Shown here: piece after piece, positions 1-64,000 of the stretch
Numbering within the stretch: position 1 is the stretch's first letter
How the letters are laid out: every line of letters starts with the position of its first letter
NCBI RefSeq assembly: GCF_963678975.1
Contig: NC_089274.1
Span: forward strand, 2,654,001-2,718,000
Origin: Dysidea avara
Taxonomy: Eukaryota > Porifera > Demospongiae > Dictyoceratida > Dysideidae
Direction of reading: 5' to 3'
Length of the DNA stretch: 64,000 nt
Notes under the pieces: model-generated
What the model saw: only the letters and a program-made list of their open reading frames with translations
The model's database searches: none
Told to the model about the DNA's origin: nothing
Program-made: the position numbers and the translations under genes

Positions 1-441
1 AATCACGTCAAAGAAATTACCTCTATTGAACAATTTAAGAACCAAATTAATCAATTGTAATTGCATAAATGTCCCCCCCCCCCCCCCCCCCTTCCCGTCT
101 AAAGTCTTCAGCGAAGTTGACAGAATAAAATAAATATTCATTTTAATTGTAAGAGTGACTGACAAAATTTATGATTACTCAGCCAACATTTGGGACCTGA
201 ACTACAGTAAAACAACACCCTGAATAGTGGATGAATCAGGACACTTGTTCAAGGTTCAATGTTACGCGTAGGCTCCTGAAATCAAAACACCTTACTAATA
301 TGGACACTTTCAACTGCATGGTCCCAAAATAAAGGCATACACTGCAGTCCACAATGGACAACTTTATGTGGTCATTTAAGTATGCTATTGTTTATTTTAT
401 CAACCAATGTATATAATATTATCTTGGTGTGTGGTTCACAG
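1..441. other. Intron or upstream non-coding, with poly-C run
   Basis: A poly-C run sits at about 73-91. Positions 265-345 carry a decayed copy of a dispersed repeat of the form 'gaaatcaRaacacc...taataNggacactt' that recurs at about 1800-1900, 29700-29770, 30535-30730 and 49730-49920. No exon was found. Confidence 0.5.
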
Positions 442-2422
442 TCAAAGATTGATGTCAAGATTGGCAAAGTTGAGACAACTTGATGGAGAAACAATTAGAG
501 AAGATGAAGTAAAGGATGAAGCATTAGTAGTGAATAATGAACCAGTTCCATTAGGTACATCACACCGATAGTGTTATTAACAGTGATGTATCTAGACTAT
601 CTGGTTGGATAAGGCCTACGAGATTTACAGCCTGTTGCGGGGCCCTTATGTAGTACCACTTTTTTGTTGCCAAGGTTTTTGCCTGGTACCAAAGACAGCC
701 CAGAGTCTGGAATACCCCTACAACAATAGAAGCTAGTAAAATTATTAACAATAGGTGTAAGATTTTCTCTACTTATTAACTATAGTGATTGTTGATACAA
801 TGAGGACACTTAGTATAAGCAGTCAGAGGTTGTAACTGTAGACATTTACAAAACTGTTCACACAGACATAATGACTGCTCTATTAGAGTATTTGACTGTT
901 GTGTAAGAGTCTTTCGATCTTTGGTATGCCCACTCCTAGATATGCTACTGGTCATTAGTTAAGCAGTCACTCAAGCTGGGTTACAACAGTACTACAGTAT
1001 ATATACATCCTAAGCCATATAATACCAGTAGTGGATTTAAATGCATTTATACTACAACCAGTAACTGTCATTACAGTGGAACCTCTCTGGCTTGCAATAA
1101 CTATTTTAGAGATGAATATGTATGGAGTCAGCCTTGTTAGATTTGGAGACCTTTCTTAGTGCAGATATTCTTTTTAAGAGGTTCCACTGTAAAGAGTACA
1201 ATTAGAGCTGGTAGTAACTCAGAATAACATTACGAATAAAACAATATTACTATTATCCAAATTTTGACAAAACTTCGATATTACTGCAATATTCAGCACA
1301 GAATGCTTGCCTTGAATATTGTTGTAGCCCAGAATGGTTCACATCACGTGTCATCATCAACCATGGCTGCAGATTAGGCACTGAAAATATTCTAACAAAG
1401 CAATCAAACACTCTAATGTCACAGTCACAGTAAAAAGTATTCAAATTAAATGTGTAATTTTATCAACTCTATAAAAACAGTGAATATTGTGTCATTTTTC
1501 AATACTGCCCAGCCCTAAGTACAGGCATGGTTAGACAGAACTTGTGATTGTTATCTCCAATTGTAGGCCATCCATTACTTTATGTGACACATTGCTGATA
1601 CATCATTGTGTATTTATTTGCTAAAATTACCAATGGTTGCTCTATTAATGGGTATATCATAAACTGTGAAATCTTGGCAAGGCTGAATATGCATGTTAAA
1701 GTTTTACTACATAGCTACCATTTAGCTAGTTTGATCTACAATAAACAATGAATAAAGTTCTTTATACTTAGTCCTGTTAATTATGGTATAGTGGGACCTT
1801 TCCACTCTGAACACCTTGGGACCATGCTAAAGTGTCCCTATTAAGAGGTGTCCTGATTTCAGGGGTCTAAATGTGTATACACTAATACAAATGGGACCAT
1901 GTCCTGAGCTCTTATTAGGGTGCTCACTGTATTTGATCTTTTTGTTGGAATGATTTAATATAATTTGCTGTACCACATCCAACTTAGGTACCAGCATAAT
2001 CCGCTCTAATAGAACACACACTGTGTCAATATTATAGATAAACTCTATTCCTTTAGTGATGGAAGGTATTACTCTGAAGATACAAGAGAGAACTCAGTCA
2101 AGACTACAAGAGGTACAGTCACTACTAAATAATAAATATTGCTGCATTGAAATAAACTGTAGCAGATTATCCTTAATATTTGCATGGCCATCACATACTG
2201 TTGTGAACCTATAGATAATCACATGTCCTTAAAGTAGTTATGTTATTAAATTAAACCATCTTCAGTGCTGAGAGATTTATTACCTTAAACTAATGTGTCC
2301 TAGAATTGATACTTAGTGCTTCTTGTTATAATCTTTTTTAGATGCACAAGATTCACTCAGAACATAAGAGTCAGTTAGAACAGCTACATCAACAGTATGA
2401 TAAGCCAAGCAAGAAAACATAG
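442..2422 (+). CDS. 3' end of a leucine-rich-repeat-type protein (three last exons)
   Basis: Three exons fit together in phase: 442-554, 2057-2112 and 2342-2422, each with AG before it, and the first two followed by GTACAT and GTACAG. The stop codon is TAG at 2420-2422. The first exon reads RLMSRLAKLRQLDGETI and then an acidic stretch. The spacing of leucines followed by LDG-x-x-I is the usual last repeat or cap of intracellular leucine-rich-repeat proteins (family knowledge). The last two exons are short, polar and glutamine-rich (SEHKSQLEQLHQQYD), probably helical or coiled coil. The gene starts upstream of the window, so the full product is unknown. A possible AATAAA poly(A) signal lies at 2642-2647. 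The exons are too short to appear as long ORFs; phase agreement across both introns is the main support. The LRR assignment rests on one partial repeat. Confidence 0.6.
555..2056. other. Intron with degenerate repeats
   Basis: This is the intron between the first two visible exons of the LRR-type gene. It contains one copy of the dispersed motif gactgctctattagagta at 873-890 and a degenerate 'ggaccat...gtgtcc...aggggtc' repeat at about 1795-1910. No coding signal was seen on either strand. Confidence 0.5.
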
Positions 2423-4682
2423 CAATACACATTACTGTATGGAATTACATGTTTGTTATATCACATGATCTGTAAAGATTGTAACAAGAGATTTTCCAGC
2501 TGCCAATTTCTCTACCTTGGATAGCCTATTGTAGGCTACATATCAGTAAAGCCTTTTATTGTATAGAATTATAGGCTTGAAAATGTTTATAGTTTTTGAA
2601 ACTACAAGTGGAAGGAAAAAATAGAAGATTAGGGATCAAAGAATAAAAAGGTAGTGAAACAAGAGAGGTTGCCTATACTAGCAGATATACTAATGGACAT
2701 TTAATCCCTATATTTCAGCCTGTAATTATCACCATGACTGAAATGGGGATTTAGTATGTCTATTATTATTCTTCTCGGTAATTTTGAAATTATACTCAGC
2801 AACTCATGTTCTGTATAACTGTTACAGCATATTATATCCTTTGCTTGTGTGTGAGAGTAAAGGTCGATAGTGTGTATGCATGCATCCGTATGCGCACATG
2901 TACAGTGCGAACAGTGAGTGTGTGTACCTATGTGTAGTGTGTATGTGTGCACATGCATAGACATACTCCACGGGACTCAATATACTCCAGCACAAAGATA
3001 ACAGCTAGTGTGTATAGTTATGCATCATGCAGAAACAGATTCTCTGTTACTTTATAAATTTTACCAACCAATCACTACATTTGAATCACTACTGTAATCC
3101 AATCTTAAGAATGTTTCACCGGTATACCATTGAGTGATAAGTGAGAGATTTGAGATTTGGTTACATGCATAAGAGTTGTATATATAGTCCTTTGAAAAAC
3201 TCACTGCTATAAGATTTATATTGCAACCCTTACTACTTCGGTGCACTAGTACATGAAAGCTTTTTCTGGTGCTAATTTTATTGCAATGCAGGGAGCAGCA
3301 ACTAAGTATACAGTTTATGCAGAAACAGCAGTGTGCAAGGTGTTAATTTCAATTGCAATCCTGTGAATGGAAGATCATTCTCTGCGACTTCTTCTTGTTT
3401 TCTAAAATGAGGAACAGATAAAATAAACTGAGGATCATATAAAATACATAGTATTATTCTGTAATTAAGACAATAAAATAACCCTTTGTAAATTGGCCCA
3501 AATGATGGGGTTGTATATTAACGTTTCTTAGCTATGTATATTATCATACTACAAGCAGGAGCAAACAGGTGCTTATGATCATGAGCTCCTGTTACAAGAC
3601 ACCTCTCTACACACAACTCACACTGGCAATAATGTAGTAACTATGATACCAAACCTAATGAGGAATTGAAATACTCTATGCCACTGAGCTTCATTCCTAT
3701 AGCTCAATTTCATTTGTACCTGACTGGGATCCATCACAATATTATGGGCTTGAAAATTCATTGCCTAAAAGGCTTACTAATAGTCACACGTTGCAATATA
3801 CAATTAAACTTATGTTGAAAAGAACAAAGCTGGTATATTTAGTGGCTATACAGATAGTTTTGTTTACATGCTTAAACTCAGTATTGTAATTTTTCATGAA
3901 TGGGAGAATAAGAAATTTTTCACAAAATTAATTATGATGTCAATATTAAAGGTATAGTTTGTATTTACTGAAATTCTCAAGAAGTAGCCTGCAATTAAAA
4001 GTATTCATGGAATCTCCTGTTTTTTGTGTATTCAAGTACACAATACATGGTGCCAGTGGCCACTGACACTGTAATGTTCCTATTCTTTGGGAGGGGGAGA
4101 GAGAGGAGAATTATTTTGCGATATACGTAGAAGTGTTATTTGGGACCTTTAGACATTATTTTGTATAGTTGTTGTATAAAGAGATGTATATAGAGATGTA
4201 ACACACTTGCATTTAGGGTAGTTTACCTTCACACATACGGTGTACAAACTCCTGTTACCATCTGTACATTAGACTTGGTGGGCCTTTCATATGCTTCCAA
4301 TGACGTTGGTAGATTCTAGTTGGTGAATACATCAAATTATCCTATGCACCTGAATACTTACTTTGTAGTCATTCCACACAGATTTCTTTGCTGACACCTG
4401 GATAGTAAAATGATCAACTGCATAACGTTATACTTACGGACTAAGTTTAGGAATTATAGGTGTTTCTGAAAACTTTGCAGAATAGTTTTTGCAGAAAGTG
4501 AAACTTTCAGAGTGATCTGGAGGTACAACCCCAAAAGCTGTAGAATTTCTGCAACTTAAAATTGGTGCTAAACCTACAGTAACTATTTCTCAAGAGGTTT
4601 TTCACCTGGAGAATAGTTCTCCTTCCCCTTAGAATAGTTTATGGTTCCCATAGCTACCACATACATGTATGTACAATTCTTA
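2423..4682. other. Intergenic, no gene seen
   Basis: This lies between the convergent LRR-type gene and the secreted-protein gene. It is AT-rich. A TG/CA-rich tract at about 2848-2960 gives spurious ORFs. A purine-rich patch lies at about 4092-4112. No exon with a matching phase was found. Confidence 0.5.
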
Positions 4683-7600
4683 TTAACAGGTTACTATTAC
4701 ATTTTCTTCTGGACCTAGTAGGCAAGGGATGATCTTAGGATTACAATAAAATCTACTTTCAAAAGTCTCTCTTGGTTGATAGTTCACTTCTGAGCTGACT
4801 AGGTCAACAACGTCATCTGTCAATACTGGCAAATTGTCTTGCTACAATAATATAACACAGATAAGGATATTGATATATGTACTTTAACCCACTTACTTCA
4901 TCAATTGGCTGTACTGGAAGTGGATAGCAATGTGCTTGCACAGGATTGATCACAGCATTGTTACCTTTCAAGTAGTCATAATCTAATGATTGCTGAGGTA
5001 AGTGCATGCATTCAGTTGCATTCAGCACAGCAGTAAAATTGATAGGATTTTTCCCACCACTGTCATAAACTCTGTTTTCATCAACAGAAGCAGGCTGTGA
5101 GCTGACAACATATGGAAGCTGTTGATAGTGAACATCATGGGGATGATAGTTATGTGGAGTATTATTTTCTTCAATGTTAGTAATCTCAGGTAGAAGAATA
5201 CTGTCATCATTATTACCACCATTATCTCCATGCTTGTTGGTAGTATTATTACTTCCTTTACTACCATTATTGATAGGTGTATATCCTCTTCCGTTTCTCC
5301 CAGTATTTCCTCCACTGCTACTATTGTTATTAGCAGCTCCCCCACCTCCAGCATTATTACTTGCACACCTCCTACCATGATAAGTTTTATCACTTGGTAA
5401 TTTTTTAATGGTAGGAGTAAAGTCACTACTAGCCAGCACAGTTTGAAATGGCTTAAGAGAAGCATTATTATTAAAACTCAGTGGCATACCAGCGTCTCTA
5501 AATATGCTAATTGGCTGGCCAGCAGAGGAACAATTTGTTGGTGGACCACATTTTTGATGGCAATAGTCCTTTAGCGTAGTGGACTTTGGGAAATTTGATC
5601 TTCCACAAATCACAACACATTGTTGTGGCTGTATGCTACAGGTGGGTTCTTCGAACTAGTGTAAAATGGTGTAATCCTTCTCCTCTTCAAAACTGGTTTC
5701 TCAAAAAATGGAACTCTGGCTGGGGCATATGGTGGAAGCTTCAATGGAGATTCTTTTGGAAGCTTAGGTGGAAGTTCTTGTGGAAGTTCATATAAACATG
5801 TTTTGACTTCCACTGGGATGCTCTCACTGAAGGACAAAGTATCAATGAAACACTTTTCTAGAAAATACAATATGTGCATCAAAGCTGTTTTGTCATAAAA
5901 CCAAAATGTATTTTTAACTGTGTAAGTGACAATACGTGCTTTTGTAGGTAGCAGATGCATACTCTGGAGATTACCACATGTTGTACCACTGCATTCAATG
6001 TGTGGCAGTACAGTTGTAATCGATGTGTACAGCCCAGTAATTGGCAGCATAGTCTTAGGAATAAAAGTGGAGCAACTGCTACAATCCTTTGTCAGCACAT
6101 CTTGCTGCCATAAATACAACACAATCCTCACGTACATGGCCTCATGAATGCAGAATCCAAGTATCTTTGGGTCACAGTAGGAATTTCCCACTTTTATTAT
6201 TCCTTTAACCAAGGTGAATTTTCCTGTGATAACCTTGCAAATCGATGAATCTTGAGTAAAAGTTCTAGTGATTGTGTCTATTGCAAGGTTAGCTTCAAGG
6301 TGCTTGGATCTATAAATGCATTTCTTATTAAAGTCTTGAAATAAGCAGATTGAGTAAATATGATTGAGGGTACTTTTACAGCTTTTATCTGCATTATAGC
6401 TTATAATCAAAAGAGCATTGAAAACAAGATGGCATTTATTAGGTGTTTCAATAATATTGTTTGCCGAGATATGACAGGAACAATCTGATTGTGGGGCTCC
6501 TTTGCATACTAAATTACATGATGGCAAGCAGTGAAACTGTTGCTTTGCTATAATACCAGGCTGCACAACTGCATTTGCTATGATTACTAAAATATGCAAG
6601 GCATTCTTTAAATATGTGGCAGGTTTAATATTAATGACTTTAATGACACAAGGTGGAGGGTATTTATGTCCACTGCATTCAGTTTCTTGTATCTTAGCTG
6701 GTGTGCAAGTACTCACCAAGTGACTATTATCAGAATTATCCAATGATATGATGTCTTCTGGATCTTGTGAAGACTTACTTAACGCAACTATTGGATCAGT
6801 GAAATTAACGGAAAGTGTATTATCAAGACACACGATAGTGTGTCGTGCGGCCCAAGAAGCCGGCGCGCCACACCGTGAGTATATTAACAGGAAGAAAGAA
6901 AACGCAATTTTCACACCTATGTAGCTCTGTGATCCCTTATCCGATTGGAACCAAATTTGCTAGAGACGTGCCGCCCAGTTAGGGCAGTCTACATACCAAA
7001 TTTGAAGAAAATCGCTCAAGCCATTTCCGAGATACGAGCGAACAAAATTTCGTTTTAATTTCTTCGTTTTTTTCTTCTTCATTTCGCACACTTCGCAAAA
7101 TTCGCCATAAAACACGAATGCGTGCTTGGATTGGGCTGAAATTTGGCACACTTAAAGGGCTCATTAAGGCGGATCTCCGTACCAACTTTGGTAGGAATCC
7201 GATGAACATTCACGGAGTTATGACCGATTATTTGCGTAAAATAAGGTCGAAGGTCTGTCACGCCTACAGGGTAAACCCCTTGGAGGAATCAGTTGAAAAT
7301 TGATATGTAGATGGAGCAACCATCGTAGGAGTGCCTTTTTGTGGTTTGAAAGGAATCGAGATAAAGACCATGGAGATATGACACAAAACCCAACCTGTGT
7401 CAAAATTACGCGATCGATTTTTATGAATAAAAAAACTATTAGTTTTCGTGTCTACCAGGCAAACCGCTTAGAGCAACAAGCTGAAAATCAGTATGTAGCT
7501 GGAATAATCATCATAGAAAGTTCTTGCAGTAGTACAGAAGAATCGGATTACAAATCACTGAGTTATGATTCGAAAGGCAACTACGTGCAGCAAATGCGAG

Positions 7601-10600
7601 ATCGAGATACTCTAATAGAACAGTCACCCTAATAAAGCATTCAGCTGCATGTATACATTGCAAGTTATTCTGTAGGGAATTCAGCTACAAACATGTCACC
7701 CTGTAGTCAGATCAGCTAGAAGAAGGTACTTAATAGAGAGTTCAGCTACAAAGAAGCCATCATGTAGAGAGTTCATCTCAAATAAATCACTCTGTAGAAA
7801 ATTCAGCTACAAACAAATTGCCCTGTAGAGAGATCAGCTAGAAGAAGTTACCTTGTAGAGAGTTCAGTTACAAAGAAACAGTCATGCAAAGAGTTTAGCT
7901 GCAAACAAATCACCCAGTAGAAAGTTCCGCTATGAACAGATCACACTATAGAGAGTTCAGTTAGAAACAAGTCATCCTGTAGAGAGATCAGCTAGAAGAA
8001 GTCACATTGTAGAGAGTTCAGTTACAAAGAAACAACCCAAATCACCCAGTAGAAAGTTCCGCTATGAACAGATCACACTGTAGAGAGTTCAGTTAGAAAC
8101 AAGTCATCCTGTAGAGAGATCAGCTAGAAGAAGTTACCTTGTAGAGAGTTCAGTTACAAAGAAACAATCATGCAAAGAGTTTAGCTGCAAACAAATCACC
8201 CAGTAGAAAGTTCCGCTATGAACAGATCACACTGTAAAGAGTTCAGTTAGAAACAAGTCATCCTGTAGATAGATCAGCTAGAAGAAGTCACTTTGTAGAG
8301 AGTTCAGCTACAAAGAAACCACCATGTAAGAGAGTTCAGCTGCAAACAAACCACTCTGTACAGAGTTCAGCTACAAACAGATCACCCTGTAGAGAGATCA
8401 GCTAGAAACAAGTCATCCTGTAGAGAGTTCAGCTAGAAGAAGTTACATTGTAGAGAGTTCAGTTACAAAGAAACCACCATGTAAGAGAGTTCAGCTGCAA
8501 ACAAATCACCTGTAGAGAGTTCAGCTAGGAACAAATCACCCTGTAGAGAGATCAGCTAGAAACAAGTCATCCTGTAGAGAAGTTCAGCTAGAAGAAGTTA
8601 TATTGTAGAGAGTTCAGCTACAAAGAAACTACCATGTAGAGAGTTCAGCTGCAAACAAATCGCCCTGTAGAGAATTCAGATACAAACAAATCACCCTTTA
8701 GAAAGATCAGCTAGAAGAAGTTACCTTGTAGAGAGTTCAGCTACAAGCAAATCACCCTGTAGAGGATTCAGCTACAAGCAAATCACCCTGTAGAGGATTC
8801 AGCTACAAACAAGTCACCCTGTAGAGAGTTCAGCTAGAAGAAGTTACATTGTAGAGAGTTCAGCTACAAAGAAACTACCATGTAGAGAGTTCAGCAGCAA
8901 ACAAATTGCCCTGTAGAGAATTCAGCTACAGACAAATCACCTTGTAGAAAGATCAGCTAGAAGAAGTTACCTTGTAGAGAGTTCAGCTACAAACAAATCA
9001 CCCTGTAGAGAGTTCAACTAGAAACAAGTCACCCTGTAGAGAGATCAGCTAGAAACAAGTCACGCTGTGGAGAGTTCAGCTAGAAGAAGTCACATTGTAG
9101 AGAGTTCAGCTACAAAGAAACTACCATGTACAGAGTTCAGCTGCAAACAAATTGCCTGTAGAGAATTCAGCTACAAACAAATCACCCTGTAGAAAGATCA
9201 GCTAGAAGAAGTTACCTTGTAGAGAGTTCAGCTACAAACAAATCACCCTGTAGAGGGTTCAGCTACAAACAAGTCACCCTGTAGAGAGTTCAGCTAGAAA
9301 CAAGTCACCCTGTAGAGAGTTCAGCTAGAAGAAGTTACATTGTAGAGAGTTCAGCTACAAAGAAACTACCATGTAGAGAGTTCAGCTGCAAACAAATTGC
9401 CCTGTAGAGACAAACACATCACCCTGTAGAAAGATCAGCTAGAAGAAGTTACCTTGTAGAGAGTTCAGCTACAAACAAATCACCCTGTAGAGAGTTCAAC
9501 TACAAACAAGTCACCCTGTAGAGAGTTCAGCTAGAAGAAGTTACATTGTAGAGAGTTCAGCTACAAAGAAACTACCATGTACAGAGTTCAGCTGCAAACA
9601 AATTGCCATGTAGAGAATTCAGCTACAAACAAATCACCCTGTAGAAAGATCAGCCAGAAGAAGTTACCTTGTAGAGAATTCAGCTACAAACAAATCACCC
9701 TGTAGAGAGTTCAGCTAGAAACAAGTTACACTGTAGAGAGATCAGCTAGAAACAAGTCACCCTGTAGAGAGTTCAGCTAGAAGAAGTCACATTGTAGAGA
9801 GTTCAGCTAAAAGAAACTACCATGCAGAGAGTTCAGCTGCAAACAAATTGCCCTGTAGAGAATTCAGCTACAAACAAATCACCCTGTAGAAAGATCAGCT
9901 AGAAGAAGTTACCTTGTAGAGAGTTCAGCTACAAACAAATCACCCTGTAGAGGGTTCAGCTACAAACAAGTCACCCTGTAGAGAGTTCAGCTAGAAACAA
10001 GTCACCCTGTAGAGAGTTCAGCTAGAAGAAGTTACATTGTAGAGAGTTCAGCTACAAAGAAACTACCATGTAGAGAGTTCAGCTGCAAACAAATTGCCCT
10101 GTAGAGACAAACACATCACCCTGTAGAAAGATCAGCTAGAAGAAGTTACCTTGTAGAGAGTTCAGCTACAAACAAATCACCCTGTAGAGGGTTCAACTAC
10201 AAACAAGTCACCCTGTAGAGAGTTCAGCTAGAAGAAGTTACATTGTAGAGAGTTCAGCTACAAAGAAACTACCATGTAGAGAGTTCAGCTGCAAACAAAT
10301 TGCCCTGTAGAGAATTCAGATACAAACAAATCACCCTGTAGAAAGATCAACTAGAAGAAGTTACCTTGTAGAGAATTCAGCTACAAACAAATCACCCTGT
10401 AGAGAGTTCAGCTAGAAACAAGTTACACTGTAGAGAGATCAGCTAGAAACAAGTCACCCTGTAGAGAGTTCAGCTAGAAGAAGTCACATTGTAGAGAGTT
10501 CAGCTAAAAGAAACTACCATGCAGAGAGTTCAGCTGCAAACAAATTTCCCTGTAGAGAATTCAGCTACAAACAAATCACCCTGTAGAAAGATTAGCTAGA

Positions 10601-13600
10601 AGAAGTTACCTTGTAGAGGGTTCAGCTACAAACAAGTCACCCTGTAGAGAGATCAGCTAGAAACAAGCCACCCGTAGAGAGTTCAGCTAGAAGAAGTTAC
10701 ACTGTAGAGAGTTCAGCTACAAAGAAACTACCATGTAGAGAGTTCAGCTGCAAACAAATCACCCTGTAGAGAATTCAGCTACAAACAAATTACCCTGTAG
10801 AAAGATCAGCTAGACGTTACCTTGTAGAGAGTTCAGCTACAAACAAATCACCCTGTAGAGAGTTCAGCTAGAAACAAGTCACCCTGCAGAGAGATCAGCT
10901 AGAAACAAGCCACCCATAGAGAGTTCAGCTAGAAGAAGTTACATTGTAGAGAGTTCAGCAGTTTAGCTGCAAACAAATCGCCCTGTAGAGAATTCAGCTA
11001 CAAAAAAATCACCCTGTAGAAAGATCAGCTAGAAGAAGTTACCTGGTAGAGAGTTCAGCTACAAACAAATCACCCTGTAGAGAGTTCAGTTGCAAACAAG
11101 TCATCCGGTAGAGAGATCAGCTAGAAGGATCACTTTGCAGAGAGGTCAGCTACAAAGAAATCACCCTGCTTCATCTTTTCTTCTTCCTGTAGTAAAGAAA
11201 AAAATGACAGGTTAAAAAGCCCTAAAGCTGGCCATAGGCCGACTTTGGGGTATACAAATACAAAAAGAAGTGAAATCTAATCCAAAACAGCCAAGCTGTA
11301 AAAAACGAGTGCGGCCCTGAGAAAGGCTATGGTGAAAAAAGATGTGAAATCCAAGGTGGCGGCCAAGAAATGGCTGTGATGGTAGGTTAATGGTAAAAAT
11401 TTTAATAACAACAATTCAGTGAATTTGGTGCCGCTTGGTCTTGGTACAAAATTCACCTGAATTGTCGTTATTAAAATTTTTACCATTAACCTACCATCAC
11501 AGCCATTTCTTGGCCGCCACCTTGGATTTCACATCTTTTTTCACCATAGCCTTTCTCAGGGCCGCACTCTTTTTTTACAGCTTGGCTGTTTTGGATTAGA
11601 TTTATCTTACAGGAATATATTTGATGGTAATATTGAGGATTTCTGCAAGCAAAACTCTTAGCTTTATGACTGTTCAATGCTGTAGAAGTAATTCCCAATG
11701 TGTTTTTGTGTTTATTCCAAATTCGCAAAGGAGAAGATTGGCGAATTTCTGTGAGTGTTTGCAGTGAAGAATCAAGTTTATCCATTGAATGACTAGACCA
11801 AGCCACTGTAATGCCTTGCAATTGCTGGTAATTTGTATTACATTGCATAAGTGAAAGCTTAGTTGTACAAAGAGGTATTACTTGATGTACTGGAAGTAAA
11901 ATATACTCTTCAGGGATTAAACTCCAAACAACTTTGAGAAAATCAAAAGTTAATTGAATAGTTTCACTACACGGTGTAAGTACAGTGGTACTAAAGAGAA
12001 ATACACCACACTGTGTTCCTTGACAACTCTCATTGCAATGTCCATTTATCAGTACAACTTTCACTTTGACTGCTTCTGCACTGATGCAAATAACTTGGTC
12101 TTGTGAAGAGAAAAGAACTGTGGTGTCAAACATAAAGTTGCAGTTTTTCTTACCATTCACTACATGTATTTTTTGTGGTGCACATATAAAAGGACTTCTA
12201 GGGGAGTGAGGCATATGTAAGGCATTCAGAGTCACCAGATGACAGTTAGGCTGGTCTTCCTGCACTTTCATTGCAAAAGTGTGAAAACACTGACCTGTTT
12301 TGTCAGAGTAAGTGTTATTTGATTCTGAAGGGTGAACCATTATGACCTGGGTTGCAGTTAGGTTTATATGCTAGCGTGATCTACTAAACAATTGTTACGA
12401 TTAAGATAAGCTATATTTGATTCTTGTTGCTCATATTCAGTGTTCCTTGCATCTTCATCAGTGCACTGGGTTGTGGTAGTTATTTCTTGACTGGATAGAA
12501 TGTCTCCAGATTCCTCTGGGATCCTTCTCACTAATGTGGAGGCTTTTTTAACCTTTAAACTGTTATTTGATACATCAATGTCATTTGCCTCCTCAGTTTC
12601 ATTTGGTACTTTCCCTGCACTTGTTAGATGACCTGGTATGGCTACTAGAGAATGTGGTTCTGCACTTTCTAACTGAGGTAAAAGTTTGAAAGGTGGATCA
12701 TTCCATTGTCTTTTATTTACCCATGTAATCTCACCATGGTGAGGCTGTTGTAGACTTAGTTTGCTGAGAATCTGCTGTGATTTTTTTACTTTGCTACCTG
12801 ATGTGTTCCATGAATGTTCAAATCTACTACAACATTTGTCTTTCACTTCTTTACTTTTTTTGACAGGTATTTGTGATAGCATGGCTGTAATATGTTCTGA
12901 TTTCAATGTCTTCCAAAAGATAGTGTTCATTAGGTTTGCCCAATTAATCTGAAATGATTCTGCAGTGATATGCTTCATGCAATAGTATTGACTGTCCTTG
13001 AAAATTACTGTGGTTGCCAGTTTCCATTGCAGAAAAGCAGTGCCTAACCAATTAAACATAAGTATTTCTATGTAGGCAAAAGCTAAGCACATCATCGAAG
13101 TTCTATGCTGACAACAAGCTGGAATTTGCAAGAATTGTAACTGATGTTGCATCTTTGATTGAAACACTGTATCCAGCTTCATAAGGAATTGTTCGGATAT
13201 AGCTGCTGATCGCATAAAGATGGCTGGTAGAGTCTGTGTCTTGAAACATTTTTGATACAAATCTGATAAAGTTTTCGTTGGTGGTTCAGACTGCTGTAGT
13301 AAAATATCAGCATGATTTTCTAAGCAATGACTTGACTGATCAAATGTTGCATCGTTTGTTGGAGAGACCATCCTGTCAGACACTCTGTTTAATGATTGAG
13401 CACCCTTTCTTGATGAGGCTTCCCTTTCAGACGTTCTATGAACTATACCAGTATCTCTTACTAGTGCAGAGACTTCAACAGGCACAGTTACCACAGTGTC
13501 AACACCTTTCATTGGTGTAACTACCCTATTAGATACTCTATCTACTTTAGCAGTATCAGCACTATCTAATGGCCTCTCGGAAGTATCACTTAAAACAGTT

Positions 13601-14596
13601 TGAGGTGCAACAGGTTGCACTTGAAGATCAGGAGATAAACCAGCATCATAATTTTGGATTAATATTTCTACTTTGTGCTGTAATGTCAATGAGCAATGTG
13701 TTTGTTCTAAGCAAACAGCTTGTAAGTTATGCAATTCTTGTTTAACTAGCTTTTTCTCGTGTATTACGCTAAACATTAAGTCTGATGATTTTGCCAGCAG
13801 ACTAGCTACGCCTTTACGCATATTGATATATACCATCTTTTCTGTCTTGCTAACAATGGTGTAAGTAACCTTTTCTTCTGTTAGTGATAAATCATATTTA
13901 TAATTTTCTGACTTACTGATGCTAGGTGTACGTGGACATGATGAGCCAGATTCTGATAGTTTATGAGTGCTTTGTGGGTATTCTACACATAAATTGTTAC
14001 TTAAATGTTTGCAAATTAACAGTGTCCTTTTATCAAACTCAGGATGGTCTTTTGAGTTTTGGACAATTGGAGGTTGTATGGAGGTGTGGTCTGAGCATCC
14101 CATGACCTGAAACAACATAATGTGAAAAGTCTAGGTAAGATCACTTTTGTTATTACAAGCGTTATTATGATTACAAGCTTGAGAGTTAAGAATACAGACA
14201 TACATAGATACATTTAATGGGACCTCATGCAACTGTATACACTGGACAACATCACCATGTATACCAACCAGGACAAAGTAGCTGTATTACTGTTATCGTC
14301 TGCATCAAATCTCAAGAAAACACTTGCGGACAGCCAGATATTGATTTTTTTTTAAATTACCAACACCTGATTTTTGGTTCGCCTGCCAGCACATTCACAA
14401 CTCACATGGCTATAGAGGCCAAACAAAGTCACCACAATAACAAACTCACAGGTGACATGTGGCTTTTCTGGTTCGACAAGTGGTCTGCCTTTTGCACTTT
14501 GCCTTTCCTTTTATCTTCAATTGCATGGTTGTCTTCTTCTTCTTTATGCAAGGAAACCAATATCACCATACATACTGACATGAGCAAGTTCTCCAT
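4683..14596 (-). CDS. Large predicted secreted protein, unknown family (about 1,500 aa)
   Basis: Exons on the minus strand: 14596-14450, 14106-12399, 12324-11611, 6787-5694, 5628-4897 and 4841-4683; the stop is TAA at 4685-4683. The first exon starts MENLLMSVCMVILVSL, a good signal peptide, then turns charged (HKEEEDNHAIEDKRK). Donors include GTGAGT (14449), GTAAGA (11610) and GTAAGT (4896), and all phases close. The middle part (exons 3-4) is rich in paired cysteines and beta-type segments. A Pro-Lys-rich spacer (about 5790-5700) and an Asn/Gly/Ser low-complexity stretch (about 5380-5210) follow. I see no convincing transmembrane helix and recognise no domain. Two points are weak. The intron 5693-5629 has a poor donor (GTTTTG) and could instead mark a frameshift. 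The 12398-12325 intron was chosen by phase. The long intron 11610-6788 holds a mobile element. The family and function are unknown; an extracellular or matrix role is inference. Confidence 0.65.
7640..11165 (+). repeat. Minisatellite, 30-31 bp unit, with higher-order repeat
   Basis: The units are variants of gtagagagttcagctacaaa followed by caaatcaccct (31 bp). Other unit types end in agaagttacctt or agaaactaccat. About 110 units are present. Types follow one another in a repeating order, and between about 9340 and 10750 a block is duplicated with a period of 697 bp: the rare variant gtagagacaaacacatc is at 9404 and 10101, and gttcagctaaaagaaac is at 9801 and 10498. Confidence 0.9.
11275..11601. 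repeat. Terminal hairpin of element copy 1
   Basis: Two arms of about 150 bp, nearly identical, surround a short asymmetric core (about 11413-11460). The arms contain atctaatccaaaacagcc and its complement at the outer ends. The core reads ggtgccgcttggtcttggta on the plus strand. Confidence 0.9.
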
Positions 14597-17034
14597 CTTC
14601 TGGCCTTTATATGCTATGCTTGTCAGTTCTTTATCTATCCATGAGTATGCTAACCTATTGGGTTTATGAGCTAGTAAAGGACCTCAGCAACCGTTCCATC
14701 TAACCTGCTGATCACCTTTTGCAGACCAGATATTGTTGTCTACAGTTCAAGATAACTTTACTAGAACTGACATGTCCTTTGGACTCTGAGCATCATATTT
14801 AAGTAGGAAGCAAAATAAGAGTGAATACTTACACAGCTGCTTGCAGAATTTGACTATTATGGAATGCCAACTAGTTATTATGAAACAGTGGAATTAGTGT
14901 TCTAGGTCACTATCAGCCTAGCTGTATTTAGAATTTAAGAAGATTTATTGACTTCATTCAGCTATTTGTTACCACCAAGTCTTCCATAAGACAAACTCTT
15001 GACAGCACAACTAATATGTGCATATCTTGTTCACAAAGATTTTTTGGCCCAAATGAACAGCTCAGCATTTTAAAATGTTTAATTAGCCATCTTTATTGTA
15101 AACTGACCTGAATTTCATGATACTCAGTTCCTACCTAGTCCCAAGTTATATATTATGTATGTACCATGACTACATTCAACTGCCTACAAGATTTCCTTAT
15201 GGTAATCTGGTTGTAGTCACACAAGACTGAGGTCTCATCTTTTTGCGCATTTCCTCATTTATAATAATGACGGTTCTCTCTCATACCAAGGCATTAATTT
15301 TCCTTACAGAACTTTACGCGGGCGAGATCAAAGGAAAAGTGTACTTTAAATTTCATTAGGGCAAACAGTACTTTATTGCCTAAAGAGTGCTTTATTGTAT
15401 GATTAAAGCACTCTTTGTGGTGCAATAAAGCACTCTTTGTGGTGCAATAAAGCACTCTTTGTGGGCAATAAAGCACAGTTGCCCACGTGCTCTAGTGCAG
15501 GCTAACAGCCTGCAGCATTCACACCAGACCCAAGCTGGTGCAGGCTGATAGCCTGCACCATGCTGAGCAGTCAATCACCCCAGCCAACATGTGTTCTACC
15601 ACTGGACTGCTTTTATAGACATATCTAAATACCTTGATGATGGGTGGGAGAAGGTTACATTTGTTAAAGTAAATAGGCAAGTCCTGGAGATATCACAGAA
15701 ATATTTCACCACGTGTCACAATAGAATTTATTGTGGATTGTGACCAAAACTTGCCAAAATATGCGATGAATGTCTACTATGCCAAACTATGCACGAGTTA
15801 CTTTGTTAAACTAGCTTGTGTGCATTCAGGCTGCTAATAATTTGTGCAACGTGTATTAATTATGAGTCCTAGTGTATGGCTGCAAGCTACCACTAGAAAG
15901 TTCCATAAATCATTTAAAGTATTGCCTTGCTTGTGCTATATGAATAATAAAGCACTCGGTGCTTGGCCTCTGATCTTCAACTGTGCCTGTGAAATAAGAA
16001 GAGGGAGTAGCTGAAGCTGACATACAATAATTGCATGGGACAATGTTCTTAAACTATGAGAACATGCTGCCATGCCCTTAATGATCAGAACTGGGTGACC
16101 ACACCCATTATGTATCTAGCTGCAAGAAAACAAGACACCACATCCCTTAATCTGTTGTGTAGTTCACTCAGACAAGTAGTGAGATTGAGATACTCTAATA
16201 AAGCAGTCACAGCCACGTGTGTTAATAAACTATTGCAATTAAAAGTAATGGAATGGGTGACTTATGCTATGTACCTTCATACCTCTGCAGTTATTTTCTT
16301 GTAGCCTACATGTCCATTTTCAGTAGAGTGCAGATGTTCTAAAATATTCTTAAAATGATGATGATTGAAGAAAGTGTGGCCGCTTTTATTTTACAATCTT
16401 AAGGAATGTGGGCAGAAGATGGTTCATCCTTTTTGGCAGACAAACAAAGAACATTTTTGAAGTACAATGCCTGAGTAGTTTGGAGTCTGTTATAGTGGCA
16501 AAACACGAAAGTTTTAGTTCCCTAGTGACAATCACGCATCTTGTTTTCTCCTCAGTCATGATTTGATTTGGTTTATTATTATTCTCTTGGTAATCGGCAT
16601 GAGTCGTTCTTCCTTACCAGAGCTAAAACACATATGTATAGCACAAACAAAAACAAAACTAGACACACATGCACTAATTACTAACATGCATCATTACTTA
16701 AATACATAGATTTAACACATTCAACAAATTCAGGATGAGTGCCTTCAGTTTCAGTGGTCAAGATACATTCCACTCAAGTCTCAAACAGCTCTCCGTGGCC
16801 TTCTTTTGACATAACTACCTCGCTCAACTTCACCTCAGAATTCACACCTCACATAGTACTACATAGATGACTGCCACAAAGAAGACTCCTGATTGAACAG
16901 GCAAGTGCTTTTGTAGTGTAGTCTCTCATCCTTGCCAAGTAAGCACATGACACCCTTGCACTATTTACAAATTGCTGCAAAAATTATCAATTCACACAAT
17001 GTGCAGCACAATTTATAACTTTTTAAAGTTAAAA
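14597..17034. other. Intergenic, repeat fragments, no gene seen
   Basis: This lies upstream of the secreted-protein gene and probably includes its promoter, but no core promoter is certain. A 22-bp tandem unit (gcactctttgtggtgcaata plus aa) is repeated three times at about 15408-15475. An inverted piece of it lies just before. A short inverted repeat (gtgcaggct...gcctgcac) is at about 15493-15560. A motif copy gagatactctaataaagcag is at 16187. Confidence 0.5.
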
Positions 17035-18080
17035 AAAAGATATGGGTCATTCCATGTCAAATCAGCAAAGAATTTAGGGTCACTTCATGGTTTTTGACGA
17101 AGCTTGGTGTTTGTAGTACCCGTGGTGCTTATCACTCAAGCAAATTTTAGCTCCATACATTCCTTAGTTTCTAATTTATGACCACAAATATTTTGAATAT
17201 TTCATGAAAATTTGGTCCATCTCTAGTTATATAATCGACTGCAACTTTGAAAATATTTTTTAACACAATTTTCACTGATGGAAGACTGTTGATTGACCTT
17301 TCCAGTGATCCCTAAATTATGGGATATCTACTTAATTTTGGTTCAATAGTACTTCATTGAAAACTTTAATCCTTTATATTTTGAAAAACGCTACTTGAAA
17401 ATTTTCAAATTTTTTTTGTGAATAATGATTGGGTCATAGTCTATGTTTGATAATATTTTTGTGGTGGGACCACATTGGGCTCAAGAGATATAATGAATTA
17501 TGTTGTGGTATGCGGTGGAATTTGCAATCTATTATTGCTGTATTGGAGTGTACACCTCCAATAACCACTCACAACAAAGCCATGCCAAGTTTGTCTTACA
17601 GAGTGAAGGTGTCTATAGGTACATTGCAACCTGTATTAGTAACCACCTGTATTGAAAGGCCATCTATGTGCTGCAGTTAAGTTATGCTTCTTCAATGTAT
17701 AGCACCAAAGCATCAACCCTTCCTAGCAAATCCAAAAAGGTCCTTATTAGACAGGTTGACTATAAATTACAGATCTGACCACCATGCGTCCACAAAGATC
17801 ATGTAAATGTTGTACCATCTCTTCACAAATATCTTCTTTATTAAGTTGAATCCCACTGTAGTGGACTTAGCCATATTTAAGTTGCATGTGTGGCTGCATA
17901 GGTACATACAACAGAACTCCTCAGAAGGGATACCTGGATACCTTGCTAACCAGGACACCTGTTTATACACTGTACTCCCACTCTAGTGGTGCACATACCT
18001 TTGAACCAAGATATTTTTGTGGCTTCTGTAATATGAGCACTTTATTATGGTCCCAGGAATGGAGGGGTTTTACCATATAC
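17035..18080 (+). repeat. Left arm of a ~1 kb inverted repeat
   Basis: This is diverged but collinear with the complement of about 18890-19885. Shared landmarks are the segment around 'gggtcacttcatgg', the small ORF containing LKRYNELCCGMRWNLQSII (17429-17680), 'tatagcaccaaagcatcaac' and 'ggctgcataggtac'. It is probably a foldback or TIR element. Confidence 0.75.
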
Positions 18081-18096
18081 ATGCATTACTTGTACC

Positions 18097-18598
18097 CAGT
18101 GTTGGGAGTAACGCAAGTAACGCATTACGTAATATTATTACTTTTGCGGTAACTAAGTAATATAACAAAATACGCTATAAAAACAGGTAATATAACTCAA
18201 GTTACTTTACTTACAAATGTAGTGCATTACCTAAGTAATATAGTTACTGTAATGAGTCTAATATTACGTAATATTATTACTACAAGTAACGAAGTTACTA
18301 ATCTCGTTAGTTATTTTCTGAGTAACGCCTATAGCCACAATGAAGTAACAAAGCCTACTGAATGAAGCTTATTCACCAGCTTCTTACTTATAACCAAGAT
18401 TTGCACATTGTCCAACAACGCAATCATATGTCACATGATAAAGTGGTAGTTTCACACGTGACAACTTAAGGCTGTGGACACAAAGTAATATAGTTACTTT
18501 ATTTTATGGGTAATATGTAACTGTAACTAAATAGTTCAGTTGCAAGTAATATGTAATATGTAACTAGTTACTTTTACAAAGTAACTTGCCCAACACTG
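18097..18598. mobile_element. hAT-like MITE with 8-bp target duplication
   Basis: The left end is CAGTGTTGGGAGTAACG and the right end is AAGTAACTTGCCCAACACTG. Both sides are flanked by CTTGTACC (18089-18096 and 18599-18606). An 8-bp duplication with CAGTG...CACTG termini is typical of the hAT superfamily (family knowledge). The interior consists of many 'agtaatat/agtaac' blocks and no ORF. It inserted between the arms of the larger inverted repeat. Confidence 0.85.
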
Positions 18599-18889
18599 CT
18601 TGTACCTCAGTGTGTGAAATTAATTACTACATTACTTTACATTCATGACCACTTTGAAGATCAAGTCATTTCATACACATACTCATGTAGGAGGTAAACA
18701 TGTTGACCACATGTTTAACATTTACCTGTACTGATCTTCAAAATGTGAATGCAAAATACTTTGAAAAACCATTAATTTTAGTAATTACAGTACTATAAAT
18801 CACACATTGAGGTGCAAACAATTGCAAGTGTTAATAATATAAATACTCTTGGTACAAGTAATGCATCTACCGTATATAGTGTGACTCTT

Positions 18890-19890
18890 CTATTCCCTGG
18901 ACCATTGATGAAGTGTTCATTTTTGAGAAACCACAGACTTGTCTTGGGTCCAAAATGTACGTACAATTATAAAGTAAGATCATGAGGCTTCAAGGTGCGC
19001 AGGTATCCTTTTTGAGGAGGTCTGTTGTACCTATGCAGCCATATAAGTAACTTGAATATTGTAGAGTGGGGATATGTATGTAAGGCACTACGGCAAGATT
19101 TTACTTAATAAATAAGGTATAACTGAAGAGATGGTACAACATTAATGTGTTTATGGACGCATGATGATCTCATAATTATATAGTCAACCTGTCTAATAAG
19201 GATCGTTTTTGGATTTGCTAGAAAAGGTTGATGCTTTGGTGCTATACATTAAGATCCCATTAAAGTATAAATTATCTGCAGCTTATAGATGATCTTTCGA
19301 TACAGGTGGTCACTAATACAGGTTGCAATGTACCTAGAAACCTTCATTCTGTAAGACAAACTTGGCACGGCTTTGTTGCAAGTGGTTATTGGAGGTGTAC
19401 ACTCCAATACAGCAATAATAGACTGCAAATTCCACCGCATACCACAACATAATTCATTATATCTCTTGAGCCCATTGTGGTCCCACCACAAAAATTTTAT
19501 CAAACATAGGCTATGACTTAATCACTATTCATAAAAGAATTTGAAAATTTTCAAGCAGTATTTTTCAAAATATAAAGGATTAAAGTTTTCAATGAAGTAT
19601 TTTTGAACCATAATTAAGTAGATATCCCATAATCTAGGGATTACTGGAAAGTTCAATCAACAGTCTTCCATCAGTGAAAATTGTATTTAAAAATATTTAC
19701 ACAGTGTAGTTAATTTTGTAACTAGAGATGGACCAAATTTCATGAAATATTTAAAATATTTGTGGTTATAAATCAGAAACTATGGAATGTATGGAGCTAA
19801 AAATTTGCATGAGTGATAAGCACCAAACACACCAAGTTTTGTTAAAATCTAAGAGGTGACCCTAAATTCCTTGTTGATTTGACCCATATA
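18890..19890 (-). repeat. Right arm of the ~1 kb inverted repeat
   Basis: This is the inverted counterpart of 17035-18080. The ORF at 19503-19249 (minus) shares the block LKRYNELCCGMRWNLQSII with the left arm, which suggests a decayed coding relic or simple sequence conservation of the repeat. Confidence 0.75.
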
Positions 19891-19959
19891 GCTAACAGTA
19901 TAATAAGCAAAAACAAAATAATGGACCTAAATACGAAACTCTGCAACCTGCAAAGCAAT

Positions 19960-20460
19960 CTGTACCTCAGCACCTAGACAATGCAAACTGTACAGGGCAC
20001 CTGAATGTCATACTCTCCAAAGATTATTTTATCATAAGTCACAATGGTTTGCTCAACAGCATTTGGAAAATAGCCATAACAGGGACTGACAGTAGATAAC
20101 AAGTCCCACCATTGTTTAAGCTTAGAAAGCTTGCCACCAGCAGCACTGCTTTACTTCGATCCAGTAAGATGAGAAATCAGGGGAAAGATTCTGATAGTGT
20201 ACATGTCCATAGCCAGGGGTAGTCCCTTCACTACAAAAGATGGTGCAACCAGAAAAGCAGATGAGGGCAAAGGACCTCAAGTGTTACTTGGTAATTTAAC
20301 TTGTTGAAGGCATTCTTTGCATCAAAAAGGAGAACATCATCAACCTCAGGTAAATCAAAAATCTGTTTCATTGCATGGACAGCAGCTTCACAACCTCCCA
20401 TTTGGCCAGCACATGACTGACAGGATCCTGCTGTAAATTATGCCCCACAATAGTCTTATC
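19960..20460 (-). pseudogene. Decayed LINE reverse transcriptase fragment
   Basis: Translation of the minus strand, with several frameshifts and stops, gives recognisable RT pieces: [20 protein letters not shown], then [19 protein letters not shown] (catalytic Asp of motif A within LFDAKNAFN), then VLCPHLL, and further on AAGGKLSKLKQWW and GYFPNA. These match a non-LTR retrotransposon RT widespread in invertebrates (family knowledge). The relic may extend upstream to about 21150 but is not readable there. Confidence 0.7.
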
Positions 20461-22064
20461 ACTGCCTTTCCATTGCTTCTTTGCAAAACTTCACCCACAC
20501 CAAAAGAGCATAGACAAGGACAGTGGAAATACAATGGGCAAAAGCAGAAATAGCTGCATACAAATCCCTAGAAGCATCACCAAAGCTATACAAAGATGTC
20601 TCCAAGTTCAAGCATCCAGGCCAGCCATAAAAGAGTAGATGAAACAGGATCAAAGATAGCATCAGGGTCACCAGAATGACCACAAGCTTCAATGCATCAT
20701 ACACAGTTTTGGGAGAGCCATCAGACAGAGGAACCTATTACATGAATTGCGATTAAAGAGGGCCACAATCACAAGAGCAGCATTGACATGGCCCCGAATC
20801 ATATGGTATAGGCAAATTGAGGTTGATAGTCACTGAAGCAGATAGCTGTTTCTATATGACAATCCTTCATAAAGCAAAGCTAAAAAGTCACCCTTAAGCC
20901 AAAGATCAAGTCATCTCTGAAGGCAGGAGCAAACTATCCGAAAGCTGAGTTTGGACTCACAGTAGGTTTTTGTAGAAGCAAGTTGGGCATCAACAATGCA
21001 GCTTTTAACACAAAATGGTTCTAGAGCAGGCCGTTCACAAAAGGAAATGCAGTAATGACACAAGTTCAGAGACAAGAGTTGCCTGATGACATGGTAAACA
21101 AGTTTCACAGAAGAATTTTGAAAAGGGGTTTCCACTACTGGTTTATATTTCCTGACTGCTATATTAAAGTATCTTGAGTTTATATATGTGACCTTATTTT
21201 AGTTAAATAATAGTTCCTCATATGATAGCAACACTTGTAGCATTGTTCTGAACTATGATTTTGGTGAAAAGATCAATTCTGAGTTATTAGTTCCTTGGTT
21301 TTGCCATGGCCTGGCCTTACCTCATCAAGGATTTTTTACACCACTGGTGGCTGAGTGCAGCTATATCCAGCACCTTCTAAAGTTGGTACCTTGCTAGAGC
21401 ATTCTAAGAAAACTGCATTCTGAGTCATTTTAGCTAGCTAATTCAACTATCTAGTCAGTAAAAAATAAACAAAATCCACCCTCCTGCACTGCTATTGAGT
21501 ACAGGAGGATGAGAAACTAATAATTAAGTATATGTGGCTTGAAGTTTAAAATTTACTGTACTGACCTCTGTACAGAGTATATAATAGTTTGCAGATTCTA
21601 GTTTCAATTTCTTAATGTTTCAAATACTAATCCAAGTTCCTGAAACCCCTGGAAACTCCCCTGGGTACGCCCCTGTTTGATTTCAATTGGACAGCTTGAA
21701 AGTATAGTTTGTCGAGTAGTCAAGCACAGCAGGAGCCACATCATTCAAAATTAGTAGTAGAAGTTGACAAGTTAAGGCCATGTTCTCCAAATAAATTCTC
21801 CCCGTCCTGGAGTCAGGCATATTTGCATGCAGGCAGGCGGTCCATTTCCATTATTTCATTATGATTTGCAGGTTTTCAAGCCATTATTTTATTTGCCTGG
21901 CACAGCCATAAAAAGATGCGGCATAAAAGCATGCTTAAGCTTTTTCTTCCTTTTAAGTTGCAGAAGTAACACAAATGTGAAGTGTGTGCCGCTGCTGACA
22001 TTGTTTTTAGTTAGCTTGATAGTATGCAGAAAATAATGGAAGAATACGGAATTTAGTTGACAGT
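20461..22064. other. Decayed retroelement flank and unique AT-rich DNA
   Basis: 20461-21150 is probably the 5' part of the decayed LINE but has too many breaks for a protein call. 21150-22064 shows nothing recognisable apart from a 'ccctgggtacgcccctg' fragment at about 21658-21674, a remnant of a TIR family seen intact at 27029-27799. Confidence 0.35.
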
Positions 22065-22072
22065 AACCAGAT

Positions 22073-22444
22073 GTAGTCTCGCCCCCAGACCACAAGGGTC
22101 TGGTGACACGCAATACAAACTCTTGGCAGTGACGTATATGACCGAGGAATTCATCGGTTACCAATCAAATTCGAGTACACCTCTGACGTCAGATATTCCT
22201 ATACTTTCACGCAACTAGAACTCACTTTGTTCTTTATCGCTGTGTCCCATTCACGGTCTACACCAATGCTTTTTTACGGTAGCATCATGGATCTTTAGCA
22301 GCACTCCATCATCGCTGACAATTTGAATCCATGCCTCAGATTACATAATACGTGATGTCATATGGAAATTGTATGGCTTTGTTTTATACTGCCTAGCGTT
22401 TCTATTGCGTGTCACCAGACCCTTGTGGTCTGGGGGCGAGACTA
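22073..22444. mobile_element. TIR MITE with 8-bp duplication
   Basis: The termini are long and near-perfect: GTAGTCTCGCCCCCAGACCA at the left and the complement (tggtctgggggcgagacta) at the right, with at least 38 bp matching. AACCAGAT flanks both ends (22065-22072 and 22445-22452). No ORF inside. Confidence 0.8.
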
Positions 22445-22499
22445 AACCAGATTCTGGTGGTATGGGAAACAGAGAATTTCGTAAAAGAAGGAATATCTG

Positions 22500-23384
22500 C
22501 AGGGGCGGATCTAGGATTTATAAAAGGGGGGGGGGGGGGGCTAACTCAAGGTACTAATCTGTTGGGTAGAGGTGTGCAAAGCACACTTCCCAGCATGTGA
22601 AGCATGCTGGAACTAGGGGGGTCTGGGGGCATGCCCCCCCAGGAAATTTTTGAAAAATAGATGCTAAAATACTGCAATTTGGAAACATTTCCACATAAAA
22701 TTCATAATATTTTCTGCCTGTAGATATTTCATATACTGCCTTTAGATTATAGATATGGCTTTCTAAAGCATTTTGCTAATCAAAATGTTTGGGTAGGTAC
22801 AGACAACCAAGTACACGATGCACCCCTCTCACAATTGCACAACACCGAATACGTGCATGTTAGAATAATATAATGTTGAACGTGGAAAATTTTGAAATTT
22901 GAACAATACAAGATTGAATCTGAGAGCATTTTCAATGAAAATTGTGTACCTGAATTAAGTATTGCCATATATATTAACTACACAAGTGGATGAATGAAGC
23001 CCTTTAAATAAACCAATGCACTTCATTGTATATATGTATAGGTGCAGGCAGATTTGGAAAAATTCCATAACAGAACCAACTACATGTTTCCAGTGAATGT
23101 TCTATTAGAGTAGTTAGCTGACTGCTCTATTAGAGTATCTTGATCTTGTACACCTCCAAAGCTGATCCGGGCCCTTGTTACATAAACTTTAGCATAAATC
23201 CACTGATAATACCTTGGAAAGATGTTTATAAGGTGGTTTTATGAGTATTTGTATTATTAGTGATCATATAATTATGCTAAGACAAAATTTCATTATAATA
23301 CTCAGCATATTGATCAAGTAAAGCCTAAATATGAAGGGGGGGGCTTCAGCCCCCAAAGCCCCCCCCCCCCTGGATCCGCCCCTG
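22500..23384. mobile_element. CAGGGGCGGATC TIR element, copy 1
   Basis: Starts CAGGGGCGGATCTAGG and ends CCTGGATCCGCCCCTG. ATCTG (22495-22499 and 23385-23389) flanks both sides, a 5-bp duplication. Poly-G and poly-C runs lie just inside the ends. It is closely similar to the copy at 23707-24608. No transposase. Confidence 0.85.
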
Positions 23385-23706
23385 ATCTGAACTAGATGTA
23401 CAACTGTGACAAGCACCCTGCAGGGCAAATAAATGTCTGACCTCAATACCGCACAATTATTGATTGCGCCTAACACCCACATACATGCATGGCATGCATG
23501 CACCCTTGATTGCATAGCTTAATTTGCATAGTGCACTGGCTCATACGGCTATATGTATACATACGGTAGATATACACAGACACTGCCCGAAAGGCTTAGA
23601 TAGACTAATTAAGCTTTTATAACAATCCCTGGCAGGACCATCGATCTACCGACACAGAGCCCGGATAGCGATATACGCCGGGTACGCTAGCTACGTAGAC
23701 TATCAT

Positions 23707-24608
23707 CAGGGGCGGATCTAGGATTTATAAAAGGGGGGGGGGGGCTAACTCAAGGTACTAATCTCTTGGATAGAGGTGTGCAAAGCATGCTGGAACCATA
23801 GATAGTATATACTATCTATGCTGGAACTAGGGGGGTCTGGGGGCATGCCCCCCCCCCCCCCCAGGAAATTTTTGAAAAATAGATGCTAAAATACTGCAAT
23901 TTGGAGACATTTCCACATAAAATTCATAAAATTTTCTGCCTGTAGATATTTTATATACTGCCTTTAGATTATAGGTATGGCTCTCTGACTCTGAAGTATT
24001 TTGCTAATGGAAAAGTTTGGGTAGGTACAGGCAACCAAGTACATGATGCACCCCTCTCACAATTGCACAACACTGAATAGGTGCATGTTAGAATACTAAT
24101 ATTGAAAGTGGAAAATTTTGAAATTTGAACAATACAAGATTGAATCTGAGAGCATTTTCAATGGGAATTGTGTACCTGAATTAAGTATTGTCATACATAT
24201 TAACTACACAAGTGGCATATATGGATGAATGAAGCCCTTTAAACAGACCAATGTACTTCATTGTATGTATAGGTGCAGGCAGATTTGGAAAAATTCCATA
24301 ACAGAACCAACTACATGTTTCCAGTGAATGTTCTATTAGAGTAGTTAGCTGACTGCTCTATTAGAGTATCTCGATCTTGTACACCTCCAATACTGATCCG
24401 GGTCCTTGTTGCATAAACTTTAGCATAAATCCACTGATAATACCTTGGAAAAATGTTTATAAGGTGGTTTTATGAGTATTTGTATTATTAGTGATCATAT
24501 AATTATGCTAAGACAAAATTTCATTATAATACTCAGTATATTGATCAAGTAAAGCCTGAATATGAAGGGGGGGGGGGGCTGCCCCCCCCCCCCCTGGATC
24601 CGCCCCTG
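23707..24608. mobile_element. CAGGGGCGGATC TIR element, copy 2
   Basis: Same termini and interior as copy 1, in the same orientation about 320 bp downstream. ATCAT flanks both ends (23702-23706 and 24609-24613). The different target duplications show two independent insertions, not a tandem duplication. It contains a small extra inverted piece (atagatagtatatactatct, about 23797-23817). Confidence 0.85.
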
Positions 24609-24689
24609 ATCATGGGGTCTGTACGAAGAAAGAAAGACTAGCTAAACATAGACCACCCTGAAGGACTAGCTAGTGTTTGTTTTGTCCAA

Positions 24690-26246
24690 GGTAGGGTCCG
24701 CAATGCGAAAAATCGATATCCTCCAATCAACTACCTAACTATTGTCATGTGTTAGGCTAAGTGTAACTTGAATAACACCAGCGTGGCAGCCAAGTTTGTT
24801 ACTTTCTTCTGGTAGAAAACGATACAAATGTCTTAAAATCACGTGATTTTTCGCTGCAGCGGTTTGTAGGGTTCTTCGTATGCCACGATATTCACTCTCA
24901 ACATTGTTCAAGTAGTCTATCATCAACTCAAAGTATTGGTGGTTTGATTTTATTGGTCATTTTCTGGTGGCAGCACGATCTGTGCAGCTTTTTGACGACA
25001 GACAAAATGTTTCTTCCTCTGGAGCGCAGGAAAAGCAGAGCAGCAACTGCGCCGTAGGTCAGCAATGACCAGTACTAGGTAAAGTACCTGCATGCGGAGT
25101 ATGGTTATAATTGAAGCTTGTTAGCCATCTGGCTGAGCCATCTATATGCTGAAATTCGGCCAAAATGACGCGATTTTTGCAAACAAATACCAGAATGGTT
25201 GATACATCAGTGAGACAGTCTCCAACAGCAAGGATACGAAGCTTATAAACACCTAACAATACGGCTATCTCGCCCAGTAAACGCATAGAGCAGTCCAAAG
25301 CATGAAATAGGCACTCACGTGATTGATATTCAAATCTCCGAAAATACAACTATAATCTATTCCAATGACCTTAAAATCACTTGGAATCAAGTGACAATCA
25401 GTTTGTGTACGTTAGGTTCAGCATCTCGACTAGCCCAGCAGTTTAAGACTTTTCCTACGATACCATCATAGTACAAAACACACCTGCACTGGCCCAAACC
25501 ACGTCTGAGTGAACAATTAACACAAATATTTACAAAAGGAGCACATCGCATGGTTCCTATTCAGAAATGAAAGCGATTTCATGGGTATTTCCGCAATTTG
25601 AGTTTCAATCACGTGAGTGCCTATTTCATGCACTGGATTGCTCTATGCGTTTACTGGGCGAGATAGCCGTATTGTTAGGTGTTTATAAGCTTCGTATCCT
25701 TGCTGTTGGAGACTGTCTCACTGATGTATCAACCATTCTGGTATTTGTTTGCAAAAATCGCGTCATTTTGGCCGAATTTCAGCATATAGATGGCTCAGCC
25801 AGATGGCTAACAAGCTTCAATTATAACCATACTCCGCATGCAGGTACTTTACCTAGTACTGGTCATTGCTGACCCACGGCGCAGTTGCTGCTCTGCTTGT
25901 CCTGTGCTCCAGAGGAAGAAACATTTTGTCTGTCGTCAAAAAGCTGCACAGATCGTGCTGCCACCAGAAACTGACCAATAAAATCAAACCACCAATACTT
26001 TGAGTTGATGATAGACTACTTGAACAATGTTGAGAGTGAATATCGTGGCATACGAAGAACCCTACGAACCGCTGCAGCGAAAAATCACGTGATTTTAAGA
26101 CATTTGTATCGTTTTCTACCAGAAGAAAGTAACAAACTTGGCTGCCACGCTGGTGTTATTCAAGTTACACTTAGCCTAACACATGACAATAGTTAGGTAG
26201 TTGATTGGAGGATATCGATTTTTCGCGTTGCGGACCCTATCCAAGG
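24690..26246. repeat. Large near-identical palindrome
   Basis: Left arm about 24690-25345, right arm about 25600-26246, spacer about 250 bp. The arms match over ~650 bp with very few differences. Each arm contains the same two ORFs in mirrored direction: one includes LGEIAVLLGVYKLRILAVGD (25349-25059 minus and 25567-25872 plus), the other MMIDYLNNVESEYRGIRRTL (24926-24735 minus and 26005-26196 plus). No family is recognised for either. The palindrome is richer in CpG than its surroundings. Confidence 0.85.
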
Positions 26247-27022
26247 TTACAAGTAATTTAAGGCTCTGACAAAGCCACGTATATCTAACATTGTAATTTA
26301 GCGTTAGTTACCTAGCTACGAGGTTTGTTAGCTGCGCCGGTATAAATAGCTGTATGGTAGTTATAAACTTATATATAGTACTCACTTGAAACACTTATCT
26401 TTTGATATTCCACCTTATCTTCACAGCAGAAAGACCCCTCAAAGGTAAACGCCCCTGTGAGTATCGTTTTTATTCGAGTCGCGCGTTTTCGTGGGAAACT
26501 TACGTCACAACTGAGGTCAGAAAAGTTTCACCCTTTTCGCCAAGTGCCTTTCACCGAAGCAGGAGATTAGCTAACAGGGTGCATAGAAGTCTATTCAAGA
26601 CTATAGCTATATATATGTCTTCTGAAATGTTCAAAGAGAGCCGTGCACGGTGAGTAGACTGAGGCTTTCGCCTGCGTTCGAATGATCTGCGTGACGCCGT
26701 GCATGCATGTAAAGTGTACCGGTCAGCGTGATGGCAAAAGGCTGAGTGTGCAATCACGCTAACTGCTACGCACTCACGCACGGCGTCACGCAGATTCGAA
26801 CACTGGAGAAAACCCCAGTATGTGTGTGTGTGTGTGTGTGTATGTTGTGTGTGTTGTGTGTGTTGTGTGTGTTGTGTGTGTTGTGTGTGTTGTGTGTGTG
26901 TGTGTGTGTGTGCCGTATGTGAACAAGGACCGCGGACAATTTAATGCATGAGTCCGCATGCTCCCCCCCACCGGCTCTTCCCATGTACAATTATATAAGT
27001 ACAAAAGCAACTTTAATATACA
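26247..27022. other. Spacer with short hairpin and TG microsatellite
   Basis: A short inverted repeat (gatctgcgtgacgccgtgc ... gcacggcgtcacgcagat) spans about 26680-26796. A (TG)n/ttgtgtgtg microsatellite runs about 26820-26912. No supported gene. Confidence 0.6.
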
Positions 27023-27028
27023 TAGCTA

Positions 27029-27799
27029 CAGGGGCGTAGGGAGGGGGGGTTCCGGGGGGTTCAGGACCCCCCTGTAAAATTTAGACTTCCTGCAAGCAGG
27101 ATCCTAACACACCATTTAGTGCGGCAGGACAAAATGAGTGAGTTGATAAAACTTATCTCTCAGGGAAGGATTTACAGAGGTAACATGAGCCCTCTTCAAA
27201 ACTTGTTAAAAAGATCGATATACTCTAATAGAGCAGTCAGGTATATACTCTAATAGAGCAGTCAGGTATACTCTAATAGAACATGCATGTAAATATCCAT
27301 GTCCATATGAAGTTTTTCAGACATTCCAACATTAAATGCAAAACTTAGCATGACCTTATACTGCTATAGCTTTGGTGTGCAGTGTTTAAAGATATAGAGC
27401 TCCAGTAATTTATCACTTTTGTTATGCAAAATTAATTCATGCTATGCATATTTGTATAGTTAGCTATATTGTTTTGATTGTCATTTGTATCAGTGGATTC
27501 ATGGCTCCTATACCACAGTGAGATATAACCATCACTTACAGATTACTATATGTGTCTCTATGTGTTATGCTGTCTGTTTCCACTAGGTGACTTTATCTAG
27601 TACTACCTTCATCCCTGGGGCACTTAATGCATCATAATTAATGTACTTTTTGCATAAAATATAGTAATTTGCTGAGTTTTGATTTATTAAAATATTGAAA
27701 GTCTCTCAGCGGCTGGGGGCTGTGCCCCCAGACCCCTGCTTCTAGTAACTCAATGCTGGTGCTGGAACCCCCCTTCAAAAAATCCTGGCTACGCCCCTG
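27029..27799. mobile_element. CAGGGGCGTAG TIR element
   Basis: Left end CAGGGGCGTAGGGAGG, right end CCTGGCTACGCCCCTG, with TAGCTA on both sides (27023-27028 and 27800-27805). Inside are three close copies of the 'tactctaatagagcagtca' motif (about 27219-27285). No ORF. Confidence 0.8.
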
Positions 27800-27805
27800 T
27801 AGCTA

Positions 27806-28234
27806 TGCTGTGCCTGTGAGTATTAAGTGAGTGCATGAAGTTTACATAAATGACAAATTATAAATATTGATAGCTCAGTATAATATTGATCTAGTATTAG
27901 CTACGTGCATGCATGGCCCATTTCACAAAACATAGCTACTTGTTACAATAAATGTAGACAAAGAAGTATAGATAAGTGAGAACTTAATTGAGGGTAGCTA
28001 TAATATAGCTATATGCTTTGCAAAAATGTCATCCTCAGTTAATAGTGCTTGCATTATGTTGTTGGCAGATGGATATAGACAGCTATAGTTTAGATCACTA
28101 TTCAACACTGCAAAGATGGCTTGGAGTGAATATGTATATTGCTGTACTTGGGATCCCTATAATGAGCAGGGGAAAGTAATAATGGTTTCAGTAGGTGCTT
28201 AAAAATTTGCAATTAATGATTGTTGTTGGATTAG
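27806..28234. other. AT-rich spacer, nothing recognised
   Basis: No ORF, splice pair or repeat with clear ends was found here. Confidence 0.4.
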
Positions 28235-29000
28235 GTCAGGTTGGAGTGAATTCCACAGTCTTATTGATCTAGGGAAGAATGAGTTATTGTACTGATTGGT
28301 CCTTGCATAGATACGTATGATGAAATCCTTGGTCGTGTCCTCTGGTGTTAGAAGTGACAGGGATTAAATCAACAGGAGATATATCAATGAGATTATGAAC
28401 AATTTTGTAGAGGAGGGTGATATGTTAAGGTCAATGAGCATATTGGTTATGCTGCTGAAAGGTGAGAAGTCAGCCATAATGAATCTGGCAGATTGCCTCT
28501 GTACTCGTTCAAGCTTATTAAGGGTTGGCGTATTCTAAAAATGGCATTACAACATTTTCAATTTAATTTGAGTTGGGCAAGACTTAACTCTGTAGGAATG
28601 CTTTGACTGAATTGGATGTGATGTTAGTAATGTGGACCATGACAAATCATTGGTGATTGTAATTAACCCCTAAATATTTAGTAGATGAAACTTCTTTGAT
28701 AGAGATTTCATTAATGATGTAGTTGTAGGTGATTGGATTGTGTTTACGAGTGATTCTCATGAATACACTTTTATCAGGATTAAAAAACATACCAGATCTA
28801 GTGCCCCATTGTGATAAGGAGTTGAGATCATTTTGAAGTGATAAACAGTCGGATGTAGAGTGAATAATGGTATAAAGTATGGTATCGTAATGCAGCATAC
28901 AGACCAATGTTGGAATTGATCGATGATGGTACGTCATTACTATAACATAAAAATAATAGAGGGGCTAAAATTGTTCCTTGGGGGACACCAGAGTACTACT
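28235..29000 (-). pseudogene. 5'-truncated, decayed LINE (reverse transcriptase)
   Basis: Minus-strand translation gives the RT signature SGVPQGTILAPLLFLCYSND at about 28990-28930, then HSTSDCLSLQNDLNSLSQW, FNPDKSVFMRITRKHNP and VSSTKYLGV (28937-28647). Further pieces follow in shifted frames: LLYKIVHNLIDISPVDLIPV and VTSNTRGHDQ. The order is that of Jockey/CR1-type LINE RTs (family knowledge). The expected catalytic YADD region is decayed to LYAAL. Several stops and frameshifts make it inactive. Confidence 0.85.
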
Positions 29001-29831
29001 TTCATGAAAATTGGCAAAGCCAAAATGAAATGTTGTGACTTTCTGTACAAGACGTACAGGCATCACTATTACCAAATCTCAATGCTAGCACCCACACTTT
29101 GTCACTTGTTAGCTTACTTTCTGGACAAGAAAAGTGTCATTGGCATTCATCTATGAATCTCAATACTAGCAGTCGCAGTTTGCACTTTCTGAACTTCCTT
29201 TGCCTAGGGGATTAAAGTACTTAGAACAAGTCAACATAAGTTTTTACATTATTTAGAGCTCCTTAGATGATGTAGGTTCAGCTACCCACAGCCTGTGGCC
29301 TTGGTAGTCAAATTTATGGGTAGCCTCACTGAGTCTATGCAAAGCATCAGAAACCTTGCTGGCTCATTCCAAAATAAAAATTCGTTCTCCTTATGAGGCT
29401 TTGAGTGGTAACTTGTTTTGACGTCTATGTACCAAAAGTATAGCTGGCCCAATTGTCCATTATATAACTAAAGTACATAAACACAGATAACATTATACTC
29501 ACTCAATATTAGAAGTATAGAGTTATACTTCAGATGACAGCTATACATTGTGGTCATACAACTTATACTTCCTTGATTAAGTATCCAGCAGTTTCTTCAG
29601 TCACCATCTAAATTGGCCATATCCCAACAGTGCGTTTTACATTGCTGTATACCAGGATCTCACAGTTTATCCACAATCTTCTAGCTATTAATGTAATGGA
29701 ACACATTAGACCCCTGAAATCAGAATGCCTCACTAATAAGGACACTTTAAGTGGTAATCAGGACACTTTGTTTTATATTTAGTTTTGGGAAATCAGGATA
29801 CATTTATAATTGGACATTTGTCCATATCCTA
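29001..29831. other. Unique or degenerate repeat DNA
   Basis: A decayed copy of the 'cctgaaatcagaatgcctcactaataaggacacttt'-type repeat lies at about 29708-29770. Nothing coding was found. Confidence 0.4.
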
Positions 29832-30490
29832 TATAATATGTGACCCAGTCTGACAAAACCGGGCTTATCGCCTATTTAAAAGTATCGAGAAATGCCGGTT
29901 TAAAGTATTTAGTGTGTTGTAGCTTGCCAATGGTTGAAGCTATATGTACCAAATTTTCACACGTTTTGCACCAATTCCTTACCTTCCAGAGCATCCACTG
30001 TGCAAGTAGCCAACAACTAAGTTTCCCGCCATTTTAGATAGTTTTTATACCGAGGTTGACTGTATCAGGTGAGCTGCAAATCGGGTGGGAGGTGGGGGCC
30101 CTGGAAGGCGGGCAAGATGGTGTTCAAAATTGAAAAGGAAGGCCAAGGGATGAATTAGGCCAAGTTTTGAGTCACTGAGGTCTCAAAACTGGCTAAAATG
30201 AAAGGAAATTCACAGCAGAGGTGCTTATTCAACACCACAGAGCTGTACAGCCACATACAGTCATTCCCAGGCTGACCAGAACTCCATTAAGGCCCCACAC
30301 CACACGTACGGATCGCCACTGGGCTTGGGAAAAGCAACCAGCAAAACCAGACCACTCAAGTCTAGCTGATTTTAAATGTGGAATTAGATAGTTTATTCAT
30401 GTAGCTGTGTGTCCTGGGTGAAAAATCGAATCTGCTGACAGCTGACATGGGCGATAAGACCAGTTTTCTCAGACTGGGTCACATATTATA
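29832..30490. mobile_element. TIR element, ~660 bp
   Basis: Terminal inverted repeats of about 41 bp: TATAATATGTGACCCAGTCT at the left and its complement (agactgggtcacatattata) at the right, continuing into 'cttatcgcc/ggcgataag'. No ORF of note. The target duplication cannot be separated from the AT-rich palindromic ends. Confidence 0.65.
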
Positions 30491-32664
30491 ATATACGTAC
30501 AATTAGATCACGACACTTCACTAAAAATGAACCCATGGTTCATATGTATTGGTGCTCACACATTTATCTAATATGTATTGGTGCTCACACATTTATCTAC
30601 TGACCTAGCTGAAGTCAGAACACTTCACTTATATGGTAATTAGTACTTTTGTTCTTGGTCCCATAGTTATGTATCCACATTTAAACTGTTGAAATCAGGA
30701 CACCTCTCCAATAATGATGATGTGTTAGTAAACACTATTATGTATGCAGCTTGCTAAACATCAATGCGCATAGTCTGGAAAGTCCATATAGCCATTAGCA
30801 GGGTTCTTTTGTAAGTACACAAGCCCTTGGTAATCTGTAACTGATTGCTTACAACATTTTATGAAGCTGTGTAGCCAGCATAATTAACTTGATATAACTA
30901 CACAGATACATATATCTAAAAGCGCATTATTAAGCATATTGATGTAATCTCTGTATTGTCAACTGCAAATAAATACTACCTGCCTCTTTAAATGCTATAT
31001 AGGTCATTAATGTACAATTGTGTGAGAATGTGTAGAAGAATACATAGCCACTAAAGACTTGATGATCTCTGAATGCTAGTTGCATGGTATTTGTCTAAAG
31101 TATAGAAAACATGTTTAATTAAATCTCAGCTGAAATGACTACTCCATTATCTGAGTTTGTCAGTGGTACGATTTTCTTATTGTGCTGGCAATCATGATGC
31201 AGGCCTACTCTCAGTTTCACTTTCAACCTCAATAGCACATGACAAAAACCATATCCTCTGCTAGTGACCACAAGCATATTCCAAGAAGTGTAGAGGTTCT
31301 TGTGCAATAAATACTTGTGTGATTTGTTATACAATGCTATGGCAACTGTATGGGGGAAGTTCAACCACATCTCAAAGCTTTTACAACTGATATTTCTATG
31401 AATTAGTTCATAAAATTTATTACAGAAAGCACTCTTCAATTCTCACACAATTATTGACACTCTTTCATGAATATCAGATGGGTTTTGTGCATGGTGAGAA
31501 CAACAAGAGTGGAACAGCATACTTTTGATATGATAATGTACATCTTTTAGGCCTGCTGATGTCTTTCACCAACAGCCATGATGTTGTGCTGGTTCAGTTT
31601 ATGACAAATTATTATATGGATATGTATATTTTTTTTAGTTGTAAATTGATCTTTGGTATTAGCTATAAGGTTTAGTATTTCAATCAAAAGAAGTATGGCT
31701 CCTCCACAAAGAAGGGGGTGGGGCATTTGCCCCAAATGTCCCATGCTGGATCTGCCATTGCCGCTCCTAGTATTTGGTCAACATTCTGATCCATATTAAC
31801 TAAATGGAGTAATTGAGTTTTCATAGTGATGAACTGCACATATCTAGCATTGATAGAGATGTAAAAAGAGAAAGATATAACTCAAAAATCAATTTTATAT
31901 TCCAGTGCCTGAAAAGCCACTTTTCTTTTTATTATTATTAGAGCTTTACAGTGACCAGCACTGAAGGTCTACAGCAACTCAATTGTGCTGCAGCCTTTTA
32001 GCATCAGCACTGTGTGTTATGTTATCTGCTTTGTTTTTGGTGCCTGATACTGAATTATCTCAAATGTTGACAGCTGCATGAAGATACTAAATGGCACAAA
32101 TGGCAGCAGTAGCCCTTTGTATGTGTATTCATTAAAATTAATAGTTAAGTTGCAGGCTTGCAGCAGTTTGTATAAATATAAATATATTATGTATAAATTG
32201 TTTGGAGAAGTTTAGCAAGTTACACCATCTTTGCATTACAGGGGTAGTAGATATACTGACAGCATTGTTCACTATAGAAAATACGTAGTTAAGTGTTGAG
32301 TGTTACATAATAAGAAAACTTTATTGTTCATAATATATTCTGTGGATGCTATCCTACTAGGAACTTGTGAGAAGGCTTAAAGCCAGGTAGTCAGAAACAT
32401 GTGTAACTATATACATAAGAGAAAACTTTATTTAACTGCTCTGGACCTTATTACTACTTTCCTTATTCAATAGCTACAATGGATTTCATTATTCTTTAAT
32501 GATTGAATTGAGCAAAAGCAATACCTATGTTTGCTTGAACTGCCAACCAAGAACATTAGTCTCCACACTAAACAACTATGATTTTCGTACAACTGATGCA
32601 CTGTGGTACTAAGTCATGACTTGTGCACTGCCATTCATGTTCACCTATTTTGTTATTCGGTGAA

Positions 32665-32800
32665 TGCCGTCACACTACTAGGGACCTGTGAGAAGACTAA
32701 AGCCTATGAATACAGAGAGTCAGAAACATGTAACTAAAACATGAAGAATGCATAAAAAAAAATCCCAGACCAATGCAGTGGTGACTTCCCAGCACCATTG
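32665..32800 (-). repeat. SINE-like repeat copy
   Basis: Shares a core with about 61165-61290 and 32338-32410: 'ctactagggacctgtgagaa' followed by 'agtcagaaacatgtaact' and an A-rich stretch leading to 'ccactggtgac'. A related head at 44140-44218, read on the minus strand, looks tRNA-like: GTGGCTCCGTAATAAGCACT, then a B-box-like GGATCAAGTCACC. The tRNA origin is tentative. Confidence 0.45.
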
Positions 32801-35340
32801 ACATTACCCATGGAGTAAAATATCCACTTCAGTGTACAGACATGTGTTCAATCTATCAACAATTCTACCAGATCAAGTGCACTTTCTATACCATAATCCA
32901 TACTAAACCATCTTCTTTTTCCAGACACATTTCGCTCAGTGGAATTGTGAGATCATTATATCACTTCACATAATGAAAGAATTTCATGCAATTTCAGATT
33001 ACTAGTACTACTGAGAAAATTTATTATGATTTTTCTGTTAATATGTGTGTTGTTGGTGCCAAAGACAGTATAGATTCTGCATTGTACTGACCCTATCTGA
33101 CTGTATCATGTAGCTGTAAAATGGTCTAGCTCTTTTCCATTATATCTGACTTGCTTGCTCCTTATTTCAATTATATGTATAAGATTATTACCACAGTCAC
33201 CATGGTAACAAGAAGGGTCACTGACATGATTCCAATGCTGATCTTAGTCCAGACAAAAAACCAACACAAATCACATGAGTGTGTGTGTTACATTCCTATT
33301 GTTTTTATGACTATCTGTAAAGCCCAAAATGAGCAGTGAGACACTTACTAAGAGGTGATTATTTCCTGCTTAAAAACTAAGAAGAGATGTGTTTTTCCCA
33401 TCCACCTACAACTTAGCCTATTTGTGCCCTTCCCCTTGCCAACTCTTGGATCCGCCCTAGGAGCTATACTCTAAAAGCAATGACAAATAAATGGCTATAT
33501 GCATGCCTTCATAGTACCATAAGAATATATATTGCAAAAGTATCCAATTGTATAGGAGTAGTGCAAAATCATTCACCAATGTTTGGAGTGCATCCATGAA
33601 TTCATGTAGTGTGCACATGCAGTTGTAAACTGACCTAGGCATATTTATATATATATCACATCAAAGAGTCACAATTCACTTCATATTAAATTTTATGCTT
33701 CACTATATGACTTAATGCACGTGCATGTGTGCAGTTATGTGGTTATAGGCATGATAGTGTCCCCAAAAGCTATTTATAGTACTATATGAGTCATGAAGTA
33801 GGTTTTTCCAAGAATGTTATAGTCCATAAATCAAGCCATACACAGGCTATTTATTGTATAACTTCTCCTTTCAAGAACTGCAGTATTAATTGTACTGAGA
33901 CACTGTTGTGCAGTTGATTTGGTGTAAAAGGATAGGCTATAAAACTTATTGTAGCTACATTGTGTGAATACAAGGTTTGGCAGTTGTTATCTTGTAGCTG
34001 TATAATTATTATGCTGTTTTAGTTATACAATAAATAGCCAACAGGAGTAGAATATCTATCTTATATCCAAGTAAAAAACTGTATGTATATGGCTTCTTGT
34101 ACAGCCAAGGATGACTATTAATATCTATGACTGTTGTGAGCTTATATCCAAGTAAAAGACTGTGAGCATTTTGATGTATATGGTATGGTAGTTATTGCCC
34201 AGAGTTATTTGCTCAGTAAATTCTTTGAAGTGTGGCTTTACTGGGATATACACCAAGTTATGGCTAATGCAATGGATGCATGGATATATGGTAGCTACAG
34301 GCAAGCAAAAGTTTTAGAAGTTTTAAATGTGGCTGTATATATGTTTATTTCTTTTAGGTTAAGTGTTATACATGAGTACAAACCTGCATGCATTTATAGT
34401 AGCTTGCTACATTTTATGGTATATAACTATAGCTTTCAATTTATGCTTTAATCTTTATCTTGTACATTAACTAAAATGGAACTTCTTAATTGTATGGACA
34501 ACTGCCATTGTGTTAGAATGCATGTAGTAATACATTAAGCTATAACCAAAGAACTTTCAATGAAAATAATTATTATAGCTTAACCACCCTGCAATTGATA
34601 AAGTGTTAGAATTAGAGCAACTACAACATTATCAAGTAGCCAGCCATAATATGCAACTGATATTTGTGATTGCATGGATTTTGAAAAAAACCCATTTTTT
34701 TGGGCACATGTAAAAGTTGTAGAGAAAACTCAATTGAAAATTTCAAGAATTTTTTTGTAAAAAAAATCTATTTTTACACGTACTTTGGATAAAGTAACTC
34801 AGCTAAACCTTCTTGCTATGAAGTTTCACACCCATAGCTTCTTACGTATATATGCATGATTATATCAGACCATATAGTTAATAAATAAGTCATCATTTAA
34901 CTTACATTTACATATTGCACATGAATGAAATCTGTTTTTATACATTTTAGAAGGTAAGAGTGATTTGTCACCATTTGTCAGTGAATTAGCAGTATCTTTG
35001 GAATTAATGCTTAATATTAAGTATCATGCTCAAATTTTAATACTAGATAGATAACCACTTGGCACCTCATTTTAGCTAAAGAAAATTGAATGATGTACCC
35101 AAAAGGATGGTTTAATGGTTTTCCAAAACTGGGTCACAGCATTTATTTATTTTTTTTAAATATGTGCAAACTTCAATTAGAACTGATGTAACTTTTGTGT
35201 ATATAGCACAGAAGTGAGCTACACCAGAAATTATCTCAATTTGAAGTTTGCAGTGTATTCAGTAATTCATATAAGAAAACTGTTAGTACAGAAGGTTAGC
35301 ACACTTGCTCTACCTGCATACCTACCTTATCGGCTTATGT

Positions 35341-35470
35341 CATATTGCAAGGCTGGGATCGACATTTAAAAATTTAATGGAAGCTTTACTGTTTGCAAAA
35401 GAACTTAGTGATTGTGGCAAGTTTAGACAAGGAAATGACATAAATAAATCATTGCTATCAATAGGGATGC
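35341..35470 (+). pseudogene. Possible kinesin-motor exon relic
   Basis: The plus-strand ORF 35305-35541 contains GKFRQGNDINKSLLSIG, which resembles the conserved loop of kinesin motors (..EG..INKSLLALG; family knowledge). The upstream DLAGSE motif is not visible, and the frame runs straight into repeat-like sequence at about 35465. It may be a captured or decayed exon. The match is short. Confidence 0.25.
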
Positions 35471-36434
35471 ACCTATTTTGCCGGCAAAATTTTTGGAAAA
35501 ATCCATTGGTAAAAGCAAAGAGCAAAATGCTGGAAAAATAAGTGGAAAATTGGAAAAAATGGGCACCAAGGAATGGCACATTTTGTATGAAAAAGATCGA
35601 GATACTCTAATAGAAAGCTCCCGCATAGCATAAGGGCAACATAGATTATGCTGATAGGAATGCGGTGACTAGAGATCGAGATACTCTAATAGAGCAGTCA
35701 CTATGCACAACATATTCTGATAGAGCGGTCACACATGTTTGTAAGCTTGAGATACTGTGATTAATTTGATTGATGGTCAGCAAAATAGAAAAATTTTGAG
35801 TAAAATATAGGTAAGAAAAAGAATTGCTGGAAAGAAAAATAGGTGGAAAAAATCAACACCATTCACTTGCGATTTCTTGAACATGTTATTACACTTGCAT
35901 CCATGCATTGTTCAACATTGTATATTATACCATTTTTTGCATGCAACTTAAACCAAATACGTACTATAAAAGTAAATAATATATTTTGTATTAAAATTAC
36001 TCGAGTGGCCTCACATATGGCCTGATGTACACATTTCTACCAAAACTTAATCAATATATACTGCATGACCCCAAGCAGATGATTGATTGACTATGTAACC
36101 ATATCACAAACCATAATTTCTCTTATTCAAAACTGCCTGCTTAGAACAGTAGTTTGTCAAAAACATGTACACCTTTAACAAGTACAGTATAGTCTACTAA
36201 TAATAATACCAAGTCTAAAATAACATAGCTATTATATATAAACCTACACATATAATATCAAAAATATAGAATTTAATACAAAAACTTGTTGCAGAAAGTA
36301 GTAACTAAATTTAATAGTAACATGTATGATATTGAACCAAACAAACCTTACAAACTATAACATAGGTATAGAAAGGAATGACTACTTGTAAAAAAGTTTA
36401 TGTAGCTGGCTATATATGTATGTGTGTTTGTATG

Positions 36435-39400
36435 TTAAAATGTTCGGCCTCCCTCACTATCTTGTGAGTTACTCCATAGCTGAAAATGCTCCCATGCATT
36501 TGACCCAAAAATGCTACTATACTCTGTGTCTACTTCGATCATTGGAAACGAATTTCTTTGCTGCAGTATTATATATATATATATATATAGCAAATATAAA
36601 GTACGCTACATGAACGCATGTGCTTACCCAACTGGTGTTCTTTAGTACAGCAATTCTCATTAGTGCTCTAATACCAGATTCATCTCTGTCTGTTACTTCC
36701 AAAGGATATGGAAGCACTTCATAACTTTTATCTATTTCCAATCCTCTTTCTGGTACTTGCTGCAGAGGACAATAATTATAAACAAAGCAATGAATATCAA
36801 ACATTATTTTTCTACACAGTATATAGTGACTTACTCCATTGCCACCAACTCCCTGCATTGTTACAAACTGTTTAGGCTTCAAATGCCAATCTAAACACTC
36901 AACAGGAGATGGTACAGGATACACCATTAAATGCTCTTCATCACACTCTTCAGTAGCAGACTGTGTGAAAATTTCACATGTAAGTACCAACCATGCATAC
37001 AGTTCAGGCTTACTGCTAGTTCCAACTGATCCTCAAGGTTAAGACTGATAATTCCTCCATGTACTTCAGCACTTGTCAGTGGTAGCTGATTGTGGTAATG
37101 TGACTCTGCAACAAACTCTAAAGCTTTTTTGATTTTTCCTTGGGTAAAGATGTTTGCATGGCCATTATTGTCTTCTCCATGACCATCATTGTCTTCTTCA
37201 TAACTCTGTTGTGTGTTGTGGTGATAGGTACGTCCAGTCACCAGTTGCGAGTTGTTCCCATAATCTAGCATGACACATGCATCAAATGTACCCCCAATAG
37301 TCAAGTGTGCATTGTTTGTAGAGTTTAATGAAGTGAAAGAAGAATCACCTTCAAGTGCATCCTCAAACAGTGAGTGTACATTACAAGTTTGACCAGTAAC
37401 CAATAGTGTGGAGGTCACATCACCTTCTTCATATTCTGCTGGAGATTCAATTGACTGATGGTCATGTAATTTTTCCAGCCTTAGAACTGTGTAACAGAAA
37501 TTAATAGTCTCACAATTCGCCTGGTATAGCAATCTTGGAAAAAACAGTAAACACTGGGGCAAATGTAAATCAGTTGGTATCAATTCCATTGGTGGCACAA
37601 GTAGTTGATTATTGTGGTTGAGTAACTTTAGATAATTTTCTTTAACTACATCATGAAAATTCCAATTATGTTTGATTAATAAAACAACGGATTTCTGCAC
37701 TATTGAGTTCCAGGAAGCAGATTGCAGTTCTATAAATACCAATGAATGGTTGAAATCTGTCATTAAAGCACGTCTGAATTGTGAATCATCTGACCTACTA
37801 GTATACGAGAAGGTAGAGAACATCCTGACTTTCACAATACTACTACCAAGTTGCTTTCCTACTATGGTAAGTCTCATTTCACACACAGACAAGCTTCTAA
37901 CAAAGTTGATTAAAACACTTGATGAATTCAAATTCAATAACGATAGTAATAAATGCTCAAACGATTGCGTCAAAGTATCATGATCTCTTGGATTATTTTC
38001 ATTAGCAAGCAAGTGAACAGGTATATGGATAATGCAATCAGTGCACTTGACATTTCTATTCCTCACACAGCAATAGGTGGTGGTTGTCACCACAAGTATT
38101 CCAAAGATGACTGACACAAAAAACACAGCAACGTATCCTAGTAAATCAGCACAGTCTATAAAGCACTCATTGAAAATAAAAATACAGTCATAATGGTAGT
38201 CCTTGTCGTTGCAAATCAAATTTCCAGATGGTATAGTATGATGATGCCAGAAGCAGTTTTGGTATTGTCTATACGTAACACTCATTACAAAAAGATCATC
38301 ATAACTATTTATGATGGCATCATAGCTATTAATATTCTTGTATAAATCAAGTTTATCAAACGATAAATGATGGCCTTGCCACAAAGGAATGGTATCAGTT
38401 AACAATTGTATAACAAAATTAAAAATCTTATCATTATTACTACGTAATAAATCAATATCTTGTGACCCTTTCATTACCAGTCTTGATAACTTCTTAAGGA
38501 TATTCAATCTGTGGACATTAATGATGTAATTTACTTTAATCATATCTGAGTTTATTCTACAGTTATCAATGTTGACTGCAATCAATATATTAGCATTAGA
38601 CCCTTTACTAAGAGCATCTGTACTGTACCAAGGGTTAAGATGCAGTGGTGCTTCACTGTAGTTGACAATGTATATCCTTTGTTGTAAGAGGATAAAACTG
38701 TATTTCTTTGACAGTCTAAAATGTAATTGTCCTTCAGTGTTTTTAAGTATAACGAATTTGTTTTGATAACTTGCTATGCCATGATTCTCTTTTACCCATA
38801 AACTAAGATGGCGAGGAATTATATGGAGGCTTAGTGTTCCATGTAAAACAAGATCACTGTTAAAATAACATGGAACCTCAGGATATTCTAACAACAACGC
38901 ATCATGCCAATCTACCAAGCTATCTTCTTTAATCATTCCCAGTATTGCATCAGCACGTGAGCAATTATGTTGAAGAGAAGCCAAGTAGATTGAAACATGT
39001 TGGTTGTGGTACTGTCTGTTATAGACACTTTCTTGGACTAAAGCTGAATTTGTATCATTAGTGACATCCTTGTCAGTGAGGATGTCAAGTTCACAACCAA
39101 GATTGATCATCTCTTCACAATGACTAACATTGTTCTTTGGCAACAAAGATTTATGCTTTACAGAATAAACACAAGGCTTGACATCATTTGATTGTACATG
39201 TGAAGAGCTGAGACAATCACAGGTCCATTTGTGTAACTGTTCTCCTGGACCATTACAGTTTCTTGTCTGGAAGAAAAAGCAGTTCTTGAAGTATTTGCTT
39301 TCTGGTCTGCTTTGGAAAACATTGTGATATGTTATTGGAATTCGGCTTGCAATTGGTTTGATGGCATGTTTCTTTTCCATCGCAGAAGATTTGTGATTTG

Positions 39401-42400
39401 GTGAAAGGTCAAAGTATAACTTGGAATATAGTTTCATGGACATGGAATAGGAGAGATCGTTGTACCACAAATTGCTATTCTCACTTAAAGAGTACATCAC
39501 ATGGAGGTAGGGGGTTTGCATAGTGTCCATTGGTGCTTGAAATGATGTCACTTCACTGAAAATGTGAGTAAATGAACCACAGGCTTCCACTGCTTTCAGG
39601 GAAATCAGCTTCTGTTTAGAATTACTTATGTAATTCAAAATCAGAAAACAATTGTCACATAGTAAGTGATTACGCTCTCTTGCAATGCAAGCACGACACA
39701 TAGTTAAAAAGATTGTCAGGTGGTTATCTGTAATTGTGGAACCAAAATGCAGGACAGTATCAGTATCTTTTATCAAGATATCAAATGGATTGTTAATATA
39801 CCAAGTGAAATACTCCTTGTAGTAGAATGCATTAAAAATGTCATCTCTGGTAAAAGGCTGTTCCCCAGGAAGTTCAGTCAATTGGTAAGCCTTATTCTGT
39901 GATTCTTCTGATTCTGGCAGTTTCATCCACCTTGCTTGTTCAATTTCAGTTGCAATCATTGTGTTAAATTGAGAATATGCTATATTGTTGTTGTAAACAT
40001 AAAACTGTTCTTGATCAAATGGCAACAATATGTGCTGCTTTGGAATTAAGCCAAAACCCTTTAATGGTACATTGTGGTATGGAAGAGGAGTTATATCTGA
40101 GAATGATCTGCTCATACCAACCCTTTTTGGATTCCTGCTACCCAAACATACTGGAATTGTTAAGCCGAGCAAGACATCCATATTTCTTATGTCATATGAT
40201 GAAAAACTTTTTACATTGCTCTTGCTGGTTGATTGCTTCTCGTCATGTGGTATTGATCTGACTAGAGCAAGAGCTCTAGCTCTACTAGTATCCTGGTAAG
40301 CTGATATGTTATACCTAGAAAGTGCAACTGATCCAGGACATTGACCATTAATTCTTTCCATGGTTTGATTTGAAAGAGGTGGGCTAAATTGTGTAACCTT
40401 CATACCACATGTATAAAGACTTACTCCAAGGAGAAGCACCAGAAGTACAAAAAGTAGCAATATAAAGGAAATAGTGGTAAAACTCCACACAAATTTAAAA
40501 TATGTGTTGCTATTGTTACCATCACCACCTTCATCATTGCTGTCATCATTGTAATGGCTGCTGTCACCATCGTAATGGTTAGATGAACTATGCTCACTGG
40601 TAATATCTTCTTGTGTGTTGGTAATATCTTCTTGTGGGTTAACATTGTCATCATCACCAACACCTTCATCTTTCTCGATACCATCAATGCTGCCATGGCA
40701 AGTACTGCTGGAGGTTTTGCTTTTATCTTGTTCACCAACACTGCAGTAGAGACTGTCACTAGGAAATTCATCCTGTTCAGTACAATCTTCAGTGTTATCA
40801 CAGTAGTCATCGGGTTTGAAATTTTCATATTGACCAGTGTATTGAGCAATCTGATGGTCAATATTATCTGTATCTTGATCTCTGGTCAAATTGTCTTCAA
40901 ATTGTCTACAGTCTTCAACCTTGTGGTGATTGTCATTGTCAAATTGTGAGTGCACTTCAGAGCTGTGACACACATCATTGTCAACAGTTTTTGAATTGCA
41001 TCCTTTTAAATGCAGTATCTCATCTACTCCAGTTTCACCAGCAGTTTGAATGAAGGCTTCTAGTGAATGACATAGCAAGTAGTACCAACAGAGTGTGGTT
41101 ACTTTTGAGATATATTTCTGGCAAAGCAAAGAACTATCACAAGAATCAAATTCAATTGGGCTAAGAGTGTTGCACAGGAAAAAAATAGGATTTTTGTCAC
41201 AAGCAATACTTGAATTTGAAGACAAGGTAACAGTATTGCTGCTCTCATTGCCATCTGCACCATGCACAGATGCATAGGTTTTGTGTACTTCACTGGTTGG
41301 TGCATGTAGGAATGCTTTTAGTTGCTCTTCTATGCCCACAGGACTTTTACTTACAGTAGCAGGCTGGCCAATGCTACTTGTAAGAGCTGGTTTAAAAACA
41401 TCATAATGGTGTTGTTCATATTGTGAGTGCCAAACAAATTCACCACACCCATCAATGATGGCATCAAAACATTCCTTAGTTGTTGGTACCGAAACAACTT
41501 GCCCAGGAGTTTGACTCATCAAGCCTTTGTACAAAACAGGTGAGAAAGGCATTGCCTTTTGTGCTGGAAACTCTATACTAACATCACAAATGGTAGTTTC
41601 ATCACTGTAAGACATTTTAAGATTTTTAGATGCTCTCAAAGAAATGGTTTTGTGCATCTTAGTTGGGAGCTTAGGAGCAATGCAAGTTTGGAGGATTTTT
41701 AAATCACCTGTTTGCACAGGCTTTATGAACACAAGGTTTTGTTCAAACCCAATACTATTAAACCAGCATGCATCATTAGATTCATGGTAATCAAGGCGGC
41801 CAATAATATTACACAACCAAGCAAATACTTTGGAAGCGCTTGGTCTGTTATGTGGATCACTATCCACACAGCGCTCAACTAGCCTCTGCAAAATCCTATG
41901 TCTCAGCATTTCTCCTCCTTTTAATTCTCTCCCAGTAAGAGTAAAATATATGACACAGCCAAACGAATAAATATCAACCTTTTCATCATAGCTACAGTTA
42001 TCGCCTGATGCTTCTGGTGGCATGTAATTAGCTGCACCAGGTGCTTGAGTTGTCAGCTTTTCACCATCAACAAGAAACATGGCTGATCCAAAATCTCCTA
42101 GTTTTGGCTTGTGGTCTTTGGAGAGCAAAATATTGCTTGGTGTAAGGTCACCGTGCACTATTTTTAGTGAGTGTAAGTAGCACTGAGCATCAGCTACACC
42201 ATGCAAAATCGTAAGCCTTTCTCGTAAGGGTATGTGTGAGTTTTTTCTGATGTAATTACTCAGAGATTGCATACATCGCTCCATAACAATATATGGAGGA
42301 GTGTCTGAATGTTCATCTGGGTAGTATGTTCCAAAGAACCGAACAATATTGGGGTGATCAAGCTTACTCATTATGCTGGCTTCATGGATAAAATACTGAA

Positions 42401-43660
42401 TGAAATAATTTCTATAGGCCATAATGTTTTCATCATTGATATCTTCATCAGTTGCACTCTTCAACAATAAGGTGTGTATTTTTTTAACTGCACATTCAGT
42501 GCTGCTATTTATGTAGCCTTTCTTCACTACACCATATGCTCCTCTTCCAATAATTTCATCAGTAATTGAAAGATCTTCTCTACATTTTGCAACCAGTCTC
42601 TCCCGAACTACATTATTTGTCTACATAACATAACACAGCACCCATAATGCTATACCTCTATGATTCATTATCAGTATATTAGGCATATGACTAGTAGAAG
42701 TTTTCAAAGGTAACTGTTAAAGTTTGATGACCATCTGAGCATGTTAAAATACATAGTAGTGCATGTGTTGTGTGGCATAGAAATGGCAGCACTGGACAGA
42801 CAAGCTTCTAGATTCCCAATTGTTTATTGTAGGTTTTTTACTTTAAATTACAGCCACTCCAACTAGTAATTTCAATAACAAAGTTAACTACTCAATTAGG
42901 GTTTGTTCTATTAGAGTATATTTATCTACATTTTGCTAATGTACATACTTTTTATTGATAGGTGCATGTTTAGTATATATAGGGCTGATCTGATACCTTA
43001 ACAGTAGCCCAATAGGAATTTGTGTATTTTTAAAAATAGGTTGCTATGCATTTAATTGAAATCAACACCACTGCAGGTGTCTCTTGGCTGCCACCTTTGA
43101 TACCATATATATTTCATTCTAGCACTATTTGAAGGCCATTTACAGCTATGACAAGTTTTTTTTTAAATAAGATAAGAAAATAGTCCTGGGTGTTTGAGAT
43201 ATAGGATACGTACTGATAGTAAAATCTAAATAAAAGCAGGCTTGTATCCTTTAAAAGCTTCTAGTTATACAATATAAATATGATACTAGCCAGCATACCT
43301 TGTCAGGATAGATAAAAACAAATACAGCAATTCCAAATTCAGCTAACAGTATGATGCCAAGAAGTACAAGGTACTATACAAATATAATCAACATAGCATT
43401 AGTGCACCATTTGCTATTACTACTTACTATCATCAGTACATAGTACAATTCCACAAGATCTCCCATTGATCCCAGTAGACCAAGTAGAAACAATATTGTT
43501 ATGCAGATACTAGTAGGACCAGTCAACCTACCACCATCAACTTTGCCAGGTTTCATGCTACTGTTTATCTGATAAAGAAGATACTTGTAACTGTACAGTG
43601 TGTTTCATTGTTTGATTTGCTTACATGAATCAATGTGGCCAACATGTACAACAGTAGCAC
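36435..43660 (-). CDS. Multi-pass membrane receptor with non-RD kinase and SEFIR-like tail
   Basis: Exons: 43660-43625, 43568-43428, 43373-43299, 42620-37014, 36960-36835, 36759-36628 and 36560-36435 (TAA). All are phase 0 with GTAAGT/GTAAGC/GTATGC donors. If the ATG at 43645 is used, the product is ~2,075 aa. In order: two hydrophobic segments resembling the tetraspanin TM2-TM3 hairpin (GLLGSMGD, then LLAEFGIAVFVFIYPDK); a kinase (about 104-355) with glycine loop GRGAYG, lysine in CAVKK, HGDLTPSNILL, GDFG and MPPEA; an acidic linker; a TM (40494-40409); a ~750-residue ectodomain with paired Cys; a TM (38145-38068) with Cys/Arg stop; and a cytosolic tail that may be a diverged SEFIR domain (about 38035-37455). 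HGD replaces HRD, so it is a non-RD kinase. The 5.6 kb exon is open throughout. Linkage of the first three exons, and SEFIR identity, are inference; kinase identity is strong. Confidence 0.75.
42621..43298. other. Intron before the kinase exon
   Basis: 678 bp between the hydrophobic exon and the kinase exon. It contains a motif copy (gttctattagagtata, 42904). No large-extracellular-loop exon was found on the minus strand. Confidence 0.5.
43299..43660 (-). other. Tetraspanin-like hydrophobic exons (probable N terminus of the kinase gene)
   Basis: Exons of 36, 141 and 75 bp. The sequence has SICITILFLLGLLGSMGD, then an acidic residue, then YYVLMI joined to YLVLLGIILLAEFGIAVFVF. In tetraspanins TM2 ends in G-x-x-G-C-x-G followed by E and a hydrophobic TM3 containing E and ending in a short F-x-x-x-D, which this resembles (family knowledge). 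No large loop with CCG is found before the kinase exon, and phase 0 joins it directly to that exon. It could also be a separate decayed gene. Confidence 0.5.
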
Positions 43661-43740
43661 CTAATTATTTATTTATTATTGAAGTTGTGCAAACAAGGTT
43701 GCCTTTGCACCAAAAAGCTTAGTCTTACTTCTCTAAAGTA

Positions 43741-43805
43741 CACACACACACATGCACACGCACACGTACACCCACACACACCCACACAACACACACACTC
43801 ACACC

Positions 43806-43845
<40 letters not shown>

Positions 43846-43884
43846 CAACACACACACACACACACACACACAACACACACACAC
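43741..43884. repeat. (CA)n microsatellite
   Basis: Near-continuous CA dinucleotides with small interruptions. It produces spurious ORFs on both strands. Confidence 0.95.
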
Positions 43885-44718
43885 CTATACATTATGAAAC
43901 AGACATTGTTACAAATGAAGTACAGTGATGTCATGATAAAAAAGCCAATACACAGGTGATGAAATCAATGAAAGGGTCAGGCCTACATAAAAGCTTTCAC
44001 GTCGACTTCATTAATAAGAACCAGTATACAACACGGAATAGCACTACAAATAAATGGGTGTTCAGAAAGAAGGAATGGAAATAAGCATTTCTAAAGAAGG
44101 CATGTAAGGATGGAGTTAGAATTTCAACATTAAAAAGCCAGAAACAATTCCAGACCAGGTGGTGACTTGATCCCCAGTCAACCTGCAATCTAGGCCAGTG
44201 CTTATTACGGAGCCACACAGCTTTATATCAAGAAAGCCCTCTGCATTGAACTTATATACAGTATGACTTTTTGTACTTCACGCGGCTGTTTACTAATTAC
44301 TATTATAATACATGATATATACTCTAGGGCACCAGGAAAAGAGGAATAGGTCAAATCCTTGCACATGAATTCATATTTAAACATACTCTGATTAACCATG
44401 TAATCAGCTAAGACTCTATGATGTACTTGTGCTTGTAGTCAATGTGCAAACCATTTCATGTATGGCATACATTATGATTGCTTAGTAGCTAGTCTAGAAT
44501 TGCTTCATCATCAAATCCAGGACCATAAAAATAAAATAAAATTAACATACATTAACTAAACTTATATTTATTTATTTATTATAGTGTCTATAGGGATCAG
44601 CAAAGAGGCTACAGAAAATCTTTTCATTAATTTGCAGTATACAGCTGATGGACCACTATACTCATCCCTGTTGTATAAATAGAATTTTTGCTATATACTG
44701 TCCTGCTTTTCTGTCCTC

Positions 44719-45030
44719 CAGTGGCGGATCTAAGGGGGGTTTCTGAAAAGTAATATATAATGAAGACAATATCAGAACATTCCCATCCTCAAGAAAATTT
44801 TTTAGATTTTAGAAGCTTTGAGATTGGATATTTGGCTAGTTTTAGTTACAATCTCTGTAAATGTAATGCTTTAAACCGTGTAATAAACTAACTAACTGTA
44901 GTGCAAAATTGCGCTAAACTGTAGCTTTATTAGAGTTGCTTGTTTTAATGCAGTGGGAGGTGAAGTTGCTGAGGGTGTACTGGATATTAGTTAATGAAAT
45001 GCAGTTGTAGACTATATAGTTTTTGCTATT
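44719..45030. repeat. Partial copy of CAGTGGCGGATCT element
   Basis: Starts cagtggcggatct and follows the element at 49210-49645 through 'agaagctttgag...gattggatat' and 'ttttaatgcagtgggaggtg', then loses similarity just before the composite element at 45041. The right terminus is missing. Confidence 0.6.
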
Positions 45031-45879
45031 TATTTATTTATCAAGACACACGGTAGTGTGTCGTGCGGCCCAAGAAGCCGGCGCGTAACACCCGTGAGTA
45101 TATTGACAGAAAGAAAGAAAACGCAATTTTCGCACCGCCGTAGCTCTGTACTTCCTTGATGAAACAAGACGATTTTTGCTGTGGACATGCCCTCCAACTG
45201 CAGCACTCCACATTCCAAATTTGAGCGAAATCGCTTCTCGCGTTCCCGAGATATGCGACTTCAAAAATTGGCTCAGTTTCTTCGTTTTTTTTTTCTTCTT
45301 TTTCTTTTTCTTGTCGCACACTTACAAAAACTGCTATAAAACGCGAACGCCATATCCGATTACCTTGAAATTTGGCACACCTAAGGGGGATATAAAGGCG
45401 CATCTCGGTACCAACTTTGGCTGGAATACGATAAACAGGCAAAGAGTTATGAGCTATTATTCACGAAAAATAACACCAATATGTTGTCACGCCTACAGGG
45501 TAAACCGCGTATGGGAAGAAGCTGGAAATCGGTGAGTGAATAGGTTAACTATTGAACCTCAAACCTTTTGTGGTTTGAAAGAAATTGAGCTAAAAAACAG
45601 GAAGATACAACGAAACAACCAACAGTGTGTAACAATTACGCAATCGAGATTAGCTAATAAAAAACGACTGCTTGTCACGCCTACCAGATAAACCGCTTGG
45701 GGTAATGCTTTGAAAATCGTTGTACAGGTGGAGTAATCATCTTAGAAAGGCTCATCAATGGTGTAGAAGAATCAGATAAAGCCACGGAGTTATAACACGA
45801 AATCTAACTTGGTGCAGCAAGTGCGAGATCGAGATACTCTAATAGAGCAGTCATCCTAATAGAGCAGTCACCCTGAAGA

Positions 45880-48035
45880 GAATTCAAGATATCAGCTAGA
45901 AACAAGAAACCTGTATAGAGATCAGCTACACACAAGTCACCCTGTAGAGAGATCAGCTAAAAGAAGTTACCTTGTAGGGAGTTCATGCAACTATGGAAAG
46001 AGATAGTTCAGCTAGAAGAAATCACCTTGTAGAGTTCAGCTACAAAGAAACCACCATGTAGAGAGTTCAGCTACAAACAAATCGCCCTGTGGAGAGATCA
46101 ATAGAAGAAGTTACCTTGCAGAGAGTTCAGCTACAAAGAAACTATCATGTAGAGAGTTCAGCTACAAACAAATCTCCCTGTAGAGAGATCAGCTAGAAGA
46201 AGTTACCTCGTAGAGAGTTCAGCTACAAACATATCACACTGTAGAAAGATCAGCTAGAAGAGGTCACCTTGTAGAGAGTTCAGTTACAAAGAAACCACCA
46301 TGTAGAGAATTCAGCTACAAACTAGTGACCCTGTAAAAACATCAGCTAGAAGAAGTTACCTTATAGAGAGTTCAGCTACAAAGAAACCATTATTTAAAGA
46401 GTTTAGCTTCAAACAAATCACCCTGTAGAAAGATCAGCTAGAAGAAGTCACCTTGTAGGGAGTTCATGCAACTATGGAAAGAGATAGTTCAGCTAGAAGA
46501 AATCACCTTGTAGAGTTCAGCTACAAAGAAACCACAGAGTTCAGCTACAAACAAATCGCCCTGTAGAGAGATCAATAGAGGAAGTTACCTTGCAGAGAGT
46601 TCAGCTACAAAGAAACCATCATGTAAAGAGTTCAGCTGCAAACAAATCACCTGTAGAGAGTTCAGCTACAAGCAAATCTCCTCGTAGAGAGATCAGCTAG
46701 AAGAAGTTTCCTAGTAGAGAGTTCAGCTTCAAACAAATCACCCTGTAGAAAGATCAGCTAGAAGAAGTCACCTTGTAGAGTGTTCAGTTACAAAGAAACC
46801 ACCATGTAGAGAGCTCAGCTACAAACTAGTGACCTTGTAGAGACATCAGCTAGAAGAAGTTACCTTGTAGAGAGTTCAGCTACAAAGAAACTATTCTTTA
46901 AAGAGCTCAGCTGCAAACAAATCACCTATACAGAATTCAGCTACAAACAAATCACCCTGTAGAAAGATCAGCTAGAAGAAGTTACCTTGTAGAGAGTTCA
47001 GTTACAAAGAAACCACCATGTAGAGAATTCAGCTACAAACTAGTGACCTTGTAAAGACATCAGCTAGAAGAAGTTACCTTGTAGAGAGTTCAGCTACAAA
47101 GAAATCATTCTGTAAATAGCTCAGCTGCAAACAAATCACCTGTACAGAATTCAGCTACAAACAAATCACCCTGTAGAGAGATCAGCTAGAAGAAATTATC
47201 TTGTAGATAGTTCAGCTACAAACAAATCACCCCGTAGAGAGATCAGCTAGAAGAAGTTAACTTGTAGAGAGTTCAGCTACAAAGAAACCATCATTTAGAG
47301 AGTTCAGCTTCAAACAAATCACCTGTAGAGAGTTCAGCTACAAACAAATCTCCCTGTAGAGAGATCAGCTAGAAGAAATTACCTTGTAGAGAGTTCAGCT
47401 ACAAAGAAACCATTCTGTAAAGAGCTCAGCTGCAAACAAATCACCTGTACAGAATTCAGCTACAAACAAATCACCCTGTAGAGAGATCAGCTAGAAGAAA
47501 TTACCTTGTAGATAGTTCAGCTACAAACAAATCACCCTGTAGAAAGATCAGTTAGAAGATGTTACTTTGTAGAGAGTTCAGCTACAAACAAACCATTTTG
47601 TAAAGGGCTCAGCTGCAAACAAATCACCTGTACAGAATTCAGCTATGAACAAATCACCCTGTAGAGAGATCAGCTAGAAGAAGTTACCTTGTAGAGAGTT
47701 CAGCTACAAAGAAACCACCATGTAGAGAGTTCAGCTGCAAAGAAATCACCCTGTAGAAAATTCTGCCAGAAACAAATTGCCCTGTAGAAAGATCAGTTAG
47801 AAGAAGTTACCTTTTAGAGAGTTCAGCTACAAAGAAACCATTCTGTAAAGAGCTCAGCTGCAAACAAATCACCTGTACAGAATTCAGCTACAAACACATC
47901 ACCCTGTAGAGACATCAGCTAGAAGAAGTTACCTTGTAGATTGTTCAGCTACATACAATTCACCTTGTAGAGAGAGCATCTAGAAGAAGTCACCTTGTAG
48001 AGTGTTTAGTTACAAAGAAACCACCATGTAGATTT
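45880..48035 (+). repeat. Minisatellite of element copy 2
   Basis: 30-31 bp units of the same family as at 7640-11165 (gtagagagttcagctacaaa...). The order of unit types is less regular, and a shorter internal duplication is visible: 'gggagttcatgcaactatgg' recurs at about 45978 and 46458. Confidence 0.9.
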
Positions 48036-48216
48036 CTGTAATCAATATAATATTATGTATTATATATATAATTTGTACATTTACTGATAAAATATTTAAA
48101 GTACATCTACTTCATCTTTTCTTCTTCCTGTGGTAAAGAAAAAAAAGCATAGGTTAAAAAGTCCCAAAGCTGGCCATAGGCCGGCTTTGGGGTATACAAA
48201 TACAAAAAGAAATGAA

Positions 48217-48544
48217 ATCTAATCCAAAACAGCCAAGCTGTAAAAAAAGTGTGCGGCCCTCAGAAAGGCTATGGTGAAAAAAGATGTGAAATCCAAGGTG
48301 GCGGCCAAGAAATGGCTGTGATGGTAGGTTAATGGTAAAAATTTTAATAATGACAATTCAGGTGAATTTTGTGCCAAGACCAAGCGGCACCAAATTCACC
48401 TGAATTGTCGTTATTAAAATTTTTACCATTAACCTACCATCACAGCCATTTCTTGGCCGCCACCTTGGATTTCACATCTGTTTTCACCATAGCCTTTCTG
48501 AGGGCCGCACAATTTTTTTACAGCTTGGCTGTTTTGGATTAGAT
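48217..48544. repeat. Terminal hairpin of element copy 2
   Basis: Arms of about 150 bp with the core at about 48355-48405 reading gtgccaagaccaagcggcac on the plus strand. This is the reverse complement of the core in copy 1. Confidence 0.9.
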
Positions 48545-48547
48545 TTA

Positions 48548-49209
48548 TTATTACTGGACAGACAGAATAACTGATATGTCCAGGGGACCAGCCTGGAGTA
48601 AGGGACCAGCCTGCAATAGTTACAGCAATAAATCATGTAATTTAACTAAAAACTGTTCAACAGTGAGAGATTCAATTGTTTCAACAGGTACATTATTCCA
48701 ATCATTTAATTGTTCTGGGGAAAAGGCTGAATTTGTATGAATTGGTTCTTACTGAAAGAGTGATGAAATGAAGTGGATGTTGGTGGTGTGTTGGATGGGA
48801 AGTGGAGGAAAAATATGGTATGGAGGAATCTTCAAGGCCAAGTGATCATTAACAGAGTTGTAGAACATTTTTAGTCTTGAAATCATGCATCGATGTGATA
48901 AGGTGATAATGTTGATAACAAGACTGCCCTGAGCTAAATTTGAAAGGGGTGTCTGTCAAAACCACAGAAGATCTACTATTGGCTACTGTGAACATGCATG
49001 TGCATAAAACTGAACGTAGTATGTATATACTTACTCTCTTAGTGTTGCCATGTTTTCGGGGTAACATTACCTATGACATGATACCATTGGGTAGCCAAGT
49101 ATATATATGTGAGAGGATTTGAGGAGGATTTTTTAAAGTGAGAGGAGAGTGAAAGGATTTGATAATAGTGAGAGGATTTTTTTCAGCTATACATTATTCG
49201 TTAACTATG
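48548..49209. other. Spacer, no gene seen
   Basis: AT-rich with purine-rich 'gagaggatttg' repeats at about 49110-49185. No exon pair was found. Confidence 0.4.
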
Positions 49210-49645
49210 CAGTGGCAGATCTAGGATTTTTAAAAAGGGGTTTCTGAAAGTTAGTAGAAGGCACCTGATGACATTTCTGGAGAAAATTTTGAGATGTTAG
49301 AAGCTCTGAGAGTGGATTTTTAGCAATTACAATAAATGCAATGCTTTTAAACTGTAGCTAACTATAGCGCAAAGATGGTGACTATAAGCTGAAGCTTTGA
49401 TTTCTCTATTAGAGTATCTCGATTGTTTTTAATGCAGTGGGAGATGAAAAATGAAGTGTTGCTGTGGGTTTCATAGCTATAAATGGTGTTAGTTAAGTGC
49501 AACTGCATGCATGCTACTGAAATACAGTGGTATATAGTTGTTTACTATGACAAATTGTCACTGTTTATGTATTTAAACTGCTACTGAGCTAATTTTAAAA
49601 GGGGGTTTCTATCAAAACCCCAGAAACCCGTCTAGATCCGCCACT
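49210..49645. mobile_element. CAGTGGC(A/G)GATCT TIR element
   Basis: Left end CAGTGGCAGATCTAGG, right end TCTAGATCCGCCACT. 'Aaaaaggggtttctga' and 'aaagggggtttct' lie near the two ends. It contains a motif copy (ctctattagagtatctcgat, 49405). A partial sister copy lies at 44719. No ORF. Confidence 0.65.
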
Positions 49646-50204
49646 ATTATGGTGTCAGATTTTGCATGTTTAATGTTGTGTAGTCATTTTTAAGTTGCCT
49701 ACTGATTCTTCAACTGGACATTTATTGCAGGAAAGTGACACACACTTAAAGGACACCCCTGATCATGAATTTTGGACAACCGCTTTATAAAGGACATCCA
49801 TCTAGGTCCCAAATCAGCAGTATTAGAAGCTTGTACGCCCCTTGATTACGGACACCTTTTTACAAAGGATTCCCTAATGGTATCCATCTTTGAGAGGTTT
49901 CACTGTAAGGCAGCCTCGTGAAGGAGATTTCCTACAATCCGGGTGAATATGGTGGGTGAGTATAAGGAGTTAATTATTTAGTGGGCTTGGAAGTGCTTGT
50001 ATAATTGACTTGCATATACAGTGGAATTACTCAGATGAACTTTGTCCTTTATAAAGAGGTACATGTCCTCAGTTAAGGGTGTTAACACTGTTAATTTGGG
50101 ATCTAGCTAGATCAGTGAATGTCTGTAATAGGGTAGTCCAGACTTAAAAGGTACCTTATAAGTGGGGTTCTATACTGTTACTATTATGCACATGTACTTA
50201 ATTG
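49646..50204. other. Degenerate 'ggacacc' repeat cluster
   Basis: Several decayed 'aaaggacacccctgatcatg' and 'ggacatccat' pieces lie at about 49735-49915 and 50030-50165, in both orientations. These are relics of the repeat also seen near 265-345 and 29708. No coding. Confidence 0.5.
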
Positions 50205-51060
50205 TGCACTTTGTCGTTTGTTGCCTTTAATTTATGTAAATGGCCTTCCTCATCTGATTAATGAAGGCCTTCTACTCCAATATGCTGATGACATCACCCT
50301 TATTTGTAGTGGAGACATCCCTGATAGTATTATGAATTCACAGCTTGAACTTCTTAATTAGTGAGCGGTTGATAGTAGAATGGAATTGAAATACTTAAAT
50401 CAACAGTGATGTGGTTCAGGCCAGAGACCCTTTTTATAGGCTATATTTGATCATAATTTATCCTGGCTCACAAGTCTGCAAGAAAATGTCTTAACTATTT
50501 GTATACTATTCACTGTCATTGTTGGTTCCAAATTACTGAAACCTTTAACTGAAGCACTTATCCTCTCTCACTATTCTTCTGATGTGGGGCACTTCACTAC
50601 ATACAAGAGGATGCAGAATAGGGCAGTGCATCTTTGTAGGAATTTGCACAAGTACAATCACGTCTCAAAGCACTACCATGTAGCATCTTCAGTGGCTTAA
50701 TTCTTTTATACAGTGTTGTTCTTCCTGATGCATCACCAGTTTCATGGAATGTAGTGTTTACTGTTTGGCAGGCATCATCATCGTGATACTAGAACATGCT
50801 CTTTCTTTGCTAATCTACCTAGATACCATTTAACATTTTCACAGAGACAATTTCGTTACAGGACCTCAAAATGGTGGAATGGATTACCTAATGATGAGAA
50901 TTTTACTGCTGTTATTGATGACAGTTAATCTTTTTTGTTTTCATGTATGAAGTCATTACATTTCGTTTGTGTTTTGTTTCGTATATGTGCATGTGATAAA
51001 TTTGTGGAGCAGTCAGGTTTTTGTTAAAAATTATTTTTTAATAGAATAGAAGAACCGGCT
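50205..51060 (+). pseudogene. Decayed LINE (reverse transcriptase, plus strand)
   Basis: The frame at about 50215 reads LPLIYVNGLPHLINEGLLLQ followed by YADDITLICSGDIPDSI, the RT catalytic YADD box, ending at a stop. Later frames give KRMQNRAVHLCRNL and FSQRQFRYRTSKWWNGLP, as in the C-terminal region of Jockey/CR1-like elements (family knowledge). An A/T-rich tail ends at about 51050, followed by 'ccggctctaatggcacgccc'. 5'-truncated and inactive. Confidence 0.85.
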
Positions 51061-54000
51061 CTAATGGCACGCCCATCCACCACATTTTAACTCTATACTA
51101 ATAAGTTTTCCTATGCATATACCTATACACTAGAAAAACAGAGCAGTCAGGTGCGTGCATGCCGACGAGGGTGGTGCATGAAGTATGTACAACTTTGTAG
51201 AATTTGAAAGCTGTCTGGCAAAGAGATGCTGTTCGGCTAGAGTTGGCCATCTTAGATGACAATTTTAATACTAGCTACACCTTGCTCATCATGTAATAAT
51301 AATAATAGATGTTGTTTGGCTAGAGTTGGTCATCCTAGATGGTTCAGCATGACAATTTACTAGCTACACCTTACTCATAATAATAAGTAAGGGAGAGAGT
51401 ATCCAGCTTCCAAAATAGCCTGTACAAATTCACTGTGTTAAGCTCAGTGAGTTTATCGTTGATCAATACTTCTCAATTCTCAGTGATCAGGGTACTGTTG
51501 ATTGGTACTTAGTAGATAAGGTGAAGGCTTTTTTCTGTGATCAGTGCACTTACTTGACTCAGTGATTTTCCTGGAATGTATTCCAGTCAGATATACTCTT
51601 TCCCTTACTGTGTATAGCGATTCTGGAATTCCGTAAATTTTGCATAACATTTTCTCCGTGAATCTTCCATTGGAGAGTTGGCACAATCATTTCGCTACCA
51701 TACGAGCGATTGATAAAAATGGGATCGTTTCTAGGGTTTCTGGGGGCAAGGAATATGATGGTGCAGTTAGTTTCCTGCTATAAATATGTTTGTGTGGAGT
51801 TTTATGCCAATTATAAGATTATTTTGCAATATAGCCACCACAATGTTATGTTATTTTTGCAAGAAACGACCCAGCACATGTTAGTTACACCAAGGTGAGC
51901 ATTTTTGTCCATGTAGTTTTCAATATTACTATGCTAAAAGTCAGCAAATTTGCACCACAAATGACTCATCTTTTTGATGTACCATTCTGGTAGCTGTCAA
52001 GGAGCTGTACATTAAGAGACAAAATAATCATATAAGCAACTATAAATCATCAGTACAACTCCTTGCTTTGCATGCACATTGTATTTGTGAGTGGAGATTA
52101 CTGGAACAGAGTGGTTGCACTTCACCATGTGTATGTTGTTTTGCCATCCGCAAGATGCAAAATGCATGCAACTATTTAGTGGCTTTCTATGGAGGTGACC
52201 TTGATTCAGAGGGTTTTACAAGTAAGGTTACACTGTGGTCCATGTGTTAAGGTATTTATAACAGAAAACAGAAGTTAAAAATGTTATTGTAAAGCTAAGT
52301 TATAAGCATTTGTTCAATTGTGCCATTTTTGGGACTTTTTTCAATGGAAAGATACGGAGAAAATTTTGCCTATTTTAAAGGACAAAATTGCTTATAACTC
52401 CACCATCCTATAATGGATTTTTGAAAACTAAGTGTTTATGAGATCCTCAGGGAGTACTACACAAGGCTATGCCAAATAAAAATTATTTCCATTAATTTTA
52501 AAATTCTCCCGGAATCGCTACTGTGTATTATGAACTCTTGTTGCTATGAAGCTCGATAGACTGAGCAACTTGAGTTGGTGGGCCAACCGTGAGACATGAT
52601 CATGTTTGTGGTGTGCCTAGCTACCTGAGTGCAATTATTTCTGATCAAAAGTAAGACATTTTTAATACAGATGCTATATATGTCCTTCACACGCGCTGCA
52701 TTATCGATATTGGTAAAACTGATATCGATACTGAAAATATCGATACTGAAAATATCGATAAGATATTGTAGATATAGATAATTATCTATGTTGTAGACCT
52801 ACAATCCCACTATCAATGCATTATGCCTCATTTTTAAAATGGTAAACTTACTTTCACTATCTTTTCGTAAGGCCACCACGGCTCAGACGGGCCAATGCAA
52901 TCAACTCGGTCGGACGATTCAGTCGATCTCTAGATGAAAGATGAATGCATAACGAATAAAATTTGATGACTAGCTAGTTGTTAAATGATTAGCTACTAAC
53001 TATGCATGCATGCGTATAATTATATTATAACGTACGTACCAAACTCAGTTTAACAGTGTAGCCGGTTGGGACGTGCAGCTCAGTAGTGCACTGCTAACTA
53101 CGACGGTTTGTTGATTTCAGGACCAGGGACTTTCCATTACGGAGTTAGTTACGTCATAATTATAGTATTCTGGCTGCGACGCAGTGATGTGTTTGAGGGA
53201 TCATCGCTCTTCGAATCGCAGTCCATCATCATCGAATATTGATCTGCCGGCCTACTCCGAGGGTCGCTTGGAGTCTGGTGGCCTTGTTTGATTGCTGGTC
53301 TTTCCAGCTGTTCAGCACTTTAACACCAAGTGCTGAGGGTGGTGGCAAGGGCAGTCCATCTAGTCGTATTGGGCGCTTCGCTAAGCACGGCCATATGAGT
53401 AGATCCGTCCGAGTCTGCATTAGACTGCGAATGTTTACTATAGAGTAATGACGTGGTTAGTTATAGTCTTAGCAGATTGCCGCGCGCATTAATTGTGGGC
53501 ACCTTCCTTGGTTGCAGAGCCGAGGTAGCCGAGTCCATCCAACACTGCCGACTAGAGTGAAAGCATTATAGCTAGCTGTAGTTTGGCTGAGAAACGATCC
53601 AAAATGTGACTATATAGCATTACAGGGCTAGTCTATACTACATGTGTGTTTCACAGTGTTGGCATGGGTTGCACGGTAGGGTACCCGTCCAAGAGCGTTG
53701 CAAAAGTAGCTAGAGCACTCAGGCACTCAGTACTTTTATAGCAGCTAGTACACATGTTTGCATTGTGCAAATATTATGTCACCTAAGTCATAGATATAGT
53801 ATAATTGCATTAGCAGGGTATTTTTTGCACACAGGGCGTTTTACATAGCTACGTATAGGTACTTTAGAAGGGAATTTTTCATAGCATGCATCTTTTATAT
53901 TTACCATGTATAGTTGTGTTTGGAGTATGAACCAAGCCCACAACTATACATATATAAAGTATAGGGAAAGCAGGAATAAACACATCCATCAGTGTATGCA

Positions 54001-54163
54001 GTATTGCGAAAGACTATCTAGATAGCTTTTCACACATATGCAGTTGGTGACCAGTGTTCATCCAGTCTCAAGGGTGTTTTTACCACTATATAAATTGAGA
54101 CTGATTGACAACCTGAGTTGAGGCAGTGAGTCAGCTACACACAACCCATACATATGCATGCAT
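51061..54163. other. Spacer; CpG-richer patch near 53.1-53.6 kb
   Basis: Mostly AT-rich with no supported exon. 'Gatatcgatactgaaaatatcgatactgaaaatatcgata' forms a short tandem at about 52720-52765. About 53080-53560 is richer in CG dinucleotides and has ORFs in several frames (for example 53239-53448 plus). It could be a promoter or first exon, but no splice partner was found. Confidence 0.35.
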
Positions 54164-54263
54164 AGAGAGAGGTATCGTTGCTATACGCATCACAAATGGC
54201 CATGCAATTGCATGGCCAATTGCATGGCCATTTGTGATGCATATAGAAACGATACCTCTCTCT
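54164..54263. repeat. ~100-bp hairpin
   Basis: Arms of about 46 bp: gagagaggtatcgttgctat ... atggccatgcaattg and its near-perfect complement ending gaaacgatacctctctc. It is immediately followed by a (CT)n run (54283-54330) and a (CTTC)n run (about 54351-54380). Confidence 0.9.
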
Positions 54264-54283
54264 GAGTCTCTCTGTCTCTGTCT

Positions 54284-54332
<49 letters not shown>

Positions 54333-54425
54333 ACATGCACATGCACACTATCCTTCCTTCCTTCCTTCCTTCCTTCCTTCTATGTTACTTTCTTCTGGTC
54401 ACACAGTTTTTCTAATCAGGAAAGA

Positions 54426-54611
54426 ATGGCAGCAGCAAAAGTGGACAGTCATGCCACTGCATGGTTTACTGGCAGTGGTCATGGCACAGCCGCATGGAAC
54501 CATGCAGAGGATCTGTTAAACTCTGGCAGCATACAGACAATAGATGAATGGAATGGTCTAACCTATACAGTGTATATATGCATACAAGTTGTAAAATGTA
54601 CACTATCGTAG
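54426..54611 (+). CDS. Candidate first exon or relic, unknown
   Basis: From the ATG at 54426 the frame reads MAAAKVDSHATAWFTGSGHG, then NHAEDLLNSGSIQTIDEWNG, then becomes non-coding in character and stops at 54609-54611. Composition looks protein-like and differs from the microsatellite just upstream. No downstream exon with a good acceptor was found. It is not recognised, and could be a transposon-derived fragment. Confidence 0.3.
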   Translation: MAAAKVDSHATAWFTGSGHGTAAWNHAEDLLNSGSIQTIDEWNGLTYTVYICIQVVKCTLS

Positions 54612-57403
54612 AACTGTAGAAGAATTTGACTCAGGAGATTCCTTATCCTTGCAATTCAATATAAACCTGTTACTCCAACTTATATTGAAACAAACAGTTG
54701 AGCTGAGATATTATTTTGTATTCTTTTATAATAAGGAACAATATTACGTTGTATTGGTAATATTTCTTTGTCAACTGGAGAACAAGTGAGTGTGAGTGAG
54801 CCAAGTGGAGCATTTACATGGTAATCAAATGGTAACAGGTTTGATGACAAGTTGCCCCTTCCTTAATTGAGCAAGAAACTTTACTCACATTGCCCCAGTC
54901 TACCTACCTGTATATTAACAGTCAACTGGGAAAGCAGCCCACCCAGCTGTACCGTCAATGGGTAACTGGGGAAGCAAATACCTAGCAGTTTTAGGTCTTT
55001 GTGGAACTTCAGATTCCATGGTCTCTCTCTGTGAGACCTCCTGTGGGTTACTAGTCCTGCCCAGGAGGGTTTGTTTGAACAAGACTCAAGTGGTGCACAG
55101 GCATCCTAGTGCTGGTTCACTGCATGGGTGGCAATAACTGTGTTTCACATGACCACTGGAGGCTTTGCTTTGTGTTGCTTTGTGTCACCACTAGTGCACC
55201 ACTCTTGTACAGAATCCAGTTCCAATGGAAAAAAGTTCCAGTATACCTCTGTATGCTAAGTAAGTAAACCTCAGCAGATCATAAATTTACAAGACAAAAT
55301 ATGTACATGTGTGTGCAGGTGCGTGTGGACATACGTAGTATTACTGTGTGTATGTATAATTAACACACATAACAAAACTGTGAGAATAATTATACATTTA
55401 AAAATGCTTAGAGTGGATTGTTTATAGTGGCCAGTTGCAACTTTAATATTCCCACACCGTAGTGTCTTACATAAGTATAAAGATATCACAGAAAAGGTTT
55501 GGTAATTAAAGGTACACTGGAAACTTACCATCCTAGCTATTTACTAAGACATATTGAACTGATTATGTATACAATCAGCTAGCATGTTCTTTCATTTCAC
55601 TGAACTAAGATACATACATATATATATGTATATAGAAAGAGAGTAAAGTACAAATTTTTTTTACATGAGAGTGGTTTAGCTAATGGCTGCTGTAACTCCC
55701 ATTCAACACTCATACATGAAGTGTCTTTAATAGAATTAATGCTTTGATTGTCACAGTTCTAACTGCTCAGTAACCAAACTCAGAGTGATTTAAACTGAAC
55801 TGAGCCTTATTGATTAATCCTTATATATTTACACAGATTTCATTGTATAATGGTAAGTGCCAATACCAGTAAGTAGGTGTGTCATTTTCCCATAGCCCAT
55901 TATAACTTTTCTCATGAAATTCGCTTTTAAGCTTAGTGATGTGTTTGAATGCAGAAATGTGTATTTATCTGATCAGATAGAGAATCAAAAATGCTAATAA
56001 TGGCAAAATTACGCTGTAATAAATGAAGTGTGCTTTGCACACACACAAAAGTGTGCCCTGTGACACCAAAGTGTGCTGTTTTGGTGTCACAGGGAACACT
56101 TTTATGTGCAAAGTACACAAAAGTTGAGAGTGCATGGGAACTGAGAGGATCATGGGCTTCAATGCAAGTGTGCCTATAGTTATATCAAGAGTTAATAATA
56201 GTGGAGGGGAACTCTTGGTTATATTGATAACAGTTATAAAAGAACACCTGCATTTCATGCTAGCTGTATTTTGAATACCACCATATCACTGTGATATCTG
56301 TAATCTAGCTTGATAGCTACTTATGGGCTAGCTATCACCTTGAATCTTCTGTATACTTTAATTAATATCTTACATGTACATATGTAGCTACTGGGAGCAA
56401 TAAACAAAGTTTACAACTCTCATAGCAGCTGTAGGCGTTGTGTTTAATGGCTATAATTATTGATATGATTATTGATATTATTTGATTGCTGATCTTTATC
56501 ATTAAATTTAACAATACCATTGGTACTGATTTTGATGTTATTATTATTGATATACTTTAGTTAATGATATATATGCTATCGATAATTATTGATATTAACT
56601 TGCTATTACAAAGAATAACCACTAGTTCAGTGCCAATGCAGCTTCTCAGTATGTGTTTACTACTACCTTTTCATCTCTCAAGTTCCCCTTACCAGTTCTA
56701 CGAATAGATTTTATACATTTTATGGTCATGTGGTAAACTCATGTGACTGATGGTGATCTTAACAGGTAGCAGCCCACACTGCATTAAAATTGTTTATCCC
56801 ACATTCCACAGTTTGTTCATCCTACAATAAAGGCCCATCGTCTTAACAATCTTATCACATACAAATTTATACATTACTATACCCTTTATGCTGAGTGCTT
56901 GCATATAATTTTGATTGTTCAAGAGTTAACAATGTCACAGCTGCTCCAACAAAATATGATGATATTTAATTCTTCTTTATGAGTGTAGTACTCCACACAA
57001 CTAAAAGCATGTATGTAGCTAGACAAGACCTCCAACAAATTCAACTCTTTTAGCAGGTCACCACTTAAAATATGACTCACTTTTCTGTTGCTATATATAT
57101 ATATACAGGTTTTCCAGGAAACATATAACCACACATTAAATTTATATGGTGCCAAACTTCTTATGCAGCGCTAGCTTTGTGGCAACTTGTTTACTCAAAA
57201 AGAGCTATTAAAGTTAATGCATGAGGTAGATAGTTGCACAACCTTGCATGTTGGACCCCAGCACATGCAATTTAATTCACAAATGGTAAGGTTATACTGG
57301 CATGAATTTGAATACGGTAACATTCCTATTGCACCAGTCCTCGGTATGCATTAGCGTTGGAACGAATGTACAAATACATCCTCCAAAGCTTCTTTTGAAA
57401 ATG
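54612..57403. other. Spacer, no gene seen
   Basis: An inverted repeat of about 100 bp lies at about 56028-56125 (gtgtgctttgcacac ... gtgcaaagtacac). AT-rich 'attattgatat' blocks lie at about 56455-56600. No exon was found. Confidence 0.4.
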
Positions 57404-60400
57404 TTACCGAAGCTTCAAATCTTTGTTACAAAATGTCATGGTCATGTCAACAATTAATGAACACAATTGATGGTTACTAGGGTGTACACTGTAGTACAAA
57501 CTCCTACACTTTGTTATAGCTCCAGCACAACCATCATGGAAATGGAATCTACCATCATAAATAAAAGAACTTCCTATTGGAAATTCTGCCCTTATGTTGT
57601 TTGAATTATCTCTGAAAGCTGCTCACATATGAGCATGGAATGCAAACAGAAGTATTATATGGTCAGTGTGGTCAACTTCAAACTTACCCTCCCTTAAAAG
57701 AAATTCCCTGCATGATGTAATGCATTGTTTACTACGGTTTCCATGAAAAACAATTCATAATATTGTTAAGCAAAAATATCCACTAAGGATATAAAGTACA
57801 AAAATGCAAGCAGTGTGCTTGTATAATAATACAACAGTGATTATGTACACATAATCAAAATAAGAATAAAGCTCCTACAAAAAGCATTAAGTCTTTAAAT
57901 ATAAAGTTCTTAATACATGTACAATTAACTTTAGAAAAGTCATAATATTCTTGAGTTTAAATATAACTTAAGCCCAAAAAAACATAAAATATTATTACAA
58001 AAGGTTACTTACTGTTACTTTTTACTATTTGAGTATCATAGTGTGACGCTAAATGAAAGCAAATACATGTACCTGAATTAAAATCTTGTAGTGAAATCTT
58101 TTCTCCTGACTTAAGGTTGTCCTACACAAAGAGAGTAAATACAACATTATTATGCATATTTATGTGATAATATAGATACCTGTTTACATATGACACTATC
58201 AGGCTCAGGTAAGGTAGTGCTGGAACACTTTTCACCAAGCTGTTTGCCAGTAGATTCAATTTGTGGCAATATTGGCAGTATCCCAGTAATCACACTTGCA
58301 CCAGTTTCCTTCACCATGCATGCTGGGAGTTGGCATATTGTTCCAGGAACTGGTTGCATACAATATTGCTTCAGTGGCTGAGAACATGGCCGAGGAACTT
58401 GGTAAATGTCATCTTGAATTGTATCTTCTTGATTTGCTTGAACTGCACCATCAACTGCAAACATACAGGGAAATACAGTAAAACACAATAAGTAGATCCA
58501 CTACTAGCTAGAATCCTTCCTACTGAAAGATATAATGCCATAGAGCAAACCAATGTAAAATCAGACACAAATATTTGACAGTATGCACATAATTATAGAA
58601 ATCACCTCTGAACGTTTCAGTATCTTCAATGGTGCGGTACGCTAGCTCTGGCAGAAAACAACCATCCAGTGGTGATTTCATGGATGAATCTGCAGCATCA
58701 GTGGGTTCTACTGGGTCACTCTTTGCCTGTGGCAATAAAACATCTCAAGTGATAGCACTGTCATTACATATAAAATGTACTAACCTTATCCTTCTTGTAC
58801 AAAGGTGGTACAAAATTATCCATACCACATGTATTTCCCAGCTGAGAAACAAACTGCATGGGGCAATTTCTAGGGTCATCAAAAGAGCCTGGATCTGATT
58901 GGGACAGCATTGCTAGAGGCTCACTGTCTTGGTCGGCAGTAAGAAAGACCATTTCAATTAAGTTTTCCTGTTGCTGTAGTTGGTGTAAAGCAACAGGATC
59001 AATATCAGCTTCACCAGTCTGCAAAATATATATTAGTGGTAATGTATTAATATGTATGCCGTAATGGACATACATACCATGTCAAAGCCTAAGGCAGTGA
59101 GCCCATCAACCAAAGCTGGTACACTGCTGTATGCAACTATAACTGGAGCATCGTTGAAGGCATGTGTTTTAGGGTGAATACCCAATTGGGTAAGTTGATA
59201 CTTCCAATAGTTAATATGGTCATTAAATGCCAGCTCACGGGCATGCTGTTTATCACAAGAAGCATTTGTACTTTTCAGTGTCACTTTTATAACAACTGAC
59301 TGTCCTTCTATTTTGACACTCAACTGATATTGCTGGTTGGTTAGATAGAAAAATGTATCATTCTGCTTTCTGGTTCTGGTCTGTCCTGTAGTAGGAGTAT
59401 ACATATTTTCTAGCCGTCTATGATTAAAATGGTCTACTCTTGGATGCCTTTGTCTTCTTGTCTCATCTTGACTTAATGGTAGCTGGGGACAACTTTCTCC
59501 AACCTCCCCAACTGCACCACAAAACTTAAACGTTTCACACTGGAAGCTATGGTGATTAAAATGATAGGGATTGCTATTGAAAGCGACTTGATCATCTAAG
59601 GAATTTTGATACGTGTTTGGGTCACTTTGATTCAAATGGTTGAAACTGACAAACTGATTACCTACATCACATCATCAATGAACAAATACTTGTCATTACA
59701 AATGCTTACCACTATCAACACCACTTGAACCTTGTAAAGCTTGGCTCTCTTGATTAAGATGGTCATCTAAAATAAGCACAAATATTGATACAGTGCAAAC
59801 AGAATTGCTTGTGTACTTACCGCTGCTTGAATAATCATGGTTTTCACTACATTGACTATTAGGATGTTCAGACATGACTTGCCTTCCTTGACTCATTTGG
59901 CCAGCTTGGTCCAGCGGGTCTTGAAATAAGAAGAGAGTCAAGTTGATTATATACATCAACAGTAAGTAGCTAAATCTTACCATTTAAATTTTTTTCACTA
60001 CTAGGGTCAGTAGCTGCAAATTTCTTGTCACCAGTACTTACTGGCATTACTGTAGTAAATGTTGGGGGTTGGTGGTTGAATACATCATATAAGTCTCCTT
60101 TTACAAGGAGTGAGCATATCTCTTTCAAAGACTCTTCTGAATCACTGTATTTTTTAAGCTTTGGCATGAGAAATTTAGCAATGGATTTCTTAGTCCAACC
60201 ATCTTTTATACCCACAAAAGATTTTAGCTTCAAGAGGCTATCAACCAATATATCAATGGTGACATCATCAACATGGTCCGACTCATGTGCCAATGTTGAA
60301 ATGTCACCATGTTTAGTGTATTCCTTAATGGCATCCATTTCATCATACGTGTCCTTATGAATAACATTGGTACCAATACCAATGCTATGCTGTCTGCTTT

Positions 60401-60707
60401 TCCCCTGTTCAAGTGAAGACACATCTTGTGTTCTTTTTGATTGATTATATGTTTGGTTCCCATTTTCTCTCGAGACACTAGATAACTTTTCATTGAGTTC
60501 ATCTCTTTGAATACTTTCTTCAGCAGGTTTTAATTGTTTGTCATTTTCATGTTCACTGATATAGCCATTAACACTATGACTTATGGTGCCACCACATCTC
60601 GGCTCATCACTATGACTTCCAGTCATTGTTGTGAGGGAAAATTCTTCACCATTTTGACTCTTTCTACTAAGGCCATCTGATTCAAATCCATCTGGATTGT
60701 CGTCCAT
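57404..60707 (-). CDS. Nine-exon gene, soluble 806-aa protein of unknown family
   Basis: Exons: 60707-59981, 59919-59821, 59766-59710, 59661-59078, 59018-58785, 58726-58606, 58454-58180, 58121-58013 and 57618-57404. Every junction has GT/AG and the phases close exactly (2,421 nt, stop included). The ATG at 60707 is the first after an in-frame TGA. The N-terminal third is polar and Ser/Glu/Asn-rich, then a helical segment (LVDSLLKLKSFVGIKDGWTK) containing many Lys and Leu. Exons 2-3 encode short Gln/Ser-rich linkers. Exon 4 holds a folded-looking region (YQLSVKIEGQSVVIKVTLKS, then VIVAYSSVPALVDGLTALGF). The end is Cys-containing (CAGAITKCRSLYYSV). No signal peptide or membrane helix is seen, so it is probably intracellular. 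I do not recognise a domain. Introns are 41-79 bp except the last (394 bp). Confidence 0.75.
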
Positions 60708-61540
60708 GTTGTTCACTCCTATATGGCACGTTATGACAATTCAACCAAGCTGATGCAATAATAGTATAGCTATATACTCTGACACAATAGAGCATTCAGT
60801 AATGGAAAGAGTAATGATAATGATCATACCTTTATTCAGTTAACTAATTCAGTTAACTACTCAGCCTCCTACATACTTGGTGAGCTACATAGCCATGATT
60901 GTGCACTAGCTAGCTATAAACTATGCCAAGCCAAATGTATAGTGCATGCTTGTTGCAGAATTATACGCTTTCCGCCTTAGCCGAAAATATGACGGCAAGC
61001 TTCACCTAGCTACTAGTGATCAAACCACTTCAGCACGTACCACTAGGCATTACTTGTTAATGTAAGGACATTTTAAAGTTGATGTCAGTTTCATTATAAT
61101 TGAAAAATGCGCGTTGATCTCGCTCAACGTAGTCTCAGTCGCGCCTGCTGATGGCGCGTAAGACTATCACAAATGCTATCCCACTAGGGACCTGTAAGAA
61201 GGCTAAAGACCGTGAATACAGGGAGTGAGAAACATGTAACTGAAACGTTGAAGAGTGCAGAAAAAAATCCCACACCCACTGGTGACTTGATCACCTATGA
61301 CTTCACTTACTCAGTGTTTATCTGCCCGTAGTCAGAGATATCGCGTCACGTAAGCTCACTTTTACGCCCATTTCTTTTAGACTTTTAGAAAGTCAGAAAC
61401 TTGGACAAAAATGCTCGCAGAATGATTTCATCCCGGAAATCTTGTAAGTTGAGTATATGTACACAAGTAACCCTATATATCCCTTTAAAAAAAGTAGTCT
61501 CGCGTGCCAGACGGTGACGGTTTATTTGCCGCCCCCACAC
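60708..61540. other. Upstream region of the nine-exon gene; SINE-like copy
   Basis: This probably contains the promoter of the minus-strand gene at 60707. A SINE-like copy lies at about 61165-61300 (ctatcccactagggacctgt, then gaaacatgtaactgaaacg). No other gene was found. Confidence 0.45.
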
Positions 61541-61544
61541 AGAC

Positions 61545-62800
61545 TAGTACAGTCGATTGCACGTGCGTTTGAACATTTCGCAGTACGTGTTTGGCCTGCC
61601 TGCAAGGGATACGCAGTCACGAAAATAGAACTAAACAAGTTCTAATACCCAAAGGAAAGAATAGAAAGAGCTCCGTAAATCTTTTTCATTTCATTATAAA
61701 GTGTTATATAAAGGGAAAAAGCACAAAATACAGCTACAATACAAACTACTCTACAACTAAACTACAAGCACAATTAATTACAGCAGCGGTTTGGGGAAAG
61801 GAAAATCAGAGTCCTTACACTGCAAAGCCCAGTACCGTAAAATCATGCGGGCATTGTTCATCCATAAAGAAACTGAAAGTTGTTGTAACAAATGTTTATG
61901 AGCCTGTTTGGTTGACGCACCACTTCTGGCTGTGGTGCGTTCAGGAATGGTACGAAGGGTTTGAAGCACAAATGGTGACCAAACACCAAAAGTTTCTACA
62001 ACAAGTGGGACAAAGTCACACTCCGCCTCCTCTACAGCATCTTGATGTCTCTGGTCCTTGGCTAACTCACCAGCTGCAGCAGCTACCCCAGCACAAGAAG
62101 AAAAAGAAATGTGAGAAGGCTGGGTAGTGCTACGAACAGACACATCAAAATAAGCTGGATGACCATGCTGAAAATCAGGGTGGTACACATCACCTGGGCG
62201 AGAATTATCTTCATAAGAAACACGTTGTTCCTTCAAAGCTCCTGAGTGACTCTGGGACAAAGCATGACAAACAATGTCAACTAGAGCATCATGGCGACGA
62301 ATTCTCATAGGACCATGGGAGCATTCCAAAAGATGGTCACCAAATTGGTCAATGGAAGCAAGACACACACATAATGGGGAAAGTGGAAATAGAGGAATTC
62401 CGAGCCACAAACGAAGGCCAACAACAAACTCAGGGCCAGGAATAGCCAGAGCAAGGGAGACTTGAGGAATAGCTTTGAGCCATACACTGCTAGTACCAGA
62501 TGAGTGAGAGAGAGCAGTAAGTCGAGCACGGTTTCGGATGTTGAAAGAAGCAAATAGTTGGTCATACTGATTTTGATCTAACAGAGCCTGTAAGTCCTGC
62601 TGGGTATAGCAGAGGGAATAAAGATATCAGATGCAAACCTTTCAAAGGTAGTAGCTAACAGCATGTTCTTCATTTGGAAACACTAGATCATGAAAGTTCT
62701 GGGATAGAAGATGAATCTTTTGGTTCACCAGTGACCTTCAAGGGATGATTTTTGCCATACGCAATGTTCAAACGCACGTGCAATCGACTGTACAGTTTTC
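61545..62800. repeat. Inverted-repeat-bounded insert carrying a LINE fragment
   Basis: 'Gtacagtcgattgcacgtgc' (61549) recurs inverted as 'gcacgtgcaatcgactgtac' (about 62775-62794), and again directly at about 62973. The block between holds the LINE C-terminal fragment. The second flank (62973-63110) repeats 'ggcctgcct...agtcacg' and 'aacaagttc' in the order seen at 61590-61645. Confidence 0.55.
61778..62610 (-). pseudogene. C-terminal end of a LINE with restriction-like endonuclease
   Basis: The open minus-strand frame begins about YDQLFASFNIRNRARLTALS, runs through AIPGPEFVVGLRLWLGIP, then a Cys/His cluster (CVCLASIDQFGDHLLECSHG), then RRHDALVDIVCHAL, then RPGDVYHPDF and AYFDVSVRSTTQP, and ends SDFPFPKPLL. 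The RPGD...D...FDV arrangement fits the PD-(D/E)XK-type endonuclease at the C terminus of certain non-LTR retrotransposons (family knowledge). It is intact over ~270 codons but the RT region upstream is absent, so it is a truncated copy. Confidence 0.75.
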
Positions 62801-62960
62801 TTTCTTTTTTTAATAATAATGATTTTTTTTTATTCCGGCCCTAATGGCACTCCCATCCTCCCCGATCTCTAGCTAGAAGTTAAACCTAATTCAATTTATA
62901 AAAGACAAAAAGCAGAAAAAGCAGCTAAATCTACAGAGCCTATATACACAGACCTACAAA
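62800..62960. repeat. LINE 3'-tail-like relic
   Basis: 'Ccggccctaatggcactccc' after a T/A-rich run closely matches 'ccggctctaatggcacgccc' that follows the decayed LINE at 51050. It is probably a shared 3' tail. Confidence 0.4.
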
Positions 62961-63219
62961 AACACCGCATACGCAGTCGATTGCACGTGCGTAGTATGAA
63001 CATTGTGTACTGCGTGAATCCGTCTGGCCTGCCTAAAAGATCTACACAGTCACGCAAACAGCACTAGACAAGTTCAAACTTATAAAACAAAGAATAGCAA
63101 GTGTTTCGTAACACTTCAATTACACGTGTGAACAACACGGAATGATTTTTGCCATACGTAATGTTCAAACGCACAGGCAATCGACTGTACACAAGTAACT
63201 AAACGTTTACGCTATCATC

Positions 63220-63970
63220 AGGGGGTACTGCTACTGCTAATTGCACGAATCTTTAAAAATTGCGTGACGCATGCGTGTATGCGCACACAAGAATTAAAAA
63301 CGTTTTGTTTCACGGAACAAGTTGCTTACATTAGGAATCTTAGTGAGTCCCCGACATCAGCAACATGTTCCGTGAAACAAAATGTTCTTAAATCTTGTGT
63401 GCGCACACACGCATGCGTCACGCAATTTTTAAAGGTTCGTGCAATCAGCAGTACTGCGGTTTTCCAAGTTCTTGCAATGCAAAGCGTCATGCGCTAATAT
63501 TGTGTCAGTATGCGCAGTTCTTTAACTACACCTGTAATGTTCTGAGGCTGTCGATTTGTATGCGTAGGCATGCTTGAAGTCCTGTGAGTTGGTAACCGTC
63601 ACTGAAAATCCACTGTTCCACAACTGCGCACGTACATGCTTGTATAGCGCATGACGCTTTGCATTGCAAGAACTTGGAAAACTGCAGTACACGCAATTTT
63701 TAAAGATTGGTGCAATCTGCAGTATTGCTGATTGCACGAACCTTTAAAAATTGCGTGACGCATGCGTGTGTGCGCACACAAGATTTAAAAGCATTTTGCT
63801 TCACGGAACAGGCTGCTGATGTCGGGGACTAAGATTCCCAACTTAAGAAACTTGTTCCGTGAAACAAAACATTAAAGTATTTTGTGCGCATACACGCAAT
63901 TTTTAAAAATTTGTGCAATCAGCAGTACTGCGTCACGCAATTTTTAAAGATTCGCGCAATCAGCAGTAGG
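63220..63970. repeat. Paired foldback repeats at the window end
   Basis: Two hairpins of about 240 bp (about 63225-63460 and 63715-63960) have arms of the form gattgcacgaacctttaaaa, attgcgtgacgcatgcgtgt and cacggaaca..tgttccgtg. The second is in the same family, and the arms of one also pair with arms of the other. The spacer contains an inverted copy of 'cttgcaatgcaaagcgtcat' (about 63470-63490 versus 63650-63670). Confidence 0.85.
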
Positions 63971-64000
63971 TCATGATTTTTTAATTTTTTTTCTCCCGGA

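Follow-up and report, generated by a model that had tools for sequence, protein, structure and literature searches.

In Dysidea avara contig NC_089274.1, within a stretch of 64,000 nucleotides (positions 2,654,001 to 2,718,000, hereafter the window), a gene on the minus strand is probably chimeric, a truncated tetraspanin and a protein kinase being joined in a single reading frame, and its product would be a membrane-anchored kinase with four predicted helices. Comparisons within the genome (550.8 Mb in 108 contigs) support an origin in which a nearby tetraspanin gene was copied and the copy became fused to a member of a large kinase family that this genome carries.

Gene model and N-terminal hairpin

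The gene model, all features of which lie on the minus strand, joins six exons into a protein of 2,064 aa, with every joint in phase 0 and every intron GT-AG; its start codon lies at 43556, short of the 43660 up to which the initial annotation had extended the gene, and its stop codon ends at 36435. Exon 1 (43428..43556) carries the start codon, a short basic N-terminus and the first helix, TM-A, which corresponds to tetraspanin TM2, and the 75-bp exon 2 (43299..43373) carries TM-B, which corresponds to tetraspanin TM3. Exon 3 (37014..42620) runs for 5,607 bp with no stop and encodes a loop remnant, the kinase, an acidic linker, TM-C, a predicted ectodomain, TM-D and most of the tail. The remainder of the tail is encoded by exon 4 (36835..36960; GT-AG, phase 0), exon 5 (36628..36759) and exon 6 (36435..36560), the last of which contains its end and the stop codon. 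The reading frame stays open from 42620 to 36930, that is, for 1,897 codons; with stops making up 6.1% of the six-frame codons here, 1,600 open codons would arise by chance with a P of about 10^-44. When exon 3 was cut into four segments, the true frame beat the other five frames in each, by small margins, when scored with a small codon model whose training set was 2,696 codons from long frames at six other kinase loci. The earlier claims that one 5.6 kb exon is open from the kinase through both later helices, and that the order runs hairpin, kinase, TM, long segment, TM and tail, both hold, the latter as a gene model.

The N-terminal membrane hairpin that had been proposed is also present, and it can now be identified, as the initial annotation had not, as TM2 and TM3 of a tetraspanin. 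Its identity rests on the N-terminal 80 residues (exons 1 and 2 plus 12 residues), which matched the Pfam family PF00335 (Tetraspanin) with E=2.4e-8, passing the cut-off, over profile positions 55-110, namely TM2-TM3. A genome search with the hairpin and junction as query found 12 matches at E≤1: three fall in this gene, and nine in five tetraspanin genes that share its contig and lie at 2.358, 2.364, 2.372, 2.395 and 2.542 Mb (C3:2.358-2.542 Mb). These five, the nearest relatives of the hairpin, lie 155-339 kb from its position in the window gene at 2.697 Mb. Its TM2 exon shares 59-74% aa identity with theirs, and at the DNA level four of the five align at 68-75%, the similarity beginning at the start of TM2, covering the TM3 exon wholly or for the most part and, in the longest case, reaching 33 bases into the next intron. 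The exon ends, the 75-bp length of the TM3 exon and phase 0 are the same in the window gene and all five relatives.

The DNA similarity to the tetraspanins does not extend upstream of 43525, into the stretch expected to hold the small loop and TM1. By tblastn in the window, neither a query of TM1 plus the small loop (best E 0.09) nor one of the tetraspanin large loop (best E 0.87) gave a significant match; as a control, the same queries recovered each of the four donor loci with an E of 1e-15 or lower. Hydropathy scanning between 42.5 and 64 kb on the minus strand likewise revealed no significant TM1 exon. The match at E 0.09 is TM-C itself and was read as a likeness between hydrophobic stretches, and the motif KYLLYQIN just upstream of the start, which resembles a tetraspanin TM1 motif, was taken as chance because the TM1 exon of the relatives differs. 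What the gene has in common with tetraspanins (PF00335) is the TM2 and TM3 exons with their homology, exon length, phase and splice sites, together with the first large-loop codons, but it has neither four tetraspanin helices nor a complete large loop: TM1, the small loop and the large loop were not detected, no TM4 was seen, and the kinase occupies the place of the large loop. Judged by these comparisons, the gene is a chimera and not a tetraspanin.

Probable fusion junction and constraint on the hairpin

In the tetraspanins, the exon that follows the 75-bp TM3 exon starts with TEEIVREQM or similar, and the kinase exon of the window gene starts with TNNVVRERL; these first nine codons of exon 3 (42594..42620) form a loop remnant that looks like the beginning of a tetraspanin large-loop exon, with the probable junction just downstream. 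Anchored at the splice acceptor, the first 27 nt of exon 3 are identical to those of four tetraspanin large-loop exons at 18, 17, 15 and 13 positions, and among 8,300 AG sites on both strands of the window 18/27 was reached by a single one, the real acceptor. At the protein level, four of the nine residues agree, which is equalled or exceeded at about 10 of the 8,300 sites. The acceptor and about nine codons thus look tetraspanin-derived, and the breakpoint would lie inside the kinase exon. Further, exon 3 has its first in-frame ATG only at residue 135, beyond the VAIK lysine (residue 114), and its reading frame begins directly behind the TAG of the acceptor, so the kinase depends on splicing from an upstream exon. 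The TM3 exon would be its natural splice partner, which is the strongest argument that the fusion may be expressed as one chain.

The chimera probably arose from a duplicate of a nearby tetraspanin gene. In this duplicate, TM1 and the small outer loop would have disappeared, and the TM2 exon, the 75-bp TM3 exon and the splice sites of both would have persisted along with roughly nine codons from the beginning of the large loop, at which it would have been joined in frame to a kinase gene of the large local family.

Over 58 shared codons, the dN/dS of the hairpin was 0.24, 0.43, 0.39 and 0.27 against the four nearer tetraspanins (P1-P4) and 0.15 against the fifth, for which dS is near saturation. 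Part of these low values may stem from the branches of the relatives. Compared with the majority sequence of the four tetraspanins, the hairpin shows 34 substitutions and 17 amino-acid changes, where neutral evolution would give 20.8 on average (P=0.08), and its 58 codons contain one in-frame deletion of three codons and no stop. The constraint thus leans towards use of the hairpin, the selection signal being weak at this P value.

Alternatively, the tetraspanin exons may be a relic, the hairpin not being translated with a kinase that is made from another, unrecognised first exon. The failure to find the TM1 and start-bearing exon of the relatives in the window, the newly arisen start codon that exon 1 would need and the non-significant constraint all fit such a relic, but in a relic one would have to accept that every splice site of the hairpin was kept, that its sole indel fell in frame, that no stop appeared although 45% of neutral simulations gain one, and that a tetraspanin origin is also apparent at the start of the kinase exon, in its acceptor and first codons. 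We consider the relic rather unlikely, though still deserving some weight.

Kinase domain, later helices and predicted topology

The protein kinase domain (41844..42560) matched PF00069 at 1.7e-40 and PF07714 at 1e-31, and the catalytic residues are present, comprising the Gly loop, the VAIK Lys, the aC Glu, the HxD Asp (HGD), the Asn, DFG, an APE-like PPE and the subdomain XI Arg. The domain match and these residues place it in the eukaryotic protein kinase superfamily, and a PDB search with it returned many kinases. The Arg of HRD is replaced by Gly (HGDLTPSN), making this a non-RD kinase. In kinases of this type activation-loop phosphorylation may be dispensable, and the window kinase, having no HRD Arg, may not depend on it. 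Its position N-terminal to two later membrane helices, as the initial annotation had it, is borne out by the PF00069 match and by hydropathy peaks of 3.13 for TM-C (40416..40487; aa 780-803) and 2.78 for TM-D (38079..38144; aa 1561-1582), the latter followed by a short basic stretch. When the 1,724 residues after the kinase were shuffled 2,000 times, nine shuffles reached 2.78 and the highest peak was 3.24.

Within its own genome the kinase gave 132 scored matches, itself included, from 935 candidates, and it shares the kinase domain with the other scored matches at 32-49% identity. HRD is found at 23 of the 25 distinct loci read, the exceptions being the window kinase (HGD) and its sister L002 (HCD), and the window gene is further set apart from the expanded kinases by its 1,897-codon frame and its membrane helices. 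In a 25-tip tree, the window kinase pairs with this sister (L002/L010) with support 0.999; the sister lies 92 kb away and has a frame of 2,911 codons. No similarity was detectable between the two genes outside the kinase, and the sister's extension has no strong helix, its top peak of 1.86 falling below the shuffle median of 2.04. On contig C2 this extension has 18 more matches, all of which contain internal stops and which are in part colinear. A shared architecture was looked for in the sister kinase and not found. Since the sister's extension is unrelated and has no strong helix, receptor character is not a family trait, and membrane character seems special to the window gene within the kinase family.

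Between TM-C and TM-D, the predicted ectodomain (38145..40415) is an orphan of 757 aa with 23 Cys and six NxS/T sites. No Pfam family was found in it at E≤10, and hence no PASTA repeats. Together with the exon 3 tail it retrieved only itself from its own genome at E≤1 (two candidates scored), and as a query against viral contigs it gave no match. In the PDB, the ectodomain and most of the tail had no match at E≤10; the single-sequence structure models of the ectodomain (pLDDT 29.9) and the tail (pLDDT 35.5) were meaningless. NxS/T sites are no denser in the ectodomain (6 in 757 residues) than in the linker (4 in 439) or the tail (5 in 482). As a tentative label, "receptor" is fair for this predicted protein.

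In tetraspanins, both ends of TM2-TM3 face outward. With TM1 gone, TM2-TM3 makes an even number of helices, so that the N-terminus and the kinase can both be cytosolic; the hairpin would then lie in the reverse of its tetraspanin orientation. From the kinase, the chain would exit via TM-C, expose about 757 residues outside or in the lumen, and come back via TM-D to a cytosolic tail. The charges of the N-terminus (+3/-1), of the hairpin loop (0/-2) and around TM-D (+1/-6 before, +3/-2 after) fit such an N-in, C-in arrangement, and the stretch after TM-B is near neutral (+5/-6), but the charges around TM-C (+1/-7 in the 30 residues before it, +2/-1 after it) oppose it. If the hairpin instead kept its tetraspanin orientation, the kinase and linker would be outside or luminal, the 757-residue segment cytosolic and the tail outside, as in a secretory-pathway kinase. 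This is what the outward-facing ends of TM2-TM3 in tetraspanins and the charges at TM-C would favour; the basic N-terminus, the acidic loop and the charges at TM-D favour the opposite, and ATP is cytosolic, which makes a kinase on the inside likelier. On balance a secretory-pathway kinase appears improbable, and a cytosolic kinase is the likelier topology.

C-terminal tail and overall layout

The C-terminal tail, the exon 3 part of which spans 37014..38078, has no recognisable domain, and the SEFIR-like character that the initial annotation had given it did not survive profile searches. Pfam returned nothing for the tail at E≤10, and the 18 matches of the Pfam SEFIR family in this genome do not include it. 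A profile built from six local SEFIRs did not list the tail and scored the full-length protein at -1.1 bits. With one built from 13, the tail came 427th among 516 scored rows that were mainly shuffles, and with a five-sequence subset it came 126th of 499. For comparison with the 18 matches found here, a paper on Dysidea avara counts one or two SEFIR proteins (PMC12909245). For the protein as a whole, the Pfam search recovered the kinase (PF00069) and the tetraspanin hairpin (PF00335), but nothing at E≤10 in the ectodomain and tail.

Pairwise, the tail scored z 4.05 against L057, a gene with a TM and a SEFIR domain, which equals the true SEFIR pair L057-L060 (3.97), and pieces of the tail ranked first to third of the 38 pieces tested against L057. 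Among 2,000 shuffles of the tail-L057 comparison, nine were as good in BLOSUM45 (z 3.8) and 42 in PAM250, but 323 in BLOSUM62, and the other five of the six SEFIR genes gave z of 1.7 or less. The SEFIR tail was rejected at the profile level despite this borderline score. True SEFIR pairs can themselves come out near or below zero pairwise, and a very diverged SEFIR tail is possible because some of them score no better than the tail and L057. That kinase and IL-17R-type SEFIR signalling are combined in one chain, as first proposed, is very improbable in light of the profile ranks; with IL-17 receptors (SEFIR) the gene has in common a TM followed by a tail predicted to be cytosolic, its own tail not being SEFIR by profile.

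Metazoan receptor kinases have the ectodomain first, then one TM, and the kinase last. The window gene likewise has a kinase, a TM and an ectodomain in one chain, but in a different order, the kinase preceding TM-C and the ectodomain within one open exon. The initial annotation knew of no described family with this layout. This needs to be narrowed, as bacterial PASTA kinases in their usual layout, as outlined in PMC4601284, have a cytosolic N-terminal kinase, a TM and a C-terminal extracellular sensor. The resemblance to these bacterial PASTA-type Ser/Thr kinases (PknB, PrkC, StkP) is one of layout only, and they differ from the window gene in having one TM, PASTA repeats and no return helix or tail. 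The part of the claim that stands concerns the eukaryotic, polytopic version with a tetraspanin-derived anchor, which seems to be new and would be a new anchor origin for a membrane kinase; no tetraspanin-kinase fusion was announced in the open-access literature searched.

In the fusion protein, the hairpin and TM-C would hold the kinase at the membrane, and the 757-residue segment may act as a sensor. Most likely, contact or a ligand would cluster the outer segments, upon which the clustered cytosolic kinases could phosphorylate each other and their substrates, with the tail docking partners. More tentatively, the gene could represent a new class of animal membrane kinase formed by local exon capture, in which an inverted TM2-TM3 hairpin anchors a cytosolic non-RD kinase and the same chain exports an orphan sensor between two further helices, giving a four-helix sensor kinase in an order opposite to that of animal receptor kinases.

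If the gene is transcribed, it would be a case of domain capture in which the donor's relatives can still be seen on the contig of the chimera, and of a tetraspanin hairpin reused in the opposite orientation through the loss of one helix. The absence of any detectable similarity between the two sister genes beyond the kinase domain gives a hint of how quickly very long single exons next to a kinase can change. If the proposed protein is real, animal signalling would gain a polytopic kinase whose sensor is C-terminal, an arrangement otherwise known from bacteria.

The sister kinase locus and similar open frames

The sister of the main gene's kinase (L010:809-9541; 2780809-2789541 of the window's own contig, C3, minus strand), lies in an open frame of 2,911 codons, and its kinase domain is 49% identical to that of the main gene and carries HCD as its catalytic motif, that is, it is non-RD. 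Its non-kinase extension had 18 further matches, every one on another contig of the genome (C2, 15.7-19.5 Mb), which were partly colinear and all (18/18) interrupted by internal stops. The sister gene is apparently a kinase joined to a long repeated sequence. Two pairs of overlapping long open frames in the window (4816-6959 and 11489-14130, minus strand) are similar in style to this extension; no Pfam family was found in them at E ≤ 0.01, and the frame 12367-14130 (minus strand) matched the extension faintly (phmmer, E = 0.004).

Repeats in the window

An inverted repeat occupies 24692-26239, with 652 nt arms (24692-25343 and 25588-26239) that are 98% complementary across a 244 nt spacer, and a GT-rich microsatellite (43740-43905) lies ~200-350 bp upstream of the main gene's start codon. 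Short translated stretches (KIAFSFFL.IYSR and APASWAARHT) were alike on the minus strand at ~45040-45200 and ~6850-6960, perhaps as copies of a mobile element.

SEFIR and tetraspanin genes of the genome

SEFIR matches numbered 18 in the whole genome, including two frames on contig C12 that combine a TM with SEFIR and resemble IL-17 receptors (L057, 25333863; L063, 25818729-25819521). At least five tetraspanin genes, identical in TM2/TM3 exon layout, were located on C3 at 2.358-2.395 and 2.542 Mb (L032-L035), and these represent the family of the hairpin donor.
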